NCBI RefSeq assembly: GCF_025602895.1
Contig: NW_026516205.1
Coordinates: forward strand, 806,001 to 870,000
Source of the DNA: Polychytrium aggregatum
Taxonomy: Eukaryota; Chytridiomycota; Chytridiomycetes; Polychytriales
DNA length: 64,000 nucleotides
Direction: 5' to 3'
A program made the translations under genes and the position numbers. The notes below the pieces were generated by a model that saw nothing but the letters and a program-made list of their open reading frames with translations, was not told the DNA's origin and did no database searches. Shown here piece after piece: positions 1-64,000 of this stretch. The stretch's first letter is position 1. Each line of letters starts with the position of its first letter.

Positions 1-896
1 GGGGAGGTGAAGCACAGCCGCTGCGAGATGGAGTTCGTAACAAGCAGACAACCGACGGCACAAGAAACGGACCAGTGGCCTTGCGCTTGCGGATAAGGTT
101 GGAGGCCGCTGAGGTCAAGATGGAGTGAATCGAGAATACGAATAGTCAGCCACGAGATGGCAGAGCGGCCGCTTGGGGTTGGGAGGTTAATGTCAGGGAA
201 GCATTTGGGCTCGTACCAGGGGTAGACAGGATGCCGTTGTGGCCAATGATAAGATGGGAAACCTGGTTGGGTGGAGGCCGAAAATGTCAGAGCCAGAAAA
301 GGGGGGCACTAGATTGTGGCTGTCTCAACAAGATGTGCACAGCACCGCTGCATTCCGCAGAGCGATTGCTTGTCCGATAACGAGAGCAAACCGAGCGCTT
401 ACGCCGTTTCCTGCAGAGAGACGGATGATCTTGTTGACGGCTTCCTTGCCAAAGTACCGTCCGTCGCCGCCAACGACCAAGACCGCGCCCTTGGGGCCGC
501 CGGGGATGGCCGAGAGGATGGCCTGCACAAAGTTCTCGGTGTAGTGGGGTTGCTGGAAGACCTTGACCCTCTTGCGGAGGCCTGGGATCAGACAAGTGCG
601 ACCGGGTCAGCATGACATCGCTGCAACGGCGGGACTCGAGCGTGCAAGCAGTGACGAAAGCAGGGAGGGTGCTCGGGGGAGGGAGGGAAACGGCAAAGAC
701 CCGACAGCAGCGAAAGACATATACCAGAGGTTCCGGGCTTTTGACCATCAAACGGGGTGGTCTCGACCTGGCGGAAGAGGCAAGGACACAGATGCAGGTA
801 TGTTATTATTCGCCTGCGATGCTGGGGACAGACGGAGAGTGAGGCAGCCTCGATCGAATCTTGCGAGGCGCTTACGGTTTGCACAGCGAAGGCCAT
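1..896 (-). CDS. PGM: Phosphoglucomutase, N-terminal part (gene runs off the left edge)
   Basis: Interconverts glucose 1-phosphate and glucose 6-phosphate in the cytosol. Five exons can be joined in phase on the minus strand: 896-876, 767-725, 581-403, 262-217 and 108-73. Together they give a start MAFAVQTVETTPFDGQKPGT, then GLRKRVKVFQQPHYTENF, GAVLVVGGDGRYFGKEAV, AGNGVSHLIIGHNGILSTP and ASNLIRKRKATG. These are the hallmark N-terminal phosphoglucomutase segments, including the strand before the catalytic TASHNP loop. The loop itself would lie in the next exon, outside the window. All junctions use GT-AG, and four donors are close to consensus. The start at 896 fits the usual family length, with QKPGTSG about 15 residues in. 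The gene is only about one fifth present, so integrity downstream cannot be judged. Confidence 0.9.
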
Positions 897-3490
897 GGTT
901 CAGGTTCTGGGAAGGAAAGGTGGTGGAGGTCAGATCGAAAGCAAGCGCAGATCGGCGCTGATGACGAGAAGTGGCATCGGGCAGGGCGGTGGCTCACCGG
1001 AATGTCTTGGCAGCGGGCAGATGCAGGCAGATGCAGGCAGATGCAGGCAGCCGGGGGCAAGACAGAGGAAGAAGGGGGGGGCCAGGGCCGGGGGGGGGGA
1101 ACTTTTGGGCGAGGCGGAGGCGAAGGACTGGCAGCAACACGCGGCCTGGCAACGCGAGCACCAATCGCATTGCGGATCTGCGGCGGCATCGGCTCTGATC
1201 GTCCCCAGGATCTCTTACAAAGAAAAAAAGCGATACAGAGCTATGCCGAACCACACACCACACAGGCGCTATCTCCCGGGCCATCAGTAACACCAACAGC
1301 ACCAGCACCAGCACCAGCACCAGCGATATCTCTGTCCTGGCCAGCGCATCGACCCGCAGAGGGTCCTGCGCCGCAAAACGAAGGTGCGAGCAACGGTGCG
1401 GCAATCCTCCAGCGGTGGTGGCGCTTGGCTCCGAGGATTGCTCTCGACTCGCGACCAGGATTGCTGCTTGTGAGCAAGCGCTGCCGCCAGCAGTCCTGAC
1501 GCAAGCTGCTGGATCGGCCAGCGGTCCTGACCATAGAACCCGCACGGCCGAAAGAGAAATGGAGGTGAGGCCCAGCCGGGGGGGGGCGAATAGCTTGCTC
1601 TCCATCCGAGCAACTATATTTGCAGCTGCGATTGCCGGCCGGTGGCCCCTCCGATGGAATCCAAGGAGCCTCGCAAGCAGGATTTCCGCCCGATCCCGTG
1701 ATGTCGTGGGCATCGGGATTCAAGAGGGTCGGCCGGCATCCAGATAATTGCCGAGGCAAATGCTTTCACACGCCAGTGGAGCTATTCTTTCTGAAGACTG
1801 ATATACAAGACTGTGAAGCAGAGGAAGGAGGGCCATGTTTAGCGCGGTCGCCTGGCAATCGATTGCGCAAACTGGAGGCATATCGCCGGGATGTCGCATA
1901 TGGAGACGCTCGCGCATCTGCGCTCACCATTGTTTCCGCGGATGAAGGCGTCGCCGTATGCATTCTTTCGCTGACCATTGACAAACTCCTCTGTCTGCTC
2001 CAACGCAATGTTCTGGCGAGCCGCGGGCATGCCATAGACAAGGACAGAGAGGTTAGGTGACGACAGATCAAACGCCGAGCCATACGCTGACGGGGGGGGG
2101 AGCGTCGACAGCAGCCGCAAACAAGTCGTACCATGTAGCCATCGAGACAGGAGAGAACGCCTGGACAGAGACACGTCGGGTAAGATGTTCGAGCCACCGT
2201 TAGCGACACGGAAATGAATCGAAATCACGGAGGTATCGTCAAGTGAGTAATGCTTCTCGAGCGACCAGCCACGATGAATGCAACCGACCGGCCAGCCGCG
2301 ATGAATGCAATAAGAGTGCCTTGTTAAAGGACCCTACCTCGATACTCGACACCCGAATTGAGCTTGACAATAACAGGTCGTCCAAAGACATTGGACAAAA
2401 AGTCGTTGGGGGTCTGGATCAAACCGAAAGATCAGATAAGGAGACATCAGTGATCTCTCGCCTGCTACAATCGCAGTGACGCAGTTGAGACGATTGGGCT
2501 GGGCCGACCGGATCGATCAAGGGATGGTCGAGCGATGGAAAGTCTTGCAGCTCCGTTCGTAATGTGCTTTGGCTCAAACGAGGTTCAGTCTGCGTGGATC
2601 TTAATCGTCTGCTGGTCCGGGTTGGCAAGGATGGCAGTGCATCGCCGATTGTCGTTGCTGGCTTGGCTGTGCCCATATGCGACGACATTCCTCTGCGTCT
2701 TGATCGACCGCAAATTCGATCCAGTGAGTCTGCATCGTCCATATTCGATATTGGAGCAGATCGAGCGTATCCAGTCCAGCACCGCGGGCGAGTCGGGTGT
2801 GCTTGACAAGGCCGGGAAGATCGGCTCGGATCGTTCGTGAGATCATTCGTTGGCTTGAGCAGCTGTTTCGTCGCTGCGTTCTCGGCATCAGCCGCACTCC
2901 CGAATCTCCCCCGTCCCTGGCGAAGTTGCCTTGGACCGATCGCATTACCTGCTTGGGCTTGGCCGATACGTCGGCCATGTTGGATCGAGGGTGTGGGCAG
3001 ATGGAGACGACGACGAGCAGCCGCGCTGTTCTCGCCGAGAACGCGAGAACGGCCATCCTCCTCGGTCATGTGGAAGTCACGCGCACGCCAAGCACTCCAA
3101 GAATCCAGCCTCCGGAGCCAGAAACCCAAGTCCCCAAGCAGCCATTCGGTGTGCCCAGCAGCCAGGCAGGCATCCCAGACTCCACACGCGGCGAGGACGG
3201 ACGACGGGACGGAGAGAGTGTGCTTTCGATATGCATATTTCTTGAGTGTATGCAAGCAAAATCACCAAAACTGGGTCTACGAGACAAGATCGTCTGGTGC
3301 AGTCCCCAGCTCCCAACCCTCACAACACCGAAACACCCGAAACATCGCCGGCTACAAACTTTTTTCTGATTTTTTCACATTTTGGGGAGGGGATCGGATC
3401 CCCGGGCAGTAGTCCACGGCATCTGAAGCATCTCCAACGTGTTAAACTATACAATATAGACAGTCAGAGCGCCAAAGCGACACACATTGC
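897..3490. other. Intergenic, no supportable gene
   Basis: About 2.6 kb between the phosphoglucomutase start and the RPS2 stop. Open frames exist on both strands (for example minus 3255-2419) but their translations are unstructured, match nothing I recognise and overlap each other. Visible sequence features are a short direct repeat of cagatgcaggcag units at 1019-1052, an ACCAGC run at 1290-1325, several G homopolymers (1074-1098, 1578-1587, 2092-2100) and a partial direct repeat containing gccagcc(a/g)cgatgaatgcaa at 2266-2310. Confidence 0.6.
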
Positions 3491-4562
3491 TTAGTAACCC
3501 TTGAGCTTGGTGGTCTTGGCGAGGAAGTCACTGTATTCTTGGTAGGGGGACTTGGTGAATTCAGTGGGGGCCCAGAGATCGGGGGTGAGGTAGCCGTAGG
3601 TGTTGCTGATGGCCATGAAGGTGGCCTTCAGGAAGTTACCGGCGGTCTTGGTGGAACCACGGGAGGTAGTGTAGCAATCGATGATACCGGCGAGCTGGAG
3701 GAGCTTCTTGGGAACGGGAGCAGCGACGATGCCGGTACCACGGGGGGCAGGGACGAGACGGGCAGTGACGGAACCGCACTTGCCAGTGACCTTGGCGGGG
3801 ACAGTGTGGGGCTCACCGAGAACGGTACCCCAGTATCCACGACGAACGGGAATGATAGAGAGCTTGGCAAGGATGATGCCGCCACGGATGGCAGTGGCGA
3901 CTTCCTTGGAGCACTTGACACCGAGACCGACATGGCCGTCAAAGTCGCCGATGACGACAAAGGCCTTGAAACGGGTACGCTGACCAGCGCTGGTTTGCTT
4001 CTGGACGGGCATAATCTTCATGACCTCGTCCTTGAGCTTGGGGAGGAAGAAATCGACGATCTGGTACTCCTTGATGGGAAGGGAGAAGAGGTAGATCTCC
4101 TCGATAGAGCGGATCTTGCCCTCCTTCACAAGGCGACCGAGCTTGGTAACGGGAACCCTGTGTTCGAAACCCCAAAAATACATCAGTCCGTGCGCAACGC
4201 TGGCGGGGGGGGGCGAGGCGCCAGGGTCGCAGACAGGCGACTGTACCCAGCAGAGGACGGCAGCCAGCAGACACCACTTACCAAGCCTTCTCTTCGCCGT
4301 CCTTGCGGCCGCGACCGCGTCCACGGTCGCCACGGCGTCCACGACGATCACCACGTCCACCACGGCCAAAACCACCAGCTCCACCACGACCGCGACCTTC
4401 GGCCTGTTTCCGAGTGAGGGAGAGGATGCAGACGCCGGGTTAGCTTCTGGATGCGCATGGCAACTACCACCTGCCGATCCGTAGATCGATGAATGTCCCC
4501 CCGTCGCGCACGGGCCGCAGTCAGCGAGGATGGGTGCTGCTTACCGAAACAGTGTCAGCCAT
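3491..4562 (-). CDS. RPS2: 40S ribosomal protein S2 (uS5)
   Basis: Component of the small ribosomal subunit near the mRNA entry/decoding site. Three exons join in phase: 4562-4545 (MADTVS), 4403-4282 (an RG-rich segment ending GEEKAW) and 4157-3491, giving 268 residues, between the yeast and human lengths. The RG/RGD-rich N-terminus is typical of eukaryotic uS5 and a known target class for arginine methylation. [16 protein letters not shown] and the [20 protein letters not shown] stretch are diagnostic. The S5 domain follows, with the [20 protein letters not shown] loop, [20 protein letters not shown] and a C-terminal half containing [15 protein letters not shown]. The first exon is tiny, and the intron after it has donor GTAAGC. 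Codon use is strongly biased to C/G-ending codons, as expected for a highly expressed gene. Confidence 0.97.
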
Positions 4563-6314
4563 TTGCTGAGAGAAACCAACAGAAGGCGACAGAAGGAAAC
4601 GAAAGCGCTGTTAGCAAGCTGGCATCGAGGCGCCGGCAGATGCAGACACACCCTATCGGCCCTTCTTTGGCACATCCATCGGTTCTCTGTTCCAGGCCGC
4701 CGCGGGAGTCTTGTGCGGCGCCGTCGTGCGTCCGACAGGAGAAATGTTTCGGGGACATAAGTCCCTCACTCCAGGCACAGCCAGGGTCAGAACGACGCCG
4801 GGCGGCCCAAGGAGCATCATGCAAAACACATAGAGCACGGATCGAAGCGTCGGCGTCCCAAACTGAGGTTCGCCACTCCGAGATCCGGCAGACGGTAGGA
4901 TCGGCTCGTCGCTCCAGGTCATCGTGTTTGCAGACGAGTCAGTCCGCAGAACGGAGGCTGACATTTTTTTCTCGGAATTGGGGAGGACGACCGCAAGGGT
5001 CGCCAGCACTCGCTTGGAGCAGACATTCGACGAGTGCTGCTCCAGCGATGCAGGTCGCGGACAGCCAGCGAGTGGCTTGTACTGCGCCATCGTCTCCGCA
5101 AAGCTCTTGCTGGGCTCAGCCAAGGAGCATCCATTTCCATCCTTGAAGATGCAGGAACAGAGAATCGGGTCCGTGTGGATATGCCCATCGTGTTGCGGCT
5201 GGTAGGTGTCGGCATTGGAGCCGCAGGGAGCTCACGCGGCGGGGGCATAGTTGCTGCCACCGGCTATCAAGCTCGGATTGCCGAGAATGCACAAACGTGC
5301 ACCGATCGACATTCGCATGGCCAGGGACGGATGGACGGATGGATGGATGGACGGATGGGCGGATGGATGGATGGATGGATGGATGGATGGATGGATGCAT
5401 CGTCGGCGGGCAGCGCCCATACTTACAAAGTCTTGTTATAAGTGTGTTAAGGGTTGGGAAAAGCTGAAATTTACCGCTTAAAGCGAAGGAGAGAGAAACC
5501 AAAGGGATGGCCGCCACTGGTCTTTCAACAACACCCTGGCCGGCGCGGCTGGTGGCGGGCGTGCTCCGTGGCTGGCTGCGGGCTGGCCATGCGCTGCTGA
5601 GTCAGCGCGCTCGTGGCACTGAAGCCGAAGGAACGCTGAGATAAGCAGCACGTGCGAGGGCTGGGGCTGGGGCTGGGGCTCCGGGTGTCCCAAAAAGGAT
5701 ACATGGCCGGCTGGATCCCGGATCGAGCTGGATCGAGCTGGATCGAGCCCATCTGCTGTCGCACAAATGCATGCGCAGCCCTGTATCTGTGCGACTGGGC
5801 TGGCCAATTGCGTGTCGGTCCGGCCGCGCTGCGCACATGACGCAATGCGTCCTGTGAGCAACCACCGCGTCACGGGCGCACCGGTCGCACACGCCCTTGC
5901 TCGGGGCCTATTTCCGCTGCCACAGCAAGCACACCGCTCGCACAAGCGCACTGGGCACAATGCCGGCGCGCAACCCCTGGTTCGAGCCGCCCTTTCCTTT
6001 TCCGCCGGTCACGTGTCCGATAAGCGCCCACTCCCTTCCTCCCTTCCCGTCGGCAATCCGTCGGCAATCCGTCGTCCTTTCCCAGCGGCTTCGTCTGCCC
6101 CCACCCCTTTTGATCTCGGCCCACCCGCACACCGCTGCCGCCCTGTCTTGACTGTCGTCGCTGCTGTCGTCGCTGCTGTCGTCTGTTCTGCCGTCTCCCC
6201 CTGACCACTCCCTGCATCCTCCCCACAGCCGCCGTGCGATCGTCGTTTCTCCCAACTCTGCCACTGCCCCCCCTCCCACTTCTGTCCTGCACCAACCGCT
6301 TCTCGCTCGCCATC
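4563..6314. other. Intergenic with one weak minus-strand candidate
   Basis: Divergent interval between RPS2 and TRP4. On the minus strand, 5517-4653 can be read as a possible spliced gene: a start [20 protein letters not shown] at 5517, a strong donor GTAAGTAT near 5430, and a long exon from about 5201 to 4653 containing a cysteine-bearing stretch [20 protein letters not shown] and a hydrophobic segment SVLYVFCMMLLGPPG. No family is recognised, and the frame runs through a microsatellite region, so I do not call it a gene. The last 300 bases before TRP4 are pyrimidine-rich, typical of a fungal promoter and leader. Confidence 0.4.
5328..5398. repeat. GGAT/GGAC tetranucleotide microsatellite
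   Basis: Nearly perfect tandem GGAT units with a few GGAC and GGCG interruptions. Related tracts recur at 32126-32152 and 52064-52109, so this motif expands repeatedly in this genome. It lies outside any confident gene. Confidence 0.9.
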
Positions 6315-7899
6315 ATGACTTCTGCGTCTGAAAAGCCCTTCTCCATCACCGCCGCCCTCAAGGTCTTGATCGAGCAGCCTGACAAGTTTACCTCTGCTCT
6401 CGCTGCCAAATGCGCCCGCGACATCATGTCTCAGAAAGCCACCCCGGCCCAGATTGCCGCATTCCTCATCGGCCTGAAGGTCTCCCGCCTCGACCAAAAT
6501 CCTGACGTCATTGCCGTTGTTGCCAACGCCATGCGGAGTGCTGCCATCCCCGTCGATCTGTCGGCCATTCCCGAGCCCATCGTTGACATTGTCGGAACCG
6601 GTGGCGATGGCCAAAACACTTTCAACGTCTCGACGGCCTCGGGCATCGTCGCCGCAGGAGCTGGTTGTCGGGTTGCCAAGGTAGGTCCTATGCCGGGCTG
6701 CTGTCGTTGTGCATCGCGCCGATATGCTGAAATGAACTCTGGCGCATCGAACGTTCATATTCCCCAAATCTCACAATCCCTCACATCCTCCATATCCCAC
6801 AATCCCTCACATCCTGAAACATCCTCTAAATTACCCGTGCTTTCCTTATTTACCATTTGCCCGCCCTCGCCCATCTCCAGCACGGTAGCCGCGCCTCGTC
6901 GTCTGCATGTGGATCAGCCGATGTCCTGGAGACCCTTGGCTGCGACCTGAACAACGTCGAAGCCGATCTCGTGCCCAGGCTCCTCCAGGACGAGTCGTCC
7001 TTTTGCTTCCTCTTTGCCCAAAAGTACCACCCCGTCATGAAAACTGTGGCTGGTCCGCGCAAAGAGATTGGCGTGCGAACCATCTTCAACATGTGAGTCC
7101 TGGTATCCGGGTATCGGGAGGCGGCTTTTATGACCCCGGCGACGTCTGTGCGACCGGCCTCGCCTCCACATCCGCTCTGACCGATTCCCGGCCACGGCGT
7201 TGTTTCTCGGTATAGCACCGGCCCTCTCGCCAACCCAGCCAAGCCTTCCCACGCCGTCATTGGTGTCTATTCTCTCGATTTTGCTCCCATCTATGCCGAG
7301 GCTGTTCGTCTCTCTGGAGTCAAGCGCGCCTGGATCGTCAACGGAAACGGCTGTCTCGACGAGGTATTTCCTTGCATCATCGGCAGAATTGCCCAGAAAC
7401 GTCCAAAGCAACTCGCTGCGCTTGATAACTGCTGGGATTTCAACATCGAAGCACCGGTCACGGAGTTGCCAAGTCGGGTGCGCCGTGGCGAATCGAATCT
7501 GTTTCGTGGCACTGACCAGAGTGTGGGAACCGATCCCCCGGCCGTCGTCTCCGTCCCCAGGTCAGTCCCGAGGGCCCCACCCACGTTTGGTCCCTGGAGA
7601 ACGATCAGATCACAAAGTTGGTCATCCACCCATCTGACTTTGGCCTCGAGGAACACCCGCTCACTAGCGTCGGAGGAGGAAGCGCCGACGAGAATGCCCA
7701 AACCATGCGCGACCTGCTGAGCAACAAGCTCCAGGGCCCTGTCCTTGATTTCGTCCTCATCAACACCGCCTCGCTGCTCTATGTCGCTGGCAAGGCCACG
7801 GATCTCAAGGATGGCGTGCGCCTGGCTCGCGAGAGCATCGCAAGCGGAAAGGCTGCCGCAGCCTTCGAGCACTTCACTCGCTCCACTGTTGCCCTCTGA
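6315..7899 (+). CDS. TRP4: Anthranilate phosphoribosyltransferase
   Basis: Transfers the phosphoribosyl group of PRPP to anthranilate, the second committed step of tryptophan synthesis. Four exons join in phase: 6315-6680, 6881-7092, 7216-7363, 7561-7899, coding for 354 residues, the usual family size. The start MTSASEKPFSITAALKVLIE begins the helical N-terminal domain. DIVGTGGDGQNTFNVSTAS (about residues 92-110) is the PRPP-binding glycine loop. HGSRASSSACGSADVLE follows at the exon 2 start. FNITGPLANPAKPSHAVIGV carries the GPLANP substrate loop. VIHPSDFGL and LLNTASLLY-like motifs (here LINTASLLYVAG) close the C-terminal half. An upstream in-frame ATG at 6234 would add a hydrophobic leader, but the 6315 start fits the family better. 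The gene is tail-to-tail with POP7, with 279 bases between stops. Confidence 0.95.
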
Positions 7900-8178
7900 G
7901 CTGGACTCGACGCCCTGACGACGACCAGTTACCCCCACTTGCTCAGTGTCGTTTCGCTGCTGCTTCCAGCATTTCCAGTCCTGGATTTTGCTTCTGGTGA
8001 CCACCCTGCTCCGGTCTGTCAATACATAAACCTATACACATCCTCATGAATCGTTGCAACCGCGAACTCTGAGCTGCCTTCTTTCGCCAACTCGACCGCA
8101 TGGCGGCTATCTCCAAGCTCGCAATATTATCAGATGATCGGAACTCGGTCGGCACATTTCATCTCGATAAGTGTCGCT

Positions 8179-9524
8179 CTATTTTCCTCCTGCGTTTCCG
8201 CCGCCGCGGCCTCCACGACCTCCTCCACGTCCTCCTCCGCGACCTCCTCCTCCACGGCCGCCGCCGCCGCCGCCTCGAGGCTTGCCGCGATTATCACTGT
8301 TATCGCGGTCGTTGCGTCGATTCGAGGATGGCTTGTTGGATGGGCCAGGCTGATGACCATCGCTGCCGGCTGTGGCCCGATTTGTGCTGGATGGGCCATC
8401 GTCCAGCTTGGGCAGCTTCTCGCCGCGGCCCTTCGGCCCACCAAATGCCTTCTTGCTATAGTTTTCTTCCAGATCTTCCTCCAGCCGGTCCTGGATCTGG
8501 CGCTTTCGGTCCAGTCGCTCCCTCTCATGAGCCTTGAGCTCAGGGCTTCTTTCTATTCGAATGTGGATCGCCGAGTTGAATCGGTGCTGTACCTCCAGAT
8601 CGGCTTCGTCGTTGTCGCTTCCGGGATCCACGTCGTCCACGAGATCAACGGACGAGGTGCTGATCTCCCACCGAATGTCGTCTCCCAGCCGCTTCTTGAG
8701 CAGCAGAGCCAGGTTGACGGCGTGCTGTAACGCCGCACCCAGGCCATGAAGCACCAGAAACGTAAATCTGTGCAGATCCGGGCCGGCGTGCGTGTCCCAT
8801 TGGAATGGATATGGTTAGTTTGCGGAATCGGTCGAGTCGAGGGAGGGGGCGTTGCCTTTTTGCATGCCATTCATCCATTCATGGCGAGCGATGCAAGAAG
8901 TGTGTGTGGGTCGGGGTGGAACGCCGTGAGCCATTCCTTCGGAGCGCTCGACAGACATAGCCTCGGAGCCATCACAGATTCCCAGCTCGAAGCGATCACA
9001 GATGTTTTTCGAGCAGTTCATCCACGACGTGATCTAGTGCTGGATTGCACCCATTGGCACCCTCGCCGATCGCATCCACTCCATCGGCAGAGATCTGCTC
9101 CCACATACGTCGGTGATTCAATCTTCTTGATGGCCCGCTGCACCAGAGCGGGCAGGGGACTCTTCCGGGATATGTAGAGATCTGTTTCCAGCGTGGGCAG
9201 TCGTTGAGGCGGACGCTTGTGCCTAAGCGCTAGAACCCCCAGATTCCATCCAAAGCCAAAGCAGTGAGGAGGCAGCCGATGTGCATATACCAGGTTGTGG
9301 GAGCTGTGTGTGATCTGCTCGAAATCGGGCCGCAGTCTCGGCCAAGCAAAGATGCCGGCGACGGCCCAGGTCCCACCCACGGATATGCATGTCGTTGTTT
9401 GGGCAACACTCGGCCAAGGCAACGACACAATCTGCCCAGCAAAGAGCGTCAACTTACAGCGCTGTCGCTGCAGGTCCGGGTTCGGTGTGAACTTTGCTTG
9501 TGCTCCTTGCGGTGCTCTCGACAT
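8179..9524 (-). CDS. POP7: RNase P/MRP subunit POP7 (Rpp20), with an RGG tail
   Basis: Alba-type protein that pairs with POP6/Rpp25 on the RNA of RNase P and RNase MRP, acting in tRNA and rRNA processing in the nucleus. Exons 9524-9458, 9229-9109 and 8767-8179 join in phase to 258 residues. The N-terminus has KRPPQRLPTLETDLYISRKS, matching the conserved PR-P---D-Y segment before the Alba fold. Then come FLVLHGLGAALQHAVNLALL, a strand with STSSVDLVDDVDP, and RFNSAIHIRIER, equivalent to the RNNSAIHIR signature of Rpp20 rather than Rpp25. After about residue 135 the protein continues with a charged helix and ends in an uninterrupted glycine/RGG tract of roughly 40 residues. Ordinary Rpp20 is about 140 residues, so the tail nearly doubles it. 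The intron 2 length (341 nt) is longer than its neighbours. An Alba protein acting outside RNase P is an alternative role. Confidence 0.85.
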
Positions 9525-10008
9525 GGCAAGCTCGTTCTTGATGGGCGAGATCGGTCGTGCTGTCCGGGATCAGCCGCGATTGAGACCGGCTGCAGATCAC
9601 AGATCACAGGTCGCAGATCGCAGGTCGAGCAAGAAGCCTGCTTTGTTGGCGGCGAGCAGAACAGGCCAATCGCAGCGCGCGCCGGTTCCCTTGGACGGAA
9701 AACTCCCACACCGCGGATTGTCGTTTATTGATTTGGTGCATTACGATCCATCGCTCCCTTCATCAAAACGGCCGGAAGCATGCTCACGGTACGCAAGTTG
9801 ATCATGGCCACTCATCCAAGCTCAACTTGCCAGCGGCGACCATCAGCAACAACGAATCGTTGGCTTCCAGACACAGTGAGCATACTGTTTGGTTGTGGTA
9901 GCGATAGGCAAGTGAGTATTCAGGTCCCAGAAAAAGACAGCTCTGGCTCAAACCAGGGCGTCCCCTTTCAAACTGCGTGCGCTGTGGCATCCACCTTGGC
10001 CAACTCGC
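9525..10008. other. Intergenic between POP7 and the T5orf172 gene
   Basis: Short spacer upstream of POP7 and downstream of the T5orf172 stop. It contains an imperfect repeat of cagatcacaggtcgcagatcg at 9594-9630 and a degenerate transposon end near 9890-9985. No coding sequence is supported. Confidence 0.5.
9890..9985. mobile_element. Degenerate end of the Tc1-type MITE family
   Basis: The stretch GTATTCAGGTCCCAG at 9915-9929 and ACCAGGGCGTCCCCTTTC at about 9953-9971 match the right-hand end of the element at 19661-19986 (tgtgtattcaggtcccag ... aaccagggtgtcccgtttcg). A GCTG(T)-like terminus falls near 9980-9985, where the bordering TA appears mutated. No left terminus was found, so this is a truncated, older copy. 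Confidence 0.6.
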
Positions 10009-12552
10009 TCAGCGAAATCCCTCTTTAGCTTCGGAAACCCGTCCGATCGATCCATCTGCAACTCTGTTCTCGGGAACAGCGTCTGGGCTCCTTGCTTGGC
10101 TCGGAGATACAGACCCCTGTGCTGCTTCGACACCCGGCGGACACGGCCCGTATGTGGCATCCATAAACTCCACCCAGCGAACAATTACTTCGCGGATCTT
10201 TGCCCAGTCCTGCTCCGTTCTGTTGCGACGAGCGGTCACGTCTTCCACTGGGATATGGATGTTTTGGAACGGATCAGGCTCCACGACATCCTTGCATGTG
10301 TCCGTGGGAGCCCGAAACCACTCGCGGTGTTTCTCCTTGCATGCTCCGGGACAGCCAATATGACCGGGACTGAATCCTCGCTCGCGCAGTTCGATGTGGA
10401 TGAGTCGCTCGGTCCGGTTTGCATATCTGCACCTTGGCAATTCGGTCGTGAAAACGGCTCCTCGGAAGTTTTGAGAGGGTCGAGGGCTCGGAAAGAACTC
10501 AATCAGCTTTGGAGTAAAGCCGCACTTTTTTTCCATTTGGCTGAAGCGGCGGTAGGGATTTCTCGTTCGCCCTGGGCAGTATTGCAGGGGGGTCAAGCAT
10601 GTTCGCGCGAAAGAGCAGGAAATGCCAATCAGCAAGCATGGCCATGTTGTCCCTCCGTGGCTCGATTCTTTCGCTGGATTCTCCTGCCTCTAGAATGATC
10701 TCTTCGCTCACCAATTTTGTACATCTTGAGCTCATTCTTTGAATCTACAGAGGCATCTGAACAAACGACGATTGTGAGCTGCTCGTGGCTGCTACGACCG
10801 GTCGATGCCACCCAAAGGCTTTTGCACCCATTCGATCAGCAGGTCGCATTGGAGTGCTCGGCATACTAAATATACAAAGATACGAGATATGCGGGATACT
10901 CTGTGTCTGGGATGACCCCTCTGGCAATCAGTGCAGGATCATCGACAACATTCGTGTCCTGCTTGACCGGAATCCCCGACCACCTACCAGGCCGCAGCTC
11001 GAACACATAGATGTATCCGTCTTGGTCCTTGTCTGATATAGGTTTGCTCATCTCGGACCGCAGTACCAGACGCGAGCGCTCAGGGAGGTCATCGCAGATC
11101 CATTCTGTGATGAGCGGACGCCGGTGAGAAGTGAGAAGTGAGAAGTGAGGATAGTTCATAAGCGAGTCTTATCCAGACGGGGGAATGAGGGAAATCGACG
11201 TCGGCCCGCGCTCGCTTTACCGCTCTAGGACTGCACTTACTGTCGTAGTTGATTGTAACATTGTTGGCTGGGGATTCTGATAGAGGCCAGGAGCTTGGTT
11301 CCAGGGGCAGTTTGCACGTTTGCGTGGCCGCCGGACTGACACTCACAAAAGCCCTGTCAACAAGCCTCTCGTATCTGTGGTCCTCGGGCAAGTCGCTGGT
11401 CGTTCGTTGCGTCTGCTGTGAGGTTGTGGAAATTTCCGGGCTGGCAAATCGCACGACCCGCTTTGGTCTCTCCAGCATATCGAGGGCAGCAGGCAGCTCT
11501 GTCTCCAACCCCAAGTTACTTGAGCAGGTAGACTGGGATGGGCCGGAAGTTGGCGGCGATGGACTCGCTGTCGGCTGCGGTGCCAGACTGGGTTCGTTCG
11601 AGGCAAGGAGGGCACCAAAATAACATGAAGCGACTTCGAACATGGCTGCAAGATCATCTCCAGTCCGCATGCATGAATATCCATCGAAAAAGCCACATGG
11701 CTCTGGCACCGGGAATGCATCCACCGTGCATTCGCTGCTTTGGGTGGACAACTCGAGCATTCGGTGGGTCACCTCAGCGAGTCCCGAAGCAACGTCCGCC
11801 GAGCTAGCCATAGTGCCAATACCCGGTGCGGTTGTTGCATCTTCATGGTCCCAACAGCTTGCGAGGCTGCTTTCAAAGTCACTGCTGCTGCATCGGCCGC
11901 TGAAGCAGCTGATCATGCCACACCCCTCGATCCTGTCGGGTTGGCTGTCGCTGGCGAGTTGATGCGGGAAGCTCAAGCGTGCTGGTTGGTCAATCACCGA
12001 CTGGATTGGCTCACATTTCGGAGTCGGAGGAGCACATCGAGCACCCACAGTGAGGGCATGCATCGACAGCGTGACGCTGTCCAGATCCCTGGCCTGTCGT
12101 AAATCCTCGGCGATGCTGCGGAATGGGGTGCGGGTGGATCCCAAAGCATCGCCATCGTCCAAGTCAGCAGCCTCAGAGTCGCTTGAATCGGACCCATCGT
12201 TGTCGTCGCTATCTGTGCCAGTTGGCGAGTCCCGAAGCCGCATGTCATATTGGTTCCGGGGAGACGATGCTTGACTTTGGTGGAAGCTGCAATAAATGCG
12301 CTGCCGGGTGAGCGGGGAGAGTACCGCTGCTTCCGCTGACGATGAGAATGGCATTGATGATAATACCGGGCTCCCAAGAGGCACTGAGACACGGCGCTCG
12401 CAGGTCTTGCCGGTGCTGGTGGCGATCCCAGAGCAACGGACGACTTGGGTTGGCGTCTTTTTGGATCGTGGGGGCGAGCGATCCGGAGGCGTTCGAGGTG
12501 AGCCACTCACAGGGATGCGTATATCCGGAGACCGGGGACATGTGGGCTTCAT
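10009..12552 (-). CDS. T5orf172 (DUF1766, GIY-YIG-like) domain protein
   Basis: Four exons join in phase: 12552-11241, 11104-10988, 10744-10712, 10571-10009, giving 674 residues. The N-terminal part carries a zinc-ribbon-like motif VVRCSGIATSTGKTCERRV followed by IYCSFHQ, a C-x(n)-C / C-x3-H set. A long disordered serine-rich middle follows. The last quarter holds the T5orf172 domain: KPISDKDQDGYIYVFELRP, then YKIGRTRNPYRRFSQMEKKC, then RTERLIHIELRERGF and a metal-like CPGACKEKHREWF. GYIYVF plus KIGRT are the two strands equivalent to GIY and YIG. The family occurs in phages, bacteria and many fungi; it is structurally a GIY-YIG nuclease relative, but activity is unproven for fungal members. 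The join of a 33-base exon 3 is forced by the KIGRT motif, which spans the exon 3/4 junction. Start at 12552 is the first ATG of the frame. Confidence 0.8.
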
Positions 12553-12802
12553 AGCTCAGGGAGGGCTTCGGGCCAAGCGGGTCGTGGGCAGGGAGATGCA
12601 GGGCAGGCAGATGCGGGGGAGGAGCGAGCGACAGGGGTGAGCAGCAAGGGGCGGATCGCGGCAACTTCGCAAGGGTGCAAGATCGCCTCCATGGGTGTCG
12701 ACCAAACATGTCCGGCGGGGCATGGAAATGGCGCCATCAGTCCACATGCCCGACTCCTTCCAGGCATCTTGTATTGACTGAATCGACTGGCAACTTGATT
12801 GC

Positions 12803-15151
12803 TCAGCCATTGGCCCCGCTCATGTGAAGGATGACACTCGCGCCAACAATCATCCCGCCGTATGCAAAGCCCGCCGCGCTGAAGTGCCGGCCCAGAGACG
12901 TCCACCATGGCGAGTAGACGTATCGGTATCCTGGGTCCCCCACCAACCACACAGCCAGCGTCATGCCGATAATCTCGGTAAGCATCGTGCTGATGACATT
13001 GCTGGCGATCAGACCAAGCCACAGCTCCATCGACGGAACAAACAGCGAGCACGGATGATGCGAGCCATCGCACGAAAATGCCTGAAAGCAAGTGATGTCG
13101 CAGGGCTGGGGTCAAAACGCAATGGTCGCATTTTAAGATGCGTGACAGATAACCTCGTGGATAAATGACTTACCGAAAGAACGCCGGTGTAGTTGGTCAG
13201 ACTCATCAGCGCCAAGATTCCGAGGGGATACATGCTGGCGATCATATCTGTGCCCTAACCATACGAGAACCAACCTGCTGTCAGCAGCAAATCACCACCA
13301 AACTCCCCGAGCGACAGCCGCACAGAAGCGACCTGCATCGCCGCCAGCCACTGTGATCTGCGCAAACGGCCATCCTCACTATGAAAATTGCTCGGACGCT
13401 CGAGTGCTCCAGAAACTCCACAAAAGGCAGAACAATCCCCGTGAGTTGCAGAAGCTTAAGTCCTAGATTTGTGCGAGCCAGCACTAGCAAGTGTAGCGGA
13501 GCGGAGTGTCAGTCGTGGCAATCGGGAGCGGCTCGGCGTTTGTTTTTGAGCCTTTCTGGGCCATGTAGAGGGCTTCGTGGCTCGGCACCTTCTCACCATC
13601 AAGTATCACCGTTGCAACAATGTTGAGGACATATGCTCGCAACGACTGCGACATGGATGCAAGTCGCAGCATCACATCGATACCCTGCAAAATCACCATG
13701 GTCCATCAGCAAGCATCGCGGCACTGCTTGGAGCATGCTCGCACAATCACAAGGAACATACAGCAAAGCCCGCCGTCACAAAAGCCGCAACATGGGCTCT
13801 CTGCGGCGGTGTCCAGATATCTTCGCAGGTGGCGATCCGTGTACATTTTGCCGTCAAGGTTGCTTGTTTGCGAGCCGGACCGCTGCTGCATCTTTCATGC
13901 TTTGCCCGAGCCGTGCTTGGCTCCACCGCAACCGGGAATATGAGTCTCTCAAAACCACGTAGATTGTCTTCACCAATTCGGGCGAGGTGCGAGTCGATAA
14001 CGAAGAACGATCGTTCGAGCAGCCATAGGGCAAAGATTCCACACAGGTTGAGCACCACGGGCACTGTGATGTAGCCTGTATCGACTGCGTTGGTGCTTTG
14101 GGCCACAAAAACCGCCCAGTTCATGTAGGCCCAGAATCCTACGCCAAAGATGCATACCAGCACAATGAAGCAGACGAAATACCCCACCAGCAGCGGCAGA
14201 ACCAATATTACAAACGTCCGGAAGGGAATCACTTTTGGAATGATGCATAGCCCAATGACCAAAACGACGCAGAAGCAGACCAAGGCGACAGAAAACAAAA
14301 GGATGGTGGATGGCGAACGGAGCATCAGCGGTGATAGGAGAATCGACACTCCACTGGTCATAAACAAGGCAGGGATGCGCCACGAGAACAGGCATTTGAT
14401 GCTGCTGAGGACGTGGGAGTTGCTTCAAGATCCACGTAGAACGAGCAGTCGGGATAACCACACAGCAATGAGTGTCAAGTCTGCGCCAGTTCCCGGGTAA
14501 GCACATGGTGGTATTGTATCCATGAGCGGGCGCTCGACCGGGCCGAGGACACATCCGAGTTGCCAGGTGCGCACTCCTCGGTGTACATGGAGATACTGAC
14601 CAGGTAAATATGATCACGCATATGAACACGAGCTGTGTGATGTATACCAGCTTCTGCGATACAGTGCACAATTCCTCGCCAGCGAGATTGATGCATTCGG
14701 GAATTTGGTCGCGAAAATACAGCCATGGGATGAAGTGTACGATTTGGAGAAGTGTCGCCAGTACGAAGGGAGCCAGGCACATGGCCAGCTGCATGCAGTC
14801 TGACTTTGTGAACCGCACATCCAGAAGAGTTTTCCAGCGGCACGGATGCCGGTCGGCATGGCCACTCGTGCTTGACACTTGCAGACCGCTTGTCTTGCTG
14901 ACTGCTGAAAATCTTGGGTCGCGCACACCAAGAAGGTGGCTCGCTTCGCCTCTGCTCTCCCTGATGGACCCATCCGTGGGGCCGCAATGGCTGGCGATAC
15001 TTGCGCGAGCTGGGGAGGAATCTGTTGGTTCGACGTTGATATCCGGTGGCATTTGGAGGAGTAAATCAATTCCCATACATGGAGAGACAGGGCACTCGGC
15101 TTGCTCCGCCCGGTAACTTTGGCGAGAAGGGAACTTCCCAGGTGATGTCAC
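12803..15151 (-). CDS. Uncharacterised multi-pass membrane protein
   Basis: No family recognised. Exon 1 (15151 to about 14603) starts MTSPGKFPSRQSYRAEQ, has about 115 cytosolic-type residues, then two membrane segments (MCLAPFVLATLLQIVHFIPW and VYITQLVFICVIIFT) separated by a loop with two cysteines. A short exon near 14470-14420 (TLIAVWLSRLLVL) probably adds another segment. The exon from about 14400 contains three strong segments (TILLFSVALVCFCVVLVIGL, FVILVLPLLVGYFVCFIVLV, ITVPVVLNLCGIFALWLL). Downstream short exons carry VMLRLASMSQSLRAYVLNIV, LKLLQLTGIVLPFVEFL, MIASMYPLGILALMSL, and a final exon with LIASNVISTMLTEIIGMTLA and AAGFAYGGMIVGASVIL, ending at 12803. About eight to ten spans in total. 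Donors GTAAGTC and GTGAGAAGG support the splicing, but exact exon limits are approximate. It is not obviously a GPCR or a known transporter. Confidence 0.6.
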
Positions 15152-15243
15152 TCAAGATCCTCCTCAATCACCATCCTCTCATTGTTCATTGCAACACTGC
15201 ATGACATAGATATGGAATCGGTGGACAGTGATGCTCCAAGATG

Positions 15244-15592
15244 CAGACTTCACACATGAGCAAACGGGACACCCTCACGACTCCATTTGTCAGCGTAGTA
15301 TGCGATGGCTTGCGTCCAATGGAGACACATGCGATTCAACAAATCCCCTCCGAGTGAAGACCTCCGGTCGCTCTCCGGTATCCACAATCGACATGCACTG
15401 CTCAAAGTACCGAGCAAACCGCTGCCTCCTGGGACTGGGTGCATAGCCCTTGCCCTGTCGCCATGACGCAGTGCCAGCGGTGAATGGTGCTCTTGGACAC
15501 TGAATATGGCCAGGGTGCGATGGTATTGGATAGCAAATTATTCGGTCAATGACCAAAACCAGGGTATCCCGTTTCTTTCTGGATCGGCTGTA
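15244..15592. mobile_element. Deletion derivative of the Fanzor/Tc1 element
   Basis: A 349-bp non-autonomous copy. The left end is degenerate but aligns to the left terminus of the 3.6-kb element, with cGGGACacc at the same distance. The right end ATCCCGTTTCTTTCTGGATC...GGCTGTA matches the right terminus and ends at TA (15591-15592). Inside, 15350-15396 match the extreme 3' coding end of the Fanzor gene, 15402-15469 match another Fanzor coding segment, and immediately after, 15470-15540 match the 5' end of the transposase gene (gaatggtgctcttggacactgaatatgg). It lies between the membrane-protein gene and the API5 stop codon, 146 bases from the latter. Confidence 0.85.
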
Positions 15593-15737
15593 ATACACAA
15601 AATCGACGTCAACGTATCACCCACAGTTATGGACCTATATTCAGCAGACAATACCAGTTCATATCCACTGATCTCTCGACCAGCAGCGCGACGAGTTTCG
15701 AGACTCAAGCCCCAAGGGCGGGTGCCATTCACAGAAA

Positions 15738-18700
15738 CTACTTGTTCTGCGTGAGGCGACTGAGCGCCTGGTGGAACAGGAGTCTGGAGGACGGACGCTG
15801 CAGATAACTCATCGGCCTTTGCAGAGATTCATCTGCCGTCTGCGGCCGGATATCAGGGACCGCCGCTTCGGTTTTGACCTGCCGGACAATCTTGACACGG
15901 CTCGACTTGGCTTGCGTGTCAGTTTGTGATCGGAGTGCACCTGTTTCGGAGAGAGGAGGCCCTGTTCCAACGATGGAGAGTCCTATTGGCTGCGACGATG
16001 CCGATTTGCCCTCATTCGGAGGCTCGGGGAGGTTGCGTGTGGTGGTGGCTTGGGCGTTAACGAGGCCGCCAAAGCTCATCAGAGCAGGCGTGGAGAGGCT
16101 GTTATCAGGTTTTGTGAAGCTATCCCGTCGCGAGAGATCCATGTTGCGCGATACACCTTGATGGCTTCTCGCTAATCCCTGAGGAGAGAGTCCGGGCTGT
16201 GTCGTGGAGGTCGTGGATATGCGCAGTGAAGTACTTTGGCGATCTCCGGAGCTTAAGTCTACAATACACTTCGGGGACCGCTGAGCCGTCTGGGCAGCGA
16301 CATCGATGTAGCTGCCATCACGGGCTTCGTTTGGATACTTCACATGGTGCCTCTGGCCCGTGGGCCGACTCTCAAGGATCGGATCCAGAGAGCAGCGAAC
16401 TATTTGTGTCGGAGGCTTGGTTAGCGACAGGCCATCCAAACCATCTGAGCCTATGTCGAGTTTGGTCCGTTTTCGAGCCCCGTCGCCTCTGTCCACGTTG
16501 GTCTGGCTGGGTGCTGAATCTGTACTCCGGATACGCTTGCGCTGCACGGACAGCCCCGTGCTACTGACGAAGCTTTCGTCTTGCTCCATGATAACTGTGC
16601 GTTTTCTTGTGGGCTGCGCGCCCGCGCTGCCTGGGCGATCAGCATCGACGCAAATGCGCAGAGATTGGGCGGAAACCAATATCGTAGAAGCCGGTGGCTG
16701 CGCTGTGTTCGCAAGCTCGGGTGTTGAGGCTTGAGCAGGACGATGCCCAGCCGTACGAGATGGCAGTTTTGATGGCTCTTGCGTCGAATGTGGCCTATTG
16801 GGGCTGTTTGAGTCAACATGAGCGGGTAATTGTGCCTCTGGAGCGACTGTAAATTTGCTGGGCTGAGTTTCAGCGATCGGCACTGGAATCCGATGCCAGG
16901 ACGGCGTCAGCTGGACATCGACCTTCGATCCAATGGGGGCTTCGAAGAACTGACAGCCAAAGTAGCTCAGTTAGCGCCATACCGGATATCTGCGAGGACA
17001 GCCGACACCCGGGCATAGAACATGTGCCTACTTGGATTAGTCGCACGGTGTTGCAAGCAGACCGCTGTAGCTTTTCCTGGTGGGGACGGTACGATGGTCA
17101 ACAGTCGTCAATGTTGAACGTGCCGCAGCGAGCAGAGACAGGACGATCAATTTACCGGAGCTTCTTGGGCAGCGCCAGCGCAATGCATCTTGACCAATCT
17201 AATCCTTTCGGAAAACTCAGCGCCTCGCGCGTGTAAATTTGGGTTCTTTGATAATCGATGTGGATTCGTCTGAGTGAGCGCGGCTTCGCATAGGCACGAT
17301 ACATGCATGCATGCGGAGACGGAAGTGGCGCTTTACCATCTTTTCCAGCAGATAGAGCCCGTAGAGCAGCGCCTCTGCAGTGCCAGTCAATGTAAGCTCG
17401 CATCAGTACGGTGGCTGAAGAGGGCACCGACCCGCCATGATATTCACCGGCATCTTCAGAATGTCCGCGAGACCTACCGAATTTTCCTGTCGCTAAGGCA
17501 CTCGGAGACATCTCCACCTTGGCCTCCTGTTGACCATTCGACGTCGAAGGCGCGGCTTGGTCAATCTCGAGCGACACTGTTAGCACTCAGACCACTCTGC
17601 CTGCAAACCCAAAACCATAATCAAGCCATCACCGCGCCAGTAGCAAACAAGGATGATGATGTTACCGTGAATAGCTTTTGGATCATGGTATAGAGCCTGA
17701 GCAGAGCTGATGGCTCGGATCGGAGGATCGACTCGGCAAGGAGGTCAACGGAGAGCTTGATGAGCTGAACCTGATGCCGGGCTGCCAGTTTTGTGTGCTG
17801 CTCGACCAGTGAATCGACAAGATACAGCAGCAACGACGGCGACGAGGCTCCGCGTTTCAAATGCAAGTGGGCAACTTTGCCAATTTCCATGAGTCGTCGA
17901 ATCCCGGCATCGTCGCGGAACTGTGTCGTGATGTGTGAGGTAAGAATTAGATCACGACCGGGGCCCCGCAGAGGGACAGCCCAGCCTGTACTCCACTGGC
18001 CTTTCCGACCAACATCCAGTATCACATCGGACGACGTCGGCACATACATCAAAGGGTGCGCTCCGTAGAATTCCGGCTTCAAGGTCAATCCATATATCGC
18101 CGATTCGAGGCCCTACTGAGCAGATATCTTGGAGCCGCATCACAATCGACCTGATACTCTCAGCGTGGCCCCCGAGAGTCTCCATCGATGAGATCTGCAG
18201 AACGAACCCTCCGCCGGGCGAATAAAGTGAGGAGCGGAGATCTGACTCGTTTCGAAACCGTCCGGAAAGAAAGCGGCTGTTTCTGGATCCGAGCTTTCCA
18301 TCTCCAGCGGTGTCCTACCTACCGCTCGTAGCAGCTCAAGAAGACAGTCCAGGGACTCGGATGACTCCAGATACGTGTTTGCTTTATCCAGAATCTCGGT
18401 TTGGAGGAAGCCCAGGCTTCCACTCCGAAGCTCAACGCTGCCGGTCTGAAAGTGAGTTCTCAGCTTTTTGGCGACAGCTTGGTTGATGATGGGTTCGGCA
18501 TATTGGGGGTTGATGAGTTGGAGGTGAAACATCGGAACGACATTGATCCAGGGTTGCTGGACCCAGATCTCACTGCACAACGACATTGATCCGATTCGCG
18601 ACTGCGAGGGAATGCTGCCAATGCTGGTTCTGGGGCCCAGCCCGACAGACAATGATCCCAGACATCAGCCCTTACCTATGGAACTCTGCTTCCAGATACA

Positions 18701-19434
18701 TCCGAGTCCGACTTTGACAGCTTGTAGTTCGTCTGGCGATTCTAGATGGACCAAGCTGATGAGTCGATCGAGCCATCCTTATCCCCGATTTTGTCCGCCA
18801 TGACATAATCAAACTCATATGCTGAACGATGCTGTCAAAATTGCGCTGCTCTACACTTGGATGGTCCCGAGAAAATCACGAACCGCTCTGTAACAACTGG
18901 ACCAAGACGTCGGCGATCCGGTCGATGTAGTTCGGGGTGTCTTTGGCGAACAGCGACAAGTACCGCATTGCATCGAGTCGGACTTTTGTATCATCGTCTT
19001 CGCACAGATCCAGGTGCGCATTGACGGCTGCCTCCTGGATCTCTGCCGGAAACAGCTTGAAGTGCTTGGGAATGGCAGCAGCGACCATTCGCTTGAGCTG
19101 CGAGTGAGGAAACGTCCTCAGGGACAACAGAGTGGAATACGCTGTGATGTACTGGATGGCATGCGATACATTGGGAACGTGCAGTCAGCGACCGGACATC
19201 AGAGGCGGGCTTGCACGCAGTTGCTCCCGTTGAAGCAAGGTATATCTGCGTGGTTCTTTCGCAACGGCCGAGATCCAGATCCAGACGCAAATCCAGACGC
19301 AAATCCAGACGGTGCATAGCGTGGCAGTCCGTCGCTTGACATACCCTAGCGCTGTTCCGAGGCAGGCTATCGAGCCCAGTGAGACTCGCCAGAGCATTTG
19401 CGGCCTCGTAGTACTGCGACGATGCGTCCTCCAT
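15738..19434 (-). CDS. API5: Apoptosis inhibitor 5 (API5/AAC-11) family protein
   Basis: API5 is a nuclear helical-repeat (HEAT-like) protein linked to survival and mRNA-associated complexes in animals and plants. The proposed start at 19434 reads MEDASSQYYEAANALASLTG, followed after an intron by QLKRMVAAAIPKHFKLFPAE, HLDLCEDDDTKVRLDAMRYL and RIADVLVQLLQS, which align closely to the N-terminal HEAT repeats of API5 (IPKFFKHFP, LDLCEDED, VADILTQLLQ). Middle exons at about 18652-18140 (RSGSLGFLQTEILDKANTYL), 18088-17621 and 17586-17152 carry further helical pairs. The exon from about 16945 starts FFEAPIGSKVDVQLTPSWH, matching the last conserved API5 segment. It then runs into about 380 disordered S/T/P/Q-rich residues to the stop at 15738, with basic clusters RKRIR and RKRTK that could be nuclear localisation signals. 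Internal exon borders are approximate. The coding tail is much longer than in animal API5. Confidence 0.75.
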
Positions 19435-19660
19435 GCCGATCGATCTGGAACACTCAGGCGCTGTCGTTTGCAGACCCCAAAGCACTTGAATCCGCCACTC
19501 AATGTCGCCGTCACGTGTCGCTTCTCATGTGGCAGAAGCGTGGCGCGATCGATGCTGCGCACCAGTCCGTCGCACAATGCGGGTTCGCAAACGCCCATTT
19601 TCTCATGGACCATGCACAACCTGGAGCGGCGCTGGGTAATGAAGGAACAGGGCAAAAAAA

Positions 19661-19986
19661 TACACTGTATTCAGAGGGGTTCGGGACACTCACATGCCAG
19701 CGTAGTATGTGATGGCATGCGTCAAGCTGAGCCATAAGAAGGGCGATGTGGATGGCGACGGTGCGCTTGAATTGCTCAAAGTACCGAGCACACCGCTGCC
19801 TCCTGGGACTGGATGCATAGCCCTTGCCTTGACGCCATGACGCAATGACAAAGGCGATAACGACCTCGGTCTCCTTTGGCATACTGCATGGCCATGGTAG
19901 CGATGGGTGTGTGTATTCAGGTCCCAGCAAACAGAAACTCCCATGGCTCAAACCAGGGTGTCCCGTTTCGTTCTGGGTACGCTGTA
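19661..19986. mobile_element. 326-bp non-autonomous Tc1-type element with Fanzor-derived core
   Basis: Left terminus TACACTGTATTCAGAGGGG with cGGGACAC 20 bases in; right terminus GTGTCCCGTTTCG...GCTGTA. Both ends border TA dinucleotides, as expected for Tc1/mariner target sites. The core at about 19766-19870 matches the Fanzor coding segment at 20377-20480 (gctcaaagtaccgagc, ccgctgcctcc, gatgcatagcccttgcc). It lacks both intact genes. Its right TA (19985-19986) is also the left TA of the following 3.6-kb element, so the two sit head to tail with a shared border. It begins 227 bases upstream of the API5 start. Confidence 0.85.
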
Positions 19987-20013
19987 CACTTTATTCAGAA
20001 AAAAACGGGACAA
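19987..20013 (+). repeat. Left terminal inverted repeat of the composite element
   Basis: CACTTTATTCAGAAAAAAAC followed by GGGACAA, directly after the TA at 19985-19986. It pairs imperfectly with the right terminus at 23574-23600. Confidence 0.8.
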
Positions 20014-20160
20014 TATAGCCGTTTCCATGAACATGTAGTATGTGCTGTGCTTGCGTCAAGCAAAGCCACAAGAAATAAAACAGATCACTTTGGCAGCCTC
20101 CGAGTGAAGACCGCCGGTCGCTCTCCGATCTCCACAATCGACCTGCATACTGTGATCATG
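20014..20160 (-). ncRNA. Possible Fanzor guide-RNA (omega-RNA-like) region
   Basis: TnpB and Fanzor guide RNAs typically overlap the 3' end of the nuclease gene and extend towards the element end, where the guide reads out into flanking DNA. The matching position here is the last coding codons (20085 onward) plus about 75 non-coding bases to the left terminus. Parts of this strip, including cctccgagtgaagacc(g/t)ccgg and the ctctccg..tccacaatcgac block, are kept in the deletion copy at 15244-15592 although most of the gene is lost. This is placement by analogy only; no fold or transcript was seen. Confidence 0.3.
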
Positions 20161-22456
20161 TTGCGCGCCGCATTGACGTCGCGATTCCACACTGTCCGGC
20201 AGCTGGGATTCTTGCAGCTCCTGACAAAGTGGGAATTCGCAACACTGGGCGCATCGAGTCCTTCCAACCGAACTGGCTCCAGGCAGTTGGAGCACACCTG
20301 CGAGGTGTTGAACTCGTTCGTCGAGGCCACCTTGACGCTTCCATGATGGTGATTGGGACGGCGTCGGTGGTGCTCGAATTGCTCAAAGTACCGAGCAAAC
20401 CGCTGCCTCCGAGGGCTGGATGCATAGCCCTTGCCCTGTCGCCATGATGCATTGCCAAAGGCGATCACCACATCGGTCCGTATCGGGGCGTGCTTCAGGA
20501 CGGCCTTGCACATCTTGTCGACGGCCACTTGGCGCCTCTTGTGGCCCGTGAATCGATGGTGACGGGCCTTCTTGCCAAGGTGGAAGTCGAGCTGCACTCG
20601 CAGCTCCGGTCGCAGGACATGGGTGAGATGGACCTTGAAAGCCTCCGAGGACGACACCTTGGGCGAGGGGTGGTCGACATCCAAGTCTCGATGCTGAGTC
20701 GATACTTCATGGTGTTGTGCCACTCAGTATTGGACGTATGGCCACACATGTGCTGGTAGTGGCCATTGGAGAATGAGACCACCTCGTCTTGGTGGCCCGG
20801 TGCTTGGATGACTGCCGTGAAGATGGAGCCGACTCCAGGATCGATGCCAATCCAAGTGGTGCGGTTGGGGTCTGGGTCGCCAATGTGCTCCTGGATACGC
20901 TGCTCGGCAGTCGGAGGAGGCTCGATGGTCTCGGTGCGATTGGTTCGACGCACAAACTTGACGAGGCCGATGGTGCATCCAATGCCATCGGTGCTGATCT
21001 CGTAGTTGAACAGCTTGTGATTGATATCCCGGTCACGGAAGAGGGAACTACGCAGCTTGAAGCAACTGCGCCAGAGACGATCCTGGTTGTTGACACCGTC
21101 CTCACCTTCTTCCTTGAGCTTGTCCCGGGTGAGTCCAAGGCGTTTCTTTGGACCCAGGAGATCCCAGAGAGTGACGGTGTCAATCTTGACATACTTGGCC
21201 GTGGCAGTGCACAGAGGAACTATCGTGCACACGGCCGGAGGAGTGTCGACGGCGAGCTGCTTGAGGGCCCAGTTGATCCTGGATGCCAGCTTGTTGATCT
21301 TGGACTTGGTGGTGCCAAGCTCCGACTTGGCCGTGGTGAACCTCTTGTCGTCGGAGGGAATGCCTTGGGTAGTGAGCTTGTCCAGCTTGGCCTGGCGCTG
21401 CAGCTCAGTGACTCGGAGGGCGGGCATGTCACAGTCGATCCACTTGTGGACATTGTCGACCATCTTGTCTCGGGCGAGGATTCTCACATGGTGTGAGAGG
21501 CGATGGAGGGCCCGGAAGCGGTCCTGGTCGCTGCTGTACCGAAACTCGTCCAGGACGTGGCCAAAGTCTGGATAGAGGAACTCGAGATCGGCCTTGGGTG
21601 GAGTCTGCCCTGGTTTCTCGAAGAGCTCGAGACAGGCCTCGATGGCTTCGTGCTTGTGCTTGTTGGCTGGGAAGACGGCAGCGCAGAAGCGGCGAAGGAG
21701 TCGCCAGTAGGCCAGGTCGAGGTGGGTGGTGCAGTTGGTGGCATAGGCATTGACAGCCAGGGTGAGAAGCTGACTGTGTGCACCATCAGGCAGACGAGGG
21801 GCCGGAGGCAGGTCTGCGTGCCGAGTGGTCTGGTAGATGCCAAAGGAAACAACCAACTGCTCGTTGTACTGCTCATTGTCCCCGGTCGGCGAGAGGGCAC
21901 CGGCCTCGACAATCGTGAAGCATTGGCGGATGAATGCAGGTGTGGACTTGGAAATGACGGGGACGGGAAGATCCTGCTCGATGCACCGGAGGATGTGCAG
22001 GTTGAGCAGCCTGGATGCCTCGAATTGGATCTGGGTCATGGCCTCGACGGTGGCCTGGATCTTGTCGCGGAGAGCGGGATTGAGACAACAGCCATCCATC
22101 GTCTGCTTGAAGCAGCTGAACTGAGGGGCGGATGACCTTCCATCCACGAGTGGGACGACAGAACTCTTGAGGGGGTGATATTCGGGACACCTGTTGGTGT
22201 TGCTTCGCTGATGATCGGTACCGTCGCACTGGCGACATCGCTTGCCGGTACTCGAGGAAGTAGATGGACCAGGCTCGGTGGGATCGACATCCATTGGATC
22301 TGCAGAAGCAGTGGTGGTGAGCGACGGAGCAACAGACGACCAAGCATGCGTGGGGTCAGAATACGAACCAGAGACAGGCTCCGACTGTGACTTGGCTTTC
22401 TTGGGCCTGGGTGGCCGAGGCTGGCCATCACCGGTACCCTTGCGCTTCGGAGGCAT
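20085..22456 (-). CDS. Fanzor (TnpB-like RNA-guided nuclease family), frameshifted
   Basis: Fanzors are eukaryotic relatives of TnpB that use a guide RNA and a RuvC-like nuclease domain to cut DNA. The protein starts MPPKRKGTGDGQPRPPRPKK, a basic nuclear-localisation-like N-terminus, then CRQCDGTDHQRSNTNRCPEY, a zinc-knuckle-like motif. About 440 largely helical residues follow. RuvC motif I is TWIGIDPGVGSIFTAVI, with the first catalytic Asp. Around 20660-20710 the frame shifts. The downstream frame carries LRPELRVQLDFHLGKKARHH, GHKRRQVAVDKMCKAVL, ASTNEFNTSQVCSNC (Glu plus first zinc pair), SCKNPSCRTVW (second pair) and NRDVNAARNM (RuvC III Asp), ending at 20085. All three acidic positions and the four-Cys zinc finger are present, so only the frameshift appears to disable it. 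A sequencing error or very small intron is possible. Total about 790 residues if joined. Confidence 0.88.
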
Positions 22457-22585
22457 GGGGGCAGAGGATGCTGGATGCCTGCCAGTGGTACTGGTCAGAA
22501 CAGAGACTTTTTTTATCGTACAATAGCGCGATGATCAGATCAAGGCGAGATGAGGGAAGAAAGCAGCAGGACGAAGGTGTGGCAT

Positions 22586-23516
22586 TTATACCCGAGAGCA
22601 GGAACCCGTCTTTGCGGGCTGGTTGGGGAAGTGACCCTGTTCAAAAATCGCCGAGAGGTTCAAGCCAGGGATGTGAACGCGAAAATGGCGGCTTGATTGG
22701 GGGACTAAACCCCAAAATGATGGGGACTCAACCCCAAAGAAGTTCTCGATGGGATTGAAGTCGGGCGAGGCAGGTGGGGTGAAGATCACTGACCATCCTC
22801 GGCGCTCGATGCAGTCCAGGACAGCCCTTGTCTTGTGCATGCTGACATTGTCCATCACAGCCACAGAGTCGTCTGGGAAGGTCGCTCGCTCAAAGAACTC
22901 GACCATCGAGTGTGTCTTGAATGATGTGGGGATGTACATGCGATGCAGCACACCAGAGTGGTTGATGGCAAATGCAGCCGAGACAGACTTGTGTTCCATG
23001 TGATTGCGCTGGCGAAGCGGAGCACCCCTCGGTGAGTATCCGTAAAGAGGAAAAATGGATATCCTGATCCCTGTCTCATCGACAAAAACGAATCGTCGTG
23101 GGTCGATGGAGCGGGCCTGGTCCCTGAACTGTGCCACTCGCTCATCCAGTCGCTTGGACTTGTAGAGGTAGGTGTGTTGCCCTCTTGTGTGAGAGACCTG
23201 CTCGGTGGATGGCAGTGTGGCAGAGTGAGAGTGATACTTTCCTCTGGAGGATGGACTCGAGCTTGCATCGCAGCACAGGACCAGTCTGGAACGGGTCCTG
23301 TTCAATCAGGGTGCGAATGACTGGACATGCCTGCTCGAAGAAAGTGGATCTGCGAGCTGGGACCCGGGATGGGTCATCCAGCTTGCATCCTCGGTGCCAT
23401 CGATGGATGGTGCTCTTGGATACACTGAATATGGAGGCGACCTTACGCAGGCTATGGATGAGGGCGTAGCATCGCAATGCGGCGGTGCGAAAGTCGGATG
23501 TGTGGCGAATGGTCAT
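22586..23516 (-). pseudogene. Tc1-like DD34E transposase, frameshifted and 3' altered
   Basis: Cut-and-paste transposase of the Tc1/mariner (IS630-related) group. The first frame, from 23516, has a helix-turn-helix: SLRKVASIFSVSKSTIHRWH and a second DNA-binding half (FQTGPVLRCKLESILQRKVS, SLCHTAIHRAGLSHKRA). It then loses frame near 23160-23190. The other frame continues with YKSKRLDERVAQFRDQARSI, FVFVDETGIR (first Asp), SVAVMDNVSMHKT (second Asp) and SPDFNPIENFF (Glu), with 34 residues between the second Asp and Glu. After the Glu motif the sequence departs from the family: it runs into a duplicated TTTGGGGTT-AGTCCCC motif and an unrelated tail ending at 22586. So the DNA-binding and catalytic parts are in different frames and the C-terminus is replaced. 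It lies just upstream of the Fanzor start, in the same direction. Confidence 0.88.
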
Positions 23517-23573
23517 GGCCAGCGCGCGATAGCATTGGGTAACAAAATATTCGATGAATGGTCAAAAACCCGG

Positions 23574-23600
23574 GTGTCCCGTTTTTTATTGGATTGCCTG
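23574..23600 (-). repeat. Right terminal inverted repeat of the composite element
   Basis: Read on the minus strand from 23600: CAGGCAATCCAATAAAAAAC then GGGACAC, bordered outside by TA at 23601-23602. The same end, with a few changes, terminates the copies at 15592, 19986 and 60108. Confidence 0.8.
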
Positions 23601-23788
23601 TAAAATGAAAACTCGAGACAGGTGCTTTGTCGCTCGCCAGTAGCAAAGCTCGTTCGCCAATAGCCAAGGCCGCTCGCCACTGCCCGCGCTGCTCCCCAAC
23701 ACTTGTGCCGTCGCTCGATCCCATGCCCCCCTCAGCCCTCCCTTGGCTCAATGAGCACCTCTCTCTTCTGTTATGCAGGCGTGCCGGA

Positions 23789-26700
23789 TCAGCCCTTGCT
23801 GGCCTTGGTCTTGGCAGCCGATCCCTTTGCTCCGGCAGCTGTCTTGGCCGAGTCCTCTTGCATGGAGGCTCGCACCTCGCTGATCATCTCGCTAACAGCG
23901 CTGTACCATTCTTGAATGTTTGTTCCCGGGCGCGCGGTCAGCAAAAACGAGCCGGCCGACCAGGTCAACGCCAGGGTTTTCTCGTTGCTGTCGGTGAAAA
24001 GCAGGCCGTTTATCGCAGCAATTGTGACAATGAAGCCTTTCTCTTTCTGCAGATGTCAGAGCAAGCATTGGGTATCAGGCCACTGGACGGCAGGGCACAC
24101 CGGTCTGTCCGTCGTAGATGCACCGACGCCAATCCACGACATGCTCAAACGAAACCACTTACTGGGTTCTTCGAGTCTTCAAAGACCAGGAAGGGATTTT
24201 CTGGAGCGCGGCAGATGATGCAGTTGATCTTCTTCCACTTTTGGGGAAAGAAGCTTCCAGTGTCCTTCCAGATGAACGAAAACTCTTCAAAGGCCTAAAT
24301 GCGGTCATCCAGACACCGATGAGCGATTCCAACAGCAGGGAACGTGCCATTTGCGGCGCTGCAAGTGAGTCTGTCGTAGCTCACCAGTTTCTTGTCACTC
24401 AGTTTGTAATCCTCAGCTCCTCTGACTCGGTTGGCTGCCGCGGAGCCCGTCGATTTCGATTGTGTCATGACGCTGCTTCCAATCGTTCCGGCATGCGTTT
24501 CCTTGTAGACCACCATCAAAATGGGTGAGATCAACATATGCTGGATGACTGTCAGGCAGAACCACTGCACAAAGAGGCGGATCACTGAGCGCTCGCGGAG
24601 ACTCTGAGTGTTGGAGCCGACATTGGGTAGGATGATGATGCACGCCAGGACGATCGTGTACACCGAGATGCTAGTCTCAAGCGCCTCTCCGAATCTGTAG
24701 ACCACGATCATAGAATGTCAATATCAGAAACTATGCGTCTCTCAGGACTCCTCATCGGCATCGAGATTGAGTAAAGCGATCGGACTTACTGGCGGGGGAC
24801 ATTACGGGTCTTGTACGCCAAGAATACACAGAGAAGCAGGAAGATGCCGTTCAATGCGTAGAGTGCGCCGATGGTTCCGCTCGAGACTGACGTGTTGTTT
24901 GGTGTGCACAGTTGAAGCTTTCGAAGTCCAATCTGAGTCACCGTGACGGACTGCGGATTCATGCCATGGTTGACCGCCAGCAAGATCTGCAAGGGTTGGC
25001 AGAGGTATGGGAGTGCAGTGATGGAGGAAGCAGGGAGGCGAAGACAAAGTGAGGACTGAGCACTCTATTGTTGATATCATGACCCACACTTCTGGCCGGG
25101 TCATACTGCGACGGAACTTTCAGCCTACCGTCTCGGTCAAGCAGAACACGCCCGTGATTGTCAGCAGGAATGAGTCGCTCAAGTTTCTTCGCACGAGCTT
25201 TGCGTTATCTGCGAGTCGGAGATTTCCAAGTGCTGGTCAGCTATACCAGGGCCACGGAGATGTCACTTTGCCGATCCACTTGAGCAGTAGGCACGTACCA
25301 AAAATACACCACAATCGCCAGGCCTTGACGCATATAGATGACTAGATGAAGCAATTGGATGATCAGAAGCTCAGGATAGCCAAATCAATGACACGATGGC
25401 ACAAGACCCGGGTCGTCTGTACTGCAAAGCGACATGCGAACGTACAGTAACGAGAGAAAAGCCGAGGCCCATGAGCCATGGCTGGATATAGCTGTGCAGC
25501 AATGACAGTGGTATTGCCAGATCCGCAACAAACAATCGATGGTCGTCGATGCAAAGGATGGCATGTGTTAGAACGTATCAATCAATCCACAGCGAGCAGA
25601 GACATGACGATGCAAGTGGAAGGAGCGATGAAGGGACTGGGCGCAGCGCAACTCGGACAGGACGAGATCAGAAGCACCCCTTACCAGATCCATGTGTTGC
25701 TGCCAACGTTTGCAATGTCAATCACACTTTGAACGCCCCAGAGACAGAGGCCCACCTAGATATGGCCGACAATTGCGTTCAGGATCAGGCTTGATCATTT
25801 ATCGCCAGAACAATATCCATAGTCCTTTCCGGGATCCCATACATACCAGCAGAATCGAGTTGAACAGAGGGCCACGTTTCATGACCAGCGGATGACGCTT
25901 CAAGTAGATCATGAAAACGAGGGACACGACGGAGATGCAGATAGACAGGGCAAAGAGCACAGCGATAAAGATAGACAGTCCGTCGATGAGCCCTGTCTCG
26001 GGAACAACATAGCTGAGCTGATCAAAGGTGAAGACCGGATAGTCGAGCGGGACGCTGGAGCCTCCTCCGCTCCAGGTGGGGCTGCTTGTCATGTTGATGC
26101 TGGAAGTTGAATAGTTGGCAATGGCGCTGTATACCACTGTGGTGCCAACGCTGCTGATTTGCTTAATATATCCAGGCCTTCGAATAGATGATCAAGTTGA
26201 TTAATACTTTTCAAACCGAGCCTCAGATACACTTCCATTTGGGCAAACACTTACAACACAGCGCTGCCCATGGGGTCGAGACTTGAAGAGCGCAAGTAGA
26301 CAGCCCGATTCGTCAAACAGCAGAGCAGTTCCCATAATGTTGTTGGCGTCATAAGGGAAAGGAGGCTCAAATCAGTGACGATCGACAATTCATTCCATCA
26401 GATGGTATTCGATGTCGATGAGTGCTCCCTCCCTTGTGACGCGATCAGCATGGGAGCCAAGTGAACCTCCTAAAGGTGAATCTGGATAATATTAGGCGTC
26501 TGGGTTGACTGCGCGCATATTTTACATACACAAATAGGCCGTTGACACCTTGGTAACCAGTCGCCGTGATCATGGCTGGCGTGACGGGGCCAAAGGTAGT
26601 AGCAATGGCACTAGGCGTCAAGTTGTTTGCGCGGAGACCCTACGACAGCGATATGTCACGCAGCGTCCGATGATGGGAAGGTAAGCAGGGGGGTCGGCAG

Positions 26701-29230
26701 CCGTAGGGCGTTGTTGGAAAGAGAACAGCATCCAAAAACTGGCTACTTACTGCATCCCATGTTGTGAATATAGCCATGGCGGCATCGTAGGCTCGGCTTT
26801 AGTGGAGGATATGTGAGCAAAGATTAGCGATACCCGCAAGTCTTGAAGGCTCATGGTAGACAATAGCACAGACTTTTGCCAAGACACTATCGAGGCCCAT
26901 ACATGGCAATGTCGGAGGGTATGCCAGTAGAATCGAACCAGTTGACGTTGGGGGCGTCCGTTCCAGCAACGCTGCGAAGCAAACCAACTGTTAGCCCAAT
27001 CGGGGATATTGTGCAGCTGATGGCAAGACGATCGATTGATGGCAAGACGATCGACGAGAGCCGCAAATGCAGATGCTACCTGTTCATATTGCGGGTTACA
27101 AAGTAGCTGTATCGATTGTAGAAGCTGGTGTAGGTGGCTGTCGTGAGAACGTTTGGGTGCTGTCAGACAGAGCGAGGTTAGCGTCGCTAGCGTCAGCACG
27201 ATGTCGGATTCCACATTTTGAAGCGCAGTGACGGATAGGCATTGATACTTACTTTCTGGAATGTTGGTGTCAATACACCCACGGACTGCGCAGAGGTTCC
27301 GGCACCGAAATAGGCGTCGATGCTGGCTGGAAGGAGGGTCTGGCCGAGAGGCGTGACTGTGATCCATACCTGGCAGAAGAAACGGTCGGCAAGTGCCGTC
27401 GATTAGATACAGGAATCTGCCACTGGCAATACGCCTCTGCCTCCTGCATTTCTTATGGCGCAGCGGACGGCTTACATATCCTGGACCGGTGAGACCGTAT
27501 GCCCTGGCGGTAGTGCCAAGCTCCAGATTAGCCTATAATTCTCAAACCAGACCGCCGCTCGCCGATTGAGGTGTCCTCAGTTGACCTCGCTGCCACATTC
27601 AAACATGGCCCAACAGACTGGACTGCCATCGGCCTTGCGACAGAATAGCCACAGCAACGAGCCGAACTTACGCCGCCGCATAAAACACAATGTCGGTGTA
27701 TGCAGGTCCGCCGCTGCAGCCGAGACAGATCAAACCAGAGCATTAGATCGATGCTTGCTTCACATACGCACTCACAGCACACGCGACGGACCGAAGCAGA
27801 GGCGGCTGAGCGGTCTGCGAGGCGTGGGCAACTCAGGTCGGTTCTCGCGCTCGCCTGAACATGCTGCCCGAATCTCGCTCCCGGACTTACATCAAGAAAA
27901 TAATCCGGGCGAATTCGTTCTGGATCGAGGCAAACGCTGGACCCAGCTCGGCCACTGCAAGCGCAGGGTTAGCGAGAGCAGCCGAGCTGAGTCGAATAGC
28001 TTTGTTTCACGTGGATGTGGAGGCGGATGATAGCGGCGATCGTTAATCAATGGAAATGGCGATAGAGCTTGATACGCTGTGAAGTTGCGGAATACAGCGG
28101 TCCAACGCATTGCGCATATTGAAAGACGGCAGTGTAGGAGCAAACGACCATGGCGCTCTATTCGAATACGTGAGTCCACAGGGGCTGTTCCGAACATGCA
28201 TCCACTGACCTTGGGAACTCAATAAGTTGATGTTGCCTTGAGCACCAAGGGCCCAGTTCAACATATCGAGCGAGTCGCTCTCGACTGAGTAGAGCACAGC
28301 CATTTTGGTCCAGTTGAAGCTTTGAGCGATTTGCATGGCAGCGACAGCGGCACCCCTGGAACGAGAACAACAGAAGCAATCAGAACCAATCGACGCCCGG
28401 ATTTATGCGAGCGTGTCAAAACGGATCTGGGAGCAGCAAGCTCGCGTGGCGTAGCCGAGCCTCGGAACATACATGGGCTCCATTCGTACAATCAGAGGGT
28501 ATTGCCCATTGGAGAGAGCAGTAGCATTGCAGGTCACGCAGACTTGAGGGAAGCCAAGGGAGGAGCTCAGGGTAGCCGAGTACGAGGTGAGATCGCTGGT
28601 TGGATCCCCAAAGAGTGCGACACAGTTTTGGTTCATGATCAAATCGATGATGGCCGCGTCCTAGCGAGTTCAGGAGCGAGAAGTAGCTTGCGATGTCAGA
28701 ATACCGAAACACGCGGCGAGACGACTCTTTGCCCATGCCTGGGAGCGGCGCCATCGCGTTTGCTCTCTCGCCACCACATTAACGTACAGAGCCGCCTGGC
28801 TGTGCTGCCGATGAGGCTTGCTTGACACTGATGGTGGCAGTCGGCAAGATTGTAGTGCTGTTGTTGACTGTTTCGACTGCCATCAGCATCCCCATGGTGG
28901 CCAGATAGCTCTGAGCTTGAACCCCGAACCCATAGGTAGGGGTGTAGTTGGCTTGGACAACGCCGACATTGAGCTGCACGGCACGTTCCAAGGTAGGCAC
29001 AGGTTAGATGGCGAGAGATGATGGCGGCCACTAAAGCGCCCGGGCGGACCGGCCTCAGGGAACCTCCCCGGGGCGAGCAACCAGGGTCTCTCCAACCACC
29101 TCATCAAGCAGCACAATGCCCGTGCGTTTGCATGTAACCATACCGTGTAGCTGTTCTTTGCAGCTAATACCAGGTGACAGAGCACATGCAGGACCAGAAG
29201 CACCGGGGTCCTCATGCGAGCGTTAGCCAT
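23789..29230 (-). CDS. Class C (GABA-B-like) GPCR with a C-terminal PH-like domain
   Basis: Plasma-membrane receptor of the fungal GABA-B-like group. Start at 29230: MANARMRTPVLLVLHVLCHL is a clear signal peptide. Roughly ten exons (28990-26250) encode the periplasmic-binding-type ligand domain: GVVQANYTPTYGFGVQAQSY, a CVALFGDP/GFPQVCVTCNATA segment, AQSFNWTKMAVLYSVESDSL, QTLLPASIDAYFGAGTSAQS, AMAIFTTWDA and GYQGVNGLF. Membrane segments follow: DGLSIFIAVLFALSICISVV, a second at 25770-25690, a third at 25340-25285, a fourth at 25200-25120, GTIGALYALNGIFLLLCVFL, SVYTIVLACIIILP, and FVQWFCLTVIQHMLISPILM. After the seventh, exons at about 24302-24164 and 24045-23789 give EEFSFIWKDTGSFFPQKWKK, NPFLVFEDS, EKGFIVTIAAINGLLFTD and IQEWYSAVSEMISEV, a PH-like pattern ending at a Lys-rich tail. 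Splice sites are mostly consensus, but exon limits are approximate. A separate small gene for the tail is less likely, as no start is seen. Confidence 0.8.
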
Positions 29231-30143
29231 TGTGTCTTGAGCACCAACCGATGTCCGTATCGAAGCCGAATGCGATTTGAGTAGGGGCCTCTAAGTAAGA
29301 AGCCTTGTCCCCAAACTTGCCGGCTGAAGCGCGATATTTAGAGGAAAAATTGCCCGATTGCAAGCTCGTTGAGGGAGCGGGCGAGCCCACAGCCTCCCAC
29401 TCGCAAAATGTCTCCGAGCTTCCAGGTCAGAGTGGGCATCGACGGGCCTGGTGCTTTGAAGCACCTTGATTGGGGGCAGCCAGCTCACTCTTGCTCTGCA
29501 GCTGGCATACGGAAGATCTGCTGGTCTGTACCGATCATGGAGTGTGACGTCAGCACAAGCATTGATCGAGCTGTCAGGAGCCTGCGCCCAAAGGTCAATG
29601 ACGGTAACCCTGGTGGTGAAGGGCAAGATGCCAGCAGTCGTCCGTGCATCCGATCCCCAAGGATGCCCAAGAAAGCCCGGCACCTCCATTGCGAGGATTA
29701 ACCGCAGGATGGCGTGGAATGGACATGTGCTGGGAGGTCCGGTTGATCTCCCTGAGCGACGAGCGACTACCTGTGGAGTGAATGGGGCCCATGCCATGAG
29801 GAACGGGAGGCTGGTTTGGGCACACAGTCATGGTCACCTTACTGCATCTCTGGGCTGTGGCCCGCCTGGCGACAACAGCTGCGGTGATGGCTCAATGGGA
29901 TCCCAATTGATGAGCCGTCTCGCCCGTCACCGCTCACCCAGCCATGACGTCTGGGTATCGCGTTGACGCTTGGAGCGTTTGGCTATGTGTACATGTTTTT
30001 TTTGGCAGTACATTGTATTTGCACTTCAATACAAGAAACAAACAAGATGGCGTTGGGGAGAGGAAGAGCTATCGGCGCATGTGTGGAGAGACGAGAATGC
30101 TTCGGAGAGGATCGAAATGGCCATGTGTCGCTTGACTGAGCGC
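29231..30143. other. Intergenic, no supportable gene
   Basis: About 0.9 kb between the receptor start and the Rab11 stop. Both strands are open across 29290-29800 and the translations are unremarkable. The part nearest 30000 has a T run (29997-30003) and AT-rich sequence that would suit the 3' end of the Rab11 gene. Confidence 0.5.
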
Positions 30144-32056
<1,913 letters not shown>

Positions 32057-32125
32057 GATGGGAGTCAACTACGATGGGCTGGTTGGGGGATGGCTTTGGG
32101 GGGGGGCGAACCCGATGGACGGAAG

Positions 32126-32152
32126 AATGGATGGATGGATGGATGGATGGAT
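32126..32152. repeat. ATGG tetranucleotide microsatellite
   Basis: About seven ATGG units, upstream of the Rab11 start. Same motif family as the tracts at 5328-5398 and 52064-52109. Confidence 0.9.
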
Positions 32153-32563
32153 GCGACGCAGAGCACGCTTGGCGATGACGCCGGCCAAAAACGAGCCCAA
32201 GTCGACGAAGGAAAAAAGGGCGAGGCGCGAGACCGGGCCGAGAGCCAGCGAGACCGCCACCAACGAGGGCTCGTCTGCGGGTGCACAGAGACAGCGTGCT
32301 TGCCGAACAACAAAGGCCGGCGGTTGTCGCTGTGCGCCGCAAACAGGAGGATCGCCTCCCCGTTTTGGACAGTCCGAGCGAAAACGGTGCGGGTTTCGGG
32401 GTGGCGAGGGCGCGTTTTGCTTCTCGGCGAGACGACGCCCCGCCATATCGCCTCCTCGGCGAACCGAGAGGCTTCTCGTCCGGCGCACCGCCACACTGCC
32501 CCTGGGGCGATCTGGCACACCCATGTCGTGGCCAGCAGCATCCATGCCGTGCCTGTATTGACA

Positions 32564-35500
32564 TCATTTCAGCTCCAGCTTGCCGATCTTGGAGACCCGT
32601 GCCGCCTCGTTCAGGCTTTGGATGTCCACCAGCAGCGCCGACATTTCTTGGAAGAGAGTCCTGGAAGAGCAAAGAGATGAGCGCCAACGCCAGAGCCCCG
32701 TCGATCCCCACCCACACCCATCATGCGACTGCCCATAGCCGCCAGCAGACCTACCGAGTTCCAAGCGACCGGTCCTGCCACCACTTGACGAATGCAACCA
32801 TGCTTCTTTCGAGATTCCGGAGGTGCTTGGGCACCACATAGCCGCCGTCACTTTTCCATTCTTGCGGGATTGCCCTACAGATCTGTTTGGCACATGCAGC
32901 GTCAGTCTGTGGACGAGAACGAGAACGAGCACGCCAGGTACCAGAGTCGCTGCACCGTGCTCATCGGCAAGGAGCCAAAAGGAAAGCAGTGGCTCCGAGG
33001 ACGCCCAGACCGCCCTTACCCGGGCATATTTGTCCAGATCATCCAGCAGTGGCTCGGGGCTGTCCAAGACACTAAGCAGCATCTGGTCCAAGATGCTTTC
33101 GAAGCACCAGCGCTGTGCCGTTGGGGTGTGCACAAGGTCTTTCCATGCCAGCAGGTTGGGCAAGAGCTGTGGGAGGACACGAAATCGTAAGCCCACGGCC
33201 ACATCGGTTGCGTCCGTTTGCGGATATCGCCGCATCAGCCACAAGCAAGAGCGCATCGTTCATAACTTGCCTTGAAAACCGTCCAGAACCAGCGGTTGCG
33301 ATAGGGCGCCTGGTCGACAGGAAGAGGCAGCACCTTTCGAAAGTTGTCTGGGCTTTGTTGTAGAAGCACCAGGATGGTGTCGTCGACGTGCTCGACCAAC
33401 TTGCCGACCAGCCCCTGGATTGAAACGCAAAGACACAGCGCCCGACATGTGAGCTTCCAAACCTGATGCCCAGTGGCTGCAACATGAAGCTGCGCCATTG
33501 GGGCCTGGAAATGATGGTACGCAAGCGCTTACCTTGAACGCCGCCGAGTCCCGAGGGATGTGTCGCGCAACAGACTCGAAGACTTCGATCAGCATCCGGG
33601 TTTCCGTTGTGGAGAATGGGTTATACAGCTTGACTCGGGAGAGCAGGCGCGGAACGACAACTTTGCCGACAAGTTTTGAGACGATCTCCGCGTCCGACTC
33701 TTGGGTTGACCCATCGGCTGGCCGCACGTACTCCGTAACGGCTTGGAACCATGGCATCTGCTCAAACGACCTTGCCGGTTGCTGGCAGCACATGAAACAG
33801 TGTCGTTGGTTGGCTGGCCATCCATTTGCCCAACGCCGTCGTGACCCTCTGGCGGCAAGAAGCTCGGAGGCTTCCAAGTGCGATACAGCACAATACGATG
33901 ATTCGGTGCCGGGACGGCCTTACCTGCAGCGGATTCCATCCGACCATTTCACACCGTATCAGCAGCTCCAAGACGCCTGGCAGGCAGAGCCCGCCGTAAC
34001 TCTGCTCATACGCCTTTGAATGCAACTCCCGCCACTTTGCAAACTTTTGGAGGACCTTGGGAATCGACCCAAGGCTGTCGCGGGCGTCGGCAAGAAGGTC
34101 CTTTGCAGAGCTCTGGATGATATCTGACGAAGGAGTTGAGAGACCGTTACTTTCTCCGAATACACTCCACTTGGAGGCTCATGCTCTCCCTTTGCAAGGC
34201 GAACATCCTTACCTAGCTTGGGACGCTCAATATCGGTCGATTCGTCATCAGAGGACAGTCCCTCGTGATCGTCGGGGAGTCCGCTCGCTTTCCGACTCGC
34301 GCAGTGACGCTTGCGCTTCTCTGCTCGAGCAACACGTCGAGCGTTTTGGAGAGTAGCATTCTTCTGCATAATATCCCTTCCCAACTCGTCGACCCCGGTC
34401 TCGACTGCAGCCAGATATCAAAGCATCAGCGGAGGTAAGCGTTGCCGACGGAGGAGCATCGATCGACAGTGAAGATAACTCATGGGAAGCGAGTGGTTGG
34501 CCCTATTGATCACCATCGATTCCTCCAGCTCTGCTACGACGAGCGCTCACCAGGCTGAATGGTGAATGCGGCCAGGTCATCTTTGAGCAGGCCCGCACGC
34601 TCATCGATACGATCTTGCTTGGAGTCGCCCATCGCCTCGACCGCGCGATTTTCCAGGGCTTCGAGTTCTGGGAGCTGGCATGAAACAAGGGTGCGGTATA
34701 TGTGAGCCCGCAAGAGCCGCTTGTGCTCCCAAGTCTGGGTACTCAATCTAGGAAGCACAAGCACGGCATGCGCCGATATAAATGCGGGATGTTGACGTCG
34801 CTCACTACCTTGGCGTCGATCAAATCAGCCATGTCCTGAGAGTATATACTGAACTCCTGGAAGTAGTTGTACTGCGCCGAGGCTCCTTTGATTTCATCTT
34901 CGATCCTGTGGGACTCTGTCACAGACTTATCCATCTCGGTCTTGGAGTTGCCAAGCCAGGCTTGGTTTTGAGAATGGCCATCCTTCATCGCTGTCAGAGT
35001 TGCAGACAGACGCTGGATGACATCGTCGACAGAGGGTATGGGCAGCACCGACGGCACTGTGGCAGAAACGACACGATCTCAGTCGGCCGTGATTCCAACG
35101 CGATCGAAACAGAGTCCCGACAGGACCGAGTACTCTAGCCGAGTTCCCAATCATGTTCTGATTTCTGCAAGCACCGCTTACTCTGCTGCTTTTGAGCTGT
35201 GTGGCTGGGCCAGGCCTTTGCTGTTGAGACGTCGGGCAAGTCGATTCCGCTTTTCTTGAGTTGCTCTCTCTCCCAGTCCATAGCCTCTTCGTCCTCGATC
35301 TGATCGCTGTGATATGTCGCGACGCACAGGAAAAGCGAAATCAGATCAGCGGGCTGTATCTGAGATCCGCCCATCAAAGCCCAGAGGGGCGAGATTGTAG
35401 GTCTGCATTCGAGTTTGCAGATCACGACAGCCATGACCAGGTGCCTCGAAATCCAGTGACTACTCTGACGACTTACGTTGTTAGCGTCGACTCTGACATT

Positions 35501-36404
35501 TCTCTTCTTTTCCGGTCCTGCAACGTTTTGGCGGCTGTATTTCCAAACATGATCTGGGCCCCTTGGTGGTCCTCAAAGGCCTCGTTGTCGCTCTCACATT
35601 GCTCCTCAGTCACCAGTCTCGATTCCTGCTTCGCCGATCCGACGTCGGGCTTGGGTCGAGTCGCAACCTTCAGCGAAACATAGTCATCCTCTCTCTGGCT
35701 GCCGCCGGCCTCTGCGCTTGGCTCTGCCTCTGGGTCACCTCGGCCGTGGCGCCGCTTCTGCCGTTCAAGCTTGGCCGCCTTGATGGCATCTTCGTCCGGA
35801 ATCGAGTCGGCAAGGGCAGACTCATCGAGGCCAGCTTCTCCAGGTATGACGATGTCCATGGAATCCTCAGGCAGATCGAGCGGGCGACGGGATTGCGCTA
35901 GTTTCAGCTCGGCGATATCGTGAGCCGAGTAGGACCGCGACGGAGCTGGCTCTGAACTGGCGCTGCTCTCCTCATCCAGATAGACTTTGCTGACAGGGAA
36001 CTTGCGCGGCTTGGAACCTTTGCTGGATATTTTTTGACTCTTGAAGGCGCTGAGGTTGGACTATTGGCATCGGTCGGGCGTGCGAGCAGGATGATGAGTC
36101 TGTGGCATTGCGAGGAAAGCGGGGGCCATTTCTGCTCTACTTGTCATGCACCTGCTGGACAAGACGGATGGATACAAACGTGGCTGTGTGATGCCAGCCA
36201 CCGAGATCCACCCACCTCTTCATCCTGGCCGATGTCGTCGTCGAAGCTGAGCTTCGATGCCTTCTTTGGCTGTTTCTGGTCGGCGCTGGAGGACTTGCTC
36301 GGCCGCACAACAGAGGGCTGTTCTTGCTCGCCCTCCAACGGATCATCGGGGTCGTCGGTCTTCTTTCGTATCGCCCTCGCTTTCGGCTTGCGGAAGGCTG
36401 ACAT
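32564..36404 (-). CDS. PAXBP1: PAXBP1/GCFC-type splicing-associated protein
   Basis: GC-rich-sequence-DNA-binding-factor-like proteins (PAXBP1, GCFC2) act in the nucleus with the spliceosome disassembly machinery and in transcription. The start at 36404 reads MSAFRKPKARAIRKKTDDPD, a basic N-terminus typical of the family. Further exons show LDLPEDSMDIVIPGEAGLDE and ESALADSIPDEDAIKAAKLE at 35910-35750, DEEAMDWEREQLKKSGIDLP near 35270 (compare the family WEQEQIRKG segment), and a coiled-coil at 35057-34600 with QYNYFQEFSIYSQDMADLID and LEALENRAVEAMG. The GCFC helical domain fills 34400-32564, with WCFESILDQMLLSVLD-like and PQLLPNLLAW segments. The protein ends in SLNEAARVSKIGKLELK at 32564. About ten introns, not all limits resolved. 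A more upstream ATG (36419) adds five residues only. It is divergent from HEI10, with 169 bases between starts. Confidence 0.8.
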
Positions 36405-36573
36405 GGCGGATACGGACACAGCTTCGTGCGCTGATCGCCCTCCAGAGTCTGCCGTGCCGATCGCAAAATGCCGATCGCAAAATGCCGGGCTGTCCAGGAT
36501 GTGTCACGTGCCTTCCAGGACAAACCCGTGGGACGAACCCGACCCAGCACCAGAGAGGTTCGCAGCCGAAGCG
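36405..36573. promoter_or_regulatory. Shared divergent intergenic region, PAXBP1 / HEI10
   Basis: Only 169 bases separate the two divergent start codons, so the core promoters and 5' leaders of both genes must overlap here unless a start lies further out. It contains a direct repeat gatcgcaaaatgcc at 36460-36486. No TATA-like element is evident. Confidence 0.55.
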
Positions 36574-38492
36574 ATGGATCTCAAATGCAACGTGGTCAAG
36601 TGTCGCCGTGTGATCGCAGCAGGCAGCCAGGCATACGTTACGACGTGCAGCCGTGAGTGTGTGAGGCGACTGAATGAGCCGCGGCTGCCGGTCGCTCCCG
36701 GCCACAGCAGCAGGGAAACGCTCGTTGATACATGTGTGTCGGGACGAAAATGCAGATGTCTTTTGCAAAGAGTGCGCCATCAAATCGTTCCAAAGCAGCC
36801 GTATATGGTGAGCTATTCCACAGAAATTGCCTTACTTCGATTTGGGTGTGGGAAAGGCTGTTGCGACAGGAGAGCTATGAGCGCTCGCTTGGCTGTGTGT
36901 CGTTCGCAATGACTCATCGCGTGTGTCGGAGGAATCCATTGTTGGCGAGATCCGTCACAAATGAGGCTGCAGGCAAAGCAAAAGCATAGTATATGCCTGT
37001 GGCATGAGCGCAGCTGCACCAAAGCTACGATATAATACAACGATATTACTCGCAGCCCTCGCTGTCGGAGCGTCCCCGGCCATAAGCGATGTTGGCACAT
37101 GGTTCCCCAATCCCCAAACTTACTTATCCGGCATCTCCTTCCTCACACTCGGCGACGTAGCCCAGCTTGCGAAACGTTCTTGAACAAAAGGTACAGCATC
37201 GATATTTGCATAGAGGGGGGGGCAAGAGTGAGGAGGTGGTGTGGATGAGCAGGAACTCATGCATTGCTCTGTATTCGAGGGACGACATTGCGTTGTGCGA
37301 ATCAAATCTTTCGGAAGAGTATAAATCGGTATGCGTCGATGCGAATGTGCTTTGATGGACGTCGATCCAGCACCGGGACAGTGCCAGCACAGCGCCGTAT
37401 GTCCAACGAGCTGGTGCTGCCAAAGCATATTATTGGGATGGCTGTGTGTCTCTGGCCATATCAATTGTGTTGTTGATGTTTGGGCTTGTTATTTATTGGG
37501 TTCGATGCTATTGCACAGACAGTTCTGGCGGGCCAGAGGCCAGACACAATCATGGAGGTTGCTGGCCGAGCACTTAGTTTCTGGTGCTATCAGGTCGACC
37601 AGGAGATGAAGTTACAGGAGACGGTACTGCTTGTGCAGTCCTTGCTGCGAACAGTTGGACACCGTGTCGAGCGCCAGAACCATGACTGAGTGATCACCTT
37701 GCTCTCTGTTCGAACAGATTCACAAAAGCTTCAAGGACAAGTGCCAGCGTCTGGAGCAAGACATGGGCACTCTCGTGTACAATGCTAATCAAGAGATTCA
37801 AGGTATCGGCATGAGCACGCCACGGAGCATGTCGCTGAGCTTCCCAGAGTCAGCAGACATGATTGACTGACCCATCGTTGCTGCAACGCAGGCATGGTTG
37901 CGAAGTTGGAAGGTGAGCTGCGTCATCGCACAGTTCCGCATCGGGGCGGATGCTTTGGGCCCGTGGACTCGGCTACCCATTGTATCGCTGGCAGGCTGAT
38001 ATGCGCAAACCATCGCACGCAGGTCTGGAGCGAGAGCTACACTCGGAGCGGCGCAAATCACATGGACTCTGCGAGCAGGTCGGAGAGAAGCACAGGCAAT
38101 TCCAGCGACTCCAGGTCGGCATTGCATAGAGTGTGCATATTGGAGCGACAGCAATGCGACAGCGATGCGTCGGCAATGCGTCGGCGAGGTCATGGATGCT
38201 GATTCTCGATGAGTGTAAGTAGATTGCGTTCGACAAGCTCAAGACCAAGGCACACAGCGCAAGCCTCACGGCTGTCGAGGCCGACGTGGCACCCGCAGAT
38301 TTCGGCTGCCGGCGGTCGTTCAGCTTTCCTCCCTCGCCGATGCCACTGCCCAGTGCAAGGCCAGCAGACCCGCTTGCAGGCATCGGCATCAAGCCCGGAA
38401 GCTACCGCGACATGCTTGCCCGACCCAGCCGCATCTACGACGAGACCGGGAGCCAAAGCAGTGCACGATTCACACCGGAGCGGTTGTTCTAG
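36574..38492 (+). CDS. HEI10: HEI10/CCNB1IP1-type RING E3 ligase (meiotic crossover factor family)
   Basis: SUMO/ubiquitin E3 family marking crossover sites in meiosis in plants, animals and some fungi. The first three exons are 36574-36652, 36756-36807 and from 37056. They assemble the RING: MDLKCNVVKCRRVIAAGSQA, TTCSHVFCKECAIKSF and ICPRCRS, giving C-C-C-H-C-C-C-C ligands in family order. A later exon ending at 37328 reads RDDIALCESNLSEEYKS, then from 37519 TVLAGQRPDTIMEVAGRALS and FWCYQVDQEMKLQ, both matching the conserved segment after the RING. A coiled-coil exon follows (IHKSFKDKCQRLEQDMGTLV), then ADMRKPSHAGLERELHSERR and a Ser/Pro tail SFSFPPSPMPLPSARPADPL with GSYRDMLARPS, stop at 38492. 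Exon limits between 37070 and 37290, and near 37640, are not resolved. Start chosen at the exact MDLKCN motif. Confidence 0.82.
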
Positions 38493-39989
38493 CAGCTCGA
38501 GCAAGACCCGCGACGGAGATGTTATTCTATGCGCATCCAACCAAGAAGCGACAAACCGTGCGCATCGAAGGGGCATAGCCGACGACATGATGGTGTGATT
38601 AGGTGGATGGCGGAATTGCAGATTGAACAAGGACGCGATGAACTCGCAGGGCTGCTCGCACGAGCGCTCGCATGATCGCTGCTCGGGTTGTGGCAAGCGA
38701 CAGCTCGGACATGAGCCAGTACAATCGGCCACACATGAAATGGCTGAGCGTGCTCATGGCACCGAATATCGCTGCATGCCCCGCGAGACAGGGGGAGCGC
38801 GAGCGCGAGCGCGCACAGGGCGGGTGTGTTGACGAAGCGGGCCCCGGACTGGCTAATGCACAACAAGGACGCGAGACCCCTGTGCGTGGCTTGCTCGATG
38901 CATTTGGCCGGTGTGGGTGGCGGTGGCGGAGTGTGCCCAATCAGCGACGGGCTGCTCATCACCCCGTGCGACTGCTCGACACGTTGTGTGACGCAGCATC
39001 GACGCGTGCCACGCAGGCGCAATTGGCCACGCGCGCACAGACATGCCAGACGCGCTGGTGCTGCGGGGACGCCTTGTTCTGGGACGCGGGGTCTCTGGGC
39101 ACAGGGCGCCCGGGCAACCGGATGGCGTTGTTTGGATGCGGTGGCGCTGCTGGCGCTGTGCCGGGACTGTGCAGCAACAGCGAGTGTGGTCTCTGTGTGT
39201 GCACTGTGTCGTCTCTGTGTGCTCTCTGCTGGCTTATGGGCGACCTTGTGCAAAGTGCCTTGGGAGCAACAGCGACATTGTTTTGCCGGCTTGTGTTTTG
39301 AGTGCTGCTGCTCAGCCATCGGCGACGCCCCCTCGTGGCTTTGCTCTTGCACTCGACAAGCTGGCCATGCAGTCGTGCTCTGTTGTTGCTGCTGCTCCTG
39401 CTGCTGATTCTGTCGCTGTTGATGATGAAGACGATGGCGGTGCGAGTCAACCGGGCGCTGTTCCGGACCCTCCTGCTTCTCGCCACGACCACGTCCACGT
39501 CCAGAAACCCCAAGCCTGCTGCCTCCGCTCCGGCCTTCATCCACCACCATCCCTCGATCTGCCCTCGTCCAGGCCCCGCCCTCGGGCTTGCCATCCACCC
39601 CCCTCTCCCGTCCTTTTGAGGGTGCTCGCCGCTCCCTCCTGTCGGCCTCTCAATTTCCTCCGAGCCTTCGCTCCTGGGCTCATCTTCAGGCTCGCCACAA
39701 CCTTCTGGACACCCTCAGTGCCTCGAACGCCTCGAACGCCTCGAACGCTCAGCTCCAGTTTCTTGGCCCATCGCCCAGCAGCTTCTGGAACGCCATCAAC
39801 CCGGCTAGTTCAGCAGCAAAATCCCGTCGAGCGAGCCCCCATATCTCGCAGTTCACCCCACCCGCTTCGGTTGTAATCCAGCACTGTCCTCTGAGGCGAT
39901 CTCACAGACCTCTCGACCACCACCCGCCTACACTCCCAAAGCCATCCTCTGACTCTATCGGATTATCCTGATCGCAAGTAGGCATCACA
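38493..39989. other. Intergenic/leader, GC-rich, no supportable gene
   Basis: About 1.5 kb before the next start codon. Long open frames occur on several frames at once, including 358 codons on the minus strand (39598-38522), but translations are low-complexity (poly-Q/H/R). The last 400 bases are pyrimidine-rich, with tandem TCGAACGCC units at 39722-39750, as expected for a long leader or promoter. Confidence 0.5.
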
Positions 39990-42191
39990 ATGTCTGACGC
40001 CGACGACCATGCCCAGGCACCCTCGAACTTCAAGCTCGCCTCCCAGCGATTCCTGGCAAAGCTCAAAAAGATGCCCTCGAGCCAGGCAATGTCCCGCTCC
40101 AAAAGCCAAGCGCCTTTCACTTCGACGTCGTCCTCCAACCTCAAGTACCACTCCAGTCAGTCTGGCTCGGTGCAGCCCACGTACTATTGGAACTCGGACC
40201 CACAGCACGCCAACCACGACAAGTTTCCAGAGCCCTCGCCCCCTCCCCATTCGTCGTCCTCTGGGTCGTCGTCGTCCTCGACGCTGGCCTCGACTCTGAC
40301 CTCGCCCAGGATCCACTCGGAGCCACACGAAGCACTCAGTCTGTCGTCCTCCGACACGCGGGCGCCCTCGGGTCCGTCTGGATCCTCGACAACATCGCAC
40401 AATCTGCGCCGCAAGATGTCCAAGGTTGCCCTCATCAGCTCGCTTCGGTCCAACCCCGATCCACCCCCGGCCGAGGCACGCTACGGCGATTCGATCATGC
40501 AGAGCAAGCGCTCCAGCACCAGCAGCATCTCGGATCACTCTAATCTGTCGTCGCCCACAACCAACGGTTCGGGTGGCTCGCCCTCCGAGGGAGGCCCTCC
40601 CAAGTGGAAATCGCTCTTCAAGTCCGTCAGCCGACCCGAGCTCAAGCCCTTTGTGACCAAGAAGCGCTCCATGAACAACCTGTCGCAGGTCAAGTCCTCC
40701 GATTCGCTCAGGGAAAAGTTCCTCGCCGATCAGCAGTCCACAAAGCACGTCCGCTTTCCCAAGGAGAACCGTGAGGGCGGCGGGCTGCTGTTTGCCATTC
40801 GCCCCTCCAACAATGACCTCTCCATGTCCCGTTCGAAATCTCAACCCCAGCTGAAGGAAACCGACCCAATGGAGGCCCAGCTGGCATACAGCCCGGCTGT
40901 GCCCTTGGTGCTGCCGACCCGAACGACGTCGAACTTTGTGCGCTTCCAGTCGGGCCAGAGCTATATGCCGCCGCAGCAGGAACTACCTCCGCTTCCTTCG
41001 ACCCTGCTCGACGGCAAGGCTCCACCTCCGCTTCCCAGCGAGCCGATTCCGTCGCTCCAGTTTATCTCGTCCTCGGAGCAGGCGCGCTTGACCCCCAAAG
41101 CGCAGGTACTATCGCCACCCCAGCAAGTACTCTCGCCACCCAAGCAGGTGCTATCGCCTCCACAGCAAGTGCTGTCGCCTCCCAAGCAGACGCTTCCGCC
41201 TCCTCCCCTTCCTCCCCTGCAAACAGCCTCGCCTCCCCAGCCACTTCGTCCGCTCCCTCACCACCTTCGTCACCAAATGCCCCCTGACGCGGTCGCTGCT
41301 CCTCAGCAGCTCTTCATCCCGGCACCGCAAGCACGAAAGCCCTCGGCCCGTCCGACATCGCTGATGTTCGAGCCTGATCTGACTCCTTCGGGCACGTCGT
41401 CCTCACCCTTGCCGGCATCGCTTTCCTCCGCATACGTGGCTACTGCGCTAGCGGCATCCTCGGTCTCTCCCACTGCTGGTGCCGAAGGCACTGCGCCTAA
41501 TACCCAGTCACTTCGAAAGGTGCGCTCCCGTCGATCCTATATCCTCGCTGCTCGAGACCCCTTTGAGCTGACGCCCGAGCTGATTGCGCGGGCCAGTGCC
41601 AGCTGGGCACCAAAGTGCGGCTACACGAACTGGCCGCTCCTCATCCCGCTGCTCAAGGCCGACGGCCGGACCCCGTTCGAGTCCGAGCTGTACTGGAAGA
41701 TTCTGTTTCGCAAGCTCCCCGTCAATAGCGTCCTGCGTAACCCTGTAACGGTGACATGCCCGCACTGCGCCGAAACCGAGACGCTGGAGCACTTTATCAT
41801 CGAGTGCCCGAACTCGCGCCAGTTCTGGCGCCAAGTCGGCGCGGTGCTCTCCCAGGCAGTGCGCATGGACCTGACCGATCTCGCGCTGCGGGATATTGTC
41901 TTTATGTTCCCAGATCTTCCCTCGAACCCGACCGAGGCCCAGTTCCATGTTCTTACGGTTTGCCACTCGGTGGCGGTATGGTCGCTCTGGAGCGCCCGCG
42001 ACTATGCCGCCAGTGCCTCCAACGATGCCTGGGTGTTCTTCGAGACCCGGCTCAAGGCTCGCATCGCACTCGAACGGGACTCGGGCATAGGGTCGCGAAG
42101 ATTCCTCGAGCGCTGGGGCAGCATCCCAACCTTTTCGCTCGAAAATTGGCCGACGGTCACCAGCCCCCTGGACGAGCGATCAAGTCCATAG
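39990..42191 (+). CDS. Ser/Pro-rich protein with C-terminal zf-RVT-like domain (paralogue A)
   Basis: Single exon, 733 residues. The first 520 residues are disordered and rich in Ser, Pro and Lys, with KLKKMPSSQAMSRSKSQ near the start and five VLSPP(Q/K)Q repeats at about residues 370-396. The C-terminal part is ordered: ELYWKILFRKLPVNSVLRNP, TCPHCAETETLEHFIIECPN (about residues 588-607), FWRQVGAVLSQAV, LRDIVFMFPDLP and HVLTVCHSVAVWSLWSARDY. The C-x2-C-x8-H-x4-C spacing with preceding W/F-rich segment resembles the reverse-transcriptase zinc-binding domain found at the C-terminus of non-LTR retrotransposons. No reverse transcriptase, endonuclease or RNase H motif lies upstream, so this looks like a host gene that took over the domain. 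It is followed 2.2 kb downstream by a clear paralogue. Function unknown; a nucleic-acid or protein adaptor is conceivable. The start is the first ATG of the frame after a stop-rich leader. Confidence 0.8.
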   Translation: MSDADDHAQAPSNFKLASQRFLAKLKKMPSSQAMSRSKSQAPFTSTSSSNLKYHSSQSGSVQPTYYWNSDPQHANHDKFPEPSPPPHSSSSGSSSSSTLASTLTSPRIHSEPHEALSLSSSDTRAPSGPSGSSTTSHNLRRKMSKVALISSLRSNPDPPPAEARYGDSIMQSKRSSTSSISDHSNLSSPTTNGSGGSPSEGGPPKWKSLFKSVSRPELKPFVTKKRSMNNLSQVKSSDSLREKFLADQQSTKHVRFPKENREGGGLLFAIRPSNNDLSMSRSKSQPQLKETDPMEAQLAYSPAVPLVLPTRTTSNFVRFQSGQSYMPPQQELPPLPSTLLDGKAPPPLPSEPIPSLQFISSSEQARLTPKAQVLSPPQQVLSPPKQVLSPPQQVLSPPKQTLPPPPLPPLQTASPPQPLRPLPHHLRHQMPPDAVAAPQQLFIPAPQARKPSARPTSLMFEPDLTPSGTSSSPLPASLSSAYVATALAASSVSPTAGAEGTAPNTQSLRKVRSRRSYILAARDPFELTPELIARASASWAPKCGYTNWPLLIPLLKADGRTPFESELYWKILFRKLPVNSVLRNPVTVTCPHCAETETLEHFIIECPNSRQFWRQVGAVLSQAVRMDLTDLALRDIVFMFPDLPSNPTEAQFHVLTVCHSVAVWSLWSARDYAASASNDAWVFFETRLKARIALERDSGIGSRRFLERWGSIPTFSLENWPTVTSPLDERSSP

Positions 42192-44371
42192 AAGTACTGC
42201 TGTGCCGAAGCGCCGCGGCGCCTGCATTCCTGTTCTGGCGATGCAAGCAACGGCACGATTTCTGCAGGGCCGGACCCATCCTCGTAGCGTCCGCCCGGCC
42301 CCTCTACCACCCCACGTCTCACCCGATTTTTGCCAGCTTATTCCGTTTCTCCCCGTCTCTCCGTATCTCTCTACCCCTCTCTGCCAAGTGAATATTGTCA
42401 CTTTCCTGCCAGTCGGACTCCGTCGCCTGCATCACCCTGTTCTTCAGAATTGCACTTTTTTTTCAACAATTGTCCTTTCTTGTCGCCGCTCTTCTTGTGT
42501 TGCGGCTGTGTCGATCCGGCTGCGGCTGTATGTCGACCGACTGCGACTGTACGTCGACCGACTGTACACATCCGCTCCGACTTTTGCCGGCTCATGGAGC
42601 TGAACCTGGACCATCCTGGCGTGCCAGCATTGCTGCTGTTGCACAGCCAACCCCAGAGCATTGAATAGCACACTGGACCCGCTGAAGCGCATGGCGCCTG
42701 TACATGGGTGCTGTTGGTACATGTGCATGGTGCTGTTGGTACATGCGTGCGGGTGCGCAGGTCTCATCTTTGGGCAGCCGGCAGCCGCGAGGGCAGGGAG
42801 GGAGTTGGCGACTCACATCGCCGATGCAGCAACGACGCGGCAACGATGCAGCAGCGATGGCCCGATCCCCCCTCGATTTGCTCGGTCCCCACAATCTGCC
42901 GTCGACAAGCCGCTCCGGCTTCCCCATGGCAGCGATATGTTTGCCAAGGAGTTTGCGGGCAATCGGGTTTGTCCCTGGCCTCGACGTGGTCGTTTCAGGT
43001 GTGTGATTGACGGGTGATTCTGCTTCGCCGTCCACCACGAATGCCCCACCACCGCCATCACCACCACCACCATGACAGATTGCCCACCACGGCAGCTGCG
43101 TTCGATGGCGACGATAACGGCGGCCCTGGACCCATCGGGTATCGGCGCACCAACGGCAATGTCGCCTGCGTGCCCATGGCCCGGCCCGTCGTGCCGCTGT
43201 CCACGCGGGCGCTGCTGCCCCATTCCGGGTCGCTTGTTTGCTGCCCTTTCTCTTTTGTCGCCACATCCACCCGCCACGGCCGCCACATTATCGGCAGTCC
43301 CGGAGCCACAGCAGATGCCCGTGGGGTTTACCCCCCTGCGAGCGAGGGTATCAACGACATCAACGACATCAACGACATCAACGACATCAACGACATCAAT
43401 GGTATTAATGGCATCAGCGACATCACCCATATCAACTATCACCCATATCAACTATCACCCATCAACGGCATCAACCGCTGTCGTTGCGACTCAGCGCTGC
43501 TCACGACCGCGGCCCCCACCCTGCGCGGCCCACTGTCTGTCAGCAGCCGCCCAAGGCAAGAGCACCGCAGCGAGCACGGCCTTGTCCCAGCCCTGCTTGC
43601 TGTTGCCTGCTGCTCTCTGGTGCTGCCCTGGTGTTGCCTTGGTGCTGCACTGGTGTTGCTTGCTGATGATTGCTGCTGGTTGGTGCTGCTGGCGTGTCTG
43701 TTCCGGCTGCCCCTCCAAGTCGCTCCAGCTCGTCCCCGATCCTGCTTTCTCTTTCCCACTGCTGCATCATCATCCATCCGCCACGCACGCACGCTTGCCC
43801 CACCCATCTCGGCGTATATATCCACCGCCTGCCCCTTTGCCCACACCCCCATCCCTGCTGCTGCTCCATTCCCTCGGACCCTCGCTGGCCATCTGCTCCT
43901 TGGCCACCCGTCCGTTTGTTCGCTGCTTCGTTCGTTGCTTCGTTTGTTCGCTTGTCGCGGCTGCTGTGTCATCTCTTCGTCATTACTGCTGCTGTCATCC
44001 CTCGTCATCGCTGCCGTCGTCATCGATCTGCAACCTTTGATACCGTCGGCCCTTTTTCTTCGATACCGACAGCCCTCTTTCTCGATACCCCCCTCGGCCT
44101 TCTCGGGTCAAATCCCCGCTGTGCAAAATCACTGTTTGTCCCGGCCGTCCCACCATTCCACTTTTCTCTGACCCCCCCTCTCACACGCATCTGGATCTCC
44201 TGCCTGCTCACCTGTTCGCAACCGTTACCCGCTCTTTGCCTCCCTTTTCCTTTGCCTGGGCCCATCCCCTCACCCCCCCCCAACCGCTGCGTCCATCACG
44301 GATTCGGTTCGCTCGATTCAGCCAACCAATTCACTCGCTCCAACCTATCTACCAATCAGTTCCGCTCTTCC
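42192..44371. other. Intergenic/leader between the two paralogues
   Basis: About 2.2 kb with no supportable gene. Two overlapping plus-strand frames stay open for over 300 codons (43014-44171 and 43072-44040) but read as low-complexity. Features are repeated TGTCGACCGACTGCGACTG-like units at 42531-42566, alternating GGTGCTGTTGGTACATG units at 42709-42748, and the nine-base tandem repeat listed separately. The final 500 bases are strongly pyrimidine-rich. Confidence 0.5.
43350..43402. repeat. Nine-base tandem repeat ATCAACGAC
   Basis: Five exact units followed by decayed ones (atcaatggt, attaatggc, atcagcgac), then a second repeat of tatcacccatatcaac at 43427-43458. Both lie in the leader region of paralogue B. 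Confidence 0.9.
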
Positions 44372-45757
44372 ATGACCCACTATCAGAGCTCCTATGCCGC
44401 CAATGACCGCGGCAAGGTCGGCGTGGTTCGGAGCCAGTCGACATCATCCGCCCGCTATGGCCTCAAGCGATTCGTCCCCAATTTGCGCGGATTCGCCCCA
44501 AGCTCTCATTCACCCACCTCGCCGTCACCCTCGTCGCCCAGCGTCGAGTCTCCCAGCAGCCTCGACTCGTGGGACCAGCGGCTCAACCCCAGTGCCTCGC
44601 CGCGCTCTGAGCACCGGCTTGTCGAGTCGTCGTCGTCCTTTGGCGATCCCTCCGACCTCACTGCCTCGCCAAGCAGTCCGCTGGAACTCAGCCAAGCAAG
44701 CGAGGCCAAGGAACACTCCCTCCGCCTCGCCCCGTCGCTCTCCAAGCTCTCCATCAATCAATCCCCGCTCAAGGACGACCAGCCCACCAGCGCCGAGCTG
44801 TTCCGTCTGCTCAACGCTCGGGTGCGTCGGCCCCGCACCTCCTCGGATGAGATGTCTCCTCCACCCCTCACTGCTCCGGCCGCCGGCCCTTCGTTTTCCT
44901 TCCAGATCCACCCCACCAGTCCCTCCAACGCACCGTCCTTTGCCGGCTTTGACACCGCCAGTACTGTCAGCAGCGCCGTCTCGGCTGGCTCGATCCAGTC
45001 TTCATCGGCCTACTCAATCACTCGCAACAGCAGCCATCCGAATCTGCCGCAGCTGCGGACCCACCGCTCGCATCTCGCCATGGATGTCCCCCTGGCTCCG
45101 CCGTCGCCGTCTCCAACGCCCCAGATCAGCTCACAGGCGCTCGCAAAATGGGCCTCTGTCTGTGGGGCCTTTTCGGTATCGGACATCAACGCCGTTCTCA
45201 GCCACAAGAGCCGCACCCCGAACGAGAATGATCTGTACATCAAGCTGCTGAACCGCCGGCTGCCCGTGAACCAGTATCGCAAGTTTTCCCACGACGCCGC
45301 CATCCAGGACAATGTCAACAGCCATACCTGCCCGCGCTGCAAGACCGAGGTTGAATCGCTGGTGCACTTCTTGTTCGAGTGCAAGGTTGCCAGTGCCTTC
45401 TGGAAGCGCTTTAACCGAGCGCTGTCGCTGGCCCTCAACGTCGAGCTGCCGTCGATGCGCCTGCGCGACATTGTCTTCATGTTCCCGGAGCTGTCCATGA
45501 TCGTCACCGACGCCCAGCTGCACGTGCTCGTCGTCATGCACTCGGTCGCCGTCTGGACACTATGGGGCTCGCGCAGCTATCCGGTCGGCTCCGAGTGGCG
45601 CTTTTTCCTGCATCGGCTACAGGCCCGCATCGATGTCGAGCACGGCCAAAGCTCACAAAGCATGTCGCTTGTTGAGGAGTTCTGGAGCCGATGGTGTCAA
45701 AACAGCAAGTTCCTGGTTATCTCCCAAGAAGCCGTGCAGCTCCATCCCGATCTGTGA
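44372..45757 (+). CDS. Ser/Pro-rich protein with C-terminal zf-RVT-like domain (paralogue B)
   Basis: Single exon, 461 residues from ATG 44372 (MTHYQSSYAANDRGKVGVVR). The frame is open further upstream, but those codons are pyrimidine-rich leader and not conserved with paralogue A. The N-terminal 250 residues are disordered and Ser/Pro-rich, with LSKLSINQSPLKDDQPTSAE near residue 125. The C-terminal domain parallels paralogue A block by block: LYIKLLNRRLPVNQYRKF, TCPRCKTEVESLVHFLFECK (about residues 318-337), FWKRFNRALSLALNVELPS, LRDIVFMFPELS and HVLVVMHSVAVWTLWGSRSY. LRDIVFMFP and HSVAVW are identical in both. Cys-Cys-His-Cys spacing is kept, so the zinc site is under constraint. The disordered halves are not alignable. 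Same strand as A and neighbouring it, consistent with tandem duplication followed by divergence. Confidence 0.8.
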   Translation: MTHYQSSYAANDRGKVGVVRSQSTSSARYGLKRFVPNLRGFAPSSHSPTSPSPSSPSVESPSSLDSWDQRLNPSASPRSEHRLVESSSSFGDPSDLTASPSSPLELSQASEAKEHSLRLAPSLSKLSINQSPLKDDQPTSAELFRLLNARVRRPRTSSDEMSPPPLTAPAAGPSFSFQIHPTSPSNAPSFAGFDTASTVSSAVSAGSIQSSSAYSITRNSSHPNLPQLRTHRSHLAMDVPLAPPSPSPTPQISSQALAKWASVCGAFSVSDINAVLSHKSRTPNENDLYIKLLNRRLPVNQYRKFSHDAAIQDNVNSHTCPRCKTEVESLVHFLFECKVASAFWKRFNRALSLALNVELPSMRLRDIVFMFPELSMIVTDAQLHVLVVMHSVAVWTLWGSRSYPVGSEWRFFLHRLQARIDVEHGQSSQSMSLVEEFWSRWCQNSKFLVISQEAVQLHPDL

Positions 45758-47000
45758 CACCCTTCCGGCCATCCACTCGCCCGTCCGCTCTCGACCCAGC
45801 GATCCCCCAAACCCCATCCATTATTCCGGAGCCCCGGCTGCCTTTTCCAGGCTTTCACCGGCCACTCCATGGGATCACCAAGATTGGTTTCTTTCTTGCT
45901 TCTCCACGTGATCTCCTCAAACGCAGTGCTTTCGCTTTTAGCTCTCGATGTCTTGTGTGCTTGCATTTTCTTGTGAGTGTCTTGTTCAACTTCATGTGTC
46001 TCGCCCGAATCACTTGCTCCACAGTCTCTCTCTCTCTCCAAGCCCATGTGTCTCCGTCGTTTCCCATCCATTCCATTCCATTCCATGTCATCGCGTCTCC
46101 TCGCCAATCACAATGTGACCCCTCCTTCCCCCTCCCTTCTTCCCGCACTTCCATTGTTCATCCATCGTTTTTGGTATATCACGACATGTTTGTCTCTGCA
46201 TGGCTCGCAGCTGGCCACGGCTGCTGCCTGTCGGTGCTCTCAATGGCAGTCGGTATTTATTTGGCTTTTATCGAGGCAATCTGCTCGCTCTGCGTTTGGG
46301 GCCGTTGTGCCATCATACTCCCACCTTCGGCAGCGGCTGACTCTCTGATCGAGCCTCTCTAGGACTGGTGGTGCCTCTGCAACCAGGCCCTAGACACCAC
46401 CCGGCGCAGTCCACGGCTGGAGCTCGCAAAGAGTGATGATCTTCCGCCGCATTGTCCTCTCTTGCTTGGCCCTCTCTTTGTTGTGCTCGGCCCCGCCACG
46501 CTTGCATGATTTGTTTTCTCCGTCATCTTCTTATTGTCCAACCCATTGCAACCTGTATAGAGTGGGCACTGTATGGCCCAGGACTGCGTTTCTTCACCCA
46601 CCCTTTGTCTGTTCTTCTCGGTATCTTGTATCCTGTTCGTTGCGACATAAAATGATATCCATAGTATGCTTGACATTCCTTCCCATCACTCCTCTGGGTG
46701 GGACTGTGTCGCAGTAGTCCACAAGACGCAGCCTTGCGCTGTCGGTCTTGATCGAGAGACGCTGCCTCTTGGTCGGATGGATATCCTGTGCGAGGGTGTA
46801 TTGATCATCCTGATCGTATTACTTTCCTGTCTCTCACTGGAATCACCAATATCGTTCCATCCTCGCCCCTCTCCCCACGGTAAAACCCTAGTATCTATTG
46901 CCTCGGAGACAGCGAGAGTAATGACTGGTGTCGATGACGAGGCCAAAGGCGCCTTGCCTTGCCTTGCCTTGCCTTGCCTGACTCCGGCCCGTCCGCTTCG
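45758..47000. other. Intergenic, convergent 3' regions
   Basis: Holds the 3' ends of paralogue B and MAK5. CT-rich sequence, a TCCAT run at 46066-46089 and a CCTTG run at 46952-46978. No coding sequence is supported. Confidence 0.5.
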
Positions 47001-50000
47001 CTACAGATCCACGAGCCTGACCGTCTTGGCTCCGACGGCTTTCTTGCCGACCTTGACGTCCTCAACGGCCCGGCTCTGCTTCTCGGTCGGGATCAGATTG
47101 GCGCGCCCGCTCTGGCTCTCGAGTGCTTGGTTCTCGATCAAGACGTTGGCGAGATGGCTGGTCAGGTAGGTGCCTCGAATACCCCGGGGCATCAGGGGCT
47201 TGGCCAGCAGTGCACTGAGCTTGCCACGCAGCTTTTTGGTCTCGGCCGTGGATTTGGCCGTGGAAGATCCGTCTTGGTTGTGTCCAGTGTCATCGTTGTC
47301 GTCGTCGCCACCGCCGTCGCCGATAGCGCGGGCCCGCTTGAGCGATTTTTGACTCTGCTTGCTGCCCTTGCCCTTGCTGCTGAACAGATCGTCGTCGAGC
47401 TCGATATCGGCTTCGAGGGCGGCCTTTTCGAACCAAGCCTTTTCGTGTTGCTCCTGTTCAGGCATGCCCAGCGAGAGATGTCAGAGCGCAAGTGCTGGTA
47501 AGCAAGAGTCGGCGGGTGGGAGTTTTGATGCCTGATTCTACGAAGCCGCAGCGAAGAGCACGGCAATCGTGCCCCAACTGCCGCCGACACCACTGTGGCC
47601 ATACCTTTCTTTGGCTGTGCTCGATGCTGTCGATCTGACGAGCGAGAGCGAGACGCTCCTTGATCTGGGTGACAATCGACAGGTCTACGGGAAAGTCGGA
47701 CAAGCCCTCCGCTACAGGAGCAATGCGTCCGGGGAGAAGAGGGTGAGATGCGAGATATGCCTGAAGGAGCGATTTGTCTTCCTCCTCCCCCCTTTTTCCA
47801 GGCCCATCATGAGATCCTCACAAGGCAGGAAACATAAAGCGTACCTTTGCCCAATGCATGGCAGATCTTTTTGTAGACCGAGAGCTCTTCTGGCGAGCAA
47901 AGCATCACACTGACACCGTCGTTGTTGGCGCGCGCCGTGCGGCCACTGCGGTGGACATAGAGGTCGGCGGTCCGTGGCAGCTGGTAGTGCACAACATGCT
48001 CGACCTGAGGAATGTCGAGACCGCGGGCGGCAACATCACTGGCAACCAAAACGGCGTTGGGGGTGTCTCGGAACCTGGAACCGGAGCAATCGGACGACGG
48101 TCAAGCTTCATTGCCGGTGGTTCAGAGCAGCACCAGCACCAGCACCAGCACCAGCACCAGCACCAGCACCAGCAGATAAACTCGCAGGTAGGGATTCAAT
48201 TCGTTGGCGCAAACAAGTGGCAGAAGCGTACCGATCCAGATTCTTGAGTCGCTGTCGTTGCTGCATCTCGGCATGCAGACCCATGATCTTGACGCCCATC
48301 AGCGTGAAGATGGGAAGCAGTCGCCGGATCGCGTCGATGCTGTTCACAAACACCAGAGTCTTCCCCGGATAGCGGGCCAAGATATAGTACAGATACGAAT
48401 CCTGTGGTCGCGGACAGCAGTCGTCATGAGTGGATCCGCTCAAGGCACTAGAGAACACTGCCAGTGGTCGCCGAGGGTCACAGCTCGGCAACAAAAAAAA
48501 AAAAAAAAAAAACGGTATCGGTGGATCTGGGCCAGATCACCCATGTTGATGAGCCCGCCCTCAATCCATGGGTCCCTCATCGAGTAATCCAGATCGAACT
48601 TGTCCGAGGCCGTCGCCCAGCCAAACAATCCAGGCCATGGCCATGGCCATAGTCATTCGCTCTTGACCTCACCTTCTCCTTGGTCACACATTCGATTTTT
48701 GTTTCTAGCAGCTTCTCGGTCACGATCGACTCCTTGACGACATTGATGTAGAGTGGCTGCTTGTCGTTGAACTCGAGCTTCTGCAAAAGTTGCTCTGCCA
48801 GCAGAACATTCACACACGCACCCACACCCACACACACACACACGCAAGACACCTGTCAGCGACCGATTTCCGATGGCAAGCGTGAGCACAATCGCATCCC
48901 GAGACCCCGCCCTGCTGTGCAATTTTACTTGCCCATGGTGGGCGTGTTTGCCTTTTTGCGGCTGGAGCCCTTGAGCTTCTTGTGGAGCTGGTCGTTGTGG
49001 AGCAGCGTTGCGGAAAAGACAAAGGTTTGCCGCTTGGCGACGACTTTGCGAGACGAGGTCGTGCCGTCTTCGGAGAAGTCGGTGTCGACGCTGAGAGTGG
49101 GTTTAGTCAGAAGTGAGTCTGCTGCAGGGCCGCCAAGTTGATGGAGTCGAGTTGCACATCTTGGATAGACGGCAAACAGAGGGTTTCCGAGGAGGGTGCC
49201 GACAATTGCGGACACAACAGGGGCTGCGCTACATTCGAGTTACCGTACGTTTTGTTGAGGGAAATGGCTTGCAGGATCGAATCCAGGTCCTTGAAGTGAC
49301 CGTGCTCGAGCATCCGGTCAGCCTCGTCCAGGACCAGATACCGGATTTTGCACAGGCGCATCAGAAAGGATTCGTCCTGGGGGCAACAGTCCCACAGAGG
49401 TAAATCGAACCGGTTAGCCACCGACACAACTCCAACGTTCATCCGGAAGCGGCACACTATGGAGTGGTGTCGAGCGAGCCTCGACTGGGGTCGATCTGAA
49501 TATTACCTCTGAGATGAGCTCCATCAAACGGCCGGGAGTAGCTACGACGATGTTGGGGTTGCTGGCGATCAGCCGCCGCTGCTTGGGCACTGAGATTCCG
49601 CCAACAATCGGAGCAATCTGTGGGCGTTGATAACTAGTGAGTCACTCTGGACACAACGGCGGGCGATTTGGCTGTCGAGTGGGCACGCAGACTGGGTACA
49701 GCAATGCTTGATGTCCGCGGGCGCCTATCCCAGCGGTAAATACGGAGCCAGGTTGCTCGAACATGCCCAGCGACTAGAGTCACTCCGACAAACAACAAAT
49801 GACGCACCTTGATGCGCAAGAACGCAGACACTTTCTTGATGTGATCGGTGATTTGCATGGCGAGCTCGCGGGTGGGCGTCAGGATCAGCGCATGGCATCC
49901 ATCGGGTGAATCTTGGGCGAATCGCTGGGTTGCTAGCGAGTGAATAATCGGTAGCGAAAAGGCCAGAGTTTTGCCGCTGCCCTGGACCGGGAGACGGAGC

Positions 50001-51171
50001 GGTGCAGGGAGGGGAGGGTGAGTGAAGGGGAGAGGAAGGAAGAAAAGCAGAGCACCCGAGTCAAGTCAGTGGCCAACTCTGGGGAGTATGCTGAAAACAG
50101 CAGAGCATAGATATGTGAGAGCTTACGGTCTCGGCCGCGCCAATGATGTCCCGGAACTTGTCAATCGTGGCCTCGAGCGTCTGCGACTGAATCTTGGTGG
50201 GTGTGCGAAAGCCGAGGTGGGCGAGTCCCTTGACGATTTCAGGCGCGAGTCCAGCATCGGCCCAAGCGGACATGTCGAGGGTATCGGGCATATCAGGCAT
50301 ATTGGGAGTAGCATCATCGCCTCCATTGTCGGCACTGTCGGCTGCAGCCTCGTCGGAAAGGGTCTCGGGATTGGGCTCGTCGCTATCGGGAACTTCGTCA
50401 AGATCACCACCCTCGTCGGCAGTGGCCGCAGCTGTGGCTGTTGCTGTGGCTGTTGTCATCCGAGAAGCCGTTTTGGATTTCTTTGCGTTAGAGCGGGGCT
50501 CGCTTGAAGCTCCGTCGACAAAGTCGTCAACGTGGATGAACTCCATAGTATCATCGACAGCGACGGGATCCTCGTCGATGGTGCGTCGCTTCTTCTTCTT
50601 GCTGCCGGCAACAGCATTGCCAGATGCCCCAGATCTCCTCTGTGCAGATATCGAATGGCTAATTAGACAATTGCATATGCGGCATATCCCGCACCTCGGG
50701 AGTGGTGGGAGCAGATCGCTCTAGGGACGATCGATGCGGGCCAGGCAGCTGGAAGCAATCGCTCGGCCTCGAGAGGCTGCTCACCTTGAACTTGATGATT
50801 TTACTTCCGTTCAGAGCGGCTTCGTACTCGACATCGACATCGTCCACCTCCTCGAGGCTGTAGAATCCGCCCATGTGTCCATCGTTGACGAACGGATTTG
50901 AGACGGTTTTGGTGCCCACCCAGTTGAGATCATCAAACGGCACGTACTCTGAATTGGACTCGCCCAGGTCGGGAAGCGAGCTGCTTGTATCGGGGACAGA
51001 GCCGTTGCCATCGGACGGGGCAGTCCCGGACCGAGGTCTCTTAGCCGGGCGAGTGGTGGTGGGTCCTGTGGGTTTGTTGGGCCGTTGATGGGAGTTGTGC
51101 TGGCCGCCGGGACTGGGCTCGGCAACGCCGGATGTCGAGGGCTGCTGCGATTTGTCCTTGACGATCCACAT
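47001..51171 (-). CDS. MAK5: DEAD-box RNA helicase MAK5/DDX24
   Basis: Nucleolar ATP-dependent RNA helicase of 60S ribosome assembly. The N-terminal exon reads [20 protein letters not shown] and later [20 protein letters not shown], a segment typical of DDX24/MAK5. An acidic stretch precedes the Q-motif region [20 protein letters not shown]. Exons then give, in order, [21 protein letters not shown] (motif I), [17 protein letters not shown] (Ia), [33 protein letters not shown] (II), [10 protein letters not shown] (III), [57 protein letters not shown] and [20 protein letters not shown] (VI). The C-terminal extension has [20 protein letters not shown] and ends at 47001. About ten introns. The insertion between motifs II and III is long, as in MAK5. 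The first ATG at 51171 lies just after an AG acceptor-like site, so an upstream coding exon is possible. Confidence 0.9.
48128..48173. repeat. CAGCAC hexanucleotide microsatellite in a MAK5 intron
   Basis: Seven to eight CAGCAC units in the intron between the GLHAEMQQ and [11 protein letters not shown] exons. An A19 homopolymer occurs in another intron at 48492-48511 and a CA-rich tract at 48815-48845. Confidence 0.85.
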
Positions 51172-54100
51172 GCCTGCAAAGAGAAAGGTGTGCTGGGGAG
51201 CTGGTGTGGGCCGGTGTGCGCCGATGTGGTTGTCGGTGTGGTTGTGCCGATGTGGTTGTGGTTGTCGTTGAGCCGATGTGGTTGTCTGGTTGCGAGGCCA
51301 GGCGCCAGCGGACGCGAAATGAAAAAAGAAAAAAATGAAAAATGACTGCAATGTTTCGTAAATGAAATCGGCCAGTCGCCGACTGCATCACATCGGACCG
51401 CCCCACACCATCGACCGAAAGACCGGACCCATCGGCTGGATGGCAACGACCCAAAGGCCCATCGACTCAGTGGCTCAATGACGAAAGGCAACCTTTGTTG
51501 GCTATGCAGGCGCCCCGTGGTGACGAAGGGCCCCACAACACACAATCCGACACGCAATCCGACACACAATCCGACACACAACCCAGCTCGCTGCTTGTCC
51601 CTCATCTCGCTGCAAGGTGCAGGCGATGGTCAGTGTATTCGCAAGGAGGAGCATTCCAGCCGACCAAGGCGGCCCTCCCCGTTCCGCACGACCTATTTGG
51701 CGCTTGAATGGTTCCCGCGCTCGGACACCGAGGGAGTCAGAGAATGGGGGGGGGAGCATTCCGACTGGGCCAGTCCGAGAGGGGATCCCGACAGATCAAG
51801 AGGGTCCAGGGTGTCGAGAGCACCGGGAGGCAGATCCAACAGGGCGCCAGGAGCAATGGAGAACAGCGATGGGGATGGATGTTGGCGACAATCATCATCG
51901 GTGGCGGCTGGAGTGCTGGCCAGGAAGGCCTCGCGCCGATTGCACCCCCTCACTCGCTCTCCCACCGCAGACAATCCGCCAGGACTGGATGACGGTCATC
52001 AGGCGGCACTGGTCGGGCGGTGGTGGTGGTGGTGGTGCTGGCTGTGGTGGGTGGTGGGTGATGGATGGATGATGGATGGATGATGGATGGATGATGGATG
52101 GATGATGGATGAGGAGGGCCTTTGTTGCTCCGGCTGGCCACCAGCCTGAGACAAAAGCCGAAAGCCAGCGCAGAGGAGTGAGCAAGGCTGGGCAAAAGAC
52201 GCGCATTGGGCCAGCACGAGGCCGCTTGGGGCCAGGAGCAGCCAATCCGGGGCCGTGGAAGCGGGTCGCACGGCCCAGAGCGCTGGTGCGGGTGTGCGAC
52301 GGACGTGGGGGGCCAGCAAGCGCGGGGCGGAGGGGTGCGTGCGTGGTGGGCCACGTTCCGGATGGGGCAGCCGCAGCCCGCGCTGTGACGAGCAAGCGCC
52401 GGGCGGGTGGCGAACAAGCAACCGGGCAATGGACTCGCCAGCGAAGGACACACGCCCCTCAACAGAGCCGAACGCTCGCAACGGGACGAGCGTTGGCGTG
52501 CCTGGGTTTCGTCGCCCAGCGGGATCGCCTTGCGGGATTGCCTTGTTGTGGAGCTCTGCTTGACAAGGGCAGTGAGTCGCTGCGCTGTGGCGCTGGCCGC
52601 TGCAGTGTTATTTCTGAAATCGCATTATCGCCCCCCTTTGTTGGTGCGGTCTTGTGGACGGTCGTGGCTCGCGAATAGATTGGCCCTTGGATTGGGCGAC
52701 GGCAAGATATGTCATCAGTACACCTGGCCACACGACAAGGCTGGGTGTTTCAGATGCTGCGTCAAGCAGCAGCAGCAGACACAGCAAGCGATCGAGACAC
52801 CGACGGGCACACCAGTACCAGCAAGCGAAAGCGACATCGGCGCCGGCAAGCGAGAGCGAGAGCGACAGGCAGTGTTCTCGTCCGTCTGGGCCAGAAGAGT
52901 CGCCGAATGCACTTGATGCGGCGTGCGACCCAGGCGGAGCTGGCCCCCCCCCAGCAAGGCGAGCGGCGTGTGCGCACCAGCGGGCCGAAAGCGGAGCAGG
53001 GCGCGGCGCTGATTGGTGGCGCGGAGCAGCGATCTGCACAAGGAGGGGGCGGATAAACCCGGGCAGAGCGAGCGGACAAGGCGGCCGACAGGGCGGCAGA
53101 CAAGGCCGTGGACGAGCCAGGCTCGCCAGCGCAGGACTGGGTTGTCGGGACGGCTGGGGCGGGTGATCGGGCGGTGTGTTACGGCAGTCGACATGGAGTG
53201 CGGCGGCTGCAGCAGATGCGATTATTCAGAGCACGCAGTCGGCCATGTCGACGGTCAAACGCAGCTGCAGATGCGACCAATCACCCGGCAGCACGCAACA
53301 GCACCGGCGCTGTACAGCAGCCGGCCCACAGTCACAGCGACGCAGCCCACGGAGTTGGCGGGCGGGGCCCACCGCCGCACTCGGTGCTCTGCAATCCGCC
53401 CGCCGAGTCGTTGCGGGTGCTGCAGGCCGGCGCATGTATCGGCAGGCTTCGGGCGGGCTGGCCGGCGGTGGGCCCACGCTGTCCTGCGCTGTCCTGTTCT
53501 GCCTGTCCTGTTCTGCCCGCTCCCGCCGCGCGCGCTGGAGACTGCACGCTGGGGAAGAAACGGACGCTTGTTTCGCCACGGCGGGATTGGGTGCTGCCCG
53601 GCCGTGCGGGCCCCTTGTTGCTGCCGCCGTGGTGATCCACTCTGCGGCTGCACGCCTTGTGTCGGTCTGCCGGGACGGGCTCGCCGGCAGGTTTGGGCCA
53701 GCCTGCGGCTGTCGCTGGCGGTTGGCAGCACTGCACCAGGCGGGAGGCATCGTTCCCTCGTTCTCTCGTTCCCTCCCCTGGTGCAGGTCGCCGCCGGCCG
53801 CCCGGATGGACAGCCCCGGACGGGTCTGGACGGCTCTGCGCGGCTCTGCGCGGCTCTGCCGGTCTGGATAGCGCCCGCCGCCAACCGGCACCGCACTGAC
53901 ACAGTGCCGATGCACAACCCACACCGACAATGGCACACCACAACCGCAGCCACAACAATGCACCCACAATAGCACGCCGCAACAATGCACCCAGCAAGGC
54001 CGGGCCCCCTTGCCCGCCCACCACCACATTCCCAGTGCCTTGTGTCGCCCCCGCCCTTTGCCCCGGTGCCCCGCGGCGTCGCACCACCGCCGGCCATCCG

Positions 54101-55047
54101 GCCAGTCGTGGTGGATCCTGCCCGCAGTTGCCAAGTTGCCCCCCCGCCTCGCTCGCCCGTGCCCTGGCGAGACCCGTCTCGCTGCCGCCCCCCGCCCTCT
54201 CTTGCCGCCTCTCCGGCCGCCGTTTCTCGCCCCTCTCCTCGGCTCCTCGCCGTCCCAGGCGTTTCCGTGCCGCCCGGCCTTAACCACTTTTACCTGTCCC
54301 CTTTGATCTCTCGGGCGATTCCTTCCGTGCCGTGCTCTTTCTGGCCCCGGACTTTGGTCTCCTCGCCGTCCTCCTTCCTCGTCGTCTTTCCTCTCCATCG
54401 CCCCCTCTTCCTTTGCCCTGCCTGCACTGGCTGCTCTCGGCTTGTCCGATTTGTCCCCAGACCGACTGTTCTGCAGCTTGCCCTCGCACAGAAGCGCTCT
54501 ATCGCTGCTCCCTGCTCCTGGCAACGTCCGACCCACAGGCCTCTCCGCATCCATCGCTCCCTCCAGCCGCCAGCAACCTTCCCCTCCTCCCTCTCGTTTT
54601 GCTCCCGAATTTCCCGTTCAGTCTGCAAGTCGATCTGGTATAGAACCGCTCCTGTCGTGTCTTTCTTGGCTCTTCCTCCTCCGATTTCGTGACCTTGCCC
54701 ACCTCCGTCCTTGGACTTCCGACACCTGGCCCGCCCTTTTTTCACCCATTCACCCACAGTCCCCCTCCCGTCATCTCTGCCACGAACCTCGTCGGTTCTC
54801 TCCCTTCGCTCCGACCGGACTTTTCTTCTCCTCTGCCTTGGCTCTTGACTGTCTCGCTGTCACTTGCCGCACCCCTCCCCAACCTGCTCGCTCGTGATAG
54901 ACATCTCGCTCTCTTGCTCTTGCTCCCGCCTTCCAACTCCCCTTCGATCTTGACTCTCCTCCATCCTTCTATTCCGGGCATCAAGTAGCCGCCCCTCATC
55001 CACAACCCCTCGCCTCTGGCTCTTCACGTTCTCACACCGCTTCATTT
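51172..55047. other. Large GC-rich intergenic region
   Basis: 3.9 kb between divergent MAK5 and Velvet genes. Very long open frames (minus 54554-53226, 442 codons; plus 53013-53972) appear because the DNA is poor in stop codons; their translations are Arg/Gly/Pro/Ala-rich and unstructured, and they overlap in several frames. From about 54000 the plus strand becomes pyrimidine-rich up to the Velvet start, suggesting a long promoter or leader of about 1 kb. No RNA gene was recognised. Confidence 0.55.
52064..52109. repeat. ATGGATG microsatellite
   Basis: Tandem gatggatgatggatg units in the MAK5-Velvet intergenic region, related to the GGAT tracts at 5328-5398 and 32126-32152. Confidence 0.85.
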
Positions 55048-58000
55048 ATGGCTATAGAAATGTCAACGCCTCCCACCCCCCTCCCTCCCCACAACTCCGG
55101 CACCACCGGCGATAATACTCCCTACCAGTTCATCATCACCAGCTGCCCTTCCGGAAAGCGCACTCCACGGTAGGGGAAAATCCTCTCGCTTGCAGCAATG
55201 CGATCGTCTTTTTTTTTTCTGTTTCCCTCTTTTGTGGATTGCCTGTGCTCCGCTCTATTTGCTCTGGTGCATCCTTGTCGGTGATACCCTTAGCCAGCAT
55301 CCCATGGATTGCAAATACTGCTCGGCCGCCGCGATCCCCCTCCACTCCTTCTCCACGGCGACGTGTGGTTCGGCTCTGGCCACCCGTCGTCCTCAGCGAG
55401 ACCCGCTCCGGTGTTCTTGCTTCTTCCCTTTTGGACGCTTCTGCTGCCGTGTTGGATGGGCATGGTCATGGCCCATCCCGCCGATGACACACACGCTTCT
55501 AACCCAGTCTGTCGTTCTCTGGCTTGACTCAATTCCGGGCTATCCCACTGTCCTCGACACCTCACTCCGTTCTCACTCCGTTCTCACTCGCTCGTCGCTG
55601 CATCCCACGCTCGGCCGTCGCGCTCTCCATATGCTGGAAATGTCTTCTCTTGGCTCGAATCTGTATGTTGCCGCGCCTGTCACTGGATGTTACCGCGCCT
55701 GTCGCTGCCCGACTCTCGTCTCACAGCAGCTATAAGCTGATCCTGCGACAGCAGCCCAAGCATTCCCGGATGTGCGGCTTTGGTGAAAAAGGTGAATACC
55801 GCCGTCACTCGATCGTGTGTCGCATGGACTACCTCGCCCGCAATGCTGCTGCCTTGGTCACCAACCACTTTTTCCTCTCGGCACTGTCACAGTGGATCGA
55901 CGGCCCATCGATCCCCCTCCGATCATTGTAAGTGTCCCCTTTGTTATTTGCTTGCCCTTGCAATTGGCTCGCTCGGACATTTCCAGTCAGGTGTTTCCAG
56001 TCAGGAGTGCCAGCCGATCATGGCTTTGGCTCTGGCTTTGATGCCGGCCCTCGATAACCGCGCGTCCTTAGCGTCAACGCTGTGACGACTGTCCATATTA
56101 ATTTGTCTCTCGTTCGCCTCACCAGCAACTCGAAATTGCCGATATGCCTGCATCGGATGACTTGTGAGTCGTCTGTGTGTGTGCGTGTGCGTCGTTGATT
56201 CAAGCCTGGCTCGGTTCCAGACACAGAGCCACTTCCGTGTTTCTGGCCCCTTTCCAATCTGCGCCTGTCGCTCGCGTGGAGAACCGATTCAGCCATGGTT
56301 ACGGTCGCTCCTTGCAGACATTCCGTTAACCCGGCATATCTGCGCGACTCCACCACCCCCCTCTCTCGTCAGAGCACACACCTACAATCCGTACCACTTT
56401 ATGTACGGCTCGCTGGTCTCGGCCGACAGCGACGAAGAACTCCATCTCCTGCGCGATGGCAAGACTCGATCCACAACCGGCTCGATCGTCTCGTCGCTCT
56501 ATCGCTTGAAAGATCTGGATGGCAAAGAAGGCGCCTATTTTGTGTTCCCGGATCTTTCTGTCAGAATGGAGGGATCGTACCGCCTCAAGGTAACAGCAGC
56601 ATTCCGTTCATGCACGTCCATCCCGTTGTGCATTGGGCCTGGTCTCTACGACGCGTGTGAAGCCGTCTGGTCATGAATCAGTGGTTATGCCCAGTCCCTC
56701 TGTCGCACGCATACGCTCTCCCTTGTCACTTGGCTGCTCCCGTCGTCCGTGTTCTAACAGGGCCATTATCCCCACCGCAGTTCTCGCTGTTTGAGATCGT
56801 CAATACCGAGATATTCTACTGCACTTCCATCTACTCGGAAGTCTTCCGTGAGTTCTCATCTGCCCATACTTGTCCAGCCAGCGCTGTTTCCTAGAGCTCT
56901 CAGAGCCCCTGTGCTTACTTTGGTTGCACCTGATCTCTGCAGATGTCTATCCGGCGAAAAAGTTCCCTGGCATGGAGGGTAAGTGGACATGACGAACTGG
57001 TGGCCTTATCCCTCGTCAAAGGTCCCGCGCTACTTGCACGTTGTTCCCCACGCACTAATCTCTCTCGGATGCCTGCTCTCCTGCAGAGTCGACTCCCCTA
57101 TCGCGCATGTTTGCCGAGCAGGGGCTGCGCATCCGCATCCGCAAAGATGGTCCCTCCAAGAAAAACGGAAAGCGCCCAGCCTCGGAGATCGAGAGCAACG
57201 ATGAGCGCGGCAAGATGACCACGCGCGCTCGCAAGGCGGGCAGCCCCAATGACGACAGTGACCACTCGGGAGACTCGGACGAACGACGGCCGGGCCGTTC
57301 CAGTGGTAAGTTCCGCAGCATCCTATTCTGTCCATTCGTCGGATCCACCTGTCCATTCGTCCGATCCATCTGTCCATTCGTGGTATCCGCCTGTCCATTT
57401 GTCGCATCCACTTGTTTAGCCCCCCCCCGACTTTCAGTCTTGTCATGGCGCTGCTCTCAGCAATCGTCCCTTCGTGTACTTTCCCACGACCGCCCCCACT
57501 TGCAACAACTCATGATGTCTTTGCCTCGTCCTTGCTGCTGAACCTGACCCGATGCTCTGGTCTTTGATTCTGCTCTACTCCAGGTACGCCACAGCTTCAC
57601 GACCCGCGACAGGACAGCTCGGTCAAATGGCCTGTCAAGGCCTTGCCTGGCGCTGGCTATCCCGAGGATAACTACTCCGGTCGTCCCTACAACCCCGCTG
57701 ACATGGCTCGGAGAGATCCCAGGGATCAGTGGGCCCAGGATAGAAGCGACTATGACCAGCGTCCTCGTGCCGAGGATTATGCGCCCAACGGCCAGCCGTA
57801 TCCCCGACCCCGTGAGGCCGCATACTACCCAGATCATCGCGAGCACAACCCTGCTGGGGCGCTGGGTGGTCCCTCGGACCTGGCCGATCGCCGCAATCCG
57901 GCCTATCTCGCTCACAGTGATGCCCGCCCCTACGGCCGTCCCGACTCTCAGCCAGAGTATCCCAATCCCAACTACAAACCACCGCCCCCTGGCCACTATG

Positions 58001-59470
58001 GCTACGGACCCGAATCTGGTTATCCCTCCGGAAGCGCCGGTGTATACGACAAGCGCCCGCAGCAACAACAGCAGCAGCAACAGCAACCTCAGCAGCAACA
58101 CTACCCAGGCGATGTCAACCCAGCACGCCATCCTGGCTACGGGGAGCCTGACCCTGTTTCCAAGCGTCGGGCTTCCGAGTACGATGCCGAGCGGCGCGGC
58201 CCATTGGATGTTGACCATTCAAACAGCCATGGCCGCCAGCTGCCGCCCGCAGACCCGTACTCTGGAGACTACAACCGCTACCGCGGCCCCGAACCCCCCT
58301 CGGGATACTACCCTCCCCAGACCGTGCCTCAGCACCATCACCACCACCAGCAATACCTCTCCAATCCCGGCGAGTCCTTCAACCGCCCTCCGTCTGGACC
58401 TTATCCAGGCGATCGCAGCGACCGCCACGCCTATCCCGAAGCCGCAGCCCCGCGGCCAGGCATGCCCCCGGCCCCTCGCCCGAGTTCGTCGCAGTATGCT
58501 GCCAGCGCACCCGTCCATGACAAGCCTGCGTACAACTACCCGCCAATGGGTCCCGGCGACGCCCCCAGAGGTGCTTATCCAAGCGCTGCTGCAGGCGGCC
58601 ATATCTCGCCCAGCAACCCGCCGACCAATGCACAGCCCCAGCAGCCTCCGCAACACGGCACTGGCCACCCCCACCACCTGGGCAAGGACTCGTGGGGACC
58701 TGCAGGACCGGCCCAGGCCGAAGGCGATCAGTACAAGCTCCCGTCACTGCGCGAGTGGACAGAAAAGTCGGGTCTGAAGGAGCAGCGCGCCGCCGCCCCT
58801 CCCAACTACCCCGCTCGCCGGAGTGCGTCCTTTTCTCCAACCCACAATGTCGGTCATTGGCCTGCCAGCAACCTCGACTCCTACCACCATAATGCCCCAG
58901 ACTCCAGCCGCCCCACTCCTCCAAAGATGACGCCAATTGGAACCCACGAAAGTGGCAACTACATGGGTCACAACGGGCCGGAGGCTTACCCGCGGCCTGT
59001 CAGTGTTCCGGGCTCGTTCGATGCGCGGGCAGCCAAAGGCTATCCGTCAGAAGGCTACCGTGGTGTGCACCCACCTCCGGAAAGCTATCGCCGACCCAGC
59101 GCTGACGAGGGCTACGGCCGATCCGCTGGCCACGCCCCGGCGCCAGGCTTGGTGCGCATGGACGACCGCGATCCAGGGCATCCTCAGGATGGCTATCCGT
59201 CCAACGCCGCAAACTCCTCTGCGACCCCCAACAACATGGGCGAATCTTACCCACGCGGCTACCCAACCGCTCAGGCCTCATACTCTGGAAACGTAAGTGT
59301 TGTGCTGCCCACTGGTCCGGATTCCACTCATGTCTTGGCTGATGGGCACTCCCCATGCTCACCAGATGACTCTGAGGCTCTAATTCGCGGCTCACCATCG
59401 CCTCCAGATGCCTGATCTGTCGTACAACCACCCGGCGAGACATTCAAGTGCTCCCCACGGCTACCACTGA
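55048..59470 (+). CDS. Velvet-domain transcription regulator (VosA/VelB-like)
   Basis: Velvet proteins are fungal DNA-binding regulators linking sporulation and secondary metabolism. Ten exons join in phase: 55048-55169, 55727-55791, 55893-55927, 56126-56163, 56373-56589, 56781-56847, 56943-56978, 57087-57305, 57584-59292, 59408-59470, giving 856 residues. The Velvet domain starts at YKLILRQQPKHSRMCGFGEK and continues DRRPIDPPPIIQLEI, SLYRLKDLDGKEGAYFVFPD, LSVRMEGSYRLKFSLFEIV, FHVYPAKKFPGMEESTPLSR and FAEQGLRIRIRKD. These match the core and the LRIRKD end seen in VosA/VelB. KKNGKRP is a possible nuclear signal. The remaining 570 residues are disordered, rich in Pro, Tyr, His, Gly and Ser, with a short poly-Gln run near residue 430. 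The insertion inside the domain is only about 45 residues. The exact subfamily is not settled. Exons 3 and 7 are under 40 nt, yet phases close. Confidence 0.92.
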
Positions 59471-59934
59471 GCGCAGCCGACTTTGGCCACAGTAGCCTAT
59501 TCGAGATCCCGTCCAACGGGAGAGAAGTGATTCACGACCATATGCGACTGCTGACGGACCGGCTCCCGAGGCCTGATCTGCTCACTTCGCCTCCATTATT
59601 TCTTTTTTTCCATTTTCTTTATTCCATCCAAATCACATCTCTATCATTTCGTGTGTGTGGGGGGGGGGAGGTACGAGAGTGAGTGTCTTTCTTTGTAGTT
59701 GACCGACTGGCGCAGCGAGAATACAGCGTTCAAAATCAAACGGAGCACACTGCCTTTCGAGGTGAATGGGACGAGCGGTTGTTTTTGATTGGATTTTGTT
59801 TCACCACACCTCCCTTCAGCACGGGCAGCAATATGCCTACACGCGGTCGATATTGCAAGTGACGGACACCAGTCCGTGGCTATGTTCATCCATGTATTCC
59901 GATACGCTTCAACCGCATTCCTTGGACACCATGA

Positions 59935-60108
59935 TACACTGTATTCAGGGGGGAAATGGGACACCTGGTCTCGGAGTGCCAGCGGTGAATGATGGTATTG
60001 CGCCGCATCACAGAATGGCCATGGCCAGCGTGCGATGGTAATGGGCAACAAAACATTTGATCAATGGTCAAAATCAAGGGTGACCCGTTTTTTATCGGAT
60101 CGCCTGTA
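59935..60108. mobile_element. 174-bp MITE of the Tc1/Fanzor element family
   Basis: Left TACACTGTATTCAGGGGGG then aatGGGACACC; right GTGACCCGTTTTTTATCGGATCGCCTGTA. Both ends border TA. The interior at about 59985-60075 (gtgaatgatggtattgcgcc, cagaatggccatggccagcg, aacaaaacatttgatcaatggtcaaaatc) matches the transposase-proximal end of the 3.6-kb element (23490-23570). No Fanzor-derived segment is seen. It lies between the Velvet and PIH1 genes. Confidence 0.85.
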
Positions 60109-60381
60109 AATCCATGCATATCATCCTTACGCTGGTGGCGGACAGTCCAGCACCGACGAAATTGGCGCGGGCGGGAACGATCGGCGAGGCCCATCGAGCA
60201 TCCCTTTGGCTGATGGGCAGGCGGCCGGGTGTCCATCGCCACGGCACTACAGACCGGCCCTGGTGCCCTCAACTTGATCGCTCTCGCTACAAAGGAGCGG
60301 GTTGCGGGAGGTACAATCGAGGCATCATCAGATCATTTTGTCCCTGTGTTCACGGAATCAAGAGGAGTAGCCCGGGCTAAC

Positions 60382-62387
60382 ATGGCGACTGCAGACGATG
60401 GTAAGTGAAAACATTTCGCCGCCTTGCGCTTCCAGACGCCTGGTCTCCTTTTGAGTCCTTTCGTGGTTTACACTACAACGCAAGAGGCTCCCGACCCACC
60501 CGTCCAATGCGAGTGTATATGAGTCCCTATGATGACATGAAGGAACAAGAGAGGATCCGTGGAAAAATTCCCATCACTTTCGCTCGCCCATCATCACGCA
60601 GCACTCGTCACGCAACACTCATCACGCAGCACTTATGACCCCATTACTCTGCGTATTTCCCAGAGATCGCAATCAAGAGCAGCCAGTTGTGGCAGTATTT
60701 GGACCATTTGGCTGGAAGCAGTCCCGCGGTGGGTCCCAGCGACAAGCCCATGCCAGCAACGAATCTCTCTCCAGCGCCTGACTACACACTTTCGCAGCAA
60801 CCGCTGCCATATTGATGCCTTCTCGCCCGTCTCCCGGTAGTAAAATCGGTGGTGCACTCATCAATCTTGTTCTCCCTTGTCCTCCTCGCCCTCTCCCAGG
60901 AATACAAGGCGTACATCCAAAAAGTTCAGCAGGAAGCGATTGAGTCGTCGAAAGCCAGCCGGCGACGCATTCTTGAGCCTTGCTTTGCATACAGAATCGA
61001 CCTCGAAACTCCCGTGGTCCAAGGGCGGCGCTTATCGCAATCGCACAGCACGGACCCGCCAGCGCGTTGGCCCGCGACTGGCAAACACTCAACTGATGTC
61101 CCGAGTCGACTCATGCTTGACAGCGCGAATGAGAGTCGCTCGGTCCAGCCAAGACGCTACTACATCAATGTTGGTAGATCCCGGCTGATTGACCCTCCAA
61201 AAAGCAAATCAGACAGCGTGTCTGTGGTCATGTCCAACGCCAGAATCGGCATTGACGATGGTAACACGATGTCGAGTGCGATACGGGTGGTGGGGTGGAT
61301 GTTTATCACCCTCTTTACCTCTGTCTTACCAACCTTGCCACGACCAACTTTTAGATGACATGCCCTTCTGGGCTTACGACGTCATAGTTCACCCTAAAGT
61401 ATTTGGGTATTACCGAGACGATGCCAAGTACCAAAGTGACCTAAAATCTCTGATATTTGATTGTGTTCATGAAACCCATGGAATCAAACTGCCGCCTGGA
61501 GGTAATGTAGCCTCGCCTCATGTTCGAGCCGTCAATAGAGTCTAGCGGCAAAACACGACTGCTCCGCGATGCTTCCGGATCGATGTCGGCGATCTCATAA
61601 TCGCACGGTGTGATCGATAGAGGCCACAACCATCGAGAATATGTACAAAGGTCCTTTTGCCTGGACAGAAACAGGCCAGCCCAAGGAATTCAAACCCCAA
61701 CCCGACGCCTCGCTCGATACGGACCCCCTGGCAACACTCGCGCCCAGCGATCTGTTGAAGCAGCTGCGGGCTGCTGAACACATCGCAAACGCTCCACCGA
61801 TTCCTGCCATCTCAGATGCTCCCTCGAACCGTATTCAAGAGCGAGCAGTGATCTCAACCCCAGGGATCATTGTTGCAACGGATTCCCTAACAACGCCTGC
61901 GGTAAACAGAGTTCCCGAGAGTGTGTCGCTTGGTGGCGACCACGCTGCAAGCAAAACGTCACATCAACAGCCCCATTACGACTTATACGATTCCGAGACA
62001 GTATGGAAGGCCCGTGTTCATCTGCCGGACCAAGTATGTTTTCGTCCACACTAGAGTTTCAAACCCCACTGCTTGCAGGCCACTGTCTTCACCTTGGACC
62101 GACTCAAAAACACAGAGCACCTTCCAGGTGTGGCCTGGCTCGCTTTCCTCTGCTGAACGTGTGAGCCTGGAGGATTGCATCGACACTGATAACCCTTGTA
62201 ATACGGCCAGGCTTGTGCCGACAACCTGCAAGTGGACTGGAAGCCAGAGCGCTGCATCGCCATCTCCAGCGGCCCAAATGAACTACTTCGACTCGGGATC
62301 CCGGGTGACACTCCTCTTGGCCAGCCCGTGTGCAAGTTTATCAAGAAGACTCGGTGTCTCAGTGTGACAGTGCAAAAGGGCAAATAG
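60382..62387 (+). CDS. PIH1-domain dynein assembly factor (PIH1D2-like)
   Basis: PIH proteins are R2TP/HSP90 co-factors; PIH1D2-type members help preassemble axonemal dyneins, which fits a flagellated fungus. Exons 60382-60400, 60664-60728, 60900-61260, 61355-61501 and 61621-62033 join in phase. The N-terminus reads MATADDEIAIKSSQLWQYLD then AEYKAYIQKVQQEA, the family start (tryptophan helix plus EAY-like segment). EPCFAYRID and RRYYINVGRSRLIDPP begin the PIH1 domain, with MPFWAYDVIVHPKVFGYY and SLIFDCVHETHGIKLPPG as its diagnostic second half, then ENMYKGPFAW. After a disordered linker, YDLYDSETVWKARVHLPDQ starts a CS-like domain. One or two last exons end VCKFIKKTRCLSVTVQKGK at 62387; their borders are not fully resolved. 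Strong PIH blocks make the family secure; the choice of PIH1D2 over PIH1D1/kintoun is tentative. Confidence 0.82.
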
Positions 62388-63327
62388 ATCTTGACGCCTT
62401 ATCTCGCGCTCGACGCTGGTCGGATCAAGTCTGTGGTTGAATCAGCACCTCTCGACGCCGTTTCAGTACCTCTGGACGCCTTATCAGCACCTGATCAGCA
62501 CTCTCGCTCGATTGCTCTCTCGTTGGAATCTGGCCTCTCCAGAGAGAAATTAGAGCTTTATAATCGAAGGCTGACACTTGACAGTCAAAGACAGTGTCTC
62601 TGCTTTTCTCAGGCATCCTCATCCAATGCCTGCTGATCCGAAGGCCCCAGTAGGCGGACCGTGATATTGGTTCGCGTCTTGGTTGGCAATCCAGTGGTTT
62701 TGGATGTTCAGGAGCAAAGTCTTGAATACATCTGGTCAATCTCCCGCAGCGATGACTGACGGGCACTGATGTCGCGATGCGGAGGTGTGGTGCCTATATT
62801 TGACTGCCCGACTGGTCCCCGTGGTTTCTCGATACCAAGATCATCGACCTTCTCGAGCCGCTCGCTGTGTTTTCTGGGGCATGGTCGTCGCTGGTGATGG
62901 CGGAATTGCCCGCAATGCCGAGCACATCCGAGTCTCCGTGGACTCGATGTGTGTCTCGTCCGTGTGCGGTGTCATGACATTCCCACATGCAGCCACAGCT
63001 CAAGGAGGGCCGTGACACCGCACACAGAATGGAGGCTGTGGAACCTCGCCAACACGTGATCTGCATGGCACCCTGGTCGATTGTCCCGTGCAAGGCCGTG
63101 CCGCTTGCACCCAGGCCGATCAGCGTCTGCATCAGCGCCCTCATCTGCGTCTGCATCTGCGTCTGCAACCGCAACCGCAACCACATCCGCATCCGCGGCC
63201 CAGACAAGCACTTGCGCTCGCTGTCCTGCATCATCGGCCTGGTTCTCGCTTCGTCCGCACTTCCTCGGCACATCTCTTGGCTCTAGCTCCAATCGCCAGC
63301 CCCCTGTTGCATTTTTCGTCGCCATCA
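62388..63327. other. Intergenic, no supportable gene
   Basis: About 0.9 kb. Contains imperfect repeats (tcagcacctctcgacgccgtt / tcagtacctctggacgcctta at 62441-62482, and gtctgcatctgc / caaccg units at 63127-63185). Open frames are short and unstructured. The region before 63328 should hold the RPT6 promoter. Confidence 0.5.
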
Positions 63328-64000
63328 ATGAACCCAGCAACGGCGGCCGCCGCGGCCGGTGGGCTCACCGCCTACTACAAAAACAAAATCGAGGTTTGTA
63401 TTTCGGTGGATTTCTTTTGTTTCCACCAGCTTCAACTGCAAACAGGCAGTGGCGATCGATGCAGCATTTCTTTGTCATCGGGCGCACCGTTAGCACCGGG
63501 TCCGAGCACCGGGTCCGAGCACCGGGTCCGAGCACCGGGTCTGAACATCGAGCTGGCTCGTCGCCGTCAGCATGCCTCGACCGGCTGATCCAAGAGCGCA
63601 AATGCTAACCGTGGCTCCTTCTCAATCCCCTCCTTTCCTTTGCCCCCAATTTGTCGCTCGGCAGGAGCTCGAAATCAAAAGTACTGCCATGTCGCAGAAT
63701 CTGCGACGTCTGGAAGCCCAGCGCAATCAGCTCAACTCCAAAGTTCGGCTGCTCCGCGAAGAGCTGCAGCTGTTACAAGAGCCCGGATCCTATGTCGGCG
63801 AAGTCGTCAAGCTCATGGGCAAAAAAAAGATCCTGGTCAAGGTCCACCCCGAAGGCAAATATGTCGTCGATATTAGCCCCTCAATCGACATTGCCGAGCT
63901 CAAGCCAACGGTTCGAGTGGCCCTCCGACACGATTCATATCAGCTGCACAAGGTTCTCCCTAACAAGATCGACCCTCTTGTCTCGCTCATGATGGTGGAG
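63328..64000 (+). CDS. RPT6: 26S proteasome regulatory ATPase RPT6 (SUG1/PSMC5), 5' part
   Basis: One of six AAA+ ATPases in the base of the 19S regulatory particle. Exon 1 (63328-63393) encodes [22 protein letters not shown]. Exon 2 starts 63664 and runs off the window: [60 protein letters not shown], then [15 protein letters not shown]. These are the coiled-coil and OB domain, nearly identical to RPT6 of other eukaryotes, with the SYVGEVV and KVHPEGK blocks diagnostic. The AAA+ Walker motifs would lie downstream. Intron 1 is 270 nt and contains a tandem repeat. The N-terminal coiled coil is the part that pairs with RPT3. Confidence 0.96.
63495..63541. repeat. Tandem repeat in RPT6 intron 1
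   Basis: Units of CACCGGGTCCGAG, three to four copies, within the first intron of the proteasome gene. Confidence 0.9.

Follow-up and report, generated by a model that had tools for sequence, protein, structure and literature searches.

A Fanzor gene and a mariner-type transposase gene in one transposon family of Polychytrium aggregatum, with an oriented T at the TA insertion sites

Transposons that combine a Fanzor with a transposase are of a kind already known, since elements consisting of Fanzor1 and a Mariner transposase, PGv-1 and PUl-1, were described in 2013 (Bao and Jurka 2013, PMC3627910). According to that paper, (i) both genes lie between TIRs with a TA duplication, (ii) Fanzor-only relatives with common TIRs occur (PUl-4), (iii) the transposase half can be common to elements whose other half differs, and (iv) PGv-1 and its three relatives are single-copy; the Fanzor signature is given there as D-X(125-275)-[TS][TS]XX-C4 zinc finger-X(5-50)-RD. 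A second system is Spu-1 of Spizellomyces punctatus, whose Fanzor (SpuFz1) is placed between conserved inverted repeats (Saito et al. 2023, PMC10432273). That source reports ghost elements which keep the omega-RNA end, a target-adjacent motif (TAM), CATA, matched by a conserved CA upstream of the 5' repeat, and no transposase flanked by Spu-1 repeats; the biological role of Fanzors is stated there as unknown. A further paper describes a Fanzor1 reRNA scaffold that contains TIR and TSD (PMC10711439). In the TnpB systems of IS605/IS607, a transposase is combined with an RNA-guided nuclease using flanking DNA as its guide.

The element analyzed here lies in a stretch of 64,000 nucleotides (contig NW_026516205.1, positions 806,001 to 870,000), referred to below as the window. 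It is a broken member of a Tc1/mariner (IS630, DD34E) family with a Fanzor gene and a transposase gene between one pair of ends (Table 1). As the sequence-only reading had proposed, a single pair of TA-bordered inverted ends (28 bp each, agreeing at 21 of 28 positions by our own count) encloses both genes in the same orientation. The end pattern TACAN(14-18)AACGGGACA matched three times in the window, against 0.01 matches expected, i.e. at both ends of the element and at the end of a neighboring element (19959-19986). The interior of the unit, the part between the genes included, contains no match of this pattern, and the idea that the Fanzor has separate internal ends was rejected on this ground. 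The architecture resembles that described for PUl-1 and PGv-1; in contrast to Spu-1, as far as the latter is described, the unit includes a transposase, which is of the mariner DDE type with TA duplication and not an HUH or serine enzyme as in IS605/IS607.

Table 1. Features of the window element and its surroundings (positions are those of the window).
Feature	Position	Strand	Remarks
Whole element, TA to TA	19985..23602	-	3,618 bp; both genes on the minus strand
Left terminal repeat including TA, Fanzor 3' side	19985..20012	+	TACACTTTATTCAGAAAAAAACGGGACA; bordered by TA
Right terminal repeat including TA, transposase 5' side	23575..23602	-	reverse complement of TACAGGCAATCCAATAAAAAACGGGACA; bordered by TA
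Fanzor gene, broken	20085..22456	-	first frame open between ATG 22456 and 20495; C terminus in a second frame, 20723-20085
Transposase gene, broken	22733..23516	-	start 23516; frame change at 23.14-23.31 kb; C terminus deleted
Predicted terminal hairpin of guide-RNA scaffold, closing on TA	19985..20037	-	fold of relative L016
Region retained by short derivatives (at least 167 nt); may hold omega-RNA scaffold	19985..20152	-	11 of 11 short copies examined
Predicted guide of window copy	19965..19984	-	inferred from position; within the neighboring element's end
T of predicted TTA target-adjacent motif	23603..23603	-	A on plus strand
Short neighboring element (third family) containing part of a Fanzor C terminus	19661..19986	-	TA 19985-19986 in common

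Profile searches identified both genes. The window transposase matched DDE_3 (PF13358; 5.4e-20), and the window Fanzor piece matched the zinc-ribbon TNB domain (PF07282; 4.6e-10, 39.9 bits, cut-off 26.3). In the relative L028, the transposase reached 81.6 bits with DDE_3 (cut-off 28.6) and 121.4 bits with NF033545 (IS630; cut-off 100) and has the catalytic triad D145, D221 and E256, whose spacing of 34 corresponds to DD34E, while the Fanzor reached 34.8 bits with PF07282 (cut-off 26.3) and contains the signature D-X179-[TS][TS]XX-C4-RD (spacing of 198 in L069; RD present). An HTH_23 match at the transposase N-terminus (18.4 bits) remained below the cut-off (24.6). The open frames of relatives comprise 310 aa (transposase) and 789-849 aa (Fanzor); frames of 790-849 aa had raised the idea of a transposase-Fanzor fusion, which was rejected, as the coordinates are those of two separate genes. 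The similarity between SpuFz1 and the Fanzor of this family is weak and concerns the C-terminal tail (E=0.21), and in a protein search with this Fanzor as the query, none of the 7,990 scored candidates matched at E 0.001.

The initial recognition of a Fanzor gene and a DD34E transposase gene was thus well founded, but neither gene is intact in the window copy. Its Fanzor is spread over two frames overlapping at 20.5-20.7 kb, with the signature divided between them and the zinc ribbon and RuvC III in the C-terminal frame, and the transposase C-terminus is partly missing (net deletion of approximately 126 bp). This deletion, with the same right-hand breakpoint, was present in 7 of the 29 other long copies examined. 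The distance of about 130 bases between the genes is partly its result, because in long relatives the transposase stop and the Fanzor ATG are separated by approximately 251 bp, a distance that shrinks to approximately 121 bp if translation can begin at an in-frame ATG further upstream. In the resulting subfamily (8 of 30 long copies, that of the window included) the 310-aa transposase is absent from all eight members and the Fanzor is open in three. A subfamily with a damaged transposase has therefore spread, and the window copy belongs to it as a dead element, although a guide RNA might still be produced from its end.

Genome-wide, 276 left and 396 right near-exact ends were detected, and the end pattern gave 1,116 matches, compared with 12 for the reversed pattern. 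Among the listed exact ends, 51 pairs could be formed, of which 41 span 3.18-3.79 kb and the remaining 10 measure 283-1,114 bp; each of the 11 short copies retrieved derives from this same element by internal deletion. This bears out the view that nuclease and transposase travel as one unit. TA was present at both ends of all 42 copies located by their ends (the search strings included TA, with up to 4 mismatches allowed). Both genes appear open in 9 of the 30 long copies examined, as the first reading had suggested could be looked for in the assembly, and those examined copies in which a gene is missing are related by descent to the full unit. However, the intactness of single copies is uncertain, because element interiors look mosaic in the assembly, with linkage near chance beyond 25-50 bp. 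For example, copies L023 and L025 differ by 3.5% in their interiors, their flanks being identical at 598 of 600 positions; given this linkage, the difference between copies at one site is more probably due to a mosaic assembly consensus, and gene conversion was rejected as its source.

The dN/dS ratio was 0.21 for the transposase (14 copies) and 0.285 for the Fanzor (11 copies). For variants present in at least 5 of 30 copies, pN/pS was 0.21 and 0.31, respectively, compared with 0.52 and 0.44 for singleton variants. Purifying selection acts on both genes.

The genome also harbors a sister family (B), whose transposase half is 96% identical to that of the family of the window element (A), while its Fanzor is only 43% identical. 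The Fanzor modules of both families have open frames in the assembly.

Analysis of the insertion sites revealed that, read in the Fanzor sense, the 5' TA is preceded by T at 172 of the 178 exact right ends (some representing the same site on redundant contigs) and in all 41 fetched family A copies (39 distinct sites), compared with 14-16% of TA cases in the window. This enrichment predicts TTA as the target motif. Both non-T exceptions that were opened carry CA at the left end. In the nested insertions L036 and L044, joining the flanks restores the 28-nt end of the host element with a single TA; the T is therefore part of the target. In family B, T was found at 5 of 9 distinct sites (TA being changed to GA in one), which exceeds the background (binomial p of about 0.007, background 0.158), at 3 of the 4 sites with both ends seen, and at 13 of the 22 exact right ends of B type.

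The Fanzor-side end is predicted to fold into a hairpin. For family A (53 nt of L016) the z-score was -2.2, compared with +0.1 at the transposase-side end; the respective values for family B were -3.5 and about 0.1. The hairpin varies among copies: the best fold pairs the terminal UA in 35 of the 42 copies of family A, but in only 3 of 10 further B-type ends, L069 apart. Folds of 130 nt gave z-scores of only -1.6, -2.1 and -0.6. The terminal regions of the short copies may be retained for transposase binding alone.

At the level of sequence, the family is one unit with TA duplication, hundreds of copies, constraint on both genes and a foldable Fanzor-side end. With modest confidence, we favor the view that it is an autonomous-type mariner unit in which the Fanzor, guided by flanking DNA, would cut unoccupied alleles, whereupon repair would copy the element in. 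The transposase would move the unit into TA, and an omega-RNA transcribed from the Fanzor-side end would run into flanking host DNA, which would serve as the guide. If the Fanzor requires T-TA just 5' of the guide sequence, its perfect target would be the unoccupied T-TA-guide site on the sister or homologous chromosome. A cut at this site, followed by repair from the occupied copy, would install or restore the element. A mariner-type excision footprint would shift the T away from the guide at the re-joined site, and the target should therefore be a never-occupied allele. Short derivatives, comparable to the ghost elements of Spu-1, still have the end on the Fanzor side and could thus be supplied with nuclease in trans.

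Alternatively, the transposase itself, or the complex that it forms with two dissimilar ends, could prefer oriented T-TA targets, the Fanzor having another role in mobility or none. This is quite possible, if not the reading we prefer: family B has the same transposase half and T above background, and in bacterial IS605 elements the TAM is set by the transposase. However, TA is palindromic, and no mariner is known to us that inserts into its target in a fixed orientation. The motif is found on the side expected for a Fanzor TAM, like the CA in SpuFz1 elements, and the constraint on the Fanzor about equals that on the transposase. Moreover, the frequency of T differs between the families (39/39 versus 5/9 distinct sites; Fisher p 0.0006).

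It is improbable that the Fanzor also, or instead, attacks rival transposons, a copy at the end of another element having that end as its guide. The window copy does sit at the TA that ends a related short element, and 10 of the 90 distinct left flanks (among 100 listed) resemble related ends, compared with a mean of 2.2 in shuffles (maximum of 8 in 2,000), but the other 80 do not, and transposons commonly cluster without any targeting. Chance nesting of a Fanzor element and a separate mariner, or an assembly artifact, for which the mosaic interiors might speak, was rejected as exceedingly unlikely in view of the hundreds of copies in which this pair of ends recurs at many different flanks, the uniform length of most exact-end pairs and the lack of end-pattern matches inside the unit.

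The preferred reading, homing by a Fanzor guided by flanking DNA, can be extended to a complete eukaryotic homing transposon, an extension we regard as possible but less likely than not. The mariner transposase would insert the element at T-TA, and the Fanzor, guided by RNAs from full and short copies, would cut unoccupied T-TA-guide alleles, with repair driving fixation. The nuclease and the RNA end would form an exchangeable cassette, as the same transposase half carries two Fanzors that are 43% identical.

Compared with PUl-1 and PGv-1, as described in 2013 (PMC3627910), this family differs in its hundreds of copies, short derivatives and measured selection, in two open Fanzor modules on a 96%-identical transposase half, and in the oriented T-TA found at almost every counted site of family A. 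In the open-licence literature we recognized no family of the same type and no demonstrated retention role of a Fanzor. The additions made here are the sister family with another Fanzor, the oriented T at family A sites and the hairpin predicted at the Fanzor end. With hundreds of sites in a single genome, a family that combines a transposase, a Fanzor and short derivatives makes the role of the Fanzor testable, the handles for such tests being the predicted TAM TTA, the flanks as predicted guides, the two alternative Fanzors on one transposase half and the short copies possibly served in trans.

The sequence-only reading had placed a Fanzor gene and a Tc1-like transposase gene between one pair of TA-bordered termini, and this arrangement was borne out in the window, where profile searches matched the zinc-ribbon end of the Fanzor to PF07282 (4.6e-10) and the transposase to DDE_3 (5.4e-20). 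The two genes also share one orientation, as proposed (from the right on the minus strand, the transposase is followed by the Fanzor), but in this copy both frames are broken. Comparison with long relatives revealed a net deletion of ~126 bp in the transposase gene, beginning at ~22733.

Coordinates of the analysed features (positions in the window, except for the locus L069)
Feature	Position	Strand	Basis or remarks
Whole element	19985-23602	genes on minus	TA borders and two related 28-bp ends
Fanzor, broken	open from ATG 22456 to 20495, remainder (20723-20085) in a different frame	minus	reading frames
Transposase, broken	start 23516, frame change between 23.14 and 23.31 kb, homology only to ~22733	minus	reading frames
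Short element of a related third family, 326 bp, internally deleted, with its own ends	19661-19986		contains a piece of Fanzor C terminus
Family B element	L069:203-3992		

The identity of both proteins was examined using the copy at locus L028. Its transposase carries the catalytic residues D145, D221 and E256 (spacing 34) and matched the IS630 profile above the cut-off, while its Fanzor fits the published signature (D-X179-TSQV-C4-RD). A protein search with the Fanzor gave no match at E 0.001 among 7,990 candidates scored; SpuFz1 was its only solved relative at E≤1, through a weak match of the C-terminal tail (E=0.21). The search with the transposase retrieved 33 proteins with DDE_3, the best being 35% identical.

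The window element belongs to a large family (family A). A genome search with both termini, suggested by the sequence-only reading, detected hundreds of near-exact ends (276 left, i.e. on the Fanzor 3' side, and 396 right, i.e. on the transposase 5' side; ≤3 mismatches; 64.7 Mb in 418 contigs), and the reversed end patterns gave 0 matches in the same genome at the same tolerance. A looser pattern for related ends produced 1,116 matches in the whole genome versus 12 for the control. Pairing was based on 100 listed exact left ends, on contigs up to C168, and on an equal number of listed right ends. For 51 of these left ends, a listed exact right end was located on the same strand at a distance of up to 6 kb; for the other 49, none was listed in that range. 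In 41 of the 51 pairs the length was 3.18-3.79 kb (3,735-3,745 bp in 18 of them), and the other 10 formed a short class (283, 312, 383-385 or 1,114 bp). Redundant contigs duplicate some sites, the 100 listed left flanks representing 90 distinct ones. Ten of these 90 look like related ends, compared with a mean of 2.2 in shuffles; the window copy itself shares its left TA with the terminal TA of the adjoining third-family element. Short stretches resembling flanks that hold Fanzor-related elements were also observed in the window (15282-15392, 9880-9985 and 59932-59965), and these are possible remnants of further members.

We examined 40 fetched copies with matching ends (29 long, 11 short), hand-picked from the listings with a bias toward long ones, together with the window copy (30 long copies in total). 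A 310-aa transposase was open in 14/30 long copies and a Fanzor of 789-849 aa in 17/30. Copies with both genes intact, which had been proposed as a target of the search, were found in the sense that 9/30 were open in both as assembled, although copy interiors look mosaic in this assembly and the intactness of any single real copy is uncertain. Same-site copies on different contigs (three pairs) showed interior divergence of 2-3.5%: the flanks of L023 and L025 agree at 598/600 bases and their interiors differ at 131; those of L031 and L035 agree at 600/600, with 8 differences and one gap in 384 bases of interior; and for the window copy and L090, 989/990 flanking bases match, with 86 differences and 271 gap columns in the interior. 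Copy-by-copy interiors are therefore unreliable. Linkage of common variants dropped from r2 0.47 (<10 bp) to 0.05 (25-50 bp), close to the chance value of 0.034. Since singletons are mostly transitions (237/343), the variants resemble genuine mutations, although which copy each belongs to looks scrambled. The likely cause is a mosaic assembly consensus over repeats, which should have little effect on junctions with unique flanks; otherwise, extreme conversion would have to be invoked.

Eight of the 30 long copies (L010, L013, L014, L015, L045, L047, L048 and the window copy) carry a common deletion in the transposase gene, with an identical right-hand breakpoint; none of them encodes the 310-aa transposase and three have an open Fanzor. 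Thus, it seems that a subfamily carrying the Fanzor but no complete transposase has spread too, presumably helped in trans. The dN/dS ratio was 0.21 for the transposase (14 copies with open frames) and 0.285 for the Fanzor (11 equal-length copies with open frames). Across the 30 long copies, pN/pS was 0.21 and 0.31, respectively, for variants present in at least 5 copies, and 0.52 and 0.44 for singletons. These values indicate similar constraint on both genes during the spread of the family, which speaks against the Fanzor being a useless passenger.

In a sister family (family B), represented by L069, the right end and transposase are 96.4% identical in DNA to those of family A over 1,014 bp. 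The identity stops near the transposase stop codon, with only patches aligning further on; the left end is unlike that of family A, and the Fanzors (the one in L069 being open, 855 aa) are 42.7% identical. One transposase half is therefore combined with two Fanzor-plus-left-end halves, a chimerism similar to that of viral mariners described by Bao and Jurka (PMC3627910). A junction search identified 16 places with the L069 arrangement and 24 matching the transposase part only (40 of 301 candidates scored). At eight loci (L052-L054, L056, L065-L068) family B Fanzor ends were observed with homology running past the TA. These ends therefore lie inside a larger repeat, which seems to have captured a Fanzor element and to have been amplified together with it.

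Target sites were compared by reading the base before the 5' TA in Fanzor-sense orientation. This base was T in all 41 fetched family A copies (39 distinct sites; preceded by A in 21, T in 11, G in 8 and C in 1) and at 172 exact right ends genome-wide, with non-T at 6, against a background of 14-16% of TAs within the window. A shared flank was apparent for two of the six exceptions (C101, C376). The two opened at both ends (L091, L092) show CA where the left TA would be expected, and so are not plain TA insertions; the other four were covered at the right junction only. Two copies (L036, L044) are inserted inside other elements' ends, and joining their flanks with one TA restores the 28-nt end; thus, the T comes from the target, and the duplicated sequence is TA. 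Family B was assessed at 15 of its 16 places (L061, L069, L070-L082; the sixteenth is at a contig start). Within the sequence retrieved, no right end was seen at three of them; the remainder represent 9 distinct sites, with T at 5 (at one of these, common to three places, TA is changed to GA) and non-T at 4; T occurred at 3/4 distinct sites with both ends seen. Among B-type exact right ends T was found in 13/22 matches, the pattern requiring non-A three places before the -3 position. The two families differ in T frequency (Fisher p 0.0006), and both exceed background. The pattern is compatible with a Fanzor requirement and also with the main rival explanation, that the oriented T-TA is a preference of the transposase, in favor of which family B, with the shared transposase half, is above background.

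At the Fanzor-side end, a hairpin in which the terminal UA is base-paired is predicted both in family A (L016, 53 nt, z=-2.2) and in family B (L069, 70 nt, z=-3.5), versus z=0.1 for transposase-side ends. The terminal UA was paired in the best predicted fold of 35/42 family A copies versus only 3/10 other B-type ends. Predicted folds of 130 nt gave z of -1.6 (A), -2.1 (B) and -0.6 (the neighbouring third-family element). All 11 short copies retain ≥167 nt on the Fanzor side and ≥99 nt on the transposase side. According to PMC10711439, the TIR and TSD lie within the scaffold of Fanzor1 RNAs, and the SpuFz1 RNA is described as a 75-nt scaffold with a 14-15-nt guide (PMC10432273).

The TAM of SpuFz1 is reported as CATA, and its elements carry a conserved CA upstream (PMC10432273). 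By analogy, the motif of the family A Fanzor is predicted to be TTA, and the guide would be the left flank of each copy, in which case the perfect target would be the unoccupied allele. We infer that this allele may be cut and that the element would be copied in when the break is repaired from the occupied chromosome. Saito et al. (PMC10432273) suggest that Fanzors may aid transposons in trans, citing ghost copies.

The combination of a Fanzor and a mariner transposase in one element has been in print since 2013; what is new here is a member present in very high numbers, accompanied by an informative sister family, and this member makes the role of the Fanzor testable within one genome.
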